The translations under genes and the position numbers were made by a program. DNA of 64,000 nucleotides from Pseudoblastomonas marina. Its GTDB lineage: Bacteria > Pseudomonadota > Alphaproteobacteria > Sphingomonadales > Sphingomonadaceae. The DNA lies in the NCBI RefSeq assembly GCF_014641655.1, contig NZ_BMID01000001.1, forward strand, positions 2,508,427 to 2,572,426. The letters are read 5' to 3'. This document shows, in pieces, positions 1-64,000 of this stretch. The notes under the pieces were generated by a model that was not told the DNA's origin, did not search any database, and worked only from the letters and a program-made list of their open reading frames with translations. Each line of letters starts with the position of its first letter. Position 1 is the first letter of the stretch.

Positions 1-2
1 GA

Positions 3-290
3 TACCCGATGATCGAGGCTTTCCCCGCGGAACAAGGTCTCGACGTCCATGCCTATCACGCCGACGATGCGGGCGAGTTCATCGTCCAGCTCGGCGCGCT
101 CGTCGCCCGCGATTTCCGCAACGGGCCGCACGACACATACGGACCGCTCGAGCGGGTCCATCTCCAGTCGGACGACGATGCGCCGATGGGGCTCCTGCTC
201 GACGGAGAACCTGCCCCTGCCGGGCCGCGCGAGGAATTGGCGGTGGCGCGGTGCGAAGTCGATCTGCTAGCGACCATGGCCGATGGCTGA
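3..290 (+). CDS. C-terminal part of a probable diacylglycerol/lipid kinase-like protein (5' truncated by window)
   Basis: The reading frame is open from the window edge, so the N-terminus lies outside. The visible end has the pattern LLDGEPAP...ELAVARCEVDLLA. That resembles the closing beta-strands of the diacylglycerol kinase catalytic family, where a conserved DGE is followed by a basic/hydrophobic strand. The nucleotide-binding half is not visible, so substrate (diacylglycerol, sphingosine or other lipid) cannot be judged. The stop overlaps the start of the downstream metallophosphoesterase by 8 bases, which suggests co-transcription. An internal ATG at position 9 is probably not the true start. 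The family call is inferred from the tail only. Confidence 0.5.
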   Translation, partial: YPMIEAFPAEQGLDVHAYHADDAGEFIVQLGALVARDFRNGPHDTYGPLERVHLQSDDDAPMGLLLDGEPAPAGPREELAVARCEVDLLATMADG

Positions 291-1140
291 AGAGACCCTG
301 CTGTTCCACCTGTCCGACATCCATTTCGGGCTCGAACACAATCGCGCACTCGATTGGGTCGCGGCCGAAATCGCGGCGCGCAAGCCTGCCGCGGTCGCGA
401 TCACGGGCGATCTGACGATGCGCGCGCGGCATTCCGAATTCGCTGCGGCAAAGGACTGGATCCTGTCACTCGACGCCCCGGTGACGGTCGAGGTCGGGAA
501 TCACGATATGCCCTACTTCAACCCCATCGAACGGCTGTTCGATCCCTATGCCCGGTTCAAGGGAATGCGCCGCTTGGTCGAGCGCGAGATCGACCTGCCG
601 GGCCTCGCGATCGTCTCGCTGAAGACGGCAGCACGGATGCAGCCGAGGCTCAACTGGTCGAAGGGCTGGATTTCCGATGCCGCGCTCGAAAAATGTCTCG
701 CTGCGATCGACGCTTTGCCCGAAGGAACCCGGGTGCTGGTCGCCTGCCACCATCCGCTGCGCGAAGCGGGGACCACGGGCACCGCGCTGACCCATGGCGG
801 CAACAAGGCGCTCGCCGAACTCGCCAGACGCAACGTGCTCGCGGTGCTGAGCGGGCATGTCCACGACGCCTTCGACATTCTTGAGGACACACCCAACGGC
901 AAGGTCCGCATGATCGGTGCGGGTACGCTGTCGCAGCGCCTGCGCTCCTCCCCACCCAGCTTCAACGAGCTCACCTGGGACGGCGAGGAACTGCGTGTCC
1001 GCGTGCGCAACCTGCAGGACGTACCGACCAAGGACATGCTGATCGAGGATGTGCCCGAAGACGCGCGTCCGCCGCGCGAGCCGGGGGATCCGGTTGCGCC
1101 GGTCGGCAATGTCCCCCGGACCGATCCGCCGGTCCACTGA
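283..1140 (+). CDS. calcineurin-like metallophosphoesterase
   Basis: This 285-residue protein carries the full metallophosphoesterase signature in order: SDIHFG near the N-terminus (D-x-H), GDLT, GNHD, CHHPL and SGHVH near residue 195. These residues bind the two metal ions and the phosphate. The family includes cyclic nucleotide and phospholipid phosphodiesterases, and the exact substrate cannot be read from sequence. There is no signal peptide, so it is cytoplasmic. The ATG overlaps the preceding lipid-kinase-like gene by 8 bases, so a role linked to phospholipid turnover is possible. The C-terminal 30 residues are proline-rich and probably disordered. A strong hairpin terminator follows the stop. 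Confidence 0.85.
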   Translation: MAEETLLFHLSDIHFGLEHNRALDWVAAEIAARKPAAVAITGDLTMRARHSEFAAAKDWILSLDAPVTVEVGNHDMPYFNPIERLFDPYARFKGMRRLVEREIDLPGLAIVSLKTAARMQPRLNWSKGWISDAALEKCLAAIDALPEGTRVLVACHHPLREAGTTGTALTHGGNKALAELARRNVLAVLSGHVHDAFDILEDTPNGKVRMIGAGTLSQRLRSSPPSFNELTWDGEELRVRVRNLQDVPTKDMLIEDVPEDARPPREPGDPVAPVGNVPRTDPPVH

Positions 1141-1149
1141 CGGCAACGA

Positions 1150-1183
1150 AAAAGGGCGGCTCCTCGCGGAGCCGCCCTTCGTT
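1150..1183. terminator. bidirectional intrinsic terminator between the phosphoesterase gene and rpsI
   Basis: A perfect 10-bp stem (GGGCGGCTCC at 1154-1163 and its complement at 1168-1177) with a TCGC loop is followed by a T-rich tract on the plus strand. It is preceded by an A-rich tract, which reads as T on the minus strand. It lies between two convergent genes and can stop transcription in both directions. Confidence 0.9.
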
Positions 1184-1200
1184 TTTCGTAGCTTCGAAAC

Positions 1201-1965
1201 TTAGCGCTTCGAGAACTGGAAGCTGCGGCGGGCCTTGGCGCGGCCGTACTTCTTGCGCTCGACCACGCGGCTGTCGCGGGTGAGGAAGCCGGCGGCCTTT
1301 ACCGTGCTGCGCAGCGCGGGCTCGTACTTGGTCAGCGCCTGCGAAATGCCGTGCTTCACCGCACCGGCCTGGCCCGACAGACCGCCGCCCTTGACGGTGG
1401 CGACGATGTCGTACTGACCGGCACGATCGGTGATCTGGAACGGCTGGTTGATGATCAGGCGCAGGGTCGGACGCGCGAAATAGGCTTCCTGATCCTTGCC
1501 GTTGACGGTGACCTTGCCGGTGCCCGGCTTGAGCCAGACGCGCGCGACGGCATCTTTGCGGCGACCGGTCGCATAGGCACGGCCCTGGGCGTCGACTTCC
1601 TGCTCGCGCAGCGGCGCGTCGGAAACCGATGCGGCACCAGCGGCGGCAGCGGTAGCGTCGCCTTCACCGCGATCGCCGGCGACCTGCTTGAGGTCGGCGA
1701 GATCGGTGACCTTGTCGGCCTTCTTTTCTTCAGCCTTTTCTTCGACCTTTTCTTCAGGGGCCTTTTCCTCGGCCTTCGGCTCGTCGGCCTTGGCGTCGTC
1801 GGTCTTGGCTTCCGTAGCCTTGGTCTCTTCGGCCTTGGCGTCGTCGGTCTTCTTGGCCGGAGCTTTCTTCTCGGCAGCCTTCTTGGCAGGAGCCTTCTTG
1901 GCGGCCGGCTTCTTCTCGGCTTCGGTCTTCTCGACCTTGTCTTCGGTGTTCTTTTCGTCAGCCAT
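1201..1965 (-). CDS. rpsI: 30S ribosomal protein S9 with a long Lys/Ala/Glu-rich N-terminal extension
   Basis: Residues from about 130 to 254 form a standard S9: [15 protein letters not shown], an LIINQPF-like segment, [19 protein letters not shown] and a basic tail ending FQFSKR, which reaches toward the P-site tRNA. Ahead of it lie about 125 extra residues. Roughly 85 are low-complexity KKAPAKK and TDDAKAEE-like repeats, followed by a short segment ([11 protein letters not shown]) that I recall from related sphingomonad S9 proteins. Typical S9 is about 130 residues. The start is the ATG at 1965, whose A is the last base of the rplM stop (TGATG), favouring translational coupling; a GTG three bases upstream is the alternative. 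It is the second gene of the rplM-rpsI operon. Confidence 0.93.
1784..1851. repeat. 45-bp-period tandem repeat inside the rpsI extension
   Basis: The same 23-base stretch occurs at 1784-1806 and again at 1829-1851, a period of 45 bases or 15 codons. It encodes the duplicated TDDAKA block of the S9 extension. In-frame repeat duplication would explain how the extension grew. Confidence 0.75.
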
Positions 1966-2444
1966 CACACGAGAGCCTTGTTCTTGCGGTTCATCGACGC
2001 GACGTCGATCGTCTCGGGGTTCTGCCCGTCATGCGGGTGTTCGGTGCCGTTGTAGAGATGCAGCGCCTTCATCTGCTGACGGCCCAGCGGACCGCGCGGG
2101 ATCATGCGCTCGACGGCCTTTTCCAGCACGCGCTCGGGGAAACGGCCTTCGAGGATCTTGGCCGGGGTCGTTTCCTTGATGCCGCCGACATAGCCGGTGT
2201 GCTTGTAATAGACCTTGTCGTTCATCTTCTTGCCGGTGAAGCGGACCTTGTCGGCGTTGATGACGATGACGTGGTCGCCGCAATCGACATGCGGGGTGTA
2301 GCTCGGCTTGTGCTTGCCGCGCAGGATGTTGGCGATGATCGCCGCGACCCGTCCGACGACGAGGTTCTCGGCGTCGATCAGGTGCCATTTCTTTTCGACC
2401 TCGGCCGGCTTGATCGACCGGGTGGTCTTGCTGAGCGTCTTCAT
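1965..2444 (-). CDS. rplM: 50S ribosomal protein L13
   Basis: The 159-residue protein has the L13 hallmarks [46 protein letters not shown] and the closing [24 protein letters not shown] block. L13 is an early-assembly protein of the large subunit. The start ATG at 2444 is preceded by a good AAGGA ribosome-binding site; in-frame codons upstream do not look like L13. It is the first gene of the rplM-rpsI operon. Confidence 0.97.
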
Positions 2445-2530
2445 GACTTTTCCTTGCAAATTCCGTGTCGCCGCAGCGTGGCTGCGCGGACGGGCGAAGC
2501 CGGTCGTGCTGCAATGCGGCGGGAAGCGGC

Positions 2531-2559
2531 CCATTTGGGCAAAACGCCGCGCAAGTCAA
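2531..2559 (-). promoter_or_regulatory. candidate promoter of rplM-rpsI
   Basis: On the minus strand TTGACT (2559-2554) is followed after 17 bases by AAATGG (2536-2531). The -35 is near consensus but the -10 is poor. The -10 lies inside the short inverted repeat GCCCA-AA-TGGGC. It sits about 90 bases upstream of the rplM start. Confidence 0.35.
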
Positions 2560-2599
2560 GCGAAACTGCGGCTTAGCAGAGAGGTAAAATAATACCGCC

Positions 2600-3346
2600 C
2601 TACTCGCCGGTGCTGCTTTCGGCCTGATCGCGGCGCAGTTCCCAGTCTTCGCGCACCACCCGTTCGCTGCCCGATATTTGGGTGGTCACGCGCCGCTCGA
2701 AGCGTTGCATCAGGCCGGATTGGAGGTCGGCCTGCGCCGTCAGCGCGATGATCACAGTCCCGCCCTCGATCTCGAGCGTTTCGATCCGCTCCGCCGCGAT
2801 CGGACGAAACAGGTCGACCGGCCAGGCGATACGCTTGCCCTGCCCGGCCGCGACGAGCGCGCGTGCCATTGCAGTGGCTGCGAGCTTCTGGTCGTCGCTG
2901 GCGTCCGATTCGCCGATCCGCGCGGCAATCAGGTCGCCTGCCTGGCGTGCGGTTTCGCTGTCTGTCGGACGGGCCGCGGGAAGGGGTGCGAGCATGCCGT
3001 CGCGATCGAGTCGCATCGGGAACGTCCCGCTGTCGTCCCGCCGACGTTCCATCTCGGCCAGCGCCGCTAGCTGTGGCGGGGCGTCGACCTCCACCGCGAT
3101 CGATTCGCCCTCGACGAGCCAGCCATCGGGGACCGGCGTCGGGCGCACCCGATAGGTCCGCGTGACCGAGATCTCGGTCCCGTCGGCCATGGCATGCGCA
3201 ACCGTGCGCGACAGGAGGAAAGTTTGTCCGTCGAGCGCCTCGACGAAGCTGTCGCCCGCCGTCTCGCCCTGTTCCTGCGCGAATGCGGTCGCAGGCATTG
3301 CGAAGACCATAGCACCCAGCAGCGCGAATATCGCCGCCGCCTTCAC
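2600..3346 (-). CDS. hypothetical secreted or periplasmic protein
   Basis: A GTG start at 3346 gives a 248-residue protein beginning with a clear signal peptide (VKAAAIFALLG...ATAFAQ, cleavage near residue 24). The mature part is rich in charged residues and has no motif I can name. It looks soluble, possibly with a two-domain beta structure. The GTG overlaps the cutA stop as GTGA, so the two are likely translationally coupled; an upstream in-frame start would run far into cutA and is less likely. A role with CutA or the heme A synthase upstream is only suggested by position. Confidence 0.7.
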   Translation of the reverse strand: MKAAAIFALLGAMVFAMPATAFAQEQGETAGDSFVEALDGQTFLLSRTVAHAMADGTEISVTRTYRVRPTPVPDGWLVEGESIAVEVDAPPQLAALAEMERRRDDSGTFPMRLDRDGMLAPLPAARPTDSETARQAGDLIAARIGESDASDDQKLAATAMARALVAAGQGKRIAWPVDLFRPIAAERIETLEIEGGTVIIALTAQADLQSGLMQRFERRVTTQISGSERVVREDWELRRDQAESSTGE

Positions 3347-3654
3347 GCCCCGGCCCTTGCCAGCCACTGGGCCGTCCCCGGCGCCGCGTCGCAGGCCCAA
3401 GACATGATCGCCGGTTCGTCATAGGGATGCACCTCGGCGAGCCGTGCCATCGCGGCATCGCGCCGGTCGCCGTCGGTCTTGAACAGCACGCCCGTTTCGC
3501 GGCCCTCGCCGCGCTTGCCATCCCAGCGATAGAGCGAGCGCATCGGCGGAAGGATATTGGCGCAGGCGACGAGTTCCTCGTCGAGCAGGATACCGGCGGC
3601 GCTCGCCGCACTCTCCTCATCGGCGAAGGGACACCAGATCATCGCGGCCGCCAC
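3343..3654 (-). CDS. cutA: divalent-cation tolerance protein CutA
   Basis: The 103-residue protein matches the small trimeric CutA family: ADEESAASAAGILLDEELVACANILPPMRSLYRWDGK-type N-terminal half, a GVLFKT strand and VHPYDEPAI near the end, each characteristic. CutA is linked to copper and divalent metal tolerance in E. coli, though its biochemical role is unsettled. It starts with GTG at 3654, only 3 bases after the heme A synthase stop; an ATG at 3642 is an alternative start. It is the middle gene of a three-gene minus-strand run, and proximity to a copper-oxidase cofactor gene is suggestive only. Confidence 0.92.
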   Translation of the reverse strand: MAAAMIWCPFADEESAASAAGILLDEELVACANILPPMRSLYRWDGKRGEGRETGVLFKTDGDRRDAAMARLAEVHPYDEPAIMSWACDAAPGTAQWLARAGA

Positions 3655-3657
3655 GGG

Positions 3658-4692
3658 TCAGTTCTTCCGTCCGAGCACATGCGCGCCCCAGGCGGTCGAT
3701 GCCACCACCAACGCGCCGACCAATTGGTGCAGCACTGCGAGCGCGAAGGCCATGCCCGTCATCACGGTGGCAATTCCGAGCAGGATTTGTGTGCCGAAGC
3801 TCGAGTGGATCGCGATCGATGCCGGCCGCATACCCATTCGCTTCACCCGCCGTGCCATTACCACCAGCAACACGACCACGGCCCAAGCCCACCAGCGGTG
3901 GAGGAAGTGGAGCAGGAACGGGTCATGGGTGAAGGCGAACCACCAGCCGCTCGACCAGTCGATCCCCGCGGGCCAGAACGCATCGTTCATCAGCGGCCAG
4001 TCGCGCGCGACATAGCCGGCGTCGAGCCCCGCGACCCAGGCGCCGAGCAGGATCTGCACGGCAAGCGCGACGAGCACCACGGCTGCGAACCCGGTTAGGC
4101 GCGCATTTCCGGCGGCAGGGTCGCGTGCGAGCTGCTTGAGGTCGAGCGCGGTCCAGACCAGCCCGCCGAGGGTAAACAGCGCGATCATCAGATGCGTTGC
4201 GAGGCGGAAATGGCTGACATCGGTCCGCTCGGAGAGCCCCGAGGTGACCATCCACCAGCCCGCGGCACCCTGCAATGCACCCAGCGCCAGGAGCGCGATC
4301 AGCCGCGGCTTGTATCCCTGCGGGATCGCCTTGCGCGCCCAGAACCACGCCAGCGGCAGCGCGAAAGCCAACCCGATCAACCGCCCCCACAAGCGATGGA
4401 ACCACTCCCAGAAATAGATCTTCTTGAACGCGGCCAGATCCATCCCTGCCGGGCCGTTGACCTCGATATATTCGGGGATCTGCTTGTAGGCCTCGAACTC
4501 GGCTTCCCACGCGTCCTGCGTCAGCGGCGGCAGCGTACCTGCAACCGGTTCCCATTCGACGATCGACAGGCCGGATTCGGTCAGCCGTGTGATCCCGCCA
4601 ATCGTGACCATCACGAGCACCATTGCGGCGACGCAGACCAACCAGGTGGAAAGGGCATTGGGGCGAGCGGTCGGCGGATTGAGCGCAGTCAT
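3658..4692 (-). CDS. ctaA: heme A synthase (COX15/CtaA family)
   Basis: This 344-residue polytopic membrane protein (about eight hydrophobic segments) converts heme O to heme A for aa3-type cytochrome oxidase. Family features are GGITRLTESGLSIVEW near the first membrane segment, the haem-ligand region FWEWFHRLWGRLIG, HLMIALFTLGG, and HFLHRWWAW and LHQLVGALV in the C-terminal half. The ATG at 4692 gives MTALNPPTARPN..., the usual short cytoplasmic N-terminus; codons upstream read as non-homologous sequence. It is followed directly by cutA. No oxidase subunit lies in the window. Confidence 0.93.
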   Translation of the reverse strand: MTALNPPTARPNALSTWLVCVAAMVLVMVTIGGITRLTESGLSIVEWEPVAGTLPPLTQDAWEAEFEAYKQIPEYIEVNGPAGMDLAAFKKIYFWEWFHRLWGRLIGLAFALPLAWFWARKAIPQGYKPRLIALLALGALQGAAGWWMVTSGLSERTDVSHFRLATHLMIALFTLGGLVWTALDLKQLARDPAAGNARLTGFAAVVLVALAVQILLGAWVAGLDAGYVARDWPLMNDAFWPAGIDWSSGWWFAFTHDPFLLHFLHRWWAWAVVVLLVVMARRVKRMGMRPASIAIHSSFGTQILLGIATVMTGMAFALAVLHQLVGALVVASTAWGAHVLGRKN

Positions 4693-4762
4693 GTCGAAGT
4701 GATTGGAGCGGCACGCCCGACAAGGCAAGAGGCGGAAGCGGAGCGGGAACCGATTCCCTCCC

Positions 4763-4791
4763 TTGCGTTATGATACAATGTAACATATCTA
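4763..4791 (+). promoter_or_regulatory. candidate promoter with an embedded operator palindrome upstream of the MerC-like gene
   Basis: TTGCGT (4763-4768) and TATCTA (4786-4791) are separated by 17 bases. Most of that spacer is the imperfect palindrome TGATACAATGTAACA (4771-4785, 12 of 15 positions symmetric). A repressor dimer bound here would block RNA polymerase. The AT-rich 15-bp dyad resembles sites of Fur-superfamily metal regulators such as Zur, but the regulator is inferred. The palindrome also contains an ATG at 4770, so translation must start downstream at 4803. Confidence 0.5.
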
Positions 4792-4802
4792 GCGGACCAG
4801 TC

Positions 4803-5171
4803 ATGGCGACCCTTCCGACCCGTTCTCCCATCCGCAAGCGCCTCGATCGCGCGGGCATCGCGCTTTCCGCGCTGTGCGCCACGCACTGCGTGCTTGCGCT
4901 GGTGCTGGCCGGGGCGTTCGGCGGTCTGCTGTTGTCGCCGGTGTTCCACGAGGCCGGCCTTGCGCTCGCCGTGGCCCTCGGCATCGTCGGCCTGGGGATC
5001 GGGGTCGCCCGGCATCGTCGCTTCGGGGTCTTGCTACCGGCGGCGTTCGGTCTTTGCCTGATGGCGCTCGCGCTGATGGCTGATCACGGGCCGGTCGAGG
5101 CGGGCCTCACGATCGTCGGCGTCGTCCTGCTCGCCTTTGCGCACTGGAGCAACTTGCGCCGCGCGCGTTGA
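4803..5171 (+). CDS. MerC-domain membrane protein
   Basis: The 122-residue protein has about four hydrophobic segments and the MerC-family start LDRAGIALSALCATHC with the paired cysteines C25 and C29 in the first membrane helix. In mercury operons MerC carries Hg(II) inward; chromosomal relatives outside mer operons are often tied to zinc or other metal homeostasis. No merA, merR or merT is present, so mercury resistance is not supported. The ATG at 4803 is chosen because the upstream in-frame ATG (4770) lies in the promoter palindrome. The metal-responsive role is inferred from that operator-like site. thiS begins 21 bases later. Confidence 0.8.
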   Translation: MATLPTRSPIRKRLDRAGIALSALCATHCVLALVLAGAFGGLLLSPVFHEAGLALAVALGIVGLGIGVARHRRFGVLLPAAFGLCLMALALMADHGPVEAGLTIVGVVLLAFAHWSNLRRAR

Positions 5172-5192
5172 TCCCCCACATCGCGCGTCCAT

Positions 5193-5402
5193 ATGGCCGA
5201 CCAATTGAACATCACCGTCAATGGCGAATCGAAACGCGTTGCCCCGGGCAGCGTGCTCGACCTGTTGCACGCGCTCGAACTCGATCCCAAGCGGGTCGCG
5301 GTCGAACGCAATCGCGTCATCGCGCCGCGCTCGGCCCATGCCGACACACCGCTCGCCGAAGGCGACCAGATCGAAATCGTCCACTTCGTGGGCGGAGGAT
5401 AA
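5193..5402 (+). CDS. thiS: sulfur carrier protein ThiS
   Basis: This 69-residue ubiquitin-like protein ends in the diagnostic Gly-Gly (VHFVGGG), the site that becomes a thiocarboxylate and donates sulfur for thiazole synthesis in thiamin biosynthesis. The internal VLDLLHALELDPKRVAVERNR segment is typical. Extending one glycine beyond Gly-Gly is seen in some family members. It is followed 3 bases later by thiG, its partner. No TPP riboswitch fits in the 21-base gap upstream. Confidence 0.95.
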   Translation: MADQLNITVNGESKRVAPGSVLDLLHALELDPKRVAVERNRVIAPRSAHADTPLAEGDQIEIVHFVGGG

Positions 5403-5405
5403 TAC

Positions 5406-6188
5406 GTGACCGACAAGACTACCGACAGCTGGAGCGTCGCCGGGCGCACCTTCAACTCGCGGCTCATCGTGGGGACCGGCAAGTACAAGGATTTCGAGCA
5501 GAACGCCGCCGCGCTGGCAGCGAGCGGGGCGGAGATCGTCACCGTCGCCGTGCGCCGGGTGAACGTGTCCGATCCCTCCGCGCCGATGCTGACCGACTAC
5601 ATCGATCCCAAGGAAGTCACCTACCTCCCCAATACCGCCGGCTGCTTCACCGCCGACGATGCAATCCGGACGCTGCGGCTGGCGCGCGAAGCGGGCGGCT
5701 GGGACCTGGTCAAGCTCGAAGTGCTGGGCGAGGCGCGGACGCTCTATCCCGACATGCGCGAAACGCTGAAGGCGACCGAAGTGCTCGCCAACGAGGGCTT
5801 CAAGCCGATGGTTTACTGCGCCGACGATCCGATCGCCGCGCAGCAACTGGAAGAAGCGGGCGCAGTCGCGATCATGCCGCTCGGCGCGCCGATCGGATCG
5901 GGACTCGGGATCCAGAACCGGGTAACGATCCGCCTGATCGTCGAAGGCGCCAAGGTGCCGGTGCTGGTCGACGCGGGCGTCGGTACGGCAAGCGATGCTG
6001 CGGTGGCGATGGAACTGGGCTGTGACGGCGTGCTCATGAACACCGCGATCGCCGAGGCCAAGGACCCGATCCGGATGGCGCGCGCGATGAAACTGGCGGT
6101 CGAAGCGGGCCGCGATGCCTACCTGGCGGGCCGCATGGCCACGCGGAAGTATGCCGATCCGAGTTCGCCGCTGGCCGGGCTCATATAA
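5406..6188 (+). CDS. thiG: thiazole synthase ThiG
   Basis: The 260-residue TIM-barrel enzyme condenses deoxyxylulose 5-phosphate, dehydroglycine/iminoacetate and ThiS-thiocarboxylate sulfur to the thiamin thiazole. Motifs seen are [29 protein letters not shown], the Schiff-base lysine in [22 protein letters not shown] and the phosphate loop [11 protein letters not shown]. It starts with GTG at 5406. thiS-thiG form a compact pair; other thi genes are not in the window. Confidence 0.96.
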
Positions 6189-6258
6189 ACCCTTCGCTAA
6201 CCATAGCGGGGATAAATAGCTCTAAACGGGCGCGCGAATCGTCCGTCGAGGAGCCACT

Positions 6259-6774
6259 ATGGAAGCCGCACTGACCATCGCCGAGCTGCGCGAATTCGCC
6301 AGCTTCTCGCCCGCCGAACAGCGCTATATCGAGCGCGCGCTCGATATCGGGCTCGGCCGGTGCGACGTGATGGTCGAGTGGGGCGGACGGCAGGATGCCG
6401 AGGACGCACTTCGCGGCCATATCGCTGCCTATGATCGTCTCGACGAACTGCGCGCCGCGCATCCCGATACGCTGGCGCTGGTCGGACTCGATTCGTTCAT
6501 GGGCGTGCTTATGCAGCTGACGCTGTTCGATTTGTCGCAGGGCGCGATCGAGAGCTTCTCGGCCTATCGCTTTCTCTACGAACGCCTGCTCGGTGCCGAA
6601 GTGCGCCCGTGGCTGCCCGCCGCCTTCTGCGCCGCGAGTGCGCTGCCGCAGATCGAGCCCGAACGCCGCAAGGACCTGCTCCAGTCGCTGAGCGAAGCCG
6701 CGGCGACCGCGCCCGGCTGGTCGACCCAGGCGCCGTGCTTCTATCCCGAATGGGTAGAAAAAGAGGTCGCGTAA
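6259..6774 (+). CDS. hypothetical cytoplasmic protein
   Basis: I do not recognise this 171-residue acidic protein. It has no signal peptide or membrane segment and looks largely alpha-helical, opening with EAALTIAELREFASFSPAEQRYIERALDIG. A GGAG ribosome-binding site lies 6 bases upstream of the ATG. Composition and codon use match neighbouring genes, so it is probably real. It is separated from thiG by 70 bases that contain a short hairpin (CGCTA-ACCA-TAGCG at 6195-6208), which may mark a transcript boundary. Confidence 0.65.
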   Translation: MEAALTIAELREFASFSPAEQRYIERALDIGLGRCDVMVEWGGRQDAEDALRGHIAAYDRLDELRAAHPDTLALVGLDSFMGVLMQLTLFDLSQGAIESFSAYRFLYERLLGAEVRPWLPAAFCAASALPQIEPERRKDLLQSLSEAAATAPGWSTQAPCFYPEWVEKEVA

Positions 6775-6789
6775 CCTTCTTTGGTCTTC

Positions 6790-6875
6790 AAGCGCCGGCC
6801 GCGGGCTCTCCCCGCCCGCTTGGCTTCGGTTCAACCGTCCGCCGCGCAGTCCCGCTTGTGCACGCTGCCGCGTGC
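6790..6875. repeat. dispersed intergenic hairpin element, copy 1
   Basis: This stretch shares GCGCCGG (6792-6798) and the 15-mer GCCCGCTTGGCTTCG (6814-6828) with positions 13512-13547, at nearly the same spacing. As in that copy it is followed by hairpins: CGGT-TCA-ACCG (6827-6837) and GCACGC-TGCC-GCGTGC (6860-6875). Stems are kept while the paired bases differ between copies. Both copies start just after a plus-strand stop codon. Confidence 0.65.
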
Positions 6876-6885
6876 TTGATCGTCG

Positions 6886-8715
6886 TCAGCTTCGATAGAG
6901 CCCGGCCAGCCGGTCGCCGTAGCGCTCTTTCAGCTTGTGCCGGCGGATCTTGAGACTGGGGGTCATCTCCTCGTTTTCGATCGAGAAGGGCTCGTCGGCG
7001 AAGGCGTATTTGCGGACCTTTTCGACCACCGAGAGATCCTTGTTCACGCGGTCGATCGCGGTGCGGATCGCGCGCTGGAATTCGGGCAGGTTCGGCAGTT
7101 CGGAGCAGTCGAACTTCTTGCCCTGCGCCTTGCACCAGTCCGCCATCCATTCCGCGTCGGGCACGATCAGCGCGACGAGGTGCGGCTTGCGGTCCCCGAA
7201 CACCATTGCCTGCGCGATTTCGGGCTGCAACGTCAGCATGCCCTCGATCCGCTGGGGTGCCACGTTGTCGCCCTTGTCGTTGACGATCATGTCCTTCTTG
7301 CGATCGGTGATCTTGATCCGGCCGCGCTCGTCGAGGTGACCGATATCGCCCGTATGGAGCCACGGCCCGCCCTCGGGATCGGCGGGATCGACCTTGAGCG
7401 TGCGCGCGGTTTCGGCTTCGTTGCGCCAATAACCCTGCATCACGAGCTCGCCGCGCACGAGGATCTCGCCGTCCTCGGCGATCCGGCACTCAACGCCCTT
7501 CATCGGCGGGCCGACCGTGTCCATCTTCAACCCGACGCTGGGGCGATTGCAGCTGATCACCGGGCCGGCCTCGGTCTGGCCGTAGCCCTGCAGCATGGTC
7601 AGGCCCATCGCATCGAAGAACACGCCGATTTCGGGATTGAGCGGCGCCCCGCCCGAAACCATCGCCTTCATCCGTCCGCCGAAGCGCTGGCGGATCTTGG
7701 GCCGGAGCGTCTTCTCGAGGATCAGGTCCATCGGCTTGTCGAGGAGGCTCTCACGCCCTTGCGCCTTTTTCTCACCGATCGACAGCGCGCGGTCCATCAG
7801 CAGATTGGGGAGGCGCCCCTGCTTCTCGATCTGCTTCATGATCCGCGTGCGCAGCACTTCGAACAGGCGCGGAACGACGACCATGATGGTGGGACGCACC
7901 TCTTCTATATTCGAGGCGAGTTTCTCGAGCCCTTCGGCGTAGTAGATCTGCGCACCCATCCCGATCGGGAGGAACTGGCCGCCGGTGTGTTCGTAGGCGT
8001 GGCTCAGCGGCAGGAAAGAGAGGAACACTTCGTCCTCCCAGCCGAAATCGTGCGCGAGGATTTCCGCGGCGCCGGCCACGTTCATCAGGATCATGCCGTG
8101 ATGCTGGAGCACGCCGCGCGGTGCGCCGCCGGTGCCCGAGGTGTAGATGATGCAGGCGGTATCGCCGCGCTTGATGCCCGCGATCCGCGCGTCGACGGCT
8201 TCGCGCGCGGCTGCGACGTCGCCGCTCGCGACGTCGTCCCACGCGTGGCAATCGGTCTCGATTCCCAATTGCGGCATGCGGAAAGTGTCGATCGTGATGA
8301 CGTGACCGACCCGGTCAGTGTTGAGCACGGCGGGCAACAGCGCCTTGCCGAGCTTCTCGTTCGAAACGATGACCGCGCGGGCGTCCGAATCCTCGATGAT
8401 ATGCGTGTGGTCGCGCTCGGTATTGGTGACGTAGGCGGGCACGGTGATGCAGCCCGCGGCCATGATCGCGAGGTCCGCGATGCACCATTTCGGGCGGTTT
8501 TCCGAAACGAGGATGACGCGATCGCCTTCCTTGAGGCCGAGTTTGCGCAGGCCTTCGGCCAGCAGGCAGACTTGCCGCGCCGCCTCGGCCCAGCTGATCG
8601 GTTGCCATTCGCCCTCGTGCTTGGCCCACAGGAACGGCGTTTCGCCGCGCGCATCGGCGCGTTTCAGGAATAGCTCTACGAGGTTCTGCGCCTCGTCGAA
8701 ATCGGACAGCTGCAC
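6886..8715 (-). CDS. AMP-forming long-chain acyl-CoA synthetase
   Basis: This 609-residue adenylate-forming enzyme activates fatty acids to acyl-CoA. It shows the P-loop-like motif YTSGTGGAPRG, FLSFLPLSHAYEHT, the SGGAPL and GYGQTEAGP motifs, and WLHTGDIG...ITDRKKDM, which covers the hinge. The C-terminal lysine region TPSLKIRRHKLKERY resembles FadD15-type synthetases, a subgroup acting on long-chain acids. The GTG start at 8715 gives MQLSDFDEAQN; no closer ATG precedes the conserved region. It is transcribed convergent to the hypothetical gene at 6259. Substrate length is inferred. Confidence 0.9.
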   Translation of the reverse strand: MQLSDFDEAQNLVELFLKRADARGETPFLWAKHEGEWQPISWAEAARQVCLLAEGLRKLGLKEGDRVILVSENRPKWCIADLAIMAAGCITVPAYVTNTERDHTHIIEDSDARAVIVSNEKLGKALLPAVLNTDRVGHVITIDTFRMPQLGIETDCHAWDDVASGDVAAAREAVDARIAGIKRGDTACIIYTSGTGGAPRGVLQHHGMILMNVAGAAEILAHDFGWEDEVFLSFLPLSHAYEHTGGQFLPIGMGAQIYYAEGLEKLASNIEEVRPTIMVVVPRLFEVLRTRIMKQIEKQGRLPNLLMDRALSIGEKKAQGRESLLDKPMDLILEKTLRPKIRQRFGGRMKAMVSGGAPLNPEIGVFFDAMGLTMLQGYGQTEAGPVISCNRPSVGLKMDTVGPPMKGVECRIAEDGEILVRGELVMQGYWRNEAETARTLKVDPADPEGGPWLHTGDIGHLDERGRIKITDRKKDMIVNDKGDNVAPQRIEGMLTLQPEIAQAMVFGDRKPHLVALIVPDAEWMADWCKAQGKKFDCSELPNLPEFQRAIRTAIDRVNKDLSVVEKVRKYAFADEPFSIENEEMTPSLKIRRHKLKERYGDRLAGLYRS

Positions 8716-8811
8716 CGGGGAGGAACTCCTCGCTGTTTGTGTTTTTTGCGTCGCCCGTCGGGCGCTTAGCCAAGGAGGGTGGGGATAGTCGCTCGTTCGA
8801 CCAGCGGCAAG

Positions 8812-10521
8812 TCAGGCCCCCTTTTGGGACGGATCGAGAATCCCGTCGAGCCGGGGATCATGGCGCCCGCGCCAGCCGTCGGGCGTGCGGATCGCACCGA
8901 CCGCGCGGAAGGGCGGCGAGGCGGGGCGGACGTTCTGATGGCCGAGCGCCTCGAGCGCGCCGATCTGCGCCTCGAGCCAGCTGCCCTGCTCGACTACCAC
9001 CGTCCGGCCGAAATCCATTGCCAGCGGCAGGGCGAGTGCATCGTCCAGCGACATCCCGAAATCGATCACGCCGATGATCGATCGCGCCACCTGGACCGGA
9101 ATGGTCGATCCACCTGCCGCGCCGATCATCAGGAACGGGCGTCCCGCGGGGTCCCACACCAGCGTCGGTGCCATCGAGCTGCGCGGGCGCTTGCCGCCCT
9201 CGACCCGGTTGGCGACGGGCACGCCGTCCTTGGCGGGCGAGAAGCTGAAATCGGTCAGCTCGTTGTTGAGATAGTAGCCGCCGAACTGGAGGCCCGATCC
9301 GAAGCCGCCCTCGATCGTCGAGGTGTAGCTGATCATGGTGCCGGCGCTGTCGGTGACGACGAAATGGGTGGTGCCATTCTCGATCGGCTCGTCGCCGTCC
9401 GCGCGTGCTTGGGGAGCGCCCTCGGGCACACCCGCCTCGTAGCTCTGCGCGCGTTCCGGATCGATCAGCGCCGATCGGCGCGCGAGATAATCGGGCGCGA
9501 CCAGCCCTTCGACCGGCACCGACACGAAATCGCTGTCGCCGGTGTACAGTTCGCGATCGGCATAGGCGAGCTTCTGGGATTCGAGGAACAGGTGCCAGAA
9601 TTGCGGATTGCGCGGCCCGAGCGCGGCGAGGTCGAACCGTTCGAGCTGACCGAGCATGGCAAGTACCGCGATCCCGCCCGAGGACGGCGGGCCCATCCCG
9701 CAAATGCGATAGCTGCGATAGATCCCGCAGACGGGCGCGCGCTCGCGGGCCCGGTAGGAGGAAACGTCGCTGGGGGTCATCCCGGCGGCGAGAGGGGTGG
9801 CTGCGGCCACGGTCGCGGCCAGTTCCGCCGCCGGTTCCGCGCCATACATCGCCTCGGGGCCCTGCGCGGCGATCGCGCGCAGGCTGGCGGCGAGTTCGGG
9901 GCGGAGGATGCGCGTGCCGACCGGCCTGGGGTCGCCCGCCTCGGTGTAAAAGGTCGCGCGCATCAGCGGGTCGGCCCCGGCACGGTCGATATTGCCCTCG
10001 AGCGAGCCGTTGAGCCGCGGGTTCATCACGAACCCCTCGTCCGCCAGTCGGATTGCGGGCGCGAACAGCGCCGCCCACGGCAGCTTGCCGTATTTGTCGT
10101 GCGCCAGCTTGGCGAGTGCGACATTTCCCGGCACGCCCACGCTGAGGCCGGTCAGCACGACGTCGCGATAGCTCTTGGCCTTGCCCTCGGTGTCGAGGAA
10201 CCAGTCGGCGCCCGCCGCGGCGGGCGCGGTCTCGCGCCCGTCGAAACTCTCGACCGAACCGTCGGGCAGGCCGCGCAGCATGAAGCCGCCGCCACCGATC
10301 CCCGAGCTCTGCGGTTCGACCACGGTGAGCGCGAGCATGGTCGCGATCGCCGCATCGGTCGCGCTGCCACCCTGTCGCAGCATTTCCATCCCCGCTTCGG
10401 CGGCGCGCGGATCGGCCGAGGCGACGGTGCCTACATCGGTGGGAGGCGCAGTTTCGGCGGGGACCGTCGCGCAGGAAACGAGCGCGAGCGGGGCGATGCT
10501 GACGAAGAGGCGTTTTGACAT
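8812..10521 (-). CDS. ggt: gamma-glutamyltransferase, probable lipoprotein
   Basis: The 569-residue precursor is an Ntn-hydrolase that self-cleaves before a catalytic threonine; here the site is NGTTHFVVTD with the expected TT pair. Other family blocks are GGSATDAAIA, EPQSSGIGGGGFML, FDGRETAP and RPRSSMAPT. It cleaves gamma-glutamyl bonds such as that of glutathione in the periplasm. The N-terminus MSKRLFVSIAPLALVSC has a plausible lipobox, so the protein is probably membrane-anchored. The ATG at 10521 was preferred because it begins the signal sequence. It lies 10 bases after pyrD. Confidence 0.92.
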   Translation of the reverse strand: MSKRLFVSIAPLALVSCATVPAETAPPTDVGTVASADPRAAEAGMEMLRQGGSATDAAIATMLALTVVEPQSSGIGGGGFMLRGLPDGSVESFDGRETAPAAAGADWFLDTEGKAKSYRDVVLTGLSVGVPGNVALAKLAHDKYGKLPWAALFAPAIRLADEGFVMNPRLNGSLEGNIDRAGADPLMRATFYTEAGDPRPVGTRILRPELAASLRAIAAQGPEAMYGAEPAAELAATVAAATPLAAGMTPSDVSSYRARERAPVCGIYRSYRICGMGPPSSGGIAVLAMLGQLERFDLAALGPRNPQFWHLFLESQKLAYADRELYTGDSDFVSVPVEGLVAPDYLARRSALIDPERAQSYEAGVPEGAPQARADGDEPIENGTTHFVVTDSAGTMISYTSTIEGGFGSGLQFGGYYLNNELTDFSFSPAKDGVPVANRVEGGKRPRSSMAPTLVWDPAGRPFLMIGAAGGSTIPVQVARSIIGVIDFGMSLDDALALPLAMDFGRTVVVEQGSWLEAQIGALEALGHQNVRPASPPFRAVGAIRTPDGWRGRHDPRLDGILDPSQKGA

Positions 10522-10531
10522 GCGCGCGGTG

Positions 10532-11560
10532 CTATTCGGTTCCGACCGCCTCGGCAATCGAAGAGAAGCCGTCGCGTTTCATCAGGCGTTCGAGCCCGGC
10601 GACGATCCGCGCTGCGAGCCCCGGTCCTTCATAGACCATCGCACTGTAAAGCTGGACGAGGCTCGCCCCTGCGCGGATGCGCGCCCAAGCATCCTCGGCA
10701 CTACCGATGCCGCCGACCCCGACGAGCGGCACTGCGCCGCCGGTCGCCTTGCGGAAATCGCGAACTCGCTGCTGGGCGAGATCGCGCAGAGGAGCGCCCG
10801 ACAGACCCCCGGCCTCTCCCGCCGCGCGCGATGTGAGGTTCGGGCGTTCGACAGTGGTGTTCGAAACGATCAGCGCGCCCAGCCGCTTGGCAATTGCCAG
10901 CCGCGCGATATCGTCGATATCGGCTGGTAGCAGGTCGGGCGCGACCTTGAGGAACACCGGCGGCGCGTTTTCACCGGCAGCCTCTTTCACCCCGTCGATC
11001 AGCGCGCCCAATGCCTGCGGGTCCTGCAATGCGCGCAGGCCGGGGGTGTTGGGGCTGGAGACGTTGATCGCGAGATAGGAGGCATAGGGCGCGACCGCGC
11101 GCGCCATCACCGCGTAATCGGCGATGCGGTCGTCCGAATCCTTGTTCGCGCCGATATTGATGCCGACGATGCCGGGCCTGCCGTGGCGCTTCTCGAGCCG
11201 TGGCAGCGCCGCCGGCAGCCCGCCATTGTTGAACCCCATGCGGTTGATAACCGCACGGTCCTTCTCGAGCCGGAACAGGCGCGGCTTGGGATTGCCCGCC
11301 TGCGGGCGCGGGGTCAGCGAGCCGATCTCGGTGAAGCCGAAGCCGAGGCCGAGGACGGCGTCGGGCACCTCTCCATCCTTGTCGAACCCGGCCGCCATGC
11401 CGAGCGGATTGGGAAAGTGCAGCCCGGCGACATCCACGGCCAGATTTCCGGCTGCCTGCGGGCCGCGCAGCGGCGAAAGCTTGAGCGTCTCGATCGTCAG
11501 CCGGTGCGCGCGCTCGGCGTCGAGCGTGAAGATGCCGGGGCGGAGCAGTTTGTAGATCAC
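10532..11560 (-). CDS. pyrD: dihydroorotate dehydrogenase (quinone), class 2
   Basis: This 342-residue FMN enzyme oxidises dihydroorotate to orotate in pyrimidine synthesis, passing electrons to membrane quinone. Class 2 features are the short N-terminal membrane-association segment (MIYKLLRPGIFTLDAERAHRL), NPLGMAAGFDKDG, INRMGFNN, the catalytic-serine region AINVSSPNTPGLR, and GGLSGAPL and GVGGIGSAEDA for FMN phosphate. It starts with GTG at 11560. It is transcribed divergently from the DUF885 gene, with 93 bases between the starts for promoters. Confidence 0.95.
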   Translation of the reverse strand: MIYKLLRPGIFTLDAERAHRLTIETLKLSPLRGPQAAGNLAVDVAGLHFPNPLGMAAGFDKDGEVPDAVLGLGFGFTEIGSLTPRPQAGNPKPRLFRLEKDRAVINRMGFNNGGLPAALPRLEKRHGRPGIVGINIGANKDSDDRIADYAVMARAVAPYASYLAINVSSPNTPGLRALQDPQALGALIDGVKEAAGENAPPVFLKVAPDLLPADIDDIARLAIAKRLGALIVSNTTVERPNLTSRAAGEAGGLSGAPLRDLAQQRVRDFRKATGGAVPLVGVGGIGSAEDAWARIRAGASLVQLYSAMVYEGPGLAARIVAGLERLMKRDGFSSIAEAVGTE

Positions 11561-11653
11561 GCAGACGGCCTAGTCCGCCCTCGGCTTCCTGTCGATGCGG
11601 TTGCCAAGCGCTGCGCACAGCCGCATGGAGACCGCAACCCAAGGGAGAGAACC

Positions 11654-13489
11654 ATGACCAAGAAGATCCTTCTCGCCGCCACCGCGCCCTTCGCATTGGG
11701 CGCCTGCACCACGATCCCGGCCGACGATATCGATCGCACTGCGGATACCATCGCCGACGCCGTGGTCGATGCGATCGACGGCGACGAGGACGAGCAGAGC
11801 GAGGAACTCGCCGCGTTCTTCGAGGCCTATGACGAAGCGCAGCTCGAAATGTCGCCGATCTCGAAATCCTATCGCGGCATCATCGACGAGGATTACGGCA
11901 AGTGGGACGATGTGTCCGATGCCGCCGAGATCCGGGCCGAACGCCTGCAGCAGGATTACGCCGCGCGGCTGGCGCGCGAGTTCGACCTTACCGATCTCGA
12001 AGGGCAGGATGCGCTCAGCTATCGCCTGTTCCTCGCCCAGGCGGCGCGCTCGGCCTCGCTGTTCCCGTTCCGTGACAACGGCTACATCTTCAACCAGATG
12101 TTCGGCGCGCAGTCGCAGGGTCCGGCCTTCCTGATCAATATCCACCGGGTCGCGAACCGCGACCATGCCGAGGCCTATGTCAGCCGCATCGCGGAAATGG
12201 GCGACGCACTCGATACGTTGACCGCCGAATCGCGCGAGCGCGCGGCCAATGGCGTCATGCCGCCCAAATTCGTCTACGCCTACGTCATCAGCGATATCGA
12301 AAACCTGCTCGGGGCGGGCGACGACAACGCGATTCTCGAGGATTTCGCGGGCAAGGTCGACGCGCTCGAAATCTCCGCTGCAGACAAGGCCGAACTGAAG
12401 GCTCAGGCGCTTGCGGCTTGGCACAGCGAAGCGCACCCCGCCTATGAGCGCGTCCTCGCCGAAATGGAGCGCCAGCAGGCGATCGCGGGCACCGATGACG
12501 GTATCTGGCGGTTCGATGACGGCGCAGCCTATTACGATGCGCTGCTTGCCAGCTACACCACCACCAACCTCACCGCCGACCAGATCCACAATATCGGCCT
12601 GCGCGAAGTGGCCCGCATCCACGGCGAGATGCGCGACATCATGGACCAGGTCGGGTTCGAGGGCAGCCTCCAGGACTTCTTCGAATACACCCGTACCGAC
12701 GACCGCTTTTTCTACGACACGCGCGAGGAATACCTGGCCGATGCGCGCGCCGCGGTCGATCGGCTGACCGAGAAGCTGCCCGAATATTTCGGCACGCTTC
12801 CCGAAGCCCCGTTCGTCATCAAGCCGGTCGAGGCGTTTCGCGAGAAGAGCGCGGGCAAGGCGTTCTACCAACGCCCGGCGCCCGACGGTTCGCGCCCCGG
12901 AACCTATTACGTGAACCTCTACAATCTGAAGGACATGAGCAAGAACGAGCTCGAGGCGCTCGCCTATCACGAGGCGATCCCCGGGCATCACCTCCAGCTC
13001 GCAATCCAGACCGAGCTCGAGGGCCTGCCCGCCTTCCGCCAGTTCGGCGGCGTGACCGCCTATTCGGAAGGCTGGGGCCTCTATTCGGAGGAACTGGGCA
13101 AGGACATGGGCTTCTACACCGACCCCTATTCGGACTTCGGTCGGCTGGGGATGGAACTGTGGAGAGCCTGTCGACTGGTGGTGGATACCGGCATCCACTC
13201 GAAGCGCTGGAGCCGCGAACGGGCGATCCAGTACCTCAAGGACAACACCCCCAATCCCGACGGCGACATTCGCAAGGCGATCGAGCGCTATATCGTCATG
13301 CCGGGCCAGGCGACCGCCTACATGATCGGCAAGCTCAAGATCATGGAACTGCGCGAACGTGCCCGCACCGAACTGGGCGCCGACTTCGACATTCGCGGAT
13401 TCCACGACGTCGTGCTGACCAACGGCCCGGTGCCGCTGAGCATCCTCGAGGAGAATGTCGACGCGTGGATTGCGGAGCAGAAGCGCTAG
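11654..13489 (+). CDS. DUF885 family lipoprotein, probable zinc peptidase
   Basis: The 611-residue protein begins [18 protein letters not shown], a lipoprotein signal with its cysteine at residue 18. Near residue 439 it has [10 protein letters not shown], the metal-binding signature of the DUF885 family, whose members resemble zinc carboxypeptidases. Downstream [17 protein letters not shown] adds the expected glutamate-containing block. It is probably anchored in the cell envelope. The ATG at 11654 follows the ribosome-binding site AAGGGAGAG. Substrate is unknown. A dispersed hairpin repeat begins shortly after the stop. Confidence 0.88.
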
Positions 13490-13509
13490 AATCGTTTGTT
13501 TTGTCCCTC

Positions 13510-13595
13510 AGGCGCCGGGCGCGAGCCATCCGGCCCGCTTGGCTTCGCGGCATAAGCCGCGGCGTGCGGTCGCACGCGTGCGCGCTACCGCGCAC
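13510..13595. repeat. dispersed intergenic hairpin element, copy 2, with three consecutive perfect hairpins
   Basis: The conserved leader (GCGCCGG at 13512-13518 and the 15-mer GCCCGCTTGGCTTCG at 13533-13547) runs into three abutting hairpins. These are CGCGGC-ATAA-GCCGCG (13546-13561), GCGTGCG-GT-CGCACGC (13562-13577) and GTGCGCG-CTAC-CGCGCAC (13578-13595). It begins about 20 bases after the stop of the DUF885 gene. It could act as an mRNA 3' stabiliser or a protein-binding site; there is no T tract, so it is not a classic terminator. Confidence 0.75.
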
Positions 13596-13797
13596 AAATC
13601 GAGGGCGGATATTGCGGCCTGGCACCAAACGTACACGACCGAGACGGCCGTCCGCAGGGCGACCAGCGCAAGGCAAGGCCGACGGCCGCCCGCAGGTGCC
13701 TCGCAGCGCAGCGGAGGGGTCAGCACCGAGGATGCACGCGCGGATGCGCGGGCGGAGGACTAAACGCTAACGACTCGCAACAGGCGGGTTTTGGTTG
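13596..13797. other. non-coding gap between the hairpin element and the suf regulator
   Basis: I see no convincing gene here. Short open frames exist on both strands but lack ribosome-binding sites and recognisable protein sequence. The stretch is GC-rich with locally repeated words (GGATGC, GCGCGG) around 13731-13756. It may be degraded coding sequence or a continuation of the repeat element. The suf promoter must lie toward its right end. Confidence 0.5.
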
Positions 13798-13822
13798 AAA
13801 TCGGACGGTTTCGCTCCGATTT
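13798..13822 (+). promoter_or_regulatory. perfect 8-bp inverted repeat at the start of the suf operon
   Basis: AAATCGGA (13798-13805) and TCCGATTT (13815-13822) flank a 9-base spacer and end 7 bases before the ATG of the Rrf2 regulator. In DNA this could be an operator. In RNA it forms a hairpin over the region where a ribosome-binding site should lie. It does not match the IscR type 1 consensus as I remember it. Confidence 0.55.
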
Positions 13823-13829
13823 GGGCTGC

Positions 13830-14240
13830 ATGCGCCTCAGCAACCTTGCAGATTACGCCATCGTCACGATGAGCGCCGCGGCCCGCCATTGCGGCGGGGG
13901 GCGGACGTCTGCGGGCGAGCTGGCGGCGGAAACCGGGCTGCCGGTCCCCACGGTGCAGAAGCTCGTGAGCAAGCTTTCGTCCGCGGGATTGCTGCGATCG
14001 ACGCGTGGCGCGGGCGGCGGGTTGCAGCTCGCGCGCCCGGCGGCGGCGATCACGATGGCCGATATCGTCGAGGCGGTCGAAGGCCCGATCGCGCTCACGG
14101 CCTGCGTCGAAGGCGAGGACTGCGCGGTCGACCACACTTGCTCCGTCCGCCCCCACTGGCCGCTGATCAACGAGGCCCTGCGCGGCGCGCTGGCCGATAT
14201 TCCGCTGACGCAACTCGCGCAGCAGAGAGAAATTGCATGA
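13830..14240 (+). CDS. SUF system Fe-S cluster assembly regulator, Rrf2 family
   Basis: The 136-residue winged-helix protein begins [14 protein letters not shown] and has the Rrf2 recognition segment [24 protein letters not shown]. Cysteines C92, C98 and C104, spaced C-x5-C-x5-C, match the positions that hold the [2Fe-2S] cluster in IscR, so it probably senses Fe-S status and controls the operon it heads. This subgroup is known as the SUF system regulator. The ATG at 13830 was chosen over an upstream TTG because it gives the family N-terminus. Its stop overlaps the sufB start (ATGA). Confidence 0.92.
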
Positions 14241-15733
14241 CCGAAGAAACCCAAGTCCAGGACCGCCCCGAGCAAGACCGGGAAGCGAAGGAAGCCGCCG
14301 CGAAGGCCGCCGAATACGAATTCGGCTGGCATTCGGACATCGATACCGAATTCGCGCCCAAGGGCCTCACCGAGGACACGGTGAAGTACATCTCCGCCAA
14401 GAAGAAAGAGCCCGAATGGATGCTCGAATGGCGGCTCAAGGCGTTCCGCCTGTGGCAGGAGATGGAAGAGCCCAACTGGGCCAAGCTCGGCTATCCTAAG
14501 ATCGATTACCAAGACGCCTATTACTACGCCGAACCGAAGAAGAAGCCCGAGCTCGAATCGCTCGACGAGCTCGATCCGGACATCAAGTCGGTCTACGACA
14601 AGCTCGGCATCCCGCTTGCCGAACAGGAAGTGCTTGCCGGGGTGAAGGGCGCGCGCAAGGTCGCGGTCGATGCGGTATTCGACAGCGTCAGCGTCGCCAC
14701 GACCTTCCGTGAGGAGCTGACCAAGGCCGGCGTGATCTTCATGTCGATCAGCGAGGCGATCCGCGAATATCCCGAGCTGGTGAAGAAGTGGCTCGGCAAG
14801 GTCGTGCCGCAACGCGACAACTACTTCGCCACCTTGAATTGCGCGGTCTTTTCCGACGGCACCTTCGTCTACGTTCCCGAGGGCGTGCGCTGCCCGATGG
14901 AGCTCTCCACCTATTTCCGCATCAATGCCGAGAATACCGGCCAGTTCGAACGCACGCTGATCGTCGCCGAGAAGGGCTCCTACGTGTCCTATCTCGAAGG
15001 CTGTACGGCCCCGATGCGCGACGAGAACCAGCTCCACGCCGCGGTGGTCGAGCTGGTCGCGATGGACGATGCCGAGATCAAGTATTCGACCGTGCAGAAC
15101 TGGTATCCCGGCAATGCCGAGGGCGTCGGCGGGATCTACAATTTCGTCACCAAGCGCGGGCTGTGCCAGGGCGCGCGCAGCAAGATCAGCTGGACGCAGG
15201 TCGAAACCGGCAGCGCGGTGACGTGGAAATATCCCTCCTGCGTGCTCAACGGCGTCGACAGCGTCGGGGAATTCTATTCGGTCGCGGTGACCAACAACCA
15301 CCAGCAGGCCGATACCGGGACCAAGATGATCCACAATGCCAGCGGTACGCGCAGCACGATCATTTCCAAGGGGATCAGCGCGGGCCAGTCGCAGAACACC
15401 TATCGCGGACGCGTGGCGGTGGCGGCCAATGCCGAGAACGTGCGCAACCGCACCGAATGCGATTCGCTGCTGATCGGCGACCGCTGCGGCGCGCACACCG
15501 TGCCCTATATCGAGGTCAAGAACCCCAGCGCCCAGATCGAGCACGAGGCCACCACCAGCAAGATCAGCGACGACCAGTTGTTCTACGCCATGCAGCGCGG
15601 GCTCGACGAGGAGCAGGCGATGGCGCTGATCGTCAACGGCTTCGCGAAGGAGGTGCTGAAGGAACTGCCGATGGAATTCGCGGTCGAGGCGCAGAAGCTG
15701 CTCGCGATCTCGCTGGAAGGGAGCGTAGGATGA
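14237..15733 (+). CDS. sufB: Fe-S cluster assembly scaffold subunit SufB
   Basis: This 498-residue protein is the scaffold subunit of the SufBCD complex, on which new Fe-S clusters are built. Family blocks include the [17 protein letters not shown]-terminus, [42 protein letters not shown] and the C-terminal [22 protein letters not shown] with the conserved cysteines, and [15 protein letters not shown]. It overlaps the regulator gene upstream and the DUF559 gene downstream by 4 bases each. Expression is likely governed by the Rrf2 regulator. Confidence 0.97.
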
Positions 15734-16275
15734 CCGACCGCAAAACGCTCCAGCTCCGCGATCCCTCCGAGCAGTCCGACGACACCCCCGCGATCAAGAA
15801 GAAAGGTCGCGGCTGGGAGATCTCGGAGAAGCGGCTCGATGCGCTGCATGAGCGGGCGCGCGAGATGCGGCGCTTCTCCAGCCCAGCGCACAAGGCGTTG
15901 GCGAAGCGCTTCGCCGAGGCGGACTTGGGGCCGTATACGTTCAAGCGGCACGCGGTGGTCGGCTCGGCGATCGTCGATTTCGCCTGCCACAAGCTCGGCA
16001 TGGCGATCGATATCGACGAGGAAGGCGAGAACGAGACGCTCGCCAAGCGCCGCGACAAGAGCCTCGAAGCGGTCGGCATCCGCGTGATGCGGATCAAGGC
16101 CGAGGACATCCTCGAACGGATCGACGACGTGCTCCCGCGCATCACCGCCTGCATGCGCATGCGCATCGCCGACAAGCGCGAAGCCCGCGCCGCGCACCGG
16201 GCGCAAGGCAAGCGCGACCGCCCGGCACCCGAAAGTCCAACCCAAGCCACCGACGAGAGCGGGGGCGAGCAATGA
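15730..16275 (+). CDS. DUF559 (endonuclease-fold) protein embedded in the suf operon
   Basis: The 181-residue protein has a central DUF559 domain (about residues 35-135): [30 protein letters not shown] is followed by [20 protein letters not shown] and a [13 protein letters not shown]-like strand. This fold is related to very-short-patch-repair and restriction endonucleases, with D and E-x-x/K-type metal ligands; nuclease activity here is unproven. The C-terminus is basic and low-complexity ([15 protein letters not shown]). It overlaps sufB by ATGA and the next gene by 4 bases. A function in Fe-S assembly is suggested only by position. Confidence 0.85.
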
Positions 16276-16604
16276 AACGCCTTATGCTCTTGCTCTCTGC
16301 GGCTCTGGCGGCGAGCGTCGCCGTCCCCGCATCGGCGACCGACAATACGCGCGCAGAAGAGCGGTTGCGGGGTTGCCTCTCGGCCGGTTCGATCAATCAT
16401 CCGCACACCGAGCTGCTCGCCGCCATCGTCGCGGTGCGAGCGCTGTGCGGGGTCGAAATCAAGCGCGTGCGCACCGAACGCGTGACCAGGGCGCGCAAGG
16501 GTCTGGTCGGCAGGCAGGCCGAACGCGCGGAACGCCAGGCGATCCGCAATCTCAACGACGAGATCGCCGTCGCGATCGCCAATTTTACCGGGCTGCGCGG
16601 ATGA
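16272..16604 (+). CDS. small secreted hypothetical protein in the suf operon
   Basis: The 110-residue product has a signal peptide ([22 protein letters not shown]) and a short basic, helical mature domain with two cysteines. These sit in RLRGCLSAGSINHPHTELL and AVRALCGVEIKRV and could form a disulfide. I recognise no family. It overlaps both neighbours by 4 bases, so it is part of the same transcript. A periplasmic protein between cytosolic Fe-S assembly genes is unexpected. Confidence 0.7.
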   Translation: MKRLMLLLSAALAASVAVPASATDNTRAEERLRGCLSAGSINHPHTELLAAIVAVRALCGVEIKRVRTERVTRARKGLVGRQAERAERQAIRNLNDEIAVAIANFTGLRG

Positions 16605-16705
16605 CACCGAAGACCATCGCCATCGTCCTCCCACTCCTCGCCATCATCGCGACCACCGTCGCGATCGCGATGGCGCACAAGAAAGATTCCGATGCTCAAG
16701 ATTGA
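16601..16705 (+). CDS. 34-residue single-span membrane peptide before sufC
   Basis: The frame opens with ATG overlapping the previous stop (ATGA) and encodes one hydrophobic helix (TIAIVLPLLAIIATTVAIAMA) flanked by a positive N-terminus and a charged KKDSDAQD tail. It ends 14 bases inside sufC in another frame. The gene overlap pattern and hydrophobic design favour a real small membrane protein; alternatively it is a translational-coupling leader for sufC. No homology could be tested. Confidence 0.5.
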   Translation: MTPKTIAIVLPLLAIIATTVAIAMAHKKDSDAQD

Positions 16706-17441
16706 AAACCTCCACGCCGAAATTGACGGCAAGGCCATCCTCAAGGGGCTGACGCTCGAAGTGCAGCCGGGCGAGGTCCATGCGATCATGGGCCCCAACG
16801 GCGCGGGCAAGTCGACGCTCGCCTATGTGCTGGGCGGCCGCCCGGGCTACGAAGTGACCGAGGGTTCGGTGACGTTCGGCGGCAAGGACCTGCTCGATCT
16901 CGAACCGCACGAGCGCGCCGCCGCCGGCCTGTTCCTCGGCTTCCAGTACCCGGTCGAGATTCCCGGCGTCTCCAACGTCCAGTTCCTGCGCGAGGCCTTG
17001 AACGCCCAGCGCGAGGAGCGCGGCGAGGAGAAGCTGACCGGCGGGGAGTTCCTCAAGCTCGCCAAGGAGAAGGCGGGGCTGCTCAAGCTCGACATGGACA
17101 TGCTCAAGCGGCACGTGAACGTCGGCTTTTCGGGCGGCGAGAAGAAGCGCGCCGAGATGGTCCAGATGGGTATTCTCGACCCGCAATTCGCCGTTCTCGA
17201 CGAGACCGATAGCGGGCTCGACATCGATGCGCTGCGCGTGGTGGGCGATGGGATCAACGCGATCATGCGCCAGCCCGACAAGGGCGTGCTGCTGATCACC
17301 CACTATCAGCGCCTGCTCGAAGTGGTGAAGCCCGACAAGGTCTCGATTCTAAGCGACGGGCGCATCGTGCGCACCGGCGGGCCCGAACTCGCCATGCAGC
17401 TCGAGGAAGAGGGCTACGATCGGGTCATGGAGACGGCATGA
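16692..17441 (+). CDS. sufC: Fe-S cluster assembly ATPase SufC
   Basis: The 249-residue ABC-type ATPase powers the SufBCD scaffold. Walker A is GPNGAGKST (about residues 36-44), the signature is FSGGEKKR, and Walker B is AVLDETDSGLDIDALR, with the SufC-specific DETDSGLD. The start overlaps the upstream peptide gene by 14 bases and its stop overlaps sufD by ATGA. It is cytosolic. Confidence 0.97.
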   Translation: MLKIENLHAEIDGKAILKGLTLEVQPGEVHAIMGPNGAGKSTLAYVLGGRPGYEVTEGSVTFGGKDLLDLEPHERAAAGLFLGFQYPVEIPGVSNVQFLREALNAQREERGEEKLTGGEFLKLAKEKAGLLKLDMDMLKRHVNVGFSGGEKKRAEMVQMGILDPQFAVLDETDSGLDIDALRVVGDGINAIMRQPDKGVLLITHYQRLLEVVKPDKVSILSDGRIVRTGGPELAMQLEEEGYDRVMETA

Positions 17442-18208
17442 CCGAAGCCCTGATTCTCCCCACCACTCGCGACGAGGCCTGGCGCTATTCCGATGTCGCC
17501 GCGCTCGAAGGGATGGACCTGTCCACCTTCGACGACTGGCGCGACATCGAGGTGCCCGCGGGCGAGAGCTTCCGCGACGTCATAGCGATCACTGACGAGA
17601 ACACCGGTCCCGACGAGACCGTGCTGCATCGCCTTCGCGTGCGGCTCGGCGAAGGCGCGCGCTGCGAACTGTTCGGACTGATTGCGGCCGGGCGGCTTGG
17701 CCGCGTCGAAGTGGTCGTGACGCTGGCGCGAGGGAGCCATTTCGAGCTCGGCGGCGTGACCGTCGGCGGGCGCGAGACGACGCGCGAATTCGTCACCCGG
17801 ATGGCGCATGAGGAACCCGAGGCGACCAGCAACCAGACCGTGCGTTCGGTCCACTGGGGCAAGGGCACGGGCAATTTCCTCGGCCGGATCGACGTCGTGC
17901 GCAATGCGCAGAAGACCGACGCCGCGCAAAGCTTCAAGGGCCTGCTGCTTGAAAAGGGCGCGAGCGTGAACTCGGTGCCGCAGCTCGAGATCTTCGCCGA
18001 CGACGTCAAATGCGCCCACGGAGCCGCGATCGGCCAGCTCGACGAAAGCGCACGCTTCTACATGGCTTCGCGCGGGCTCTCGCCCGATCTTTCGCGGAGG
18101 CTGCTGGTGCAGGCCTTTATCGGCGACGCCTTCGTCGCGCTCGACGACGAGGAGCAACGCGAGGCGCTGATGCAGGCCGCGCTCGACAAGCTGGACCGGC
18201 ACCTGTGA
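17438..18208 (+). CDS. sufD: Fe-S cluster assembly protein SufD, short form
   Basis: SufD partners SufB in the SufBCD scaffold. This copy is 256 residues, against about 420 in E. coli, and retains the beta-helix core and C-terminal signature EIFADDVKCAHGAAIGQLDE. It lacks most of the N-terminal helical region. The N-terminus still has the short TTRDEAWRYSDVAALEGM motif typical of SufD. Short SufD proteins are usual in sphingomonads as I recall. It overlaps sufC (ATGA) and sufS (GTGA). Confidence 0.93.
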   Translation: MTEALILPTTRDEAWRYSDVAALEGMDLSTFDDWRDIEVPAGESFRDVIAITDENTGPDETVLHRLRVRLGEGARCELFGLIAAGRLGRVEVVVTLARGSHFELGGVTVGGRETTREFVTRMAHEEPEATSNQTVRSVHWGKGTGNFLGRIDVVRNAQKTDAAQSFKGLLLEKGASVNSVPQLEIFADDVKCAHGAAIGQLDESARFYMASRGLSPDLSRRLLVQAFIGDAFVALDDEEQREALMQAALDKLDRHL

Positions 18209-19422
18209 GCAACGCCCCCGTCCTCGACCGCAAGGCGGATTTTCCCGGCCTCGTCACCGCGGGCGGCAAGCCGTGGCACTATCTCGACACCGCCGCCTCG
18301 GCGCAGAAGCCGCTGGAGGTGATCGACGCGATGAGCCGGGCGCTGGGAAGCGATTACGCCACCGTCCATCGCGGGGTCTATAATCGCTCGGCGCAGATGA
18401 CGCTGGGCTACGAAGCCGCGCGCAAGCGGGTGGCGGACTTCATCGGCGCCAAAAGCGAGAACGAGATCGTGTTCGTGCGCGGCGCGACCGAGGGGATCAA
18501 CCTCGTCGGGCAGACGTGGGGTGCGGCCAATATCGGCGCGGGCGACCGGATCATGCTATCCACGCTCGAGCACCATTCGAACATCGTCCCGTGGCAGATG
18601 CTCGCCGAGCGCGTCGGCGCGCAAATCGACGTCTGCCCGCTGACCGAGGACGGGTTGATCGACCTCGATTGGCTCGAAGCCAATTTGACCGAGCGCCACA
18701 AGCTCGTCGCGCTCGCCCATGTCTCCAACGTGCTCGGTTCGGTGCTCGGCGCGAAGCGCGCGGCGAAGGCTGCGCATGCGGTCGGCGCGAAGCTGCTGCT
18801 CGACGGCTGCCAGGCCGCGCCGCGGATGCGGCTGGCAATGGATAAGCTCGACTGCGATTTCTACGTCTTTTCGGGCCACAAGCTCTACGGTCCGACCGGG
18901 ATCGGCGTGCTCTGGGCGCGCGAGGAACTGCTCGACGCGATGCCGCCGTGGCACGGCGGCGGCGCGATGATCGACAAGGTCTCGTTCGAAAAGACCACCT
19001 ATGCCCCGCCGCCGCAGCGGTTCGAGGCGGGTACGCCGATGATCACCGAGGCGATCGCGCTCCACGCGGCGATCGATTATGTCGACGCGCTCGGCATGGA
19101 ACGCCTGTTCGAGCATGAAAGCGACCTTGCAACCAAGGCGCGCGCGGCGCTGCGCGACACCAACAAGGTGACGCTGTTCGGCCCCGAAAAGAGCGCCGGG
19201 ATCGTAAGTTTCGCGCTCGATGGGGTTCACCCGCACGATCTGGGCACCATATTGGACGAGGAAGACGTCGCGATCCGTGCCGGCCATCATTGCGCGCAGC
19301 CGCTGATGGAACATCTCGGCGTCAGCGCCACCGCGCGCGCCAGTTTCGGCCTCTACAACGACGAAAGCGATATCGACGCGCTGATGCGCGGGATCGAGAG
19401 AACACTCAGGATTTTCGGATGA
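18205..19422 (+). CDS. sufS: cysteine desulfurase SufS
   Basis: The 405-residue PLP enzyme releases sulfur from cysteine for cluster assembly. Group II features are YLDTAASAQKP, VHRGVYNRSA, TLEHHSNIVPW, the PLP lysine in FSGHKLYGPTG, and the catalytic cysteine in RAGHHCAQPLMEH, inside the short loop that requires a sulfur acceptor. It starts with GTG at 18205 in a GTGA overlap with sufD. No sufE is present in the window, so its usual sulfur-accepting partner is elsewhere. Confidence 0.96.
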   Translation: MSNAPVLDRKADFPGLVTAGGKPWHYLDTAASAQKPLEVIDAMSRALGSDYATVHRGVYNRSAQMTLGYEAARKRVADFIGAKSENEIVFVRGATEGINLVGQTWGAANIGAGDRIMLSTLEHHSNIVPWQMLAERVGAQIDVCPLTEDGLIDLDWLEANLTERHKLVALAHVSNVLGSVLGAKRAAKAAHAVGAKLLLDGCQAAPRMRLAMDKLDCDFYVFSGHKLYGPTGIGVLWAREELLDAMPPWHGGGAMIDKVSFEKTTYAPPPQRFEAGTPMITEAIALHAAIDYVDALGMERLFEHESDLATKARAALRDTNKVTLFGPEKSAGIVSFALDGVHPHDLGTILDEEDVAIRAGHHCAQPLMEHLGVSATARASFGLYNDESDIDALMRGIERTLRIFG

Positions 19423-19928
19423 GCGACAACAAGGATTACGTCGCGGCGCCCTCGCCGCTCGACCAGGCGGACATGATGCCGCCCAAACCGCCGCGTGCAC
19501 GCGTTTCGGATGCGGTCGACGACGCGCCCTCGGAGAGCGCGGGTGAGAAGCTCGAGCGCAAGCGCGATTACCTCGCCGGCTTCCTCGACAAGCAGCCCGA
19601 AGCCGCGCCGACCACAGGCGATGGCGGAGAGTTGCAGCAGAAGGTCGTGGACGCGCTCAAGGAAATCTACGACCCCGAAATCCCGGTCAACATCTACGAT
19701 CTCGGCCTGATCTACGGTGTCGAAGTTTCGGACGAGTCGGACGTAAAGGTGATCATGACGCTCACCACGCCGAATTGCCCGGTCGCGGAGACGATGCCGG
19801 GCGAAGTCGAACTGCGCGCGGGCTCGGTCCCCGGTGTGCGCCATGCCGAGGTCGATCTCGTCTGGGATCCGCCTTGGGGCCCAGACAAGATGACCGACGA
19901 GGCGCGCCTCGAACTCGGTATGCTATAA
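19419..19928 (+). CDS. sufT: SUF system assembly protein with DUF59/MIP18 domain (SufT-like)
   Basis: The 169-residue protein has a variable, acidic N-terminal 70 residues. A DUF59 domain follows: LKEIYDPEIPVNIYDLGLIY, VIMTLTTPNCPVAETMPGEVE, and VDLVWDPPWGPDKMTDEARLELG. The conserved cysteine in TPNCPVA is present. SufT-type proteins help mature Fe-S proteins, especially under heavy demand. It overlaps sufS by ATGA and is followed after 9 bases by sufA. Confidence 0.9.
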   Translation: MSDNKDYVAAPSPLDQADMMPPKPPRARVSDAVDDAPSESAGEKLERKRDYLAGFLDKQPEAAPTTGDGGELQQKVVDALKEIYDPEIPVNIYDLGLIYGVEVSDESDVKVIMTLTTPNCPVAETMPGEVELRAGSVPGVRHAEVDLVWDPPWGPDKMTDEARLELGML

Positions 19929-19937
19929 GGTGCTGTC

Positions 19938-20294
19938 ATGACCGACACGAAAACCCGTACCCGCCCTGCCGCCGTCATCCTGACGCCCGCCGCCGAACAG
20001 CGCGTCGCCGAGCTGATGGCGAAGGCGCCCGAAGACGCGATCGGGGTCAAGCTCTCGACCCCGCGCCGCGGCTGTTCGGGCCTCGCCTACTCGGTCGACT
20101 ACGTGACCGAGGAGCAGGGCTTCGACGAGAAGATCGAGACCCCGGGCGGCACCTTCTACATCGACGGCGCGAGCGTGCTCTATCTCGTCGGCAGCACGAT
20201 GGACTGGGTGGAAGACGATTTCACCGCCGGGTTCGTGTTCGAAAACCCCAACGCCAAGGGCGCGTGTGGGTGCGGCGAGAGTTTCATGGTCTAA
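19938..20294 (+). CDS. sufA: A-type Fe-S carrier SufA/IscA family
   Basis: The 118-residue protein has the A-type cluster carrier fold: LTPAAEQRVAELM, the first ligand cysteine in TPRRGCSGLAYSVDY, and the paired cysteines in KGACGCGESFMV. It receives clusters from SufBCD and passes them to client enzymes. It is the last recognisable gene of the suf operon. Confidence 0.95.
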   Translation: MTDTKTRTRPAAVILTPAAEQRVAELMAKAPEDAIGVKLSTPRRGCSGLAYSVDYVTEEQGFDEKIETPGGTFYIDGASVLYLVGSTMDWVEDDFTAGFVFENPNAKGACGCGESFMV

Positions 20295-20315
20295 GCTCAC
20301 GCTGGGCCGACATCC

Positions 20316-20495
20316 GTGCCACGGCAGTACGATCCCCGGCGGATAAAGGCAGCCCTTGCCGGGCCTCACGGTTGGGTGCTCGAACAAATAGTGGGCCGTT
20401 CCGATCTCGATCGGACGGCCGTGCCCGCCGTTCCGCCCAATGGCCCGCGACCCAAGCAGGGCGGGGCCGAAGCGCCGCTCGATTTCGGCGACTAG
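20316..20495 (+). CDS. possible 59-residue hypothetical protein after sufA
   Basis: Directly in the sufA frame after its stop, a GTG at 20316 opens 59 codons that read smoothly (PRQYDPRRIKAALAGPHGW...VLEQIVGRSDLDR) and end in DFGD. It overlaps the end of the converging lipoprotein gene by 4 bases. No ribosome-binding site is obvious and I know no relative. It may be a small protein, a remnant, or chance. It fills most of the 197-base gap. Confidence 0.25.
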   Translation: MPRQYDPRRIKAALAGPHGWVLEQIVGRSDLDRTAVPAVPPNGPRPKQGGAEAPLDFGD

Positions 20496-20878
20496 CGACC
20501 CAGCGCCGCGATGCAGCCGGCGGGATCGACCGATTCACCGGCGGTATTGCGAGCATCGACCCAGGTCGCGCGGCGTTCGCCGCCCCCTGCGAGCGTGTAG
20601 AGATAGACGTCGAGCAGGCAGGCCTGGCCGGCGAATTGCAGCTTGCGCGCATCGCCTTCGGCGAGGTCGAGCCGCGGCTGGCCGAAGCGCGCCACTAGCT
20701 GTGCGGCGGTGGCGTCGACCACCCCTTCCAGCCCGCGACCCGTCATCCGGGTCGGCGTCGAAGGCGGCGGCGGGGTCGCGCTGCGCGTGACCGGTTGCGG
20801 CGGGATCCTCGGTGAAGTCGAGCCGCCGGCACATCCGGCGAGGGCCAGCGCAAGGAGCAGGGCGGCGTGGAATCTCAT
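20492..20878 (-). CDS. small hypothetical lipoprotein
   Basis: The 128-residue product starts MRFHAALLLALALAGCAG, a clear lipoprotein signal with cysteine 16. It is followed by a proline/threonine-rich linker and a compact domain (VDATAAQLVARFGQPRLDLAEGDARKLQF...CLLDVYLYTLAGGG). That domain looks like a SmpA/BamE-like 'AxQL...FG.P....EG....W' small beta domain, though this is a guess. It overlaps the EI24 gene by ATGA. Confidence 0.7.
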   Translation of the reverse strand: MRFHAALLLALALAGCAGGSTSPRIPPQPVTRSATPPPPSTPTRMTGRGLEGVVDATAAQLVARFGQPRLDLAEGDARKLQFAGQACLLDVYLYTLAGGGERRATWVDARNTAGESVDPAGCIAALGR

Positions 20879-21555
20879 CGTGTCTTTCCGTGAACGAGGT
20901 GGGTTGCCATCGCGGCCCCCAGGAAGGGAGCCAGGAAGTTTACGCCCGGCACCGCAAACAGTGCCGCGACGATCCCGCCCATGACGAAGCGCTCGCCGCC
21001 ACCGAGCGGCTTGGGCCCAAGTTCGACCTCGTGCCGCGCGGCGACCATCTCCATCAGCTCGCGCCCCAGCAGCAGGGCGTTGACCAGCCAGAATACCGCT
21101 GCCGCGCCGACTCCCGTCACTAGCAGGACGAGCGCGAAGGGCAGCGCGACGAGGTTGAACAGCAACGCGCGGCCCGCCCCCTTGAGCCCGCGCCGCGTCT
21201 CGCGCGCGAAACCGAGATCCCGGGCCTGCGCCGCGCGGTCGGGATAGAATTTCGCCTCGACCGCCTTGACCACTTCGTCGGCAAAGAACTGCAGCGCCGC
21301 CATCGCGACGATCCGCCACAGCAGCCATGCGCCGATCACCACGCCGAGCACCGACAGCGCCCCGCGCACGCCCTGCGCCCCGGCGAAGGCCCCGTCCTGA
21401 AGGCCTGCCGCGCCCAATCCCCAGTCGAGCGCGATCCAGCCCGCGGTGCCGAGCGCGACAAAGGCGACCAGCGCCAGCCCCACGCTCTTGAGCAACAGGG
21501 CGAGAACCCGCCGGTCGGCGAGCTGGCGGACGGCAAGGGCGAGCGCACGCAACAT
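20875..21555 (-). CDS. EI24 domain membrane protein (CysZ-like)
   Basis: The product has about four to five hydrophobic segments and the pattern of the EI24/CysZ family: an N-terminal helix pair, a long cytoplasmic stretch with FFADEVVKAVEAKFYPDRA, and VNALLLGRELMEMVAARH near the end. E. coli CysZ imports sulfate; for other members the substrate is unknown. An ATG at 21555 is used; a GTG at 21564 would add three residues. It is transcribed divergently from the PfkB gene and overlaps a downstream lipoprotein gene. Confidence 0.75.
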   Translation of the reverse strand: MLRALALAVRQLADRRVLALLLKSVGLALVAFVALGTAGWIALDWGLGAAGLQDGAFAGAQGVRGALSVLGVVIGAWLLWRIVAMAALQFFADEVVKAVEAKFYPDRAAQARDLGFARETRRGLKGAGRALLFNLVALPFALVLLVTGVGAAAVFWLVNALLLGRELMEMVAARHEVELGPKPLGGGERFVMGGIVAALFAVPGVNFLAPFLGAAMATHLVHGKTR

Positions 21556-21659
21556 CGCCAGCACGAATCGGGCGCTACCTGCCCGCTGTCAACGCTTGGC
21601 AGGGCGCGGACGAACCGTTAGGCGCGCCCCCACACCATTTACGCCCTACAGGATTTTTC

Positions 21660-22643
21660 ATGACCGAACCCCGCTACGACGTGATCGCGATCGGCAATGC
21701 CATCGTCGACGTGATGGCCCCGTGCTCCGACGAGCTGATCGACGAACTCCAATTGAACAAGGGCGGGATGACGCTTGTCGACGACGAGGGGGCCGCCATG
21801 CTCTACGACGCGATGGGACCGGCACGCGAAATCTCGGGCGGCTCGGCGGCAAACACGCTGGCCGGCATGGCCGCGCTCGGCGCGCAATGCGCGTTCATCG
21901 GCCAGGTCGCGAAGGACCAGCTCGGCGATGTCTTCAGCCACGATATCCGCGCCGTCGGCATCGATTACGACACGCCCGCGCGCGAGGGCGACCCGGCCAC
22001 GGGGCGTTGCCTGATCTTCGTCACCCCCGATGGCGAGCGCACGATGAACACCTTCCTCGGCGCGAGCACTTACCTGCCCAAGGAAGCGCTCGACGAGGAC
22101 CTGATCGCCAGCGCCGGCGTGCTCTATCTCGAAGGCTATCTGTGGGATCCCGAGGAACCGCGCCGCGCCATGCGTCGCGCGATCGAGGTCGCGCGTGCGG
22201 CCGGCCGCAAGGTCGCCTTCACCGCGTCGGAAAGCTTCGTAATCGATCGCCATGGCGACGATTTCCGAGCGCTGATCGAAGACGGCCTGGTCGACATCAT
22301 GTTCGTCAACGAGAGCGAGCTCGCCACGCTGACCGGCGAGGACGATTTCGAAGCGGGCCTCAAGGCGCTCGACGGCAAGCTGCCGATCCTCGTCGCGACC
22401 CGCAGCGAAAAGGGCGCGGTCGCCATCGCCCACGGCACCCGCGCCGAAGTGCCCGCGGCCCCGGTCGACGAGGTGGTCGACACCACCGGGGCAGGCGACC
22501 TCTTCGCCGCCGGATTCCTCACCGGCCACGTGCGCGGCGAGAGCCTCGAGCGCTGCCTGGAAATGGGCGCGATCTGCGCCGCCGAGATCATCTCACACTA
22601 CGGCGCGCGGCCCGAGGCGGACCTGCAGGAATTGGTGGGATAG
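21660..22643 (+). CDS. PfkB family sugar/nucleoside kinase, adenosine kinase-like
   Basis: The 327-residue ribokinase-fold enzyme has the two PfkB signatures: GGSAANTLAGMAALG near residue 60, and DTTGAGDLFAAGFLTG with the catalytic aspartate and anion hole near residue 278. Overall it resembles the bacterial adenosine-kinase-like subgroup seen in alphaproteobacteria (DVIAIGNAIVDVMAP, GERTMNTFLGAS). The phosphorylated substrate is not certain. A 104-base gap to the divergent EI24 gene provides its promoter. Confidence 0.88.
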   Translation: MTEPRYDVIAIGNAIVDVMAPCSDELIDELQLNKGGMTLVDDEGAAMLYDAMGPAREISGGSAANTLAGMAALGAQCAFIGQVAKDQLGDVFSHDIRAVGIDYDTPAREGDPATGRCLIFVTPDGERTMNTFLGASTYLPKEALDEDLIASAGVLYLEGYLWDPEEPRRAMRRAIEVARAAGRKVAFTASESFVIDRHGDDFRALIEDGLVDIMFVNESELATLTGEDDFEAGLKALDGKLPILVATRSEKGAVAIAHGTRAEVPAAPVDEVVDTTGAGDLFAAGFLTGHVRGESLERCLEMGAICAAEIISHYGARPEADLQELVG

Positions 22644-22686
22644 GAAAACTCGCCGCCCCGGCCTGAGCGAGGTAAAGAAGGCGGTA

Positions 22687-23199
22687 TCAATCCCCTTGGT
22701 CGGTCTCGAGCGGCGAATTGTGCTCGTGGACGATTTTCCAGCCCTCAGCCGTGTCGACGAACACGAGGGTCAGCTGCCGGTTGGCCGTCACCACGTCTTC
22801 GCCGAACACCAGCTCGACGTCCGGGTGTACCGTTGCAACCGCGACGTCACCGTAGACCGACACTTTCGGATCGTCATACTCGAAGCGATTCACGCTGGTG
22901 GCATTGCCGAAGAACGCGCGTTCGTTTGCCTCATTTTCCGATGCGCCGGTACGACGACCTCCTTCCTGAAAATCGCTGAATTTCGGACTATAGGCATGGT
23001 GCGCTATGAGGCGGTCGATATCGCCTTCACGGATTGCGAGCTCGATGTCGTCCAGCACAGCTTGGATTTCGCCGACCTTTTCTGGATATTCTGTCGCAAT
23101 CAGATCCTTGCTTTGGCCGGTGTCAGCCTCGCTGGGTTCTTGAGCGCTGCAGCCCGAAAGCATCGCCAGCGCAGCAATCGGATAGATTAATCTATTCAT
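22687..23199 (-). CDS. SnoaL/NTF2-like (DUF4440-type) lipoprotein
   Basis: The 170-residue protein opens MNRLIYPIAALAMLSGCSAQ, a lipoprotein signal with cysteine 17, and continues with an NTF2-like cone fold pattern (IQAVLDDIELAIREGDIDRLIAHHAYSPKF..., RQLTLVFVDTAEGWKIVHEH). Such domains bind small ligands or act as hydrolases; none can be named. The ATG at 23199 follows a run of six G that serves as ribosome-binding site. That run lies inside a stable hairpin. It is downstream of purD on the same strand. Confidence 0.75.
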   Translation of the reverse strand: MNRLIYPIAALAMLSGCSAQEPSEADTGQSKDLIATEYPEKVGEIQAVLDDIELAIREGDIDRLIAHHAYSPKFSDFQEGGRRTGASENEANERAFFGNATSVNRFEYDDPKVSVYGDVAVATVHPDVELVFGEDVVTANRQLTLVFVDTAEGWKIVHEHNSPLETDQGD

Positions 23200-23205
23200 G
23201 AATTC

Positions 23206-23232
23206 CCCCCATTCGCCGAAATGGAATGGGGG
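23206..23232 (-). promoter_or_regulatory. perfect 9-bp hairpin enclosing the ribosome-binding site of the SnoaL-like lipoprotein
   Basis: On the minus strand CCCCCATTC (23232-23224), a 9-base loop, then GAATGGGGG (23214-23206) form a perfect stem. The second arm is the G-rich ribosome-binding site of the gene starting at 23199. No T tract follows, so it is not an ordinary terminator. Folding would hide the site and lower translation. Confidence 0.6.
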
Positions 23233-23293
23233 CATTCTTTCGTGCTGACCGCAATTCGGGCGCGCAAGCACGCTCGTCTGCAACGCCGATCGC

Positions 23294-24580
23294 TTACGAA
23301 GTACGCTCCCGCTCGAGTTCGCGCCAGCCGATATCGGTGCGGCAGAAGCCGGTATCGAAATCGAGGCTCATGATCGCCTCGTAGGCGAGGTTGCGCGCGG
23401 TGGTGACGTCGTCGGCGAGCGCGGTGACGTTGAGCACCCGGCCACCATTCGCGACCAGCTGTCCCTCCTCGTTGCGCTTCGTGCCCGCGTGAAAGATTTT
23501 CGCGCCCGTCTGCTCGGCCGCGCCGACCTTGCAGATCGTGCCGCCCTTTTCGGGCATGCCGGGATATCCCGCCGCCGCCATCACCACGGTCAGTGCGGCG
23601 GATTTCTTCATCGCGATTTCGTCCACCTCCGAGAGCGTGCCGTTGGCGCAGGCGAGCATCAGCTCGACCAGGTCCTCGTCGAGGCGCGCCATCAGCACCT
23701 GGCACTCGGGATCGCCGAAGCGGACGTTGTATTCGATCAGCTTGGGGCCCTCGCTGGTCAGCATGAGGCCTGCGTAGAGCACGCCCGAAAACGGCGTGCC
23801 GCGCGCTTTCATCGTCGCGACCGTCGGTTCGACGATCCGCTCCATCACCTCGCGCTGGAGATCGAGGGTCAGGATCGAGGCGGGACTGTAGGCGCCCATT
23901 CCCCCGGTATTGGGGCCGGTATCGCCATCGCCGACGCGCTTGTGGTCCTGCGCGGTGCCGAAGGCGCGGACGGTTTCGCCGTCGGTCAGCGCAAAGAAGC
24001 TCGCTTCCTCGCCGGTGAGGAATTCCTCGATCACGACTTCGGCGCCGGCCTCGCCGAACCTCCCGCCGAACATGTCGGCGAGCGCGCTGTCGGCCTCGGC
24101 GCGGTTGGCGGCGATCACCACGCCCTTGCCCGCCGCGAGGCCATCGGCCTTGAGTACGTAGGGCGGTTCGAAGCGGCCGAGCGCGGTGCGCGCCTCGTCG
24201 AGCGAGCTGGTGTGGGCGTAGCCGGCGGTGGGAATATCCGCCTCGTCGCACAGCCGCTTGGTGAAGGCCTTGCTGCCTTCGAGCTGGGCGGCTTCGGCCG
24301 AGGGGCCGAATACGGGGATGCCCGCCTCGCGCAGGCTGTCGGCAAGTCCGTCGACCAGCGGGGCCTCGGGCCCGATCACCACGAGCGCGATGTCGTTATC
24401 GCGGCAATGTGCGATCACGGCAGCATGGTCGCCGACGTCGAGCGCGACCGATTGTGCGCCGTCATCCTCCATCCCCGGATTGCCGGGAGCGGCCTGGAGA
24501 TTGTCGCAACGCGGCGATTGCATCAGCTTCCACGCCAGCGCATGCTCGCGCCCGCCCGATCCGAGTAGAAGGATATTCAT
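23294..24580 (-). CDS. purD: phosphoribosylamine-glycine ligase
   Basis: This 428-residue ATP-grasp enzyme makes glycinamide ribonucleotide in purine synthesis. Seen are [79 protein letters not shown] and [10 protein letters not shown], and the metal-binding [12 protein letters not shown]. The ATG at 24580 is the family start. It overlaps head-to-head with the xseA ATG by two bases, so each promoter must lie in the other gene. Confidence 0.97.
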
Positions 24581-26051
24581 GCCCGCAAATCCGCCTTTCG
24601 ATGACACTGAAGACAACAGTAACGCTCCCGGCCTCGTAGCGAGCGCTCGCGCGGGCGACAACGCCGAGCCGTTTTCGGTCAGCGAGATTTCCGCCCAGCT
24701 GAAGCGCACGGTCGAGGACCGGTTCGGGTTCGTCCGCATTCGCGGCGAGCTGTCGGGGGTGAAGCGGGCGGCGTCGGGGCATCTCTACGCCAGCCTCAAG
24801 GACGACAAGGCGCGGATCGATGCGGTGATGTGGCGCGGCAGCGTCGACCGGCTCGCCTTCCAGCCCGAGGACGGGCTCGAAGTGGTCGCGAGCGGCAAGC
24901 TGACGACCTATCCAGGGCGCTCGAACTACCAGATCGTGATCGAGCGGATGGAGGTCGCGGGTGAGGGCGCGCTGCTCGCGCTGCTCGAGAAGACCAAGCA
25001 GAGGCTCGGTGCCGAGGGGCTGTTCGATGCCGAGCGCAAGCGGCGCCTGCCACTATTGCCACGCACGATCGGCGTGGTCACCTCGCCCACCGGCTCGGTG
25101 ATCCGCGACATCCTCCACCGCCTCGCCGATCGCTTCCCGAGCCACGTGATGGTCTGGCCGGTGATCGTCCAGGGCAAGGGTTCGGCCGAACAGGTCGCGG
25201 CGGCGGTGCGCGGGTTCGGGGCGATCGAACCCGGCGGCGCGCTGGCGCGACCCGACGTGCTGATCGTGGCGCGCGGTGGCGGGTCGATCGAGGATTTGTG
25301 GGGCTTCAACGAGGAAGTGGTCGCGCGCGCGATCGCCGAGAGCCCGATTCCCGTGATCAGCGCGGTCGGGCACGAGACCGACACCACGCTCGCCGACTTC
25401 GCCGCCGACACGCGCGCGCCCACCCCGACGGCGGCGGCCGAAATGGCGGTGCCGGTGCGGGCCGATCTGGCTGGCTGGATCTCCGAGCTCGGCCAGCGCC
25501 AGCGCGCCGCGACGGGGCGTACGATCGATCTCGGGAAAGAACGGCTCGCGGCGCGCGCCGAGCGACTGCCCGACAGCGAATCGCTGCTCCAGCCCTATGC
25601 CCAGCGGCTCGACGAATTGGCCGAAAGGCTGCGCCGCGGGCTGGTCGACCGGGCGCGAACCGGGCGTGAGCGGCTGGCGGGCCTGCGCCTCTCGCCGGCC
25701 GTGCTCGAGGGGCACCTGCGCCAGGCTCGGCACGCGCTGGCCGCGCAACGGCTGGCCCCGCAACTGGTGCTCGGCCCGCTGGCGCGGCGGCGCGAAAGCC
25801 TGGCCGCGCTCGCCCGGCTTGCCGAGCAGCTCCATCCCGACAAGCCGCTGGCGCGTGGTTATGTCCGCGTGATGGCGGGCGACGGCGCGACGCTCACCAG
25901 CGCTGCCGGCGCGCGCAAGGCCGACTTGCTGCGCCTCAAATTCGCCGACGGGATCGTCGATGCGGTGCCCCAGGGACGGTCGCCGCCGGCCGCGCACAGG
26001 CCGAAGCGTGCGAAACCATCGGCGGCGGGACAAGAAGATTTGTTCGGTTAA
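24579..26051 (+). CDS. xseA: exodeoxyribonuclease VII large subunit
   Basis: The 490-residue product has an N-terminal OB-fold ([28 protein letters not shown], residues about 25-125) and a catalytic domain. That domain has [42 protein letters not shown] and [27 protein letters not shown], followed by a coiled-coil region and a C-terminal PLARGYVRV segment. The enzyme degrades single-stranded DNA together with the small subunit XseB, which is not in the window. The start is divergent to purD with shared bases. The C-terminus is basic. Confidence 0.96.
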
Positions 26052-26076
26052 TCTGCGCTGTGGTAAGGGTCGCCGC

Positions 26077-26283
26077 ATGTTGATGAGTTCCAAAGGTCGC
26101 GCGGCGACGCTCCATTACGGCCCCAACGGATTTCGCGTGCTGCGCAGCGGCGACCATGTCGTCTGTGCGGTGACCGCGGTGCAGATCCCGCTCGAGGAAT
26201 TGAGGTACTGGAGTGTCGACCGGCAGGAGCCTTACGCCAATGCGACCGTGGCGGCACAGCGGCTCGCCGGCATCGACGAATGA
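26077..26283 (+). CDS. DUF2093 domain protein
   Basis: The 68-residue protein matches the small alphaproteobacterial DUF2093 family: ATLHYGPNGFRVLRSGDHV, CAVTAVQIPLEELRYWSVDRQEPY and an alanine-rich tail. Many members have two zinc-ligand cysteines near the strands; only one is seen here. The ATG at 26077 lies 25 bases after xseA; an alternative ATG is at 26083. It overlaps the next gene by ATGA. Function is unknown. Confidence 0.85.
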   Translation: MLMSSKGRAATLHYGPNGFRVLRSGDHVVCAVTAVQIPLEELRYWSVDRQEPYANATVAAQRLAGIDE

Positions 26284-27188
26284 TCGGCAAGTTCGCCACC
26301 GCCATCGTCGGCGCTGCGCTACTTGCCGGATGCGCCGCCGACCGCGATGTCGTGACCGAAGCGCCGCCGCAGCCGACCGTCACCTCGGCGCCAGTGGTGG
26401 GCAAGCCCGCGCCGACCCCGGCGGCGACCGACCCGGCCCCGAGCCTGCGGGTGACGGGGCAACTGACGCAGGGCGGCTTCATTCGCGGGACCGCCTCGCG
26501 CGGGGTCCGCAGCGTCACGCTCGACGGCGAGCCGCTGCGCGTCGCCGATGACGGCAGCTTCTTCGCCGCGTTCGACCGCGATGCCGACCTCGATCACACG
26601 CTCGTGGCGATTTTCGCGAACAAGCGGATCGAACGGCGCATCGCGATCACTGCGCGCGACTGGGACATCGAGCGCGTGAATGTCGCGCGCCGCCCGGGCG
26701 GGATGACCGATGCCTTCTGGCGTATCCGCGAGCCCGAATGGAAGCGGATCGTCGCCGCGCGCGCCGAGGACACCGGGGCGACCGGCTGGAAGCAGGAGTT
26801 CCTGTGGCCGGCGACCGGGCGGATTTCGGGCATGTTCGGATCGCAGCGGATCTACCAGGGCGAGCCGGGCAGCTATCACTCGGGGATCGACATCGCCGGT
26901 GGCGAGGGGACGACCTATGTCGCTCCCGCCGACGGGGTCGTGGTGCTCGCGACGCCCGAACCGTTCAGCCTCGAGGGCTACCTGCTGATCATCGACCACG
27001 GCAACGGGCTCAACAGCGCGTTCCTGCACAATTCGGCGATCCTCGTGCGCGAGGGCGAGACCGTGAAGCGCGGACAGCCGATCGGTCGCATCGGGGCGAG
27101 CGGGAGGGCGACCGGGCCGCACCTGCACTGGTCGATCAAGTGGCGCGACGCGCGGCTCGACCCGATCCTCTTCACCGGGCCGATGTAG
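26280..27188 (+). CDS. M23 family metallopeptidase, probable lipoprotein
   Basis: The 302-residue protein starts MIGKFATAIVGAALLAGC (lipobox cysteine 18), followed by a threonine/proline/alanine-rich linker, a beta domain and a C-terminal M23 domain. Zinc-binding motifs are HSGIDIAGGEGTTYVAP and ATGPHLHWSIKW (H-x-H). LytM-type enzymes cut peptidoglycan cross-bridges or activate amidases, and the ligands here look complete, so it is probably active. It sits in the cell envelope. It overlaps the DUF2093 gene by 4 bases. Confidence 0.9.
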   Translation: MIGKFATAIVGAALLAGCAADRDVVTEAPPQPTVTSAPVVGKPAPTPAATDPAPSLRVTGQLTQGGFIRGTASRGVRSVTLDGEPLRVADDGSFFAAFDRDADLDHTLVAIFANKRIERRIAITARDWDIERVNVARRPGGMTDAFWRIREPEWKRIVAARAEDTGATGWKQEFLWPATGRISGMFGSQRIYQGEPGSYHSGIDIAGGEGTTYVAPADGVVVLATPEPFSLEGYLLIIDHGNGLNSAFLHNSAILVREGETVKRGQPIGRIGASGRATGPHLHWSIKWRDARLDPILFTGPM

Positions 27189-27206
27189 TTCGGGCCAGCT
27201 TCCGAA

Positions 27207-27719
27207 CTATTCGACGCGCTTGGCCTTGACCCCCAGCTGCGTCCGGACCTCGATGAAATAGCTGGTCAGCGCGCCGCGCTTGATCGTCACCTTGTCGCCC
27301 ACGCGCGGCGCATTGAAACGCATCGGGGGATCGGTAATCCGCCACACGGCATTGCCGTCCTCGATCGTGATCAACCACCCGTCGCGGCCGACCCGGGCAA
27401 CCCGGGTGATGGTCGATTCAATCTCCTCGACCCCCTCTCCCTCATCGAAGAACGGGACCTTGACACCGGAAAAGCCGAACAGGTCCTTGCGCGCCTTCTC
27501 CGCTTTCTCGCGGTCGACGATTTCGATCTCGCCGCTTTCTTCCGCGCTCAGCAAAAGCCGCGCCTGTCGGTCGTAACAGGCCAGCCGCGCATCGTTTTCG
27601 GCAATCCCGCTGCATTTGCGCAGCTCGGCCAGCGGATCCCGGCTATCTTCCTGAGCCGCGGCGGGAAAACCGGCAATCGCGGCGCCGAGCGCAATGTAAA
27701 GTACTCCGGAAACCCTCAT
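27207..27719 (-). CDS. hypothetical periplasmic protein
   Basis: The 170-residue product has a signal peptide (MRVSGVLYIALGAAIAGFPAAAQ) and a short cysteine pair region LAELRKCSGIAENDARLACYDRQARL. This resembles the 'KC..I.....RL.CYD' motif found in secreted alphaproteobacterial proteins. The C-terminal half is a beta-rich domain. The ATG at 27719 follows GGAGGG at a good distance; the GTG just upstream is unlikely. Function unknown. It is convergent with the M23 gene and divergent from the TonB receptor. Confidence 0.75.
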   Translation of the reverse strand: MRVSGVLYIALGAAIAGFPAAAQEDSRDPLAELRKCSGIAENDARLACYDRQARLLLSAEESGEIEIVDREKAEKARKDLFGFSGVKVPFFDEGEGVEEIESTITRVARVGRDGWLITIEDGNAVWRITDPPMRFNAPRVGDKVTIKRGALTSYFIEVRTQLGVKAKRVE

Positions 27720-27891
27720 CACATCCCTCCGTGTCTCGGGTCAGGATATATCCGCAACAACCGGAAAGCCACTGTAGCAAATTAGTCACAATCTATGAGC
27801 AATGCGGCCAGCGCCGCCGCTGCCGATTGCGCGCCTCCCCCCACTTTCGTTAGGCTTGCGCCAGTTCCGGGTCTTTTGGCTCGGGCTACAG

Positions 27892-27904
27892 CTATGGACC
27901 ATAG
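27892..27904 (+). promoter_or_regulatory. short inverted repeat in the leader of the TonB-dependent receptor
   Basis: CTATGG-A-CCATAG (27892-27904) is a perfect 6-bp dyad 37 bases before the receptor ATG. It may be an operator or an mRNA hairpin. The 222-base gap otherwise shows no gene and no clear promoter match. Confidence 0.3.
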
Positions 27905-27941
27905 AGCACGCCTCCGGGCCTGCTTCTTCAAGGGGACAATA

Positions 27942-30875
27942 ATGTCGAATCGATTTAACAAGGCGGCGCTCCTTTCGGGCGGTGCGATTGCGGCGATGGC
28001 TCTTGCCACTCCCGCGCTCGCGCAGCAGACGATGGAAGATGACGCCACCGATCAGGAAACCGCGATCCAGACGAGCGAAGGGGCCGAAGAAGGCGCCACC
28101 ACTCGCGTGACGATCACCGGTTCGCGCATCGTGCGCAACGACCTCGACACCGCCGCGCCGATCGCGGTCGTGCAGGACGAGGAATTCAAGCTTTCGGGCA
28201 CCGTGAACGCCGAGCAGGTCATCAACACCCTGCCGCAGGTCATTCCGGGCACGACCGCTTTCTCGAACAACCCCGGCAACGGCACCACGGACCTCAACCT
28301 CCGCGGCCTCGGCCAGAACCGTAACCTCGTGCTGGTCAACGGCCGTCGTTACATGTTCTACGATCCGGGCCAGATCACCGACATCAACACGATCCCGACC
28401 TTCCTCGTCGGCAGTGTGGACGTCGTGACCGGCGGTGCCTCGGCCGTTTACGGTTCGGACGCGATCGCGGGCGTTACCAACTTCAAGCTGCGCTATGTCG
28501 ACGGCATCGAAGCTGGTGGCCAGTACTCGATCACCGAACGCGGCGATGGCGCCCGTTACAACCTGTTCAGCGCCCTCGGCGCCGAATTCGACGATGGGCG
28601 TGGCCGTGCCACGGTCTACGCCGAATACTACAACCGTGAAGGCGTCTTCCAGGGCGACCGCGCGTTCTCGAACTTCGCTCTCGGTGCCGAAAGCTTCGGT
28701 GAGCCGATGCAGCAGTTCGGTTCGTCGACGCTCCCGAACGGCGTGATCCGCTACTTCGGCGACGGCAACCGCGCCGGCACCGAATTCGCGGCCAACCGTG
28801 CCGTCGTGTTCGACGACACGCCCGGCGAATTCCGCACCCGTACCGGCGACACCTACAACTACGCGCCGGTCAACTACCTGATGATCCCGCAGGAGCGGTA
28901 CCTCATCGGTGGTCACGCGGAATACGACATCGGCAACGGCCACACCGTCTATTCGGAAATGAGCTACGCCAACAACCGCGTGCAGCAGGAACTCGCCGCG
29001 ACCCCGGTCACCGGCGACTTCATCGTCAACCTCGCCGCGATCCAGCCGTTCCTGTCGGCGGGCGACTTTGCGCAGCTGCAGCAGCTCAACGCGACCGAAA
29101 CCGACGGCGATCCGGACAACATCGAACTGTTCCTGCAGCGTCGTACGGTCGAAACCGGTTCGCGTAACTCGCTCGACGAGCGTAACGCGTTCCGCATCCT
29201 CACCGGCGTCAACGGCCCGCTCACGGATACGTTCAGCTACGACCTGTACTACCAGTACGCGCGTACGCGGAACGCCAACATCCAGGAAGGCAACATCTCG
29301 CGTTCGGCCTTCCAGGCCGGCCTCGACGGTAGCGCCACCCCGATCAACATCTTCGGCCCGGGCACGCTGACGCCCGACATGGTCGACCAGATCTCGATCC
29401 GTGCGCAGAACGGCGACATCTCGACCCTGCAGGTCGTCTCGGGCGTGATCTCGGGCACCTTCGGCAACCTCGGCATGGGTGCCGACGATCTCGGCATCGC
29501 GCTGGGTACCGAATACCGCAAGGTGGCCGCGCAGTTCATTCCGGATACGGCCCTGTCCTCGGGCGACGTGATCGGCTTCAACGCCGGTAACCCGACCGAA
29601 GGTAGCTACGACGTGACCGAAGTGTTCGGCGAACTCAACCTCCCGATCATCGACAACGGCAACGGCCTGACGCTCGATGTGACGGGTGCGGCGCGTTACT
29701 CGGACTACAGCCTCGAGAATGTCGGCGGCGTGTGGGCCTATGCCGGCGGCGTGACCTTCTCGCCGATCGACGACGTGACCTTCCGCGGCCAGTATCAGCG
29801 TGCGGTTCGTGCGCCGAATATCGGCGAGCTGTTCGGTGGTCAGTTCATCAACTTCCCGGGCGCGCAGGATCCCTGTGCCGATCCGGCGATCCTTGGTGAT
29901 GCGACGGCCGTGGCCCTGTGCCAGGCGACCGGTGTCCCTGCTGGCAGCGTCGGTGACCCCGGCATCCAGCTCAACACCCAGATCCCGGCGCTCGGCGGTG
30001 GTAACCCCGATCTCCAGGAAGAAGTTTCGGACAGCTGGACGGCCGGTGTCGTCCTCAGCCCGAGCTTTGCCCCGGGCCTGAACATCACGGTGGACTGGTA
30101 CAACATCCAGATCGAAGACGCGATTGCCACGCTCGGCGGCGGTTTCGCGAACGCGATCAACCTCTGCTATCGTGTGATCCAGGACATCAACAGCGCGTAC
30201 TGTCAGCCGTTCAACGGCACGCGTGCCGCGAACGGTGCGATCACGGTCGCCAACCCGCCGCTCGTCAGCCTGGCCAACGCCTCGCTGTTCGAAGTGGAAG
30301 GTGTCGACTTCCAGGTCGATTACGGTACCCCGGTTCCGTTCTCGATCTTCAGCGCCGAAGAAGATGCTCGCCTGAACTTCTTCTTCCTCGGCACGCACAC
30401 GATCAAGTCGAACTTCACCCCGGTCGATGCCCTCCCCGACGAGGTCGATCGTTGTGCCGGCAAGTTCGGTGTGGCGAAGTGCGGTGAGCCGACCCCGGAA
30501 TGGAAGTGGACCTCGCGTTTGTCCTACATCGACGGTCCGGCGACGATCAGCCTCCGCTGGCGTCACATCGGTGAAGTCACCGATGACGACGACACGATCG
30601 ACTACGCGGCCTTCGGTGGTCTCGAGACCCTCGAAGCGACCGACTACTTCGACCTGTCGTTCGCGTTCGACATCACCGAGAGCTTCACGCTTTCGGCCGG
30701 TGTGAACAACCTGTTCGACAAGCTTCCGGGTACGCCGCAGTTCAACGGCATCCTGGTCAGCAACGCGCCGAACAGCCTGCTGCTCGGCGACAACCAGGAA
30801 CAGGCCAACACCTATCCGAGCACCTACGACGTGCTCGGCCGGGACTTCTTCATCTCGGCTCGCATGCAGTTCTGA
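27942..30875 (+). CDS. TonB-dependent outer-membrane receptor
   Basis: The 977-residue outer-membrane protein has a signal peptide (MSNRFNKAALLSGGAIAAMALATPALAQ), a plug domain (TRVTITGSRIVRNDLD, DLNLRGLGQNRNLVLVNGRR, VDVVTGGASAVYGSDAIAGVTNF) and a long beta-barrel ending in an aromatic residue (FFISARMQF). It takes up a large substrate with TonB energy. The substrate is unknown; sphingomonad receptors of this size class often handle oligosaccharides, peptides or siderophores. The ATG at 27942 follows AGGGGA. Codon use is strongly biased with many CGT and GGT codons, unlike its neighbours, which suggests high expression. A strong terminator follows. Confidence 0.95.
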   Translation: MSNRFNKAALLSGGAIAAMALATPALAQQTMEDDATDQETAIQTSEGAEEGATTRVTITGSRIVRNDLDTAAPIAVVQDEEFKLSGTVNAEQVINTLPQVIPGTTAFSNNPGNGTTDLNLRGLGQNRNLVLVNGRRYMFYDPGQITDINTIPTFLVGSVDVVTGGASAVYGSDAIAGVTNFKLRYVDGIEAGGQYSITERGDGARYNLFSALGAEFDDGRGRATVYAEYYNREGVFQGDRAFSNFALGAESFGEPMQQFGSSTLPNGVIRYFGDGNRAGTEFAANRAVVFDDTPGEFRTRTGDTYNYAPVNYLMIPQERYLIGGHAEYDIGNGHTVYSEMSYANNRVQQELAATPVTGDFIVNLAAIQPFLSAGDFAQLQQLNATETDGDPDNIELFLQRRTVETGSRNSLDERNAFRILTGVNGPLTDTFSYDLYYQYARTRNANIQEGNISRSAFQAGLDGSATPINIFGPGTLTPDMVDQISIRAQNGDISTLQVVSGVISGTFGNLGMGADDLGIALGTEYRKVAAQFIPDTALSSGDVIGFNAGNPTEGSYDVTEVFGELNLPIIDNGNGLTLDVTGAARYSDYSLENVGGVWAYAGGVTFSPIDDVTFRGQYQRAVRAPNIGELFGGQFINFPGAQDPCADPAILGDATAVALCQATGVPAGSVGDPGIQLNTQIPALGGGNPDLQEEVSDSWTAGVVLSPSFAPGLNITVDWYNIQIEDAIATLGGGFANAINLCYRVIQDINSAYCQPFNGTRAANGAITVANPPLVSLANASLFEVEGVDFQVDYGTPVPFSIFSAEEDARLNFFFLGTHTIKSNFTPVDALPDEVDRCAGKFGVAKCGEPTPEWKWTSRLSYIDGPATISLRWRHIGEVTDDDDTIDYAAFGGLETLEATDYFDLSFAFDITESFTLSAGVNNLFDKLPGTPQFNGILVSNAPNSLLLGDNQEQANTYPSTYDVLGRDFFISARMQF

Positions 30876-30910
30876 TCTGCATCGACCGACCGAAGAACGG
30901 TCAAAAGAAG

Positions 30911-30946
30911 GGGCGGCGAGCTTTGGCTCGCCGCCCTTTTCTTTTG
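30911..30946 (+). terminator. strong intrinsic terminator after the TonB-dependent receptor
   Basis: GGGCGGCGAGC (30911-30921) pairs perfectly with 30926-30936 around a TTTG loop and is followed by TTTTCTTTT. The A-rich stretch before the stem also makes it usable in the other direction for the converging methyltransferase gene. Confidence 0.93.
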
Positions 30947-30980
30947 TCTCCCATGAATTCCGCCGCTGGCGGCTAGTGCG

Positions 30981-31883
30981 TCAGCGCGTGAGGATGCGGA
31001 AATGTCCGAAGGGCGGGCGCCCGGGTTCGGCCAGTTCCGCGACATCGCGTTGCGCCAGCCCGGCCTCCGCAAAGGCCCGTTCCAACAGCGCGGCATCGTC
31101 GGCCGTATGGCAGGCGGCCTCGAGCGAGTCGATCCGCCCGACCTCGTTGCGCGCCTGTGCCGCGATCCGGTCGAGCGTGGCGCTGACATTGGCGGGATGG
31201 TCGCGCGCGCCCATCGCGAGCGTCTGGCGGACCGCCTCGGCGATCTCCCACGCCGCCGATCGTGGCCCGAACTTGCGCGCGCCTTCGCCCGGTGCTGCGG
31301 CGAGGGCGGGCGGCACGCCGACCTGCCCCAGCGCGCGCAGGGCTAAGCTCTTCTTGCCCTTCTCGACCAGCTCCTGCTCGTCGATCGCCCAGCGGATCGC
31401 ATCGCGCCGGGCGATATTGTGCGCAAGGATCGGCCCGTCGCCGCGATGTGTGATCAGGCCGACCTTGCCGCCCGGTGCGAGCACGCGCGCGATCTCGGCC
31501 GCGACCCGCGCCGGATCGCCATATTCGAACGCGAACTGGGCGGTGACCGCATCGAAACTGTCGTCGTCAAAGGGCAGGTCTTCCATCGCGACCCCACCAC
31601 GGGTCCGGATGCCCTGAGGTGGATCGGGCAGCTCGGGCGCAAGGTCGACGCCCTGCAACCTGAAACGCGGCGACACGGCCTTGAGCGTCGCGAGCACGCG
31701 CGCATCGCCGGTGCCCAGATCAAGGATCCGTGCCTTGTCCGGAAGGCCATCGGCAAAGCGGCGCCAGGCTTCGGCCTGGACCCGGTCGATGCCCTGCCAC
31801 GCATCGGGCAGGCAGCCCCCGCCCTTGCGGCGCTCACCTGCCCAGAAGGCGCTCCATGCCTTGGCTTCCTGCTCGCGGTTCAA
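30981..31883 (-). CDS. class I SAM-dependent methyltransferase
   Basis: The 300-residue protein has the SAM-binding motif ARILDLGTGDARVLATL, an acidic VDLAPEL loop, the later motif DDDSFDAVTAQFAFEY and LAPGGKVGLITHRG. The start is a TTG at 31883 overlapping the upstream stop as TTGA and preceded by GGGGG; no ATG or GTG fits before the conserved domain. Its target is unknown. It is the last gene of a three-gene overlapping set with two 2-oxoglutarate oxygenases, so it may modify the same product or protein. Confidence 0.85.
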   Translation of the reverse strand: MNREQEAKAWSAFWAGERRKGGGCLPDAWQGIDRVQAEAWRRFADGLPDKARILDLGTGDARVLATLKAVSPRFRLQGVDLAPELPDPPQGIRTRGGVAMEDLPFDDDSFDAVTAQFAFEYGDPARVAAEIARVLAPGGKVGLITHRGDGPILAHNIARRDAIRWAIDEQELVEKGKKSLALRALGQVGVPPALAAAPGEGARKFGPRSAAWEIAEAVRQTLAMGARDHPANVSATLDRIAAQARNEVGRIDSLEAACHTADDAALLERAFAEAGLAQRDVAELAEPGRPPFGHFRILTR

Positions 31884-33556
31884 CCGACATCCCCCGCGCT
31901 CACATCGAAAGCCACCGTCATTCTCTCCCCTTCGGCAAAATTCCGGGTCCCGTGGTACAAGGTACTCGGGAACAGTGCGAGCTTGCCGCGCTCGGGCTTG
32001 ATCAACCGCAAGGGCTCGAGCTCCGTGCGCAGGTCCGGCGGCGGCCGTCCGATCTCGAGATGGCCCGGACAATCCTCGTCATCGACCGCCGGCGGGACGA
32101 CGAGGTAGAGCGCCGAGGACAGCACCCCGAGCGGATGGATATGGCTGGTGTGGAAGCCAGCGCCCGGCAGGCGCACCGACCAGGAATGCGTGATCCGCCA
32201 AGGCTCGTCGCGATAACGCAGCACAGGGTGCGTCGCATCGTGCTCCGGCAATTCCTCGCGATATGCCTCGAGCGTGGCGACGATCGCTGCGCGAAGCCGA
32301 GCAAGCACCGGCTCTTCTCGCTGGAACAGCCGGCCGCGGGTCTGGGTGCCGCCACGCACGGACTGCCCGAGCGGCAGGGCGGAGCCGCGATGAAGCTCGC
32401 GCAGGAAGTCGGTCGCCTCGTCCAACACGCCTTGGTCGGCCAGAGCCACCGGTCGCACCAGCTCTTCGCGTCCGTGCAGCCATTCGTGGCGCGGGTCATC
32501 GACCAGGCGCCAGCAGACGTCGCGCAGCGCCCACAGATTGACCGCAGGGCCGCCCGCTTCGATCAGTCCGCCGAGCGCCGCTTCAGCCTGTTCGATCCGG
32601 CCCATCCGGATATCGTGCCGCGCACCGTGCTCCACCCAGTCGCGCGTATCGCGGCGAAATTGCGCGAAGATGCGCTCGGCTCGTTCGGCGTCCCCCGCCA
32701 TGCCCGCATAGACCGCTTCAAGCAGCGCGAAGACCTCCGTCTGACGTGCGGCATTCCGGGCTCGAGCCGCGATCTCTACCGCTTCGGCGAAGAAATCGAG
32801 CCCGCCCAGCGTCTTCGCCCAGGCGAGGTAGATCGCGTCGGGAGGATCGGCTTGCTTCGTCGCATCGGCGAAATGGCTCGCAAAGTCCGTGTCGCCTCCG
32901 GCCAGGCGCAATTGGGCGAGCGTCTCAAGCCCCTCGATCCAGTGCGGTGCCTGGGCGATGACCTGGCGCATAAGCGCGACGGCCTCGTCATTTCGCCCGG
33001 CGACATCGAGCGCCAGCGCCTTCGCCTGCCACAAACCGGCATCCCCGGGTGCAGCCGAGATTGCCCGCTCGATCCGTTCGAGCGTATCGACCTGCCCGCG
33101 CTCGAGTGCGACACGCGCTCGCCCGTGGAGCGCGCGGACATGCCCCGGATCGCGTTGCAGGACCTCGTCGTAGCTCGCCTGCGCTGCGGCGAATTCATAG
33201 CACTGCCGCTCGGCGTTGCCGCGCGCCGACCAGTAGCGGGGCTCGTCGCGACCGATGTCCTCCGCCCCGGCCAACATCATCGCCGCCTCGCGATGCCGCC
33301 CCACCCGGCCCAGGGCGATGGCAAGGTTGATCGCGTAGTCGAGTGCGGCAGGATCGAGCTCCCGGGCCTTCGCAAACAGCTCCGCAGCGCGCGCGGGTTC
33401 TGCCATCCGCAAATGCGCGACCCCCACCGAATTGACGAGGCCGGCATCCTCCGGATCTGCATCGATCGCACGGGCGTACAGCGCCTGCGCCCGGGCACCG
33501 TCACCCGCTTTCTCGGCCGCCAGCGCGTGCTGGTGCAGTTGCGCGGCCTGGCTCAT
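31880..33556 (-). CDS. TPR protein with C-terminal 2-oxoglutarate/Fe(II) oxygenase domain
   Basis: The 558-residue protein has tetratricopeptide-like repeats across roughly residues 5-270 (AEKAGDGARAQALYARAIDA, AEPARAAELFAKARELDPA, and others). After an alpha-helical middle comes an oxygenase domain near 400-550: HTSHIHPLGVLSSALYLVVPP supplies the first iron ligands around H472/H474, and LFPSTLYHGTRNF supplies distal H535 and R538 for 2-oxoglutarate. This is the architecture of the putative 2OG-FeII_Oxy_5 family. It likely hydroxylates a protein or metabolite held by the repeats. It overlaps its neighbours by ATGA and TTGA. Confidence 0.85.
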   Translation of the reverse strand: MSQAAQLHQHALAAEKAGDGARAQALYARAIDADPEDAGLVNSVGVAHLRMAEPARAAELFAKARELDPAALDYAINLAIALGRVGRHREAAMMLAGAEDIGRDEPRYWSARGNAERQCYEFAAAQASYDEVLQRDPGHVRALHGRARVALERGQVDTLERIERAISAAPGDAGLWQAKALALDVAGRNDEAVALMRQVIAQAPHWIEGLETLAQLRLAGGDTDFASHFADATKQADPPDAIYLAWAKTLGGLDFFAEAVEIAARARNAARQTEVFALLEAVYAGMAGDAERAERIFAQFRRDTRDWVEHGARHDIRMGRIEQAEAALGGLIEAGGPAVNLWALRDVCWRLVDDPRHEWLHGREELVRPVALADQGVLDEATDFLRELHRGSALPLGQSVRGGTQTRGRLFQREEPVLARLRAAIVATLEAYREELPEHDATHPVLRYRDEPWRITHSWSVRLPGAGFHTSHIHPLGVLSSALYLVVPPAVDDEDCPGHLEIGRPPPDLRTELEPLRLIKPERGKLALFPSTLYHGTRNFAEGERMTVAFDVSAGDVG

Positions 33557-34290
33557 TTGTCGCGGAACCACCCGGTGATCGCGAAGCGCCCGGCCGGGGC
33601 GAAGGGCGGGACGAAGCTCACCAGGTGCGGTTGCGGCACTTTGAACATGTTGAGCGTGTTGAACCGCGGGCGATAGCCGGCGACGATATCGCCGTCCTGG
33701 TCGAGGAAATTGAGGTATCCGCCCCAGTCGGGGTGCCAGTCGTCGGGCGCGAAATTGAGGACGTAGGCGACCTGCCAGCCGTCTTCGACATGGCTGTCGA
33801 TATGGCGGCCGAGGAAATGCCCCGGGGCGAACAGCGTGGCTTGCGCATCGGCCTTGACCAGTTCGGGAATCCCGGTGACCTCGCGCACGAGTTCGAGCGT
33901 TTCGGGCGTGTTGAGATATTCGACCAGCAGGTCGTGCGGACCGCCCTCGGCCCATTTTTCCCTGTATGCGTCGACCATCGGGTAGCGGCCGTAGCGAAAG
34001 GCGTAGTCGCCCTGCATCGCGGCCCTGTGCGTGCTTTCGGCGATCTCGCGGAGGATCGGCTGCGCGGTATTGTCCTGCAACTGCTCGCGCCGGGCACCCT
34101 GTGGCTGGCCGTCGATCCCGGCCTGCCAGCCCATTCCCCACGGCGTCGCCTGGGCGAGGATCGAGCGGATCTCGCGCGCGGTTTCGTCGGTCAACACGTT
34201 GCGGAGCTGAACCCTCGTGTCCCGCGCGAAGCGCTCTGCCGCGGCCCCGCGATCGATGCCGGGGTTGAGTTCGAAAAGTGCCTTGGCCAT
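33553..34290 (-). CDS. prolyl-hydroxylase-like 2-oxoglutarate/Fe(II) dioxygenase
   Basis: The 245-residue protein carries the H-x-D...H iron triad: H163 and D165 in GRHIDSHVEDGW, H222 in PQPHLVSFVPP, and R235 in GRFAITGWFR for 2-oxoglutarate. The layout matches bacterial prolyl 4-hydroxylase-like proteins. The ATG at 34290 starts MAKALFELNPG; upstream codons are not family-like. It is the first gene of the overlapping oxygenase/methyltransferase set. Substrate unknown. Confidence 0.9.
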   Translation of the reverse strand: MAKALFELNPGIDRGAAAERFARDTRVQLRNVLTDETAREIRSILAQATPWGMGWQAGIDGQPQGARREQLQDNTAQPILREIAESTHRAAMQGDYAFRYGRYPMVDAYREKWAEGGPHDLLVEYLNTPETLELVREVTGIPELVKADAQATLFAPGHFLGRHIDSHVEDGWQVAYVLNFAPDDWHPDWGGYLNFLDQDGDIVAGYRPRFNTLNMFKVPQPHLVSFVPPFAPAGRFAITGWFRDK

Positions 34291-34375
34291 GCGGGAAGTC
34301 CGTTGCGGGTTACCGTCCGAGGTCCTAGTCCATCGCCGACGCGGGCGGCAAGGCAGGAAGGAAGGCGCAGGCGCG

Positions 34376-35347
34376 ATGGTGCGGAAATCGCTGGCGCTCT
34401 TGCTGCTCCTGCTGGGCCTCGTCACCGTCTGGTGGCGTTCCGAGCCGCGCTCGGAGGACATCGAACCGACCGTCGAGCTGGTCGCGTTTCCTCAATTTGC
34501 GGGCCCCGCCGATCCGGACCTCGCGGTCGAAGGCGTATGGCAGCTACGCTCGCGGCAGTTTTCGTTCGGCGGGTTTTCGGCTCTGGTGCTGCGCGCCGAC
34601 CAGCAGTTGCGCCTATTCAGCGACTACGGGACGGTGCTCGAACTCCCTCTCCCGCGCGGCGGCGACGCGACGATGCGGCTCCCGCTCCGCCGGGTCGGGG
34701 AGGATACCGCGCGCAAGTCGGGCCGCGATATCGAGGCGGCGACCGCGTTCGGCGGGCAGACCTGGCTCGCACTGGAGAACCGCAATGCGATCGTGCGGCT
34801 CGGCACAACGCTGCGAATCGAGCGTGAGGCGAGGCCGTCGGCGATAGGCGGCTGGCCCGCCAATGGCGGACCCGAATCGCTGGCCCGGCTCGCCGACGGT
34901 CGGTTCCTCGCCCTGCGCGAAGGCAAGGTCGTGGTGGGCGAGACCGATCCATTGGTCGGCGTGCTGTTCGACGGCGATCCCACCGAGGACCCGGCATCCC
35001 GCACGGTCGCGATCACAGGCGCGGACGGTTACCACCCAGTGGATGCAGCGACCGCACCCGACGGGCGGATCCTCGTCCTGCTGCGCCGACTGGGTTTTGC
35101 CTGGCCGTTCGAGTTTCACAGCCGGCTGGCTTGGCTCGATCCGGACGACCTCGCCGACGGAACGGCGCGCCTCTCGGCACCGATCGACCTGTCGTCGATC
35201 CTGCCGCGCGACAATTACGAGGGGATTGCGGTGCGCGGAGCGGGCCATCGCTGGGATATCTGGCTGGTGTCCGACGATAACGATTCGCACTTCCAGGCGA
35301 GCTGGCTCGCGCACCTCACCCTCGATCCCGGCAGATTGCCCGACTGA
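34376..35347 (+). CDS. esterase-like activity of phytase family protein
   Basis: The 323-residue protein has an N-terminal membrane anchor or signal (VRKSLALLLLLLGLVTVWW) and a six-bladed beta-propeller pattern. The family hallmarks are FGGFSALVLRADQQLRLFSDYG at the start and DNYEGIAVRGAGHRWDIWLVSDDND near the end. Members lie in the cell envelope; their enzymatic activity is largely unproven. The ATG at 34376 follows an AGGAAGGAAGG-type ribosome-binding site. It diverges from the oxygenase gene with 85 bases between starts. Confidence 0.85.
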   Translation: MVRKSLALLLLLLGLVTVWWRSEPRSEDIEPTVELVAFPQFAGPADPDLAVEGVWQLRSRQFSFGGFSALVLRADQQLRLFSDYGTVLELPLPRGGDATMRLPLRRVGEDTARKSGRDIEAATAFGGQTWLALENRNAIVRLGTTLRIEREARPSAIGGWPANGGPESLARLADGRFLALREGKVVVGETDPLVGVLFDGDPTEDPASRTVAITGADGYHPVDAATAPDGRILVLLRRLGFAWPFEFHSRLAWLDPDDLADGTARLSAPIDLSSILPRDNYEGIAVRGAGHRWDIWLVSDDNDSHFQASWLAHLTLDPGRLPD

Positions 35348-35367
35348 ATCAGGTTCGGCGCACGCGA

Positions 35368-35400
35368 AGAAGCCGCGCTCCCTCGCGGGAGGCGGCTTCT
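35368..35400. terminator. hairpin between convergent phytase-like gene and rpmB
   Basis: AGAAGCCGC-g-CTCCC pairs with GGGAG-GCGGCTTCT across a TCGC loop, giving a 14-bp stem with one bulged G. T tracts are short on both sides, so it is a weak or factor-assisted bidirectional terminator. Confidence 0.6.
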
Positions 35401-35426
35401 GCAACCGGATCTACCGGTGGGAAAGG

Positions 35427-35714
35427 TTAGGCCGCGGCCTTCGCCTTGGCGATTTCGCGCTTCACCTTGCGCGCATTGTCGCTCAGCTTCTCGTCGGAAG
35501 TCTTGAGCAGCCAGTTGTCGAGCCCGCCATTATGTTCGACCGAGCGCAGGCCCTGCGTCGAAACGCGGAACTTGAAGCTCTTGTCGAGGCTTTCCGACAT
35601 CAGCGTGACGTTCTGCAGGTTGGGCAGAAAGACTCGCTTCGTGCGGTTGTTGGCGTGGCTCACGTTGTTGCCGACCTGGCGTCCTTTGCCGGTCAGCTCG
35701 CAAATGCGGGACAT
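35427..35714 (-). CDS. rpmB: 50S ribosomal protein L28
   Basis: The 95-residue protein begins [27 protein letters not shown] and shows [15 protein letters not shown] and [18 protein letters not shown], all typical of L28 in alphaproteobacteria. The conserved cysteine of zinc-type L28 is limited to C5, so this is the non-zinc or reduced-cysteine form. It is monocistronic. Confidence 0.97.
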
Positions 35715-35870
35715 GACACTTCTCGTATATGGAATCGGTTTGGCCGCACCATGGCGACGAAGGCGCGCGCATAGCGGGCATGTGCGAATTGGTCAACTTG
35801 AAAGCCCCCGTTGCCACGATTGGACCGCGGGCTTACCACTCACCTTCTTCACGATCGGAGGATCCATACC

Positions 35871-36116
35871 ATGAAGAAATCGATTGCGCTCGTCGCTGCC
35901 ACGACCCTCGCATTCGGCCTCGCCGGCTGCGATGTCGACCAGACCGAAGAAGGCGAACTGCCCGAAGTCGAGGTCGAAGGCGGCAACATGCCCGAATACG
36001 ATGTCGAAGCGCCCGACGTGGAAGTCGGCACCGAGGAGGTCACGGTCGACGTTCCCACCGTCGATGTCGACACCGAAGATGCCGAAGGCGAGCCGGTTAC
36101 CGGCGACGAGGAATAG
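35871..36116 (+). CDS. small highly acidic lipoprotein
   Basis: The 81-residue product has a lipoprotein signal (MKKSIALVAATTLAFGLAGC, cysteine 20). Its mature part is built almost wholly of alternating valine and acidic residues (VEVEGG, VDVPTVDVDTED), giving a strongly negative, probably extended chain. GGAGGA lies 9 bases before the ATG. No family is recognised. It could bind cations at the outer membrane. It is monocistronic between rpmB (divergent) and tadA. Confidence 0.7.
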   Translation: MKKSIALVAATTLAFGLAGCDVDQTEEGELPEVEVEGGNMPEYDVEAPDVEVGTEEVTVDVPTVDVDTEDAEGEPVTGDEE

Positions 36117-36197
36117 ATCTTACGAGGCGAGGCGCGCGACGGGCTGTAATCGCCCGGCCCGCGTCGCCCACCCGCGGCCGGAAGCGCGACAGAAACG

Positions 36198-36653
36198 ATG
36201 ACGCAATGGCCGCTGCCCGACCCGATGGCATTGGCGCTCGAGGAGGCGCAGGCCGCTGCGCATCAGGGCGAAGTCCCGGTCGGCGCGGTGGTGGTGTGCG
36301 ACGGCGACGTGATCGCGCGCGCCCACAACAGCCCGCGGTGCCTGCACGATCCCACCGCCCATGCCGAAATGCTTGCGCTGCGCCGCGCGGCCAAAGCGCT
36401 CGGGCGAGAGCGGCTCGAGGACTGCGAGCTTTGGGTCACGCTCGAACCCTGCGCAATGTGCGCCGGCGCGATCGCCCATGCGCGCATCGCCAAGCTCTAT
36501 TACGGGGCCTCTGACGAGAAGGGCGGGGCAATCGAGCACGGGCCACGCCTGTTCGAGCAGCCGACCATCATGCACCGGCCCGAAGTCTATTCGGGCATCG
36601 GCGAAGGTCCTGCCGCGGCCCTGTTGCGCGATTTCTTTCGCGCGCGACGCTAG
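36198..36653 (+). CDS. tadA: tRNA-specific adenosine deaminase
   Basis: The 151-residue zinc deaminase converts A34 to inosine in tRNA-Arg(ACG). The zinc site is complete: H55-A56-E57 in PTAHAEMLAL and P84-C85-A86-M87-C88 in EPCAMCAG. The N-terminal EVPVGAVVV and YYGASDEKGGAIEHGPRLF segments are typical of TadA. It is convergent with the RNase T2 gene with 10 bases between. Confidence 0.95.
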   Translation: MTQWPLPDPMALALEEAQAAAHQGEVPVGAVVVCDGDVIARAHNSPRCLHDPTAHAEMLALRRAAKALGRERLEDCELWVTLEPCAMCAGAIAHARIAKLYYGASDEKGGAIEHGPRLFEQPTIMHRPEVYSGIGEGPAAALLRDFFRARR

Positions 36654-36663
36654 CGGCGAGGGG

Positions 36664-37389
36664 TCACAAGCCGCGCCAGATCGACAGCGGGGCGGCATTG
36701 GCGGGGCCGTAGCGGCGCCTACCGCAGTCGGTCGGCATCCAATCGTTATCGTAACAGAGCCTGATTTCCTCGAGCCAACCGCGCTCGTTCCGGTCGATCC
36801 CGATGGAGCCGCGCGGGAAATGCGGGTTGGCCGCGATCCACGCATCGCGCAGGTCGCCCGCGGTGAGCCCGTCCTTGCGCGAGAGCCGGTCGAGATCGGG
36901 CTTGTCGTAGGAATCCCACAGGATCTGCTGGACGCGGTAATAGGTCGAGGGTCGACGGACCATGCAGCTGCCGTGCTTGGCCCATTGGCGGGCGAGCAAC
37001 GCCGCGCTCGGGCTCATGCAGAGACGGCGCGCCAGCATTTCGCCCGACGGGCGATAGCGCGTACGGCACCATTGCGGCCAGCGACCGCCCGGGCCCTCGG
37101 GCCACAGACCGTGGACGATCAGCCCGAACCAGCCATTGCGGCGGTTGCATTGGCGCAGGCGTCCCGCGCGGCTCCCCGCGTCGCGGCAATGCTCGGGCGA
37201 CCAGCTCAGCGCGAAGGTATAGCCCGTGACGCGCAGTTCGCGCCGCTCTCCGTCGGGCGCGATGCGCGGCACCGAGACCCGTTCGGGGACGCGGCACTGA
37301 TAGGCTTGCGCGAGGGCGGGCGGGCCGGAGGCGAGGAGTGCTGCGGCACCCAGTGCGAGACCGGCCCTGACGGGGCCCGCGCCGGTCAT
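36664..37389 (-). CDS. ribonuclease T2 family protein
   Basis: The 241-residue secreted protein has a signal peptide (residues 1-28 ending in PPALAQA) and both RNase T2 active-site blocks: VHGLWPEG with H93, and WAKHGSC with K138 and H139. The opening YTFALSWSPEHC and several cysteines for disulfides also fit. It is an endoribonuclease of the periplasm or outside, probably for scavenging RNA. It overlaps the upstream membrane-protein gene by ATGA. Confidence 0.92.
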   Translation of the reverse strand: MTGAGPVRAGLALGAAALLASGPPALAQAYQCRVPERVSVPRIAPDGERRELRVTGYTFALSWSPEHCRDAGSRAGRLRQCNRRNGWFGLIVHGLWPEGPGGRWPQWCRTRYRPSGEMLARRLCMSPSAALLARQWAKHGSCMVRRPSTYYRVQQILWDSYDKPDLDRLSRKDGLTAGDLRDAWIAANPHFPRGSIGIDRNERGWLEEIRLCYDNDWMPTDCGRRRYGPANAAPLSIWRGL

Positions 37390-37847
37390 TCGCCGTCGAG
37401 GTGTCCGTCGTCGTCCTCGTCAACCACCCGCTTGCCCTTGAGCCAGATCGTCGATTCGGCCTTGAACAGGTAGAACACCGCGATCAGCTGAAGCGCGAGG
37501 ACAAACAGCGCAACCAGCGGAGCGATGGCCGGCAATGCGGCGAAGATCGTCGGGAGGCCCAGCAGATTGATCGCGACGACCCCGACCACGAGGTAGCGCA
37601 CAAGGCCGATCCGGCGGCGCGAGACGAGATACCACAGCAGCAATTGCAGCGCCGCCAGCAGCGCGATGAGGATGATCGCGACCGTATCGGACGAGCCTTC
37701 GACTAGCCCGCGCGAGCCCTGCCCGCCCGCGAACCGGTTGGCGACGACCGCAGCGATCGAAGCGCGGTCGAGGAAATTTGCGATGAGCTCGATCGTGACC
37801 GCTCCGAGATAGAACAGGTCGAATTTCTTGATGCTGTCGGGCCGCAT
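37386..37847 (-). CDS. hypothetical four-helix membrane protein
   Basis: The 153-residue product has about four transmembrane segments (around residues 10-27, 57-75, 84-102 and 108-128) and an acidic C-terminus (VVDEDDDGHLDGE). It is not recognised. It precedes and overlaps the RNase T2 gene. Confidence 0.65.
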   Translation of the reverse strand: MRPDSIKKFDLFYLGAVTIELIANFLDRASIAAVVANRFAGGQGSRGLVEGSSDTVAIILIALLAALQLLLWYLVSRRRIGLVRYLVVGVVAINLLGLPTIFAALPAIAPLVALFVLALQLIAVFYLFKAESTIWLKGKRVVDEDDDGHLDGE

Positions 37848-37911
37848 GGGCGTCCTCCCCCTTGGATTGCGCTGGCTACATTAGCGCTTTGCGGTGCGCG
37901 TGCAATCGCCC

Positions 37912-38772
37912 TCAGATCGGGGTGAAATCGAGCCCGATGTCGGCGGCGGGCGCGCTCTGCGTCAAACGTCCGACCGACACGTAATCGACCCCGGTGGCGG
38001 CCTTGGCGGCGATCGTATCGAGATTGATCCCGCCCGAGGCCTCCGTCGGTACGCGCCCGGTCACCAATGCTACCGCTTCGCGCAGCGTGTCGGGGTCCAT
38101 GTTGTCCAGCAGCAGCCGGGTCGCACCGGCCTCGAGTGCGGGTTCGATCTGGTCGAGCCGGTCTACCTCGCAGATGATCTCCTTCACCCCGGCATCGACT
38201 GCGCGGCGCACGGCCTCGCCCACGCTGCCGGCGACGAGCACGTGGTTGTCCTTGATCATCGCCGCGTCCCACAGCCCCATGCGGTGGTTCTGCCCGCCAC
38301 CCATCCGCACTGCGTATTTTTCGAGGAACCGCAGCCCGGGGATCGTCTTGCGGGTGTCGAGCAGCACGGCATTGGTGTCACCCATCGCTTCGACATATTG
38401 CCGCACCAGCGTGGCGATGCCCGAGAGGTGCTGCACGGTGTTGAGCGCCGCGCGTTCGGCGGTAAGCATGGCGCGGGCATTGCCTTCGAGCCGCATCAGG
38501 TCGGTTCCCGGTTCGACGCGATCGCCATCTTCGACCAGCCGCTCGATCGCCATGTCGGGATCGAGCCGCCGGAAGAACGCTTCGGCCACCGGCAGGCCCG
38601 CCACGGTGATCGGATCGCGCGAATCCATCACGCCGGAGAACCGAGCCCCGGCGGGAATGACGCTTTCGGACGTCACATCGCGTCCGCCACCTTCGAGACC
38701 CGCGCCAAGGTCCTCGGCAAGGGTCTCGGAGACGAATTTTTCGAGATCGAAGCCGGTCAGCGAGAAACTCAT
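37912..38772 (-). CDS. nadC: nicotinate-nucleotide pyrophosphorylase (carboxylating)
   Basis: The 286-residue enzyme makes nicotinate mononucleotide from quinolinate and PRPP in NAD synthesis. Motifs include the N-terminal EDLGAGLEGGGRDVTSESVI, RLEGNARAMLTAERAALN, LDTRKTIPGLRFLEKYAV, GGGQNHRMGLWDAAMIKDNH and ICEVD...LLLDNM, ending with EASGGI and VGRLTQSA. The ATG at 38772 follows GGAGAAG. nadA and nadB are not in the window. Confidence 0.96.
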   Translation of the reverse strand: MSFSLTGFDLEKFVSETLAEDLGAGLEGGGRDVTSESVIPAGARFSGVMDSRDPITVAGLPVAEAFFRRLDPDMAIERLVEDGDRVEPGTDLMRLEGNARAMLTAERAALNTVQHLSGIATLVRQYVEAMGDTNAVLLDTRKTIPGLRFLEKYAVRMGGGQNHRMGLWDAAMIKDNHVLVAGSVGEAVRRAVDAGVKEIICEVDRLDQIEPALEAGATRLLLDNMDPDTLREAVALVTGRVPTEASGGINLDTIAAKAATGVDYVSVGRLTQSAPAADIGLDFTPI

Positions 38773-38819
38773 CACTTCTCCGTTCGTGCTGCGCTTGCCC
38801 AAGCACGCCCGTGCCGACG

Positions 38820-38845
38820 CCCTTCGACAGGCTCAGGGCGAGCGG
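38820..38845. repeat. short dispersed intergenic repeat (CTTCGACAGGCTCAGGG type)
   Basis: The word CCCTTCGACAGGCTCAGG followed by GCGAGCGG sits in the 81-base gap between the LytTR gene and nadC. I recognise it as a common dispersed element in sphingomonads and related alphaproteobacteria. No other copy occurs in this window. Confidence 0.6.
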
Positions 38846-38853
38846 TTGTAAGG

Positions 38854-39648
38854 TTAGTGGACGAACCGCGCGACCACGTCGCGATAGCTGCGGCTGACCT
38901 TCACCTCGGCTCCCGAATCCAGCACCAGGAAGCATTCGCCGTTGGTGTGCGGCTTGACCTGCCGGACCAGGTTCAAATTGACGATGGTCGAGCGGTGGAC
39001 TCGCTGGAAGGTGCGCGGATCGAGCCGGCGTTCGAGGTCCTTCATCGTCTCGCGCAGGATCAGCGAATTGTCGGCCGTGCGGATGCACATGTAGTCGCCC
39101 GCCGCCTCGATATGCTCGATCGTGTCGACATCGACTCGGAAGATCTGGCCGCGATCCTTGACGTTGAGCAGCTTTTCGTAACGCTCGCTGCTCTCGCCCG
39201 TGCCTTCGAGGTCGTCGACCCGGTCGGGCGCGACTTCGGCGAGCACGTTCTTGAGCTTTTCCGCCTCCTCGGCCGACTTGCGCTCGGACAGGCGGTTGCG
39301 CACGCGTTCGATCGTGTCGGCAAGCTTGTCCTCCTCGACCGGTTTCATCAAATAGCTGACGGCGTTGGCTTCGAAGGCGCGGATCGCGTGCTCTTCATAG
39401 GCGGTGACGAAGACGAACAGCGGCGGATCGATGTCCATCACGCCGTTGACCACGGAAAATCCGTCGAAACCCGGCATCTGGATGTCGAGGAAGACGAGAT
39501 CGGGCTTCTCGGTCTTGATCTTGCGGATCGCCTCGCGCCCATTGGCGCAGGTGTCGATGATCTCGACGTCGTCGAACGGCTCGAGACGGACCTGCAAGCC
39601 CTGGATCGCGAGCTTTTCGTCGTCGACGATGATGGTGCGGATGGTCAT
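38854..39648 (-). CDS. LytTR family response regulator
   Basis: The 264-residue regulator has a receiver domain (residues 1-120) with D9/D10, the phosphoacceptor D55 in LVFLDIQMPG and K102 region. Then comes a linker, and a LytTR DNA-binding domain (about 160-262) with EHIEAAGDYMCIRTADNSLILRETM, FQRVHRSTIVNLNLV and ending VSRSYRDVV. It overlaps the kinase gene by ATGA, so the pair works together. Targets unknown. Confidence 0.93.
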   Translation of the reverse strand: MTIRTIIVDDEKLAIQGLQVRLEPFDDVEIIDTCANGREAIRKIKTEKPDLVFLDIQMPGFDGFSVVNGVMDIDPPLFVFVTAYEEHAIRAFEANAVSYLMKPVEEDKLADTIERVRNRLSERKSAEEAEKLKNVLAEVAPDRVDDLEGTGESSERYEKLLNVKDRGQIFRVDVDTIEHIEAAGDYMCIRTADNSLILRETMKDLERRLDPRTFQRVHRSTIVNLNLVRQVKPHTNGECFLVLDSGAEVKVSRSYRDVVARFVH

Positions 39649-40859
39649 GTGCTCTGGCTACTCCCTTGAGCAAAGCGGGGCGGGACCAGTTCGGTTCCCT
39701 CCGGTGATCCCTGTTTTTCGGTCGCCACGCGCGGTTGCGCGGTGGTTTCGGTTGCGAATTCGGCCGGTATCTCGATGATGACACCGAAGCCGCCCTCGGC
39801 CGGTTCGCGGATCTCGAAGCGGTGTTCCCCTTCATACGCCTGTGCGAGGCGATTGCGAATATTGTCGAGCCCGACCCCGGTCGACACCGCTTCGCCGCCA
39901 TCGAAAGTCTTGCCCGACATGCGCTTGTCGGTCGCGCTGTCCTTCAGCCCGGGGCCGGTGTCCGACACCATGATTCGCAGCGTCGGCCCGATCAGGCGGA
40001 CGTCGACGCGGATCTCGGCGCCGCTTTCCTGCGGGCTGACGGCGTATTTGATCGAGTTCTCGACCAGCGGCTGGAGCAGGAGCGAGGGCATCAGCGCATC
40101 GCAGGCCTCGTCGTCGATCATGAAACTGGTGCGCAAGCGATCCTCGAACCGCATCCGCTCGATATCGAGGTACAATTTCAGCGTGTCGATTTCCTGCTCG
40201 ACCGTCACCCGCCCGCCGGGTTCGTGGATCAGCGTGTAGCGCAGGAAGGACGACAGGCGCGAAAGCATCGCATTGGCCTGAGTCGTCTGCTTGAGCAGGA
40301 CGAGCGTGCTGATCGAATTGAGCGTGTTGAACAGGAAGTGCGGGTTGAGCTGGTAGCGCAGCATGGCGAGCTGGGCGCTGGTCGCCTGTCCTTCGAGCGC
40401 GAGCAGGCGGTCCTGCTGCTCCTCGACCTGGAGAAAGAAATTGATCGCGTAATAGAGCGCCGACCAGGCGCCCAGCAGCACCAGGTCGTATCCGTAGACG
40501 CCGACCAGCCGCTGGACGAAGCCCGATTCGGTGTCGGGTCGGTAGAGCCCTACGATCCAGGTATCGATGATCGCGTGGATGCCGACCGCGAACAGCAGAA
40601 CGATCAGGCTGACGCCCCAGGTCACCAACGGCGGACGGGTGATCAGCTGGCGGTACACCACCGACAGGATCAAGCTGATCGAGAACCCGGTCACGGTGAA
40701 GACGAGCAGGACGAGGAAGAACGACCACGGCTGGTCGTTCGCCAGCGCCGACATGATGCGCAGCGCCAGCACGCCGCCCCACCCGGCCAGCTGGAGCCGC
40801 CAGAAAGCCTGGTTCTTGTTCGCGAAGAACGGCGTGGGTTGGACGGGAAGCACGGCCAT
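39645..40859 (-). CDS. LytS-type membrane sensor histidine kinase
   Basis: The 404-residue kinase has four transmembrane segments (about 24-40, 46-68, 80-103 and 124-143). Its His-kinase domain holds the phosphoacceptor H174 in YQLNPHFLFNTLNSIS. An HATPase domain follows, with LLQPLVENSIKYAV, VSDTGPGL and GVGLDNIRNRL. The C-terminal 40 residues are low-complexity. The ATG at 40859 gives MAVLPVQPTPFF. It drives the LytTR regulator that overlaps it. Its signal is unknown. Confidence 0.92.
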   Translation of the reverse strand: MAVLPVQPTPFFANKNQAFWRLQLAGWGGVLALRIMSALANDQPWSFFLVLLVFTVTGFSISLILSVVYRQLITRPPLVTWGVSLIVLLFAVGIHAIIDTWIVGLYRPDTESGFVQRLVGVYGYDLVLLGAWSALYYAINFFLQVEEQQDRLLALEGQATSAQLAMLRYQLNPHFLFNTLNSISTLVLLKQTTQANAMLSRLSSFLRYTLIHEPGGRVTVEQEIDTLKLYLDIERMRFEDRLRTSFMIDDEACDALMPSLLLQPLVENSIKYAVSPQESGAEIRVDVRLIGPTLRIMVSDTGPGLKDSATDKRMSGKTFDGGEAVSTGVGLDNIRNRLAQAYEGEHRFEIREPAEGGFGVIIEIPAEFATETTAQPRVATEKQGSPEGTELVPPRFAQGSSQST

Positions 40860-40903
40860 CAGGCCATTGCCTTTAGCCCGGAAATCGCGCTCGCGGGAAA
40901 ATT

Positions 40904-40932
40904 TTGCAGCCCTGTTCGCCATCGCGTATGCT
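40904..40932 (+). promoter_or_regulatory. candidate sigma-70 promoter of the HD-domain gene
   Basis: TTGCAG (40904-40909) and TATGCT (40927-40932) are 17 bases apart and would start transcription about 16 bases before the ATG at 40956. The gap lies between divergent genes. Confidence 0.4.
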
Positions 40933-40955
40933 GCGATCGATTAGGGAGCGAAGCG

Positions 40956-41579
40956 ATGGATGTGGATAGCAAGGCAGTTCACGGCGCGACGGAACGCGCG
41001 AATTTTGCGGCGATGACCGAAGGCACGCGCGAGGATTGGCAACTGATCGCGCGCGAATTCGGCGAACACGCCCGGGGAACGCCCGATCGCGTGCTCGAAC
41101 ATCTCAAGCTGCTCGAAGGCGACCATGGCGGCTTCCCGGTCTGCCGGCTCGAACATTCGTTGCAATGCGCCACCCGTGCGCATCGCGACGGGCGCGACGA
41201 GCCCTATGTCGTGATGGCGCTGCTGCACGATATCGGCGACACGCTCGGGGCCTACAACCATCCTGATATCGCGGCGGCGATCATCAAGCCGTTCGTGAGC
41301 GAGGAACTGCACTGGATCTGCCAGCATCATGGCGCCTTCCAGGGGTATTACTATTTCCACCATCTTGGCATGGATCGCGATGCGCGCGAGCAGTTCCGCG
41401 ACAGTCCGTATTTCGACGCCTGTGCGGAATTCTGCGAGAAGTACGACCAATCGGCCTTCGATCCGGACTACGATTCGGAAAGCCTCGAATTCTTCGAACC
41501 GATGGTGCGCCGGGTGATGGCGACGCCGGTCAATTCTCCGATCGCGGCGGCCGTCAGCGAGAAACCGGCGGCGGCATGA
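40956..41579 (+). CDS. HD domain protein
   Basis: The 207-residue protein has HD-superfamily residues: H67 in CRLEHSLQCA, H91-D92 in ALLHDIGDTLG, H119-like and H/H pairs in WICQHHGAFQGYYYFHHLGM. The pattern with YFDACAEFCEKYDQSAFDPDYDS and EFFEPMV resembles HD proteins related to diiron oxygenases of phosphonate and inositol metabolism (PhnZ, MIOX), but simple phosphohydrolases are equally possible. GGGAG precedes the ATG. Its 3' end overlaps the converging M48 gene by 26 bases. Confidence 0.8.
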   Translation: MDVDSKAVHGATERANFAAMTEGTREDWQLIAREFGEHARGTPDRVLEHLKLLEGDHGGFPVCRLEHSLQCATRAHRDGRDEPYVVMALLHDIGDTLGAYNHPDIAAAIIKPFVSEELHWICQHHGAFQGYYYFHHLGMDRDAREQFRDSPYFDACAEFCEKYDQSAFDPDYDSESLEFFEPMVRRVMATPVNSPIAAAVSEKPAAA

Positions 41580-42522
41580 CGTCGCGCGCGGCCGCGAGTT
41601 CCGCCGCGAAATAGGGTGTCCAGTCGAGCGTCCCTGCCGCGGTGATCGCCTCGATTTCGCGCGCGATCGCGTCCCGGCGGGATTTCCACCCGTCGTGCGA
41701 CGTCCCGAGATAGAGGAACCCGTCCTGCCCCGGGCCGTGCTTCTCGAGGAAGGCGACCGCGCCCGCCGGATCGTAGCCCGCACGCGCCATCAGCCACGTG
41801 GCGAGCCGGTCGGCCTCGCGTTCGACATCACGCGACGAGGGGCGCTTGCGCCGCGGCAATTCGCGGCGCAGGCGGTGCTTGAGGATGTTGTGCGCCAGTT
41901 CGTGCGCGACGAGGAAAGCGAGGCCGTCGTCGGCGATATCGCCCGCAAGCCATCGGTCGCCGATTCGCACGCGCAGGCCGGTGCTCGCCGCCCTGTCCGA
42001 ATCCTGGATGACTTCGAAACGGGCATAACAGGCGGGCTCGCCTGCGATCCGCCGTTCGTCTTCGCCGCTGCGCGCGATAGCGACAGCGCCAGAACTGCGC
42101 AGCCTCGCCTCGATTGTCTCGTTGACGTCATAAAGCCGCTTCCAGTCGCGGTTATCCTCGGCCGGAAGCGTGTTGGGATCGCGCCCCTCGAGACTTGCGA
42201 TCTCGTCGCCGGCAGCGATGCCGGCGCGCATTGCGGGACTGTTGCTGGCCACCGCCTGCACCGCGAAATCGCGCTTCTGCCCGAAGGCCTCGCGCACCGC
42301 GTCGGGGTCCGCCCAGCCGCGCACGTCGCGTAGCATCAGCCCGATGGCGGGGCGTGCATCGGGACAGAGGTCCGCTGACGCCCTTGCCAGTTTCCAGCCG
42401 ACATCGAGCAGGCGGCGGTCGGCCCAGGCCTGACGCTCGAGCGGCGTCGGCTCGGCCTGCTGCGCGATCGCCGGAGCAGCGGTCAGGGCGAGCAGAAGGA
42501 GAGTGCATCGCAACGCGCGCAT
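41554..42522 (-). CDS. M48 family peptidase with PDZ-like region
   Basis: The 322-residue product has a signal peptide (MRALRCTLLLLALTAAPAIAQ), a PDZ-like stretch (residues about 85-150, SNSPAMRAGIAAGDEIASLEGRD), then the zinc motif H207-E208-L-A-H211 and downstream glutamate in DVEREADRLATWLM. It probably degrades or processes periplasmic proteins. The start at 42522 is the signal-peptide ATG. It follows the DsbA-like gene by 4 bases. Confidence 0.85.
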   Translation of the reverse strand: MRALRCTLLLLALTAAPAIAQQAEPTPLERQAWADRRLLDVGWKLARASADLCPDARPAIGLMLRDVRGWADPDAVREAFGQKRDFAVQAVASNSPAMRAGIAAGDEIASLEGRDPNTLPAEDNRDWKRLYDVNETIEARLRSSGAVAIARSGEDERRIAGEPACYARFEVIQDSDRAASTGLRVRIGDRWLAGDIADDGLAFLVAHELAHNILKHRLRRELPRRKRPSSRDVEREADRLATWLMARAGYDPAGAVAFLEKHGPGQDGFLYLGTSHDGWKSRRDAIAREIEAITAAGTLDWTPYFAAELAAARDVMPPPVSR

Positions 42523-42526
42523 CGGT

Positions 42527-43234
42527 CTATTCGCGCGCGGATTCGATCGCTTCTGCGAGCGTATCCTTGCCGACCGCGCCCGCCAGCACGGTATCGCCCA
42601 CGACCCATGCGGGCGTGCCGTCGAAACCCATCCGGCGAGCCAGCGCGCTGCTCTTTTGGAGCTCGTCGTCCAAGGCCGGGTCGGCAATGTCCTTCCTGGC
42701 CTGCGCCATGTCGAGCCCCGCGCGCCCGGCCGCGATCTCGATCGCCTCTTCCGCAGGGGCGTCGACCTCATACATTGCACGGTGGAATTCGCCGTATTTG
42801 CCTTGCCGCGCGGCGGCGAGCCCCATGCGCGCGGCAGCGACGCTGGCGTCGGACAGGATCGGCCATTCGCGGATCACGACCCGCAGGTCGGGATTGGCTT
42901 CGATCAGCGCCTGCACATTGGCGAGGCTCGCGCGGCAATAGGTGCAGGAATAGTCGGTGAACTCGACCAGCGTCACGGTCCCGCTCGGATTGCCGAGCAC
43001 GGCACCGGGAAACGGGGTTTCGAGGTCGGTACGGATGTCGGCGAGCTGGGCGCGCGCCTCCTGCGTCTGCAACGCCTGCACCATTTCGGGCAGGATATCG
43101 GGGTTTTCGAGGAGGTAGTCGCGGTGGCTGTCGTCGGAGATCGCGCGATCGATCAGAAATCCCGCGCCGGTGCCGATCGCCAGTGCTGCCGCTACGGCCA
43201 GCGTGAAGCGGCCTGCCGAAATTCCTTCACTCAT
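42527..43234 (-). CDS. DsbA-family thioredoxin-like protein
   Basis: The 235-residue protein has one N-terminal anchor or signal helix (RFTLAVAAALAIGTGAGFLI) and a DsbA-type domain with the active site C97-T-Y-C100 in FTDYSCTYCRAS and the cis-proline loop GFDGTPAWVVGD. It acts on disulfides in the periplasm; oxidase versus isomerase is unclear. It lies between two M48 peptidase genes on the same strand. Confidence 0.92.
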   Translation of the reverse strand: MSEGISAGRFTLAVAAALAIGTGAGFLIDRAISDDSHRDYLLENPDILPEMVQALQTQEARAQLADIRTDLETPFPGAVLGNPSGTVTLVEFTDYSCTYCRASLANVQALIEANPDLRVVIREWPILSDASVAAARMGLAAARQGKYGEFHRAMYEVDAPAEEAIEIAAGRAGLDMAQARKDIADPALDDELQKSSALARRMGFDGTPAWVVGDTVLAGAVGKDTLAEAIESARE

Positions 43235-43243
43235 GAAACGCCC

Positions 43244-44617
43244 CTATCGCCCTTCGCGCTCACGCTCCAGCGCGGCGCGCGCCTGCATCGAGATATCCTG
43301 CGCGCGCAACCAGTCGGGCGAACCCACCGGAAGTGCGTTCTCGGCCGCCTCGGCGCTTTGCAGCGCGCGCTGCATCTGTCGGCTCAGCACTTGCTGTTCG
43401 GCGCTGGCGAGGCGCGCGCGGGCCATGTCGCCGCGAGCGGCATAGACCACGCCGAGCTGGTACCAGGCGAACGGATTGTAGCGATCGCGCTGGACCGCGG
43501 CGCGCAAGACCCGCTCGGCTTCCTCGTAATTGTCCTCGTCCTCGGTCGCGATAAGCGCGTGGCCGAACATCGTCGCGATCAGCGGCTGGGCGCGCGTAAT
43601 CTCGGTCGCACGGCGCAGCGGCGGCAGGGCTTCTTCGGGGCGCCCCGATTCGAGCAGTACCTGACCCTTGACCTCGAGCAGGTAGGGATCGTCCGGGTAA
43701 CGTTCGAGCAGCGCCTCGATTTCCTCGCTGGCACGATCGACCTGCGCATCCTTGTGGAAGGCATAGGCGCGCGCGATTCGCGCGGCGTCACCGGTCATGC
43801 TGGCCGGATACCGGGTAAGCACCTGCTTCGGCTCGGCGAGATAGCCGTAGAGCTTGGCCTGCATCCGCTGGAAGCGCGCTTCCAGCTCGGGATCGGTTTG
43901 CTTTTCCCATGCGGGGTCGATCGCGTAGGTCTCGCGCAGGGTCGCCACGCGATCGCCCGCCATCGGGTGGGTGCGGTAATATTCGTCGTCGCCGCGCGCG
44001 CTCGGGCGAAACCCGCGGCGGAATTCCATCTGCTGCAGCCGCTTGAAGAATTCGAGGCTGCCCTTGCCCGAAACGCCCGCATCCGAGAGGTATTGCGCAC
44101 CCGCGGCATCCGCCGAGCTTTCCTGCGCCCGGCTAAAGGCTAGGAATTTGCCCATCGCGGCCCGCTGCCCGGCCATGATCGCACCCATCGCGGCCTCGCC
44201 CGCACCGGCGAGCGCAGCGCCGACGCCGATCAGCAGCGACAGCAGCGAAATGCCCGACGCCTCGCGAATCCCGTCGCCGAAGCGCAGGATATGGCCGCCG
44301 GTAATGTGACCGAGCTCGTGTGCGATCACGCCCTGCACTTCGTTGGCGTTCTCCGCCGCGTTGATCAGGCCGCTATGGATATAGACGATCTGTCCGCCCG
44401 CGACGAAGGCGTTGACTGAAGGATCGTTGACGAGAACGATCTCGACATTCTCCGGCTCCAGCCCGGCGGCCTCGATCAGCGGAGCCGACATATCCTGCAA
44501 TACCGCCTCGCTCTCGGCATCGCGCAGGATAGACTGGGCCAATGCCGGGCGCGCGGTGAAGACCGTTAGCGCGGCAAGCGCCATGACGAGGGCAAGCAGG
44601 CGGTTCAGGGATCGCAT
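43244..44617 (-). CDS. BepA/LoiP-like M48 metallopeptidase with TPR repeats
   Basis: The 457-residue protein starts with a signal peptide (ends PALAQ). The M48 domain has H100-E-L-G-H104 and downstream S-x-x-E-x-x-AD in RAQESSADAAGAQYL. A C-terminal TPR region follows (about residues 280-430: LLEVKGQVLLESGRPEEALPPL, WYQLGVVYAARGDMARA). This is the layout of BepA, which assists and clears outer-membrane proteins such as LptD. Expressed with DsbA-like protein, it suggests a periplasmic folding-quality-control set. Confidence 0.93.
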   Translation of the reverse strand: MRSLNRLLALVMALAALTVFTARPALAQSILRDAESEAVLQDMSAPLIEAAGLEPENVEIVLVNDPSVNAFVAGGQIVYIHSGLINAAENANEVQGVIAHELGHITGGHILRFGDGIREASGISLLSLLIGVGAALAGAGEAAMGAIMAGQRAAMGKFLAFSRAQESSADAAGAQYLSDAGVSGKGSLEFFKRLQQMEFRRGFRPSARGDDEYYRTHPMAGDRVATLRETYAIDPAWEKQTDPELEARFQRMQAKLYGYLAEPKQVLTRYPASMTGDAARIARAYAFHKDAQVDRASEEIEALLERYPDDPYLLEVKGQVLLESGRPEEALPPLRRATEITRAQPLIATMFGHALIATEDEDNYEEAERVLRAAVQRDRYNPFAWYQLGVVYAARGDMARARLASAEQQVLSRQMQRALQSAEAAENALPVGSPDWLRAQDISMQARAALEREREGR

Positions 44618-44661
44618 CGTGCCAGCCTAGCGCATTTGCAGTTGAACGGGGACTGAAGAAT

Positions 44662-45585
44662 TCAGTCGGTCGGCGCGACGTCTGCGAGGAAAGCCAGCAC
44701 GCGGGTACGCACGCGATTGTCGCGCCACCACGGGCTGGCGAGCTTCAGGAGCACGTCATTGTGACCCATTTCCGGATAAAAGGCGGTGTCGACCCGGCCC
44801 CCGAGGCCCGCCACCGCGCGTGCGAGCGCTTCGGAATTGCGGATCCGGACCACCGTGTCCGCGCCGCCATGTACGAGCAGCAGCGGCGGGGCATCGGCGC
44901 GCGCGAAATTGACCGGCTGAGTCGCCTGCGGATCGGGTGCCTGGCCGAAGCTGTTGATCGAGCTTTCCTTGTCGAACGGGTAGAAATCGGCCGGTCCCGC
45001 CAGGCTGACCACGCCCGCTAACCGATCGGCATCGAGCCCTTCGTCGGCCACCCATTGGCGGTCGAGCCCGAGCATCAGCGAATTGTAAGCGCCCGCCGAA
45101 TGACCCATCAGCACTATCCGTCCCGGGTCGCCGCCGAAGCGGGCGATGTTGGCATCGGTCCACGCCACCGCCGTCGCGAGATCCTCGAGCATGGCGGGAA
45201 AGCGCGCCTGCGGGAACAGGCGGTAACCGGTCAGTACGACGACATAGCCCTCGCTCGCCAGGCTGCGCGCGATGAAACCGTAATCGTCCGGATCGCCCCA
45301 GTTCCATCCGCCACCATGGGTGAATACGATCACCGGTCGCGGAGCATCGCCTTTGCCGAGCGGCTGCGCGTAGACCGCAGCGGTCACCGCGGGATCGTCG
45401 CCCAGCTGGACGTTTGCGAGCTGCGCAACCTCGCGCGACCCGGCGCTCGCGCGGTCGATCCAGTCGACCAGCCGCGGCCCGCCATGGCCGCTCGCCGTGT
45501 TCCAGACGACGAGGGCCAGCCCCAGAAGCAGCGCAAGCGAAATGCCGCCGATCCACCATCCCATACGCTTCCGCCTCGGGCTCAT
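44662..45585 (-). CDS. alpha/beta hydrolase (carboxylesterase type)
   Basis: The 307-residue protein has an N-terminal membrane helix (WWIGGISLALLLGLALVVW) and an esterase fold: oxyanion loop FTHGGGWNWGDPDD, nucleophile GHSAG, aspartate in LLVHGGADTVV and histidine in YPEMGHND. It resembles the BD-FAE/hormone-sensitive-lipase-like group. It overlaps the APP1-like gene by ATGA, so both may act on lipids or esters. Substrate unknown. Confidence 0.88.
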   Translation of the reverse strand: MSPRRKRMGWWIGGISLALLLGLALVVWNTASGHGGPRLVDWIDRASAGSREVAQLANVQLGDDPAVTAAVYAQPLGKGDAPRPVIVFTHGGGWNWGDPDDYGFIARSLASEGYVVVLTGYRLFPQARFPAMLEDLATAVAWTDANIARFGGDPGRIVLMGHSAGAYNSLMLGLDRQWVADEGLDADRLAGVVSLAGPADFYPFDKESSINSFGQAPDPQATQPVNFARADAPPLLLVHGGADTVVRIRNSEALARAVAGLGGRVDTAFYPEMGHNDVLLKLASPWWRDNRVRTRVLAFLADVAPTD

Positions 45586-46673
45586 TCGCCGCCTTCCTGT
45601 TCGGTCGCTTCGACCACGGTTTTGGCGTCTTCGCTACCGCCGAGACCGGCTTCCGCCAGGAATTCGTGCCCCTCGTCCCAGCTCTGGCCGATATAGAGCG
45701 GCACGCCGGTCGCCTCGACCGCCTGTTTCGCCGCCTCTTCCTCGGGGGTGAAGGGCTCGCCGACCTTGCGGATGAATATTCCGGAAACTTGCGCCGGATG
45801 CCGTTCGAGGACCTTTGCATAGGCGGTCAGGTCACCCTGCGAATCGTCGCCGACGAGCGCGAAGCGTCGCTCGGGATAAAGCGACAGGATGGCGTCGATC
45901 GCATCGGTCTTGTGCGACCCGTGCGAGGACTTGCCGAAGGTCCTGCGATCGAACCCCCAGTCGCGCAGCCGGAGCGGGCCGATCGGCATCCCGCGCGAAC
46001 GCATATATGCGACGAGATAGGGATAAAGGTTCCAAGGCGAGGACGAGACGTAGAAGAACGGACGGCGACTGGCGGGCATGGCGTCGCCGGCTTCGTCGCC
46101 CTTCTCATCGACCCCTCCGCCGAGCGCCTCGTAGAACAGTTCGGCACCAGAGACCGGCTCGCGCGCCGAAGGCATGGTGGCGAACAGGCGCCGCCAGTTC
46201 CTGAGCACCGAGCGCACGCCGCCGGTGACGCCGGTCTCGACGATCGTATCGTCGATGTCGGAAATCACCCCTGCTGCATCGTCCGCGCCCGGCGCGAGCA
46301 CGTGACCGGCCACGCAATGGTCGCCGCGCGCATCGGACCAGCGAAACGTCACCGCTTCCCATGCGCTGGATTCGGGCAGGGGCCGTGCAGGAGCGAGGTC
46401 GATCTCGAAATGGCAGTAGCCTTCCTTGCCGCTGACCAATTCGTGGGACTGCCGCGATCCGTCGGGCGCTTCGACTTCGAGGGTGACCGGATGCTCCGCG
46501 ACTTCGTGCGAGTTGTAGAGTCGCAGCATGGTGCGAAAGGTGCGCCAGCCGCCCGAGAGGTCGAATTTGGGTGGAGACCCGCGCAGGACGCGGGCGTCGA
46601 CGATCAGCCGTTGCGCATTGCGAAATCCGAAATAGGGCTGGACGCGAATATCGCGCGGGGGAATCAGCGGCAT
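45582..46673 (-). CDS. APP1-like phosphatidate phosphatase family protein (DUF2183)
   Basis: The 363-residue protein has a C-terminal HAD-like catalytic block: D139-I-D-D-T143 in VISDIDDTIVETGV, FFYVSSSPWNLYPYL, and LVGDDSQGDLTAYAKV. This is the DUF2183 family, which includes yeast phosphatidate phosphatase App1. The N-terminal half is a C2-like beta domain (VQPYFGFRNAQRLIVDARVL). It probably dephosphorylates a phospholipid at the membrane. It is upstream of an esterase gene. Confidence 0.88.
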   Translation of the reverse strand: MPLIPPRDIRVQPYFGFRNAQRLIVDARVLRGSPPKFDLSGGWRTFRTMLRLYNSHEVAEHPVTLEVEAPDGSRQSHELVSGKEGYCHFEIDLAPARPLPESSAWEAVTFRWSDARGDHCVAGHVLAPGADDAAGVISDIDDTIVETGVTGGVRSVLRNWRRLFATMPSAREPVSGAELFYEALGGGVDEKGDEAGDAMPASRRPFFYVSSSPWNLYPYLVAYMRSRGMPIGPLRLRDWGFDRRTFGKSSHGSHKTDAIDAILSLYPERRFALVGDDSQGDLTAYAKVLERHPAQVSGIFIRKVGEPFTPEEEAAKQAVEATGVPLYIGQSWDEGHEFLAEAGLGGSEDAKTVVEATEQEGGE

Positions 46674-46722
46674 GGAGCCGCGTTAGCGGGCTCGAACGAC
46701 GGGCGCAAAAAATCCCGGGGAA

Positions 46723-48513
46723 TCAGTCGAGCAGCTTGCGCGCGGCCTTTTCGACCAACCCGATATCTTCGGGCACCTCGCCGAGCAGCACGATCGTTCC
46801 GTCGGCCTGGCGGCGCACCATCAGCAGCGCGAATTCGGCGCCATCACGGGCGACATCCTCGAAACCCTGCGGATCGAGCGCACGGAGCTTGTCCGCGATC
46901 TCTTCGCGCACGCCATCGGTCACTTCGACCGCCTTGCCCTGTTCGGCCTTCCGGAGCTTGCGCTCTTCTCGGACGATGGCCTTCAACCCGCCCCTGGCAT
47001 CGGACAGGACCTGGGCGAGTTCGCCGCGCTCGACGCCCAACCGGTGCGCATGGCTCAGTGCGGCGGCGTATTCGGTGACTCGGGTCTTGTCGTAATCCGC
47101 TCCGAAGACGAGCTTCACGATCGGGGTCATCGGCGCGCGATCCTGCACCGTAAGACCGGCTTCTTCGATCAGCTGTTCGAAATCCTCCGGCGCTTCCTGC
47201 GCCGCGATCGAGAAATCGTAGGCCCGTCCGATCGCGTGATAGAGCGCGAAGCGGGTGCGCTCCTCCGAACCCTTGGCCGCCTGCGCGAGCTCACGCGCGG
47301 AGGCGAGCCAGTCGGCCAGCCCCATGTCTTCGGGCGCGAGCTCGGTCAGTCCATCGGCGACGTCCGCTTCGGCCACGGCCGGCAGGGTGGCCGCGTCGGT
47401 GACGGGCTCGCTCTCGGGTTCGTAGGGAGTGGGGACCGCGGCTTCGCCTTCGGGGTCGGCCCAATCCTCCTCGTCGTCGTCCTCCGCGAGCGCCTCGACA
47501 TGCGCGCCGGCAAGTGAGGCGTAGACCGAATCGTTGCCGGTCTCGTTTTCCTCGGTGTCGCCGTAATCGGGGGCATAGGACGCCGGATCGATCGGCTCGT
47601 CGTCGTCCTCGGCATAGCCGTCGAGATCGAGCGGTTCACTTGCATCGACCACCGGCGGCACGATCATGTCGACCGTGCGCTTCAGACCGAAGCTCGGTTC
47701 GGGCAGGTCGCGGGCGTGATCTTCCGAGCCCGGGAGCGGGGCGTCTTCGCCGGGGAGGTCGGCGACCGAATCGCCAGTGCCCGGCCCGGTTTCCGCGCCT
47801 TCGGAGGCAGGGCCGTCGGCCCACCCATCGACCTGCGTATCGTCGAAATCGGGAGCTGGAGGGAAACGGTCGATTTCGACCTCTTCGTCCTCGTCCTCGA
47901 TCGCCTCGGCCAGCGATAGTTCGAGCGACTGGTCGACCTCGAGCATCAGGGCGTCGGTGGTGTCCTGGTCGGCGAGTTCCTTCCAGTTGATCACGCCGTA
48001 GATGAAATCGATTGTCTCGTCGTCGCTCGAAAAGGGCAGCAGGATTCCGCGATAGAGTACGGTATTCCCGGCCTGGTTGACGAATTCCGCCTCGAACCCG
48101 ATCGGCGCCTGGTTGGCGATGATCTGCATGTAGTGATCGGTGATCCGGCTCAGCAAGGAGCGGCTGGGGACGTCTTCGAGACAGGCGATTTCGGATGCGG
48201 TCCCATCGCATTCCTCGGCCAGCAGATCCCCCAAGAAGGGGATCGCCGGGTTGTCGATGCCAGTCGAAAAATCGAGCAGCACCGAGTGCGGACCGAAATC
48301 GGGCAGGGCGGTCGGGTCGAGATCCTCGATCGACGGATAATTGCGGTTTTCGAGCAGGCTGGCCCAGAAATTATACGCCCGGACCTGCATCCGGCGCTCG
48401 TCCTGGCCGACGGGAGCCGGCGGCACCTCGTCGAACTGATCGTGATCGTCGTCGGAATCGCTCGCGTACGGATCGAGATCCGCATCGTAGAAATTGCCGC
48501 GAAGACTATCCAT
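46723..48513 (-). CDS. PAS_5-like domain protein with long acidic linker
   Basis: The 596-residue protein has an N-terminal PAS-like domain (about residues 40-180: RAYNFWASLLENRNYPSIEDLDP, FLGDLLAEECDG, RSLLSRITDHYMQIIANQAPIGFEAEF). An acidic, disordered centre (about 190-390, with DEDEEVEID and DDDEEDW) and a helical C-terminal domain follow. The PAS region resembles the alphaproteobacterial PAS_5 group. The ATG at 48513 has a GGGGG site before it; another start at 48540 is possible. There is no kinase or output domain, so it may be a scaffold or signalling adaptor. Confidence 0.75.
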   Translation of the reverse strand: MDSLRGNFYDADLDPYASDSDDDHDQFDEVPPAPVGQDERRMQVRAYNFWASLLENRNYPSIEDLDPTALPDFGPHSVLLDFSTGIDNPAIPFLGDLLAEECDGTASEIACLEDVPSRSLLSRITDHYMQIIANQAPIGFEAEFVNQAGNTVLYRGILLPFSSDDETIDFIYGVINWKELADQDTTDALMLEVDQSLELSLAEAIEDEDEEVEIDRFPPAPDFDDTQVDGWADGPASEGAETGPGTGDSVADLPGEDAPLPGSEDHARDLPEPSFGLKRTVDMIVPPVVDASEPLDLDGYAEDDDEPIDPASYAPDYGDTEENETGNDSVYASLAGAHVEALAEDDDEEDWADPEGEAAVPTPYEPESEPVTDAATLPAVAEADVADGLTELAPEDMGLADWLASARELAQAAKGSEERTRFALYHAIGRAYDFSIAAQEAPEDFEQLIEEAGLTVQDRAPMTPIVKLVFGADYDKTRVTEYAAALSHAHRLGVERGELAQVLSDARGGLKAIVREERKLRKAEQGKAVEVTDGVREEIADKLRALDPQGFEDVARDGAEFALLMVRRQADGTIVLLGEVPEDIGLVEKAARKLLD

Positions 48514-48641
48514 CACGTACCCCCGGTGCCGCACGCCCATTCGTGCCCATGGTTCCGTGGGTTTGTGCCTTTCCGTGGTAAATTAAGCGTTAAATACGGC
48601 GCGACTTTCTGACGCCGCCGGGAGCCCGCGGTGCAATGACG

Positions 48642-49091
48642 TCAGAGCAGGTAGCGCATCGTGATGCGCTGCTTCTCGTGCGCCGAATCGAGCTCGAACG
48701 CCGCGCTTTCGAAGCTCGGCGGTCCCATCCGGATCTTGGCATCGCGCGAGAAGCCGAAGCCTTCGCGTGGGAGCATCAAAGTCTTGTCGACCTTACCGTT
48801 GCCGTTCTCGTCATGCAGCAGCGCGATCGCGTAGCGACCCGGCTTCAGATTGGTGAAGCGCAGTTTGACCGTCGCGGCGGCCGGCACCGTCGCGGTGTAG
48901 GCGGAAGCATCGTCTTCGCATTCGGGGAAATGATCCGGCTTGCTGGTCATGCACAGGTGGACGAGCCCCTCCGACGAGCGCAGCGAATGGACTTCGACGT
49001 CGAGCCGGCAATCGGGCGGCGCGGCGCCACCGAGCAGCGCTGCCGCGCTGGCCGCGGCTAGAACGCGCCCAGCCCGCGATCCGTGCCGCAC
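48642..49091 (-). CDS. DUF2141 family periplasmic protein
   Basis: The mature domain (RLDVEVHSLRSSEGLVHLCMT..., LKPGRYAIALLHDENGNGKVDKT, PREGFGFSRDAKI) is the small beta-sandwich DUF2141 family. A GTG at 49091 gives a plausible signal peptide (R-rich n-region, VLAAASAAALLGGAAP) but overlaps the upstream gene by 34 bases; ATG at 49130 is the alternative. Function unknown. It is co-directional with the hydroxylase gene, and DUF2141 proteins often sit near carotenoid or sterol-type hydroxylases in related genomes, as I recall. Confidence 0.75.
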   Translation of the reverse strand: MRHGSRAGRVLAAASAAALLGGAAPPDCRLDVEVHSLRSSEGLVHLCMTSKPDHFPECEDDASAYTATVPAAATVKLRFTNLKPGRYAIALLHDENGNGKVDKTLMLPREGFGFSRDAKIRMGPPSFESAAFELDSAHEKQRITMRYLL

Positions 49092-49777
49092 AGGCGGTCC
49101 CAGAAGCGGAAGTAGAGTCCGTAATTGCATCGATATCGCTCGTGATGTCGCTGATGGTGGCTAGCGGTTATCACCCAATCGCCGAACTTGGAATGAACGA
49201 AGCGCTGCGGAAACATCTCCCACCCCATGTGATTGGTCACCCCCATCACCGTCATGATCGCGAGCACGCAGCCTAGCATGGCGACATGGATCGGGATCAG
49301 GAACACCAGCGCGGGGATCACGACCGCACCGGTCAGCGCTTCGATCGGATGGAAGCTCATCGCCGCCCACGCGGTCGGCGGGCGGCTGTCGTGATGCACG
49401 GCATGCGCGATCCGGAACCAGCGCGGCCGATGCATCAGTCGGTGGGTCCAGTAGAACCAGGTGTCGTGCGCGAAAAGGTAGGCGAGCACCGAGACCGGCA
49501 GGTACCACAGCGGTAGCGTGCTCCAATCGGTGTAGATGCGCGTCCAGCCATGCTCCTGCCAGCCCCAGGCAATCACCCCGGCTGGGACGCCGTAGATCAG
49601 CGCGGACCACAGCGACCAGCGGATTTCGCGCCCGATCTGAGGGCGGAGTGCAGCATAATGGCCGGGGCGCACGCGTTCGGTCAGCCAGGCGAACCCGCCG
49701 CTCGTTGCCGCATAACGCGCGGCGACGATCCCGCTCATCGCGAGCGCCGAAAGGATGATGGGCCAGGTCGCGTCCAC
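49058..49777 (-). CDS. fatty acid hydroxylase / sterol desaturase family membrane protein
   Basis: The 239-residue protein has about four transmembrane helices and the histidine-rich diiron motifs: HDTWFYWTHRLMH, HAVHHDS, FHP and SHHQRHHERY. Such enzymes hydroxylate membrane lipids, carotenoids or sphingolipids. The exact substrate is undetermined; in sphingomonads, sphingolipid or carotenoid modification is plausible. It overlaps the DUF2141 gene start. Confidence 0.92.
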   Translation of the reverse strand: MDATWPIILSALAMSGIVAARYAATSGGFAWLTERVRPGHYAALRPQIGREIRWSLWSALIYGVPAGVIAWGWQEHGWTRIYTDWSTLPLWYLPVSVLAYLFAHDTWFYWTHRLMHRPRWFRIAHAVHHDSRPPTAWAAMSFHPIEALTGAVVIPALVFLIPIHVAMLGCVLAIMTVMGVTNHMGWEMFPQRFVHSKFGDWVITASHHQRHHERYRCNYGLYFRFWDRLCGTDRGLGAF

Positions 49778-49809
49778 GCGCCCCTTATGCCGCGTCGACG
49801 CAGGTGAAG

Positions 49810-50298
49810 CTAGCCGTCGATCCGGCCCCAGCCCTGGGTGGCCTCGTCGCCCGCCCAGGTGAAACGCCGCATTGCCGCGCGGGCGAGCGCCTCGACCTCG
49901 ACCTTGCGCCGCGCCGCGGCAAGCGCGCGCAGCGGTGCGGGGCGCAGGATTTCCGCATCATACCCGTCGGCGACGATCACGCCGCAGCAATCGGGGCGGT
50001 GCGAATCCTGTTCGAGCATGGCGCGGTCGAGATGCGGTGGGACGCCCCAGAAGAAACGGTCGCAATGGTCGAGATAGTCGGGCCACTTGCCGTCACCGGC
50101 GAGGTCGGCGCGTGCGACCTTGATTTCGACGATGATGACCTTGCCCTTGGCGTCGATCCCCATCAGGTCCGCGCGCCGGCCACCGCGCAACGGCATTTCG
50201 GGCACGCACCAGATATCGTTGCGTGCGAACAGGCGCTGGATTCCGCGAGCAACCTCGCGCGCGTTGGCTAGTTCGGGCATGGAGGCAGCAGGCGGCAT
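49810..50298 (-). CDS. MmcB family DNA repair protein
   Basis: The protein of 162 residues has the MmcB domain: AREVARGIQRLF, RRADLMGIDAKGKVIIVEIKVARADLAGDGKWPDYLDHCDRFFWGVP and an LRALAAARRKVEVEALARAAMRRF tail. MmcB is a damage-inducible nuclease-fold protein of alphaproteobacteria, with the PD-(D/E)xK-like pattern D...EIK. The ATG at 50298 is used; 50280 is equally possible. It is probably cytoplasmic. Confidence 0.85.
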   Translation of the reverse strand: MPPAASMPELANAREVARGIQRLFARNDIWCVPEMPLRGGRRADLMGIDAKGKVIIVEIKVARADLAGDGKWPDYLDHCDRFFWGVPPHLDRAMLEQDSHRPDCCGVIVADGYDAEILRPAPLRALAAARRKVEVEALARAAMRRFTWAGDEATQGWGRIDG

Positions 50299-50362
50299 GC
50301 ATACCGCATAGGAACGAAAGGTGAACTTGGCAAGCCGTGGGTGCGACCTGCCGCGCGCGGGA

Positions 50363-50746
50363 TCAGTCGCCGCGGTCGGCTGCCAATGCCAGCAGCGCGA
50401 CGCGCGAGGCGGTGAATTCGCGCCACAGCGCAAGCGCGGGCGCGCGCGCGTCGCCGCCGTTCTCGCAAACATAGAGCAGCGCCGCGAGGCCGGGCTCGAT
50501 CATCGCGGAGAGATCTTCGACCCCTTGCACCGCCAGACGGTGCCGATCGTCGGCGATCGCCTCGATGCGGGCAGCGAAGTTGGGTTCGGGCGGCGGTTCG
50601 GCCTCGCCGGCGAGCGCGGCGATCACGCGCCCGGCATCGTCGAGCGACTGCCAGCGTGTTGCCAGTGACGGGCCTGCGTCATCGGCGTTCCGGCGGAGGA
50701 GGTCGAAGGCCAGGGCCCCGTCGAACGAGTCTGTCTGGTGCTGCAT
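50363..50746 (-). CDS. hypothetical helical protein
   Basis: The 127-residue product is acidic and largely alpha-helical with no signal peptide and no motif I can name (DALAFDLLRRNADDAGP..., RIEAIADDRHRLAVQGVEDLSAMI). The ATG at 50746 is preferred over the GTG three bases upstream. Codon use is normal for the neighbourhood. It lies divergent to tRNA-Arg. Confidence 0.6.
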   Translation of the reverse strand: MQHQTDSFDGALAFDLLRRNADDAGPSLATRWQSLDDAGRVIAALAGEAEPPPEPNFAARIEAIADDRHRLAVQGVEDLSAMIEPGLAALLYVCENGGDARAPALALWREFTASRVALLALAADRGD

Positions 50747-50851
50747 CACGCCTGCGACATTAGGACGCGGATGGTTGCGAAATCGCTAATCGCGTCGCCC
50801 CAGCAAAAGCGCTGGCATGCGCGCCGTGAGCTTGCTAATCGCCCGCTGTCA

Positions 50852-50928
<77 letters not shown>

Positions 50929-50935
50929 GCTTTTC

Positions 50936-51805
50936 CTACTCGGCCCGCAGCGACTTGAGCGTGATCGACATCCGGCGGTTGCGCGGATCGCGCGAATCGT
51001 CGGCGTTGAAGGGCTGCTTGTCGGCGACTCCCTCGATCTTGTCGAAACGGCCCTCCGCCACGCCGCCGGCGAGCAGCGCTTCGCGGGTCGCTTCGGCGCG
51101 CGAGGCGGACAGCAGCCAGTTGTTCATCCGCTTGCCGGCAGCATAGGGCAGGCTGTCGGTGTGACCGCGCACGGCGATCTTGTTGGGCATGTCCGTGATC
51201 GTCTGCGCGACCTCGATGAGCAATTTTCTCGCGCGCGGGACGAGCCGGGTGTCGGACAGCTCGAACATCGCGAAATCGGCGGCGTCGATCACTTCGATCC
51301 GCAGGCCTTCCTCGGTCTGGGTGAAGCGAAGGTTTTCCTCGAGACCCCTCAGCTGCGCCTCGTTCTTGATGCGCTGGCGGATCTCGCGTTCGATCGCCTC
51401 GAACTGGCGCTTGTCCTCGGCGCTAAGGTCGGCGTCGCGTCCGTCCCTGCTGCCGGTGGCGTCCTTCGGGATCGTCATCGTCTTCGTGCCCGTCTGGCCC
51501 TGCGCATGCGGATAGCTGTCCTGCGCCACGATGGCATCGCCGCCGAACACGCCGTCCGAACCGGCGCTGCCCTGCTTTGTCTCGACCAGCGTCGGCGAGA
51601 AATAATCCGCAAGCCCCTTGCGCTGCGCCTCATCGGTCGCGCCGAGCAACCACATCAGCAGGAAGAACGCCATCATCGCAGTCACGAAGTCGGCATAGGC
51701 GACCTTCCAAGCGCCGCCGTGATGCGCGCCGTGATCGCCGCCGACGATCTTCTTGATGATGATCGGGCGCTGGTTGGAGCCCGTACCGGCTGCGCGGCTG
51801 GCCAT
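50936..51805 (-). CDS. motB: flagellar motor stator protein MotB
   Basis: The 289-residue stator subunit has the single TM with the proton-binding D39 in VAYADFVTAMMAFFLLMWLLG, a plug/linker and a C-terminal OmpA-like peptidoglycan-binding domain: VRGHTDSLPYAAG, NNWLLSASRAEATREALLAGGV and ADKQPFNADDSRDPRNRRMS. It anchors the stator to the wall. It follows motA by 3 bases. Confidence 0.95.
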   Translation of the reverse strand: MASRAAGTGSNQRPIIIKKIVGGDHGAHHGGAWKVAYADFVTAMMAFFLLMWLLGATDEAQRKGLADYFSPTLVETKQGSAGSDGVFGGDAIVAQDSYPHAQGQTGTKTMTIPKDATGSRDGRDADLSAEDKRQFEAIEREIRQRIKNEAQLRGLEENLRFTQTEEGLRIEVIDAADFAMFELSDTRLVPRARKLLIEVAQTITDMPNKIAVRGHTDSLPYAAGKRMNNWLLSASRAEATREALLAGGVAEGRFDKIEGVADKQPFNADDSRDPRNRRMSITLKSLRAE

Positions 51806-51808
51806 GGC

Positions 51809-52672
51809 TCAGCGCGCCCGCATGCCGTCGAAGACGTCGGCGAAGCTCGGCTGGTTGGCATGGCCCAGGCTCGAGCGGGCGGCTTCGATCACCAGCGGCT
51901 GCGGATGCCCGTGCAGCGTCGCGACGATGATCTGCTTGGCAACCTCGTAGATCATGCAATCCTCTTCGATGATCGCCTTCACGCGGTTGGCCATCGGGCC
52001 GACCAGCCCGTAGGCGAGCAGCACGCCCAGGAAGGTCCCGACCAGCGCCGAACCGATCATCCCGCCGAGGACTGCGGGCGGCTGGTCGATCGAACCCATC
52101 GTCTTGACCACGCCGAGCACCGCGGCGACGATGCCGAGCGCGGGCAGCGCATCGGCCAGCCACTGCAGGTTGTTGGCCGGGCCCATCGCTTCCTTGTGAT
52201 GGGTCTTGAGATGCTGGTCGACGACCTCCTCGACCGAATAGGGATCGAGGTCGCCCGAGCTCACTACCACCAGCCGCAGGCTGTCGCAGATCAGCGAGAC
52301 GAGCGTCTTGTCGGCCAGGAGGCGCGGAAATTCGGCGAAGATCGCGCTGTTTTCGGGTTCTTCGACATGCGGTTCGAGCGCGACCGGACCTTCGGTCTTG
52401 AGCAACTTCATCAGCTTGCCGCAAAGGAAGATGCAGTCGAGATAGTCCTGGCGCTTGTACTTGGGGCCCTTGAACGCTTTCGCGAACCCACCGCCCACAG
52501 CCTTGAGCTGGCTGCCATTGTTGCCGATCGTCAGGGCCGCCACGCCGGCACCGCCGATGATCATCATCTCGAGCGGGAGGGCCTTGAGGACGGCACCCAT
52601 GTCGCCCCCCGAAATGATGAAGCCACCGAACACCATGGCGATCAGGATGACGAAGCCGATTGCGGGCATCAT
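51809..52672 (-). CDS. motA: flagellar motor stator protein MotA
   Basis: The 287-residue protein has four TM segments and the MotA signature: LEMMIIGGAGVAALTIGN near the N-terminus, the cytoplasmic charged region with R and E residues, and VAAVLGVVKTMGSIDQPPAVLGGMIGSALVGTFLGVLLAYGLVGP with the conserved prolines. It drives rotation with MotB. Either ATG at 52672 or 52669 can be the start. A sigma-28-like promoter lies 70-95 bases upstream. Confidence 0.95.
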   Translation of the reverse strand: MMPAIGFVILIAMVFGGFIISGGDMGAVLKALPLEMMIIGGAGVAALTIGNNGSQLKAVGGGFAKAFKGPKYKRQDYLDCIFLCGKLMKLLKTEGPVALEPHVEEPENSAIFAEFPRLLADKTLVSLICDSLRLVVVSSGDLDPYSVEEVVDQHLKTHHKEAMGPANNLQWLADALPALGIVAAVLGVVKTMGSIDQPPAVLGGMIGSALVGTFLGVLLAYGLVGPMANRVKAIIEEDCMIYEVAKQIIVATLHGHPQPLVIEAARSSLGHANQPSFADVFDGMRAR

Positions 52673-52741
52673 GAGTGTGGATTCCTTCGTTGCAGCTTCC
52701 CCGCCATCGGTCGATCCAAGGCGGGCATTTCGGGTAACGGG

Positions 52742-52767
52742 TTAACGGCGCGATGCTGCACCGTTTA
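52742..52767 (-). promoter_or_regulatory. candidate sigma-28 (FliA) promoter for motA-motB
   Basis: On the minus strand TAAA (52767-52764) and GCCGTTAA (52749-52742) are separated by 14 bases. The E. coli pattern is TAAA-N15-GCCGATAA. It would start transcription roughly 60 bases before motA. One base short of ideal spacing and one mismatch, so a medium-low call. Confidence 0.4.
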
Positions 52768-52786
52768 AGGCAATTTGCACCGTCGC

Positions 52787-53632
52787 TCAGCGCAGGTAGT
52801 CGAGCAGCGAACGCTGGGTGATCTTGGCGTAGACCGCCTGCGCGGCCTCGAGCGAGATATCGAGCGCCTGGAGCTTGGTGATCGCCTCGCTGACATTGGT
52901 GTCCTCGATCTCCTGGCGCCGCTCGGCGAGCACCACCCGGCTTTCGATGAACTGGTTGCGCGCGCTTTCGAGCCGGCCGCGGGCGACGCCCTGCTGGGTC
53001 AGCATCGCGGTCATGTAGTCGATCGCACCGTCGAGCGGGGTCAGGCGCGAATTGCGATCGGCCTGGGTACCGTTGCGGACCGCATCGATCGTCTCGAGCA
53101 ACAGGTCCTCGATCATGGAGACCCCGGGCGCAGAGCCGGGAGCCTTGCCGAACAATTGCTGCGCCGTCGGCGAGGCGATCACGTGGCGGGTGCCGCCGAT
53201 CGGCACCTCGATCGCGATCTCGGCAAACAACTTGCCGCCGAACGGATCGTCCTGCGTCATGATGTCGCGGATATTGGCGAGGATGCCCTCGAGTTCGATC
53301 GCGATCCCCTCGCGGTTGACCGCGTTGATCGAATCGTTGTTCGACTGGAGCACAAGTTCCTTCGCCCGGATCAATCCCGAGGTGATCTCGCTCATGCTCG
53401 ATTCGGCCTGCACGGCGCGGGTTTCGGCGCGCCCGATATTGGCGACCCAGGCCTCCTCGTTGCCCTGCTGGCGGGCGATGACCGAGACTTCGAGCCAGCC
53501 CTGCGGGTCGTCCGACGGCTTGATCAGCCGCTTGCCGGTCGAAATCGCCTTCTGCTGGTCGCCGATCGACTTCATCAGGTCGAGCTGGTTCTGGACGGCG
53601 TCGGGCGGGCGGTTGCGGTTGATCGAGAGCAT
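52787..53632 (-). CDS. flgL: flagellar hook-filament junction protein FlgL
   Basis: The 281-residue protein is flagellin-like at both ends: MLSINRNRPPDAVQNQLDLM...ISTGKRLIKPSDDPQGW at the N-terminus and ESRVVLAERRQEIEDTNVSEAITKLQALDISLEAAQAVY near the C-terminus. It is the last gene of the flgB-L operon, 22 bases after flgK, and joins hook to filament. The flagellin gene itself is outside the window. Confidence 0.92.
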   Translation of the reverse strand: MLSINRNRPPDAVQNQLDLMKSIGDQQKAISTGKRLIKPSDDPQGWLEVSVIARQQGNEEAWVANIGRAETRAVQAESSMSEITSGLIRAKELVLQSNNDSINAVNREGIAIELEGILANIRDIMTQDDPFGGKLFAEIAIEVPIGGTRHVIASPTAQQLFGKAPGSAPGVSMIEDLLLETIDAVRNGTQADRNSRLTPLDGAIDYMTAMLTQQGVARGRLESARNQFIESRVVLAERRQEIEDTNVSEAITKLQALDISLEAAQAVYAKITQRSLLDYLR

Positions 53633-53654
53633 GGTGGGTTCAGCCTTTCTCGGC

Positions 53655-54986
53655 CTAGAAGATGTTGAGGATCGACTGGGTTGTCTCGCGCGCGACCTGA
53701 ATCACGCGGCTCGCGGCTTCGTAGGCCTGCTGCAACCGGATGAGGTCGGCGGTCTCGCGGTCGAGGTCGACCCGCGAAACCGCGTCGCGCGCGCTGCGGG
53801 CGTTGCGATCGAGCGCCTGCGCGGCCGATTGCTCGTTGCGCGCGGCGATCACGAGATTCGAATGGACCGAGATGATCTGGTTCCAGTTGCGCTCGATATT
53901 GCCCGAAGCGCGCAGGTCGGCGAGCCCGAGGAGGTTGCCGTTGGGCTTGCCGTCGGCCGATGCGACCGCGAGTTCCGCTGCCATGGCCGGGATCGCGGAC
54001 AGCCCTGCTGCACCTGCGCCGGTGGTAAGCAGCGCCTTGCCGGGGATTCCCGTATCGGTGCGCCCGTTGGCGTGCCAGTCATTGACCTGCGTGGCGAAAT
54101 CTTCGGCCAGCTGGTCGAGCTGGGCGAGGTCGGAGGCGGCGACGTTGCGCGCCCGGCTCATGCCGGCGAGCATGCCGTCGCTCGGGACCTTGCCGCCCTG
54201 GCCGTTGACCTGCACCAGCAGGCTGCCGTCGGCGTTCTCGACGAGGCTCAGTTGGCCGACGACGCCGATCGCGGAGATCGTTTCGCCGGCATAACGGACC
54301 GTCGCCACGCCGTTTTCGCCGAGGCTGATCTCGGCATCGAGCCGCTCGCTGATGACGGCCAGCGCCGCATCGCGCGTGTCGAGCAGGCCGGCATGCGCCT
54401 GGGTGCCCGGCTGGGTGCGGCGCAGGTCGAAATTGGTGCGCGAAAGATCGGCCAGGGTCTGGTTGAGACCGATCAGTTCGGAACCGGCGCGCGCGGAAAT
54501 CTGGTCGATCGCGAGATTGAGGTTGGCCGAGGTGCGGCGGAAGGTTTCCGCAGTCGCGTTGATCTCGTTGATGAAGGTCGTGCGCAGCGCGTTGTCGAAT
54601 GGCACCGCGGCCAGTTCCTCGGCGCGGGAATAGAAATCGGTGAGGCGCTGGCCGACGTCCTCGCCGGCATTGTCGAGCCCGGTCTCGATCGAGCCGAGCC
54701 ACCCGGTCAGCGTTTCGGAGCGCACCAATGCCGCGCCGCTGAGGCGCACCGACGCTTCCATGAACTCGTCGCCCGAACGTGCGATCTTGTTGATGCGCGT
54801 GCCACTCAGGCCGCTCTGGACCGAATAGAGCGGGTTGAGCGAGCCGGTGATGGTGGCATCGCCCATCAGCACGTCGCGGCGTACATAGTCGCCGTTCTCG
54901 ACGTTGGCGATGTTCTGCGACACCGTCTCCATCGCCGTGCTGTAGCCGCGCAGGGCGGAACGCCCGATGGTCAGCAATCCGCTCAT
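53655..54986 (-). CDS. flgK: flagellar hook-associated protein FlgK
   Basis: The 443-residue protein has the rod/hook N-terminal motif SALRGYSTAMETVSQNIANVENGDYVRRDV and C-terminal helix RVDLDRETADLIRLQQAYEAASRVIQ. It forms the first junction at the hook tip. It overlaps flgJ by ATGA. FlgN, encoded at 63273, is the likely export chaperone. Confidence 0.93.
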   Translation of the reverse strand: MSGLLTIGRSALRGYSTAMETVSQNIANVENGDYVRRDVLMGDATITGSLNPLYSVQSGLSGTRINKIARSGDEFMEASVRLSGAALVRSETLTGWLGSIETGLDNAGEDVGQRLTDFYSRAEELAAVPFDNALRTTFINEINATAETFRRTSANLNLAIDQISARAGSELIGLNQTLADLSRTNFDLRRTQPGTQAHAGLLDTRDAALAVISERLDAEISLGENGVATVRYAGETISAIGVVGQLSLVENADGSLLVQVNGQGGKVPSDGMLAGMSRARNVAASDLAQLDQLAEDFATQVNDWHANGRTDTGIPGKALLTTGAGAAGLSAIPAMAAELAVASADGKPNGNLLGLADLRASGNIERNWNQIISVHSNLVIAARNEQSAAQALDRNARSARDAVSRVDLDRETADLIRLQQAYEAASRVIQVARETTQSILNIF

Positions 54987-55282
54987 ATCCTGCCCTCGAA
55001 CTGTTTCAGTAGAAGCTCGGCGATGCCGAATTCGGTGCTGTCGGCCATGGCATCTGCCATCCGCGCGTCCTGCATGTCGCGGAACTGCTCGGTGCCCTGG
55101 TTGCCAAAGATGTCCTCGGCGAGCGACGCGCTGCGCATCGAGCCGATCATCTGCCGCAGGAACACCGCCTCGAACGCCTCCGCCGCGGCGCGCAGTTCTT
55201 CCTTGCGCGCCGCGGTAGCGGAATCGGTCGTGGCGGTCGTACCGGCGGCCAGGTTGGCCGAAAAGGCGGTGGGATCGATCAC
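54983..55282 (-). CDS. flgJ: FlgJ-type rod-binding protein, rod-cap domain only
   Basis: The 99-residue protein contains only the N-terminal Rod-binding domain (AAEAFEAVFLRQMIGSMRSASLAEDIFGNQGTEQFRDMQD). E. coli FlgJ also has a C-terminal muramidase (about 310 residues total); that half is missing here, and a separate transglycosylase gene lies at 63732. It starts with GTG in a GTGA overlap with flgI. Confidence 0.9.
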   Translation of the reverse strand: MIDPTAFSANLAAGTTATTDSATAARKEELRAAAEAFEAVFLRQMIGSMRSASLAEDIFGNQGTEQFRDMQDARMADAMADSTEFGIAELLLKQFEGRI

Positions 55283-56379
55283 TGGATGATCAACTCCGCC
55301 TTGAGCGCACCGGCCTGCTTGAGCGCATCGAGGATCGCCGCGAGGTCGCTCGGGCTGGCCCCGATCGCGTTGATCGATTCGACGATCTCCGACAGCGATG
55401 CGCCCTGAGTGATGAAGGCCGAAGCCGGTTCCTGCTCGATCGCGATATCGCTGCGCTGTTCGACCGCGGTCTGGCCACGGCTGAACGGCGCGGGCTGGAC
55501 GATCTCGGGGCTCTCGGTGACCCGAACGGTCAGCGATCCGTGGCTCACCGCCGCGGGGCTGATCTTGACCGCGCCGTTGATCACCACCGTGCCGGTGCGG
55601 GCGTTGACGATCACGCGCGCCGGGGCTTCGCCCGGATTGACGTCCATGTTCTCGATCGCGCCCATCAGCAGCACGCGCTGGGTCGGGTCGGCCGGAGCCT
55701 GGATGCGGATCGAGACCGCGTCGGTCGCGACCGCGAGGTCCTGGCCCGAAAGCTCGTTGATCTGGTCCGCCACGCGCAGGGCGGTGGTGATGTCGGCCTG
55801 GGCGAGGTTGAAGGTGAGGTAGGGGCTCTGCTCGAACCCGGTCGCGACCAGCCGTTCGACGGTCGCCCCGCCGGCGATCCGGCCGACCGACGGGATATTG
55901 ACCGTGGTGGTCGATCCGTCGCGGCCCTCGACGCCCAGACCGCCGACGGCGAGGTTGCCCTGCGCCATCGCGTAGATCTGGCCGTCCGCACCCATCAGCG
56001 GCATCATCACCAGCGTCCCGCCCCGCAACGACTTCGCCTTGCCGATGGCCGAGACGGTCACGTCGATGCGCTGGCCGGGCTTGGCCATCGCGGGAAGCTC
56101 GGCGGTGACGAGCACCGCGGCGGCGTTCTTGGTCGCCGGGTTGACGCCCGGGGGCAGGGTCAGCCCGAACCGGTTGGCGACGCCCTTCATCGCGACGGTC
56201 GCGTATTCGAGGCTGTCGTCGCCGGTGCCGGGCAGGCCGACCACGATCCCGTAGCCGGTCAACTGGTTGCTGCGCAGGCCCTGGAAGGTGCCGAGATCCT
56301 TGATGCGCTCGGCGCGCACCGGGCTCGTCGCACCGATCAGGATGGCGAAGCAGGCGAACAGGGAGATGATCCGTTTCAT
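55279..56379 (-). CDS. flgI: flagellar P-ring protein FlgI
   Basis: The 366-residue periplasmic protein has a signal peptide (ends SPVRA) and the P-ring signature RIKDLGTFQGLRSNQLTGYGIVVGLPGTGD, with VLVTAELPAMAKPGQRIDV and ASLSEIVESINAIGASP at the C-terminus. It builds the P-ring bushing around the rod. It overlaps flgH by one base (TGATG). Confidence 0.95.
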   Translation of the reverse strand: MKRIISLFACFAILIGATSPVRAERIKDLGTFQGLRSNQLTGYGIVVGLPGTGDDSLEYATVAMKGVANRFGLTLPPGVNPATKNAAAVLVTAELPAMAKPGQRIDVTVSAIGKAKSLRGGTLVMMPLMGADGQIYAMAQGNLAVGGLGVEGRDGSTTTVNIPSVGRIAGGATVERLVATGFEQSPYLTFNLAQADITTALRVADQINELSGQDLAVATDAVSIRIQAPADPTQRVLLMGAIENMDVNPGEAPARVIVNARTGTVVINGAVKISPAAVSHGSLTVRVTESPEIVQPAPFSRGQTAVEQRSDIAIEQEPASAFITQGASLSEIVESINAIGASPSDLAAILDALKQAGALKAELIIQ

Positions 56380-57050
56380 CAGAAAGGACTCACCTTGTTG
56401 AAGAAGCGCTGGAGCCAGCCTTGCTTGCTGCCCTCGGCGATTTCGCCAGCGCCACCGTAGTTGATCCGCGCGTCGGCGACGCGCGAGGAGGCGACCACAT
56501 TGTCCGGACTGATGTCGGTCGAGCGAACGAGGCCGCTGAAGCGAATGTATTCGTCGCCGCGGTTGAGCATGATCAGCTTCTCGCCGCGTACCAGCATGGT
56601 ACCGTTGGGATAGACTTCGGCCACGGTGACCGCGATCTCGCCGCGCAGCGAATTGCTCTGCTGTGCGCTGGCGCCGCCCGAGAAATCGGTGCCGCCGCCG
56701 ATCGAGACGTCGCTCGGCTTGAACACAGCGAGCGGGCCGGTGGTCGGCGGGGTGATGCCGAAATTGCCCGAGCGATCGAGATCGGCGCTGTTCGACTTGA
56801 CCGCCTGGGTCCGTTCGATCAGCGCGATGGTCAGCAGGTCGCCGACGCGCGCGGCGCGCGCGCCCGAGGTGAGCGGGGCATAGCCCTGCGAAGCCTGGAA
56901 GATCGAGCCGTCGTTGGTCGGCACGACCTGCTGCGGCGGGGCCGGCGGGGGCAGGGTCGCGGCAAAGCGCGGATCGGGCGCTGCGGCGTTCGAGCCCATG
57001 CAGGCTGCGAGCAGCGGTGCGGCGGCGAAGGCGATGATGATGTTCTTCAT
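56379..57050 (-). CDS. flgH: flagellar L-ring lipoprotein FlgH
   Basis: The 223-residue product has a lipoprotein signal (MKNIIIAFAAAPLLAAC, cysteine 17) and the L-ring core RVGDLLTIALIERTQAVKS, GGTDFSGGASAQQSNSLRGEIAVTV and RSTDISPDNVVASSRVADARINYGG. It forms the outer-membrane bushing. It lies between flgG and flgI. Confidence 0.95.
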   Translation of the reverse strand: MKNIIIAFAAAPLLAACMGSNAAAPDPRFAATLPPPAPPQQVVPTNDGSIFQASQGYAPLTSGARAARVGDLLTIALIERTQAVKSNSADLDRSGNFGITPPTTGPLAVFKPSDVSIGGGTDFSGGASAQQSNSLRGEIAVTVAEVYPNGTMLVRGEKLIMLNRGDEYIRFSGLVRSTDISPDNVVASSRVADARINYGGAGEIAEGSKQGWLQRFFNKVSPF

Positions 57051-57067
57051 GCTTTATCCCTCCCCGA

Positions 57068-57856
57068 TCAGAGCTGCTGGTTGGCGAACTGGAGCATTTC
57101 GTCGGTCGCCTGGATCATCTTGGAATTCACCTCGTAGGCGCGTTGGGTTTCGATCATGTCAACGAGCTCTTCGACGATGTTGACGTTCGATCCCTCGAGC
57201 GCGCCCTGGCGCATCAGGCCGCGGCCTTCCTCGCCGCCGGCACCCACGATCGGGGCCCCGCTGGCGGCGGTTTCCTTCAGCAGGTTGTTGCCAATCGACT
57301 GGAGACCGGCCCCGTTGACGAAATTGGCGAGTTCGATGCGGCCGAGTTCGCTCGGTTCGGCCTGGCCGGCGAGCGTGGCCGAAACCGTTCCGTCGGCGCC
57401 GATGGTGATCGCGGTGGCGCCCTCGGGCACCTGGATCTGCGGTTCGAGCGGGAGGCCGTCGGAGGTCACCATCGTGCCGTCCGCGGTGAGGTTGAAATTG
57501 CCCGAGCGGGTGTAGGCCATCGAGCCGTCCGGCTGCGAGACCTGGAAATAGCCCGCGCCTTCGATCGCGAGGTCGAGCGCATTGCCGGTGGTCTGCACCG
57601 AGCCCTGCGTCTCGATCCGCGCGGTGCCCGAGATCGCCACGCCGGTACCGAGCGAAAGCCCGGTGGCGAAGCGGTTCTGCTGGTCGGCCTGCGCACCCTG
57701 CTGGACGACCTGCTGGTAGGCCAGCGTTTCGAACTGCGCTCGGTCGCGCTTGAAGCCGGTGGTGTTCACGTTCGCCAGGTTGTTGGCGATCACGCGCATC
57801 TTGGTGTTCTGTGCGTCGAGCCCGGTGCGGGCGACCTGCAAGGCGGAATTGCTCAT
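57068..57856 (-). CDS. flgG: distal rod protein FlgG
   Basis: The 262-residue protein shows SNSALQVARTGLDAQNTKMRVIANNLANVNTTGFKRDRAQFE and the C-terminal SNVNIVEELVDMIETQRAYEVNSKMIQATDEML, the classic FlgG ends. It forms the distal rod. Confidence 0.96.
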   Translation of the reverse strand: MSNSALQVARTGLDAQNTKMRVIANNLANVNTTGFKRDRAQFETLAYQQVVQQGAQADQQNRFATGLSLGTGVAISGTARIETQGSVQTTGNALDLAIEGAGYFQVSQPDGSMAYTRSGNFNLTADGTMVTSDGLPLEPQIQVPEGATAITIGADGTVSATLAGQAEPSELGRIELANFVNGAGLQSIGNNLLKETAASGAPIVGAGGEEGRGLMRQGALEGSNVNIVEELVDMIETQRAYEVNSKMIQATDEMLQFANQQL

Positions 57857-57880
57857 GTTCTATCTCCTGGATATCTGGGA

Positions 57881-58624
57881 TCAGCGCGGAAGCTGCATGA
57901 CGCTGGCACCGCCATCGTCCATTTCCTTCGCGGTCGTCAGAAGCTTGACCTGGGTTTCGTAAGCGCGGCTTGTTTCGATCATGTCGACCAGCGCTTCGGT
58001 CATGTTCACGTTCGATCCCTCCAGGGCTCCACTGCGAAGCCTTGCATCGGGATTTGACGGCAGCACGCCGCCATTCTTAACCCGGAAGAGGGTATCCTCG
58101 CCCTTCACCACCTCGCTGCCGGCGGTGCTGACGATGCGCAGCCGGTCGACCTGCTGCGGCTGGTTGGGGTTGCCGCCGGCCGGGACGATCCACACACCGC
58201 CATCCTCGGCAATGCGCACGCTGTCGGCCGGGGGCAGTGTCAGCGGCCCGCCTTCGCCGAGCACGGGGTGCCCGTCGCCGGTGGTGACGAGACCGCTTTC
58301 GGTCATCATCAGGTCGCCGCGACGGGTGTAACCCTCGTCTCCATTGGGGGCCTGCACGGCAAGCATGCCCTGACCCCCGATCGCGATGTCGAGCGGACGC
58401 CCCGTTTCCTTGACTGCACCGGGGTTGAGATCCGCGGTCAGCACGTATTCGTTCACCGTCGCACGGCTCTGGAGGCCTTTGCCTTCCAGGTATTTCGCCT
58501 GTGCGGTGACGATCTCCGCCTTGAAGCCGGTGGTGTCGGCATTGGCCATGTTGTGCGCGATCGCCGTCTGGCGGTTCAGCACGCCCTGCATGGCGCGAAG
58601 GTTGAGATGGATCATGCGGTCCAT
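57881..58624 (-). CDS. flgF: proximal rod protein FlgF
   Basis: The 247-residue protein has the rod N-terminus IHLNLRAMQGVLNRQTAIAHNMANADTTGFKAE and C-terminus SNVNMTEALVDMIETSRAYETQVKLLTTAKEMDDG. Position and length identify it as FlgF, between flgE and flgG. Confidence 0.92.
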   Translation of the reverse strand: MDRMIHLNLRAMQGVLNRQTAIAHNMANADTTGFKAEIVTAQAKYLEGKGLQSRATVNEYVLTADLNPGAVKETGRPLDIAIGGQGMLAVQAPNGDEGYTRRGDLMMTESGLVTTGDGHPVLGEGGPLTLPPADSVRIAEDGGVWIVPAGGNPNQPQQVDRLRIVSTAGSEVVKGEDTLFRVKNGGVLPSNPDARLRSGALEGSNVNMTEALVDMIETSRAYETQVKLLTTAKEMDDGGASVMQLPR

Positions 58625-58680
58625 GGGAATGTCCCTCGATGAGTCGGTGAAACGGGGTCGTCAGCTCGCGGAGGCGATCA

Positions 58681-59511
58681 TCAGACCTGCAGGTTGACGA
58701 TCGTCTGCGTCATGTTGTTGGCGGTCTCGATCGCCTGCGCGTTGGCCTGGAAGTTGCGCTGCGCCGCGATCAGCGACACCAGCTCTTCGGTGATGTCGAT
58801 ATTGGCGGTTTCGAGCGAACCCGAACGGACCGAACCCATCGGGCCGGAGCCGGCCTGGACGAGCTGGGCGAGGCCCGACTGGCCGGTGGCCTGCCAGTGC
58901 GCGTCGCCGACCGGGCGCAGGCCCTCGACCGCAACGAAGCTCGCCATGGCAAGGCTGCCCAGCGCCTGCTGGTTGCCGTTCGAATAGGTCGCGACGATCG
59001 TGCCGTTGGTGTCGACGTTGATATTGGCGAGCACGGCGGCGGGATCGCTCGGATCGTTGGAGGGCAGGACCAGGTTGGTCATGTCGGCCGGATCGGTCGA
59101 GGTGATCACGCCGTTGGCATCGACCGGCAGGAGCTGGACGATGTTGCCGGTGCTGTCGACCACTTCGCGGTCGTTGTTGACGCTGAACGCGCCGTTGCGG
59201 GTGTAGGTGATCGATGCCGTCGCATCGGGACTCTTGACGGTGAAGAAACCTTCGCCGGCGACCGCGAGGTCGAGCGTGCGATCGGTGCTCTGCAAGGTGC
59301 CCTGGGTGAACTGCTGGGTGATGCCCTGCAGCTGGACGCCCTGGCCGGCGATCTTCTTGGTCGCCTGCGTCGGCGAGGCCGCGAACAGGTCACCGAAAGA
59401 GGCGCGGCTCTTCTTGAAGCCGGTCGAGTTGCCGTTGGCGATGTTGTTCGAGACCACCGAGAGGTCGGTCTGCGCGGCCTTCAGGCCCGAAAGGGAAGTG
59501 AGAAAGGACAT
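58681..59511 (-). CDS. flgE: flagellar hook protein FlgE, short form
   Basis: The 276-residue protein has hook ends SFLTSLSGLKAAQTDLSVVSNNIANGNSTGFKKSRASFGD and NIDITEELVSLIAAQRNFQANAQAIETANNMTQTIVNLQV. Typical FlgE is 400 or more residues, so outer hook domains are much reduced here, to a size close to FlgG. It is still the best FlgE candidate because it follows flgD in the operon. Confidence 0.88.
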   Translation of the reverse strand: MSFLTSLSGLKAAQTDLSVVSNNIANGNSTGFKKSRASFGDLFAASPTQATKKIAGQGVQLQGITQQFTQGTLQSTDRTLDLAVAGEGFFTVKSPDATASITYTRNGAFSVNNDREVVDSTGNIVQLLPVDANGVITSTDPADMTNLVLPSNDPSDPAAVLANINVDTNGTIVATYSNGNQQALGSLAMASFVAVEGLRPVGDAHWQATGQSGLAQLVQAGSGPMGSVRSGSLETANIDITEELVSLIAAQRNFQANAQAIETANNMTQTIVNLQV

Positions 59512-59547
59512 TGCTTGGTTCTCCTGTTGAGACTTGGGTCCCGGCGG

Positions 59548-60183
59548 TCAGCTGACGCCGCGAATGGTGTTGATGTCGATCGGTCCGGCGGGGGTGGTAA
59601 GCGTCGTGCCCGCGCTGGAACTGTTGACCGCCGAGACCGGCAGCCAGGCGGCGGTCGAGCTGGCGACGCCGCCCGATACGCGGACGCGCAGCGGCCCGAG
59701 ATCGACCGGCTGGCCGTTCTCGTCGACGCTGGCGAAACCGAACGGAACGGGGCCCGCCTGGGCCGGGCCTGTGGCGCTGCGCACGACGTTGCCCTTCTGG
59801 TCGACCAGTTCGATGGTGAGGTTGTCGCTCGGCCCGGCAAGCGTGACTTCGCCGCGGTACACACCGCCGCGATCCATTGCCGCGGTCTTGCTCTCGGCGA
59901 GCACCGACTTGCCGATATAATTGCTCGCTTCGGACAGGCGCGAGGCGCTGAAGGCCTCGGAAATGCCTTTCAGCGAGGCGTTCATCTCGGCGATGCCGGC
60001 GACCTGGCTGAATTGCGCCATCTGCGCGACCATGGCCGTATTGTCGACCGGATCGAACGGATCCTGGAACTTGAGCTGGGCAGTCATCAGCTGGAGGAAC
60101 TGGGCCTGGCCCATGTCCTCGCCGCCCTTGGCGTTCTTGGGCTGGGCGACGGTGAGACCCGCGGGGAGCGTGCTGGAAATCAT
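59548..60183 (-). CDS. flgD: flagellar hook-cap protein FlgD
   Basis: The 211-residue protein has FlgD ends: MGQAQFLQLMTAQLKFQDPFDPVDNTAMVAQMAQFSQVAGI and a FlgD-type immunoglobulin-like C-terminal domain (GGVYRGEVTLAGPSDNLTIELVDQKGNVVR). It caps the growing hook. The ATG at 60183 is 2 bases after the flgC stop. Confidence 0.93.
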   Translation of the reverse strand: MISSTLPAGLTVAQPKNAKGGEDMGQAQFLQLMTAQLKFQDPFDPVDNTAMVAQMAQFSQVAGIAEMNASLKGISEAFSASRLSEASNYIGKSVLAESKTAAMDRGGVYRGEVTLAGPSDNLTIELVDQKGNVVRSATGPAQAGPVPFGFASVDENGQPVDLGPLRVRVSGGVASSTAAWLPVSAVNSSSAGTTLTTPAGPIDINTIRGVS

Positions 60184-60185
60184 GA

Positions 60186-60590
60186 TCAGCGTCCCATCTT
60201 CACGGTGTCGAGGATGAGCGATTTCGCCGTCTGCAGCACCTGGACGTTGTTCTGGTACTGGCGGGCGGTCTCGATCATGTCGATCAGCTCGGCCGCCTCG
60301 TCGACGCCCGCATCCCACACATTGCCGTCTGCGTCGGCGAGCGGGTTGTTCGGATCGTGGCGCATGCGCGGTTCGATGTTCGATTTGACGACCTGCTCGA
60401 CATCGACGGTGGCGATACCGTCGCCGCCCTCGACCGAGCGGAAGACCGGCTTGAGCGCGCGATAGGCTTCCTCGGCGCTGCTGTAGGTCGTGCGCGCATT
60501 GGCGAGGTTCGACGCGGTGGTGTTCATCCGGGTCAGCTGCGCGGACATCGCGCGCCCCGAAATGTCGAAGATGTTCAGGTTACCGGGCAT
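60186..60590 (-). CDS. flgC: proximal rod protein FlgC
   Basis: The 134-residue rod protein shows NIFDISGRAMSAQLTRMNTTASNLANARTTYSSAEEAYRALKPVF and DVAAELIDMIETARQYQNNVQVLQTAKSL-like C-terminus. It lies 3 bases after flgB. Confidence 0.95.
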   Translation of the reverse strand: MPGNLNIFDISGRAMSAQLTRMNTTASNLANARTTYSSAEEAYRALKPVFRSVEGGDGIATVDVEQVVKSNIEPRMRHDPNNPLADADGNVWDAGVDEAAELIDMIETARQYQNNVQVLQTAKSLILDTVKMGR

Positions 60591-60593
60591 GGA

Positions 60594-60941
60594 TCATTCC
60601 CCTTTCAAGGCGCGGGTCAGCGTCGCCACGCGGCCTTCGAGGAAGGACAGCGTGGTCGAATAGCCCACCGCGTTTTCGGCGAAGAGCGTCTGTTCGGTGG
60701 AAAGCTCGACTGTGTTGCCATCGAGCGAGGGATTGAGCGGGATGCGATAGCCGGCATTGCCCTTGGCCGCGCGGTCGGCATCGCTGCCGCCGCGCACTTC
60801 CTGCATGGCGCGCTCGAAATCGAGGTCCTTCGCCTTGTAGCCGGGCGTCGCGCTGTTCGCGATGTTGGAGGCGAGCATGGAGAGGCGCTGCGAGCGAAGC
60901 CGCAATGCATCCCCGTGAATGCCGAAAATCTTGTCTGCCAT
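60594..60941 (-). CDS. flgB: proximal rod protein FlgB
   Basis: The 115-residue protein shows FGIHGDALRLRSQRLSMLASNIANSATPGYKAKDLDFERAMQ, the FlgB rod motif. The ATG at 60941 is preferred over the GTG one codon upstream. It is the first gene of the flgB-C-D-E-F-G-H-I-J-K-L operon and sits about 65 bases downstream of a sigma-54 promoter start. Confidence 0.94.
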   Translation of the reverse strand: MADKIFGIHGDALRLRSQRLSMLASNIANSATPGYKAKDLDFERAMQEVRGGSDADRAAKGNAGYRIPLNPSLDGNTVELSTEQTLFAENAVGYSTTLSFLEGRVATLTRALKGE

Positions 60942-61016
60942 CACTCGAATTCCTGCTTAAGTCTGCTCGCCTTTTGCCGTGAAGGGCGTTGGACGAATGG
61001 ATTGCCCCGGGGATTA

Positions 61017-61033
61017 AGCAAACCCCGTGCCAA
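61017..61033 (-). promoter_or_regulatory. sigma-54 promoter of the flgB operon
   Basis: On the minus strand TTGGCACG-GGGT-TTGCT (61033-61017) matches the -24 GG / -12 GC consensus with exact 12-base spacing. Its start would fall near 61006, about 64 bases before flgB. Confidence 0.88.
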
Positions 61034-61093
61034 ATGGCTTCCTGCGCTCGAAACCAAGCGTTTCTGCGGGTTGCGACAAGCCTTCGCCCCGAG

Positions 61094-61127
61094 CGGCAAG
61101 ATCTTGCCGCCCGGCAAGCTTTTGCCG
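61094..61127. promoter_or_regulatory. tandem enhancer-like palindromes between flgB and the ExbB/MotA-like gene
   Basis: CGGCAAGATCTTGCCG (61094-61109) is a perfect 16-bp palindrome. CGGCAAGCTTTTGCCG (61112-61127) repeats it with a centre-to-centre distance of 18 bp. They lie about 90-120 bp upstream of the flgB sigma-54 promoter start. A half-site TTTTGCCG recurs at 60972-60979. Their form and position suggest a bacterial enhancer-binding protein such as FlbD; as I recall the Caulobacter ftr elements look similar. Confidence 0.7.
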
Positions 61128-61149
61128 TTCTGGCGAGGAGATAGGCCGC

Positions 61150-61857
61150 GTGATCGAAGCACCGATGGACTGGACCCTGCTGATCGATCCCGCCGCGCTG
61201 GCAATCGTCGGGCTCGGCAGTCTCGCGATCGCGTGGATCCAGAACGGCTTCGGTGCGATCCGCGAGGCAATCGGCGGCCTTCGGCGCCTGCTCACCGTTT
61301 CGCGCGATGGCGAGCGCAGCCGGCTCGCCCGCCTGATCGTCGAGGATATCGTCGATCGCCGCGGCGTCGCTTGCGCCGACCGCGGGCCGCAGACCTGTCC
61401 CTTCACCCACGAAGCCAGCCGGCTGATGTCCGACGAAACCAGCTATGCCGGCTTCTCCCGCGCGATCAGCAATCTGCTCGACCGCCATATCGCGCAGCGC
61501 CAGCGCACGGTGCGCGTGTGGAACGACATCGCCGATGCGGCACCCGCGCTGGGCATGCTCGGCACCGTGGTCGGCCTGGTGCAAATGTTCGCGGTCATGC
61601 AGAGCTCGCAGGGGATCGGGCTCGCGATGGCGCTGTGCCTGCTCACAAGCCTCTACGGCCTCGTCCTCGCGCACCTGGTCGCGGGCCCGCTCGCGCGCAG
61701 GCTCGAACTGGTCTCCGCGATCGAGGCTGAATGGCAGGAACAGACCGCCAGCCGCATGCTGGCGCTCGCCCGGCGCGAATATCCGGACGGTACCGATCAC
61801 GGCCGCGTACTCGATCTGAAGAAAGGCGCGCTCGCGGGCGTCGCGCAGGCGTCGTGA
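61150..61857 (+). CDS. ExbB/TolQ/MotA-type proton channel protein in the flagellar locus
   Basis: The 235-residue protein has hydrophobic segments around residues 11-30 and 137-190, with APALGMLGTVVGLVQMFAVMQSSQGIGLAMALCLLTSLYGLVLAHLVAGPL matching the MotA/ExbB family core. A cytosolic stretch carries many arginines. The GTG at 61150 has an AGGAG 11 bases upstream; ATG 61165 is the alternative start. It overlaps the ExbD/MotB-like gene by GTGA, so both are made together. It is distinct from motA at 51809. Its role in motility is inferred from location. Confidence 0.8.
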   Translation: MIEAPMDWTLLIDPAALAIVGLGSLAIAWIQNGFGAIREAIGGLRRLLTVSRDGERSRLARLIVEDIVDRRGVACADRGPQTCPFTHEASRLMSDETSYAGFSRAISNLLDRHIAQRQRTVRVWNDIADAAPALGMLGTVVGLVQMFAVMQSSQGIGLAMALCLLTSLYGLVLAHLVAGPLARRLELVSAIEAEWQEQTASRMLALARREYPDGTDHGRVLDLKKGALAGVAQAS

Positions 61858-62318
61858 AGAACACGCGCTCGCTCGTCGGCTTCGTCGACCTCACGCTGAT
61901 CCTGCTGGGCTCGCTTGCGCTGGTCGGGGATCTCGAGCGGCGCGACGAGGAGTCCGCCGCCGGGCCGGCTCTCGAACCCGTCGCCGAACCGGGCTCCGAG
62001 TACGTCCTCCGCCGTCCGATCGTACAGGTCTTCGAGCCGGGCGAGGCGCGGCTGGCGCCGGAAGGGCGTGCCTGGCTCGCGCGCCTGGTCGAGGACGCGC
62101 GCATTGGTGTCGTCCGCGTCAGCGTCGCGCCCGATGCATCGGACGGAGCCGGGCGCCTCGACGAGTGGGAGATCGCGGCCGCGCGGACCGCGTCGATCCT
62201 CTACGCACTCAAGCAGGCGGGCGTGAGCGACGAACGGATCGATCCGCAACTGCCGCGAGACGGAAGCGAAGCGGGTCTCGTCACCATAACGATCGCGGCG
62301 GGCGCGCCGCGCGACTGA
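61854..62318 (+). CDS. ExbD/MotB-like partner protein
   Basis: The 154-residue protein has a single N-terminal TM (LVGFVDLTLILLGSLALVGD) with the key aspartate D12 in the ExbD-type FVD motif, then a periplasmic domain. The end (VRVSVAPDASDGAGR...EIAAARTASILYALKQAGVSDERI) resembles an OmpA-like domain but has degenerated peptidoglycan-binding residues. MotB is about twice this length. It starts with GTG overlapping the upstream gene. It probably forms the ion pathway with the ExbB/MotA-like protein. Confidence 0.75.
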   Translation: MKNTRSLVGFVDLTLILLGSLALVGDLERRDEESAAGPALEPVAEPGSEYVLRRPIVQVFEPGEARLAPEGRAWLARLVEDARIGVVRVSVAPDASDGAGRLDEWEIAAARTASILYALKQAGVSDERIDPQLPRDGSEAGLVTITIAAGAPRD

Positions 62319-62320
62319 TC

Positions 62321-62336
62321 TGGCACGCGCCTTGCT
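62321..62336 (+). promoter_or_regulatory. sigma-54 promoter of flgA
   Basis: TGGCACG-CGCC-TTGCT (62321-62336) matches the consensus with 12-base GG to GC spacing. It begins 2 bases after the stop of the ExbD/MotB-like gene; transcription would start near 62348, about 34 bases before flgA. Confidence 0.88.
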
Positions 62337-62381
62337 AGAGCCACGGGAGAATTGAACCGCAGCAAAGAAAAGGTGCGTCCC

Positions 62382-62909
62382 ATGATCCGCAAGCCAGCCG
62401 CCTTGTCGGCGATCGCCGTCCTCGCCATGGCGAGCGTGCCCGCCCTGGCGTCCGATTTCCAGGATCTCGACGCGCTCGACGTCGCCGTCGCCGCGAGCAT
62501 GGGGGCCGAGATCGGCGAACCCGGCGGTGCGCGTGCACCGGTCGACCGTCGCCTGAAGCTCAAGGCCTGTCCCGAATTCCCGACCGTATCGGGTCCGGTC
62601 CTCGGCGCCGCCGTGGTCCGCTGCCAGTCGGTCGGCTGGTCGATCCGCGTGCCGCTGCTGCTCGAATCGGGAACGCAGGGCTCATCCGTAACCGCCGCGT
62701 CCGAGCGCGAGCAGCGCGATGCGGTGACGCGAGGCCAGGCCGTGCGCCTGACCGTCGAAGGCAATGGATATTCGCTCTCGCGCACGATGATCGCCGATCG
62801 TTCGGGACGCGTGGGCGACATGATCTCGGTCCGCGCAGACCGTCGCTCCAAGCCGATCCTTGCCCGTGTCACGGGCGTGGGCGAAGTCACCGTGCCGTCG
62901 GATCGGTAA
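62382..62909 (+). CDS. flgA: flagellar P-ring assembly chaperone FlgA
   Basis: The 175-residue periplasmic protein has a signal peptide (ends PALAS), RLKLKACPEFPTVSGPVLGAAVVRC with two cysteines, and the SAF-like C-terminal domain VTRGQAVRLTVEGNGYSLSRTMIADRSGRVGDMISVRADRRSKPILARVTGVGEV. It helps FlgI form the P-ring. It sits downstream of a sigma-54 promoter. Confidence 0.9.
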   Translation: MIRKPAALSAIAVLAMASVPALASDFQDLDALDVAVAASMGAEIGEPGGARAPVDRRLKLKACPEFPTVSGPVLGAAVVRCQSVGWSIRVPLLLESGTQGSSVTAASEREQRDAVTRGQAVRLTVEGNGYSLSRTMIADRSGRVGDMISVRADRRSKPILARVTGVGEVTVPSDR

Positions 62910-62936
62910 AAAGACGAACCCGCGAAAAATTTTTTC

Positions 62937-62963
62937 TTAAGAACCCGAATGCGCCGCCGTTAC
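62937..62963 (+). promoter_or_regulatory. candidate sigma-28 promoter for flgM
   Basis: TTAA (62937-62940), 15 bases, then GCCGTTAC (62956-62963) resembles the TAAA-N15-GCCGATAA pattern with a few mismatches. It would start transcription near 62970 upstream of flgM, in a gap of 82 bases. Confidence 0.4.
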
Positions 62964-62991
62964 CGGTGTCGAGAACTAGAAGAGGTACACC

Positions 62992-63270
62992 ATGAAACTC
63001 GATCGACCGTCCGGTTACGGCCCCGTATCAGCCACCGGCCTGCGCAGCGCCGGCGCGAAATCGGTGTCGGCCGCTTCCGAAGCGCGTCCCGTGCGCGATG
63101 AATCCTCGGTGCGTGAATCCGACGCGGCCGCGATTGCCAAGCTCGGCGCGCCGGTCGACCAGTCGCGGATCGACGAACTGCGCTCCGCGATCTCGGAAGG
63201 ACGCTATCTCGTCGATCCGGGCAAGCTCGCCCAGAAGATGATCGCGCTCGATATCTTCGGCGACGCCTGA
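62992..63270 (+). CDS. flgM: anti-sigma-28 factor FlgM
   Basis: The 92-residue protein ends in the conserved anti-sigma region VDQSRIDELRSAISEGRYLVDPGKLAQKMIALD, which binds FliA until hook completion. The N-terminal half is disordered and basic, as usual. AGAAGAGG precedes the ATG. Its presence predicts a FliA gene outside the window. Confidence 0.93.
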   Translation: MKLDRPSGYGPVSATGLRSAGAKSVSAASEARPVRDESSVRESDAAAIAKLGAPVDQSRIDELRSAISEGRYLVDPGKLAQKMIALDIFGDA

Positions 63271-63272
63271 CC

Positions 63273-63566
63273 GTGCAGGTTGCAAAGATCCAGCAAGCCC
63301 AGGAACGCCTGATCGCCGCACTGGATGCGTGCGATGCGCATGCCATCCTCGAAGCGTCGGGAGACCTTTCGGGCCTGATCGATGAGATCGAGGACATTTC
63401 CGCGCTCTATGCGGATGCCGAAACCCGCGAGGCGCTCGAGCATGTCGAACGCCTGTCGCACGCCGCCGCGCACCGGCTGCGCGTGTTGACCGACCAAACG
63501 CGCGAGCGGCTGCAGATGCTCGGCGTGGACGAGGGTCCGCTCCTCTACGGGCCGCGCGCCGCCTGA
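63273..63566 (+). CDS. flgN: FlgN-like flagellar export chaperone
   Basis: The 97-residue protein is a helical bundle (QQAQERLIAALDACDAHAILEASGDLSGLIDEIED...). Size, GTG start 2 bases after flgM, and helix pattern fit the FlgN/FlgK-FlgL chaperone, though sequence conservation in this family is weak. It likely delivers FlgK and FlgL to the export gate. Confidence 0.7.
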   Translation: MQVAKIQQAQERLIAALDACDAHAILEASGDLSGLIDEIEDISALYADAETREALEHVERLSHAAAHRLRVLTDQTRERLQMLGVDEGPLLYGPRAA

Positions 63567-63627
63567 CGAAGGCCTTCATTCTAACGACCTGCCTCACCCA
63601 ACCTCTTCATAACCAGGTCCCCAACTG

Positions 63628-63663
63628 CCGCCCCGGTCCTGAAACCGGGGCGGTTTTTCTTTT
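63628..63663 (+). terminator. intrinsic terminator after flgM-flgN
   Basis: CCGCCCCGGT (63628-63637) pairs with ACCGGGGCGG (63644-63653) around a CCTGAA loop, followed by TTTTTCTTTT. Strong and plus-strand. Confidence 0.93.
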
Positions 63664-63686
63664 CCACGCGCAAATCCTGCAGAAAT

Positions 63687-63702
63687 TGGCACGGCTCTTG
63701 CT
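63687..63702 (+). promoter_or_regulatory. sigma-54 promoter of the transglycosylase gene
   Basis: TGGCACG-GCTC-TTGCT (63687-63702) matches the -24/-12 consensus with 12-base spacing between GG and GC. Transcription would begin near 63714, 18 bases before the GTG at 63732, with AAGGAG as the ribosome-binding site. Confidence 0.88.
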
Positions 63703-63731
63703 GATGGTCCTTCGAACAAAGGAGCCATCAC

Positions 63732-64000
63732 GTGCCATCGACCATCGACACCTCCGTTCGGGGAGGGACTGACCGCATCACTCGCGCCATCGCGCAGTCC
63801 GCCCGCCGGACCGGCGTCGATTTCGATTATCTGATGGGCCAGGCCCGCATCGAAAGCGGGATGAATCCCAACGCCAAGGCGCCCACCAGCTCGGCCACCG
63901 GGCTTTACCAGTTCATCAGCCAGAGCTGGCTTGCGACCGTCTACGAGCACGGCAGCAAGCACGGGCTCGACTGGGCTGCAGGCGCGATCCGGCGCGACGG
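63732..64000 (+). CDS. lytic transglycosylase (SLT domain), 3' truncated by window
   Basis: About 89 residues are visible. ITRAIAQSARRTGVDFDYLMGQARIESGMNPNAKAPTSSATGLYQFISQSWLATV is the start of the soluble-lytic-transglycosylase domain, with the catalytic glutamate in ARIESG and GLYQF motif. The GTG at 63732 follows AAGGAG. Controlled by a sigma-54 promoter in a flagellar locus, it is a good candidate to open the wall for the rod, replacing the missing muramidase half of FlgJ. The C-terminal region lies outside. Confidence 0.85.
   Translation, partial: MPSTIDTSVRGGTDRITRAIAQSARRTGVDFDYLMGQARIESGMNPNAKAPTSSATGLYQFISQSWLATVYEHGSKHGLDWAAGAIRRD

Follow-up and report, generated by a model that had tools for sequence, protein, structure and literature searches.

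We propose, with a probability of about 0.8 for the proposal taken whole, that two palindromes upstream of flgB in Pseudoblastomonas marina form a tandem enhancer bound by the sigma-54 activator A1, and that a second activator, A2, controls the gene for A1. The analysis started from a stretch of 64,000 nucleotides (the window, numbered from its first letter) and was extended to the rest of the genome, where positions carry the prefix C1, and to related genomes. The features of the window at the flgB promoter are as follows.

61094-61109, no strand: promoter-proximal putative enhancer palindrome CGGCAAGATCTTGCCG, a predicted A1-type operator kept in relatives
61112-61127, no strand: promoter-distal putative enhancer palindrome CGGCAAGCTTTTGCCG, a predicted A1-type operator
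61017-61032, minus strand: flgB sigma-54 promoter TGGCACGGGGTTTGCT, with 0 mismatches to TGGCACGN4TTGCW
60594-60941, minus strand: flgB, which opens the flgBC... operon (TIGR01396 above cut-off)
60186-60590, minus strand: flgC-like rod gene, second in the flgB operon (Flg_bb_rod and Flg_bbr_C)

Enhancers of sigma-54 promoters are palindromic, often paired, and located about 80-150 bp upstream of the -24/-12 promoter. A preliminary description of this DNA had reported two palindromes spaced 18 bp centre to centre, about 90-120 bp upstream of a near-perfect sigma-54 promoter on the minus strand, and had taken this as the position of an enhancer for a pair of bEBP dimers. The spacing was borne out, both palindromes being exact 16-letter copies of CGGCAAN4TTGCCG (hereafter the G-type site), and the promoter was found to be an exact match at 61032-61017 (given earlier as 61033-61017). 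Relative to a predicted flgB start near 61006 the palindrome centres lie at about -95 and -113, and the arrangement is that of a sigma-54 enhancer, with paired palindromes upstream of a -24/-12 promoter. The interpretation as an enhancer is strongly supported by further copies of the motif in the same genome, by the presence of rpoN and bEBP genes, and by the flgB promoters of relatives, and the palindromes are very probably docking sites of a sigma-54 activator.

Within the window, GGCAAN4TTGCC was matched 40 times with at most two mismatches (30 expected), and the only exact matches were the flgB pair. The exact G-type site was found four times in the 2.63-Mb genome; two of these copies are the flgB pair, and three of the four lie near flagellar sigma-54 sites; the preliminary description had called for a search of the motif near all sigma-54 sites. 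The fourth copy (C1:1208363) was set aside and is tentatively taken as a chance occurrence in the nuo region (genes judged by eye), where a sigma-54-like site with one mismatch is 366 bp off. With one mismatch the G-type site occurred at 42 places in the whole genome compared to 16 for a reversed control pattern, and with two mismatches the counts (386 versus 272 for the control) carried little information.

For the analysis of conservation two sets of flgB upstream regions were used: the best 80 of 295 relatives in a FlgB search (77 labelled as sphingomonad or Sphingomonadales, three only as Alphaproteobacteria, Proteobacteria or bacterium), and 56 genomes of the order, a set that overlaps with the first (G139 and L069 share sites). 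The 260 bp upstream of each flgB sigma-54 site were searched by enumerating 36,864 palindromic motifs (4,096 half-sites in combination with 9 spacers). The G-type site ranked first in both sets and was present with at most one mismatch at 73 of the 80 loci and in 55 of the 56 genomes, many rows in both sets being close kin; the seven loci without it were L097, L099, L103, L122, L124, L133, and L148. A single first-order resampling of the upstream regions returned 0 in both sets, and 20 resamplings returned on average 0.1 (80-locus set) and 0.25 (56-genome set) sequences with a G-type site. That the support for function is solely comparative could be held in favor of regarding the flgB palindromes as functionless chance occurrences; set against the resampled means, their presence at 73/80 and 55/56 promoters makes this next to impossible.

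A second palindrome at most 26 bp away (at most two mismatches) was found at 69 of the 80 loci and in 29 of the 56 genomes, while none was found at the other 27 flgB promoters of the order set. The spacing in the 69 paired loci was 18 bp in two, 20 bp in four, 21 bp in 56, and 22 bp in seven. Outside the window the 18-bp spacing belongs to Sphingorhabdus soli and Novosphingopyxis baekryungensis, the closest by FlgB identity among the best 80 of 295. Relatives mostly use 21 bp, equal to two helical turns; at the 18 bp of the window, two dimers would face different sides of the helix.

In assemblies of uncultured Sphingomonadaceae, the second flgB copies (L133, L148, L103, L124) carried CGACAA..TTGTCG and CGCCAA..TTGGCG palindromes or close forms, and other flgB copies in those assemblies (L107, L140, L130, L090) carried the G form CGGCAA..TTGCCG. 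The differing palindromes suggest insulated codes for two flagellar systems per cell.

The genome encodes one rpoN and has ten PF00158 places, six of them strong, among which two genes lie within the flagellar cluster.

C1:1459-2772: A1, sigma-54 activator gene (437 aa), opening the fli cluster, with fliE and fliF immediately after it
C1:17222-18250: A2, second sigma-54 activator gene (342 aa), after fliS

Both proteins scored above the cut-offs of PF00158 (Sigma54_activat, AAA+) and PF02954 (Fis-type HTH, HTH_8), i.e., they have the Sigma54_activat and Fis-type HTH domains that define bEBPs, and they form separate clades in phylogenetic trees. The sigma-54 activator genes on which the preliminary description depended are thus present together with rpoN. 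The same description had likened the palindromes to the ftr elements reportedly known for FlbD in Caulobacter and had pointed to FlbD or FleQ genes; here the search returned sigma-54 activators and neither the FlbD model nor the FleQ domain. For the FlbD model NF050807 the scores were 296 (A1) and 291.7 (A2) against a cut-off of 750, and a Response_reg domain was matched neither in A1 or A2 nor in the four A1 and five A2 orthologs scanned. FliX (PF10768) had no match in the genome at E ≤ 0.001 (the Caulobacter control was positive), and the FleQ N-terminal domain, presumably represented by the Pfam model of that name, was absent among the families found at E ≤ 0.001 for A1 or A2. The A1 system is not regarded as FlbD because the model score, the receiver domain and FliX all fail; the likely binder falls outside the FlbD family in its defined form.

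The recognition-helix consensus of A1 proteins (80 percent of rows) is LGISERTLRYRLA, and an RTTLIEKM-like helix takes the matching position in A2 proteins; among the printed rows, the A1 fragment of G105 and A2 of G132 aligned badly there and were uninformative. Different conserved recognition helices would fit two different operators.

Among 196 genomes of the order, A1 orthologs were identified by hand count in 55 (E ≤ 1.5e-77; next match 4.9e-75) and strong FlgB matches (E ≤ 1.1e-25) in 63; in G120 a frame-broken A1 was found. Among these 63 FlgB genomes, the G-type palindrome (at most one mismatch) was present at flgB in 54 of 55 with A1 versus one of eight without (Fisher p 1e-7, not corrected for kinship, and A1, palindrome and flagellum share descent). 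The exceptions were G154, with A1 and only 2-mismatch sites at flgB, and G144, with the palindrome and no A1 match. An exact palindrome 58-88 bp before the sigma-54 site was found in 14 of the 196 genomes, all of which have A1. The binder of the flgB palindromes is therefore likely to be A1 as judged from this association. A regulator from another family, rather than a sigma-54 activator, is a very unlikely binder: the present candidate was assigned by comparison, and the distance between palindrome centre and sigma-54 site varies widely in the 56-genome set (40-203 bp, median 61), but it is narrow in the 80-locus set (range 60-106 bp with a median of 82, for loci having a site at two or fewer mismatches) and the palindrome co-occurs with the A1 gene.

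Seven of the eight FlgB genomes without A1 (G035, G059, G080, G088, G097, G118, G166) carry A2 as determined by trees. The G-type site (at most one mismatch) was absent from the flgB promoters of all seven A2-only genomes, and six of them have at flgB an exact match to YGTCRRN4YYGACR (hereafter the T-type site). The T-type consensus was initially derived by eye from promoters of the A2-only genomes and loosened once 15 A1 promoters had been viewed; because it was fitted to its own members, this and all other T-type counts are in-sample. The exception is G088, whose flgB lacks an upstream T-type site; downstream of its flgB sigma-54 site a similar inverted repeat was seen by eye. In G118 the flgB region has two divergent sigma-54 sites (L332:1986 and 2134) that flank one T-type palindrome, which may act as an enhancer in both directions.

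It could be argued that A2, or both activators alike, binds the flgB palindromes and that A1 acts elsewhere, given that A2 is encoded within the same flagellar cluster, has an HTH_8 domain, and that the G- and T-type operators have a common 16-bp frame with a 4-bp spacer. We consider this unlikely, as genomes without a detected A2 do carry the G-type flgB site, whereas it is missing (at most one mismatch) from 7/7 genomes with A2 only.

Similar sites at other flagellar genes would extend the regulon of A1 beyond flgB, and the further sigma-54 sites of the window were inspected as well.

C1:8166: exact G-type palindrome; a sigma-54 site with one mismatch follows 199 bp downstream, near the fliK start
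62321-62336, plus strand: sigma-54 site with no mismatch, preceding a flgA-like gene (below curated cut-off)
63687-63702, plus strand: sigma-54 site with no mismatch, preceding an SLT-domain gene and flhA

In the fliK start region of the source genome, G-type palindromes are located 199-223 bp upstream of the sigma-54 site. Equivalent sites occur in G139 and G201 (Novosphingopyxis baekryungensis), with a FliK match just downstream, and in G200 (Parasphingorhabdus marina), where no FliK match was found beside them. The source genome and all three relatives checked (G139, G201, G200) also have a sigma-54 site within fliN, and G-type palindromes are located 154-202 bp upstream of it. Some of the fliN and fliK matches have one or two mismatches, and their coding position weakens the case for a regulon. 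Upstream of the site at 62321 neither a G- nor a T-type palindrome was found within 320 bp, and the same holds for the 320 bp upstream of the site at 63687, except for a 1-mismatch, intragenic T-type match at 63443.

Other observations in the source genome include an exact sigma-54 site at C1:1065867 and one with one mismatch at C1:1068341, just upstream of a small secreted-protein-like gene; a receiver-AAA protein resembling PEP-CTERM response regulators at C1:1250485; and a 1-mismatch sigma-54 site at C1:1730163, facing away from a PspF-like activator gene, an arrangement seen in phage-shock operons (the three gene assignments were made by eye). Flagellin-like frames are located near both ends of the main contig (L060:7844-8821 at the C1 end, by eye, and L059:335-1162). 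The start of the record is suggested to cut the flagellar cluster of a circular chromosome.

On the plus strand, divergent from flgB, two further features were identified.

60957-60983, plus strand: sigma-28 (FliA)-like promoter TTAAGTCT-N11-GCCGTGAA, divergent, inside the flgB leader
61150-61857, plus strand: MotA/TolQ/ExbB-family gene, probable stator gene, divergent from flgB

The promoter has 12 of the 16 letters of what we take to be the sigma-28 (FliA) consensus and is the sole match with at least 12 letters in the window; its direction is towards the MotA/TolQ-family gene. Genes for FliA and FlgM are present in the genome. At least 11 of the 16 letters were matched in 44 of the 80 flgB leaders on the reverse strand, compared to two on the forward strand and two in one shuffle. 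The match is weak in near relatives (10/16 in L069, 8/16 in L070 and L071), CGGCA occurs in 32/80 and AACGGC in 47/80 of the leaders, and the MotA/TolQ Pfam family is divergent from flgB also in four of four relatives scanned. The half-site TTTTGCCG, listed in the preliminary description as a third half-site of the enhancer, does exist at 60972-60979, inside the sigma-28-like promoter. Its reading as a third A1 half-site was set aside because the reverse strand of the leaders is far closer to sigma-28 than the forward strand or the shuffle, and it is better read as part of a putative late promoter, namely its FliA-type -10 box.

The two palindromes themselves lie 23-56 bp before the start codon of the motA-like gene and downstream of the divergent sigma-28-like promoter, and each has the potential for a 6-bp stem (judged by eye); they might belong to that gene, whether as its operator or as a hairpin in the leader of the FliA transcript. 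This is quite unlikely considering that the letters of the half-sites, and not pairing alone, are conserved upstream of flgB, that similar sites accompany the sigma-54 sites at fliK and within fliN, and that the palindrome is associated with A1.

The second part of the proposal, control of the A1 gene by A2, is based on the region upstream of the A1 gene.

C1:1395: A1 gene sigma-54 promoter, 1 mismatch
C1:1292-1307: T-type site CGTCAGAATATTGACG at the A1 gene, 103 bp upstream of the A1 sigma-54 site
C1:1368: weak G-type site with 2 mismatches, ending 11 bp before the A1 promoter, which could be autoregulatory (A1 autorepression)

A second activator gene (A1) under a sigma-54 promoter is the arrangement of a two-step flagellar bEBP cascade. 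For a survey of A1 promoters 62 A1 genes were used, comprising the 55 of the order set, G120, and six obtained via the 80-locus set. A sigma-54 promoter with at most one mismatch was present at the A1 gene in 15/15 genomes with A2 versus 0/47 without, and four of these 47 had a 2-mismatch sigma-54-like match near A1. A2 in G105, G120, G132, and G154 had been missed by E-value and was placed by trees after the promoters had been seen. Among the 47 A2-negative genomes the best A2-like match fell outside the A2 clade in 36/36 placed (19 + 17, the tree for the 17 having been inferred with a simpler model and with long-branch warnings), and 11 rest on E-value alone. The T-type site was exact at 13 of the 15 A1 promoters (one mismatch in G139, two in G201), and an unbiased enumeration at these promoters returned CGTCGG with a spacer of 4 as the top motif (8/15); in the flgB sets the exact T-type site was found at 1/80 loci and in 0/56 genomes. 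The presence of A2 changes only twice on the A1 tree, both times together with the A1 sigma-54 promoter. The association with A2 is therefore strong in count and small in independent events, and two changes are too few for a kinship-corrected test.

In the proposed mechanism, the A1 gene would itself be sigma-54 dependent with CGTCAGAATATTGACG as the enhancer for A2. Two A1 dimers would bind the palindromes at flgB and open the sigma-54 promoter about 100 bp away, the pair serving as tandem enhancer of the flgBC... operon. The order would be A2, A1, middle genes, and late genes under FliA, among them the divergent motA-like operon. The sites, where they lie, how far they are conserved, and their association with the activator genes are seen in the sequences; binding, activation, the direction of the relay, and any autorepression at C1:1368 are what we infer.

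Several known systems resemble this scheme in part, as far as excerpts of the cited papers describe them. The sigma-54 activator FlbD of Caulobacter acts together with FliX on middle flagellar genes at short promoter-near elements (excerpts of PMC3930126 and PMC3096577), which is the likeness to the A1 system; A1 differs in its FlbD score (296 versus 750), in that no receiver domain was found, and in that no FliX was found. In addition the source genome has FliA and FlgM, whereas Caulobacter is described as not using FliA (excerpts of PMC3930126). In Vibrio (FlrA to FlrC) and Pseudomonas (FleQ to FleR) the gene of one activator depends on another sigma-54 activator, the second drives middle genes, and FliA late genes (excerpts of PMC3930126). 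The proposed relay is alike in that one sigma-54 activator would be needed for the gene of the second and FliA would act late. There, however, a response regulator paired with a sensor kinase serves as the second activator according to the same excerpts, while neither A1 nor A2 gave a receiver-domain match. Cereibacter (Rhodobacter) sphaeroides likewise is an alphaproteobacterium with two flagellar activators, of which the second (FleT) depends on the first (FleQ), but FleT is described as lacking a DNA-binding domain and working in a complex with FleQ (excerpts of PMC11999139), unlike A1 and A2, each of which has HTH_8 and probably its own, differing operator. For Sphingomonas sp. WG, FlbD, FliX, and FlbT were reported, with no fliA in two clusters (excerpts of PMC8921679). 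It shares flagellar control by a sigma-54 activator (there named FlbD) and differs from the source genome, which has fliA and flgM and no FliX match; neither "enhancer" nor "binding site" occurs in the main text of that paper. The A1/A2 system appears to work in the manner of known two-step cascades but not to be FlbD. Among the matches listed in a search of mainly open-access literature, none described an operator or enhancer for flagellar genes of sphingomonads.

More tentatively, and with odds that we place slightly short of even, these results may reflect a relay of the Sphingomonadaceae at large, in which two receiver-less activators would use a common 16-bp operator frame, with the third base of the half-site (CGG versus CGT/TGT) mainly discriminating between them and the A2 code being less strict at the positions that follow. 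Lineages would have been rewired by loss of a tier together with the matching promoter change, and extra flagellar sets would use other codes (CGACAA, CGCCAA) at the same position, insulating two systems per cell. The map presented here assigns probable sites to two activators and places the activators in order, and is directly testable. Near-identical paired operators assigned to different proteins would provide a natural test case for the evolution of activator specificity.
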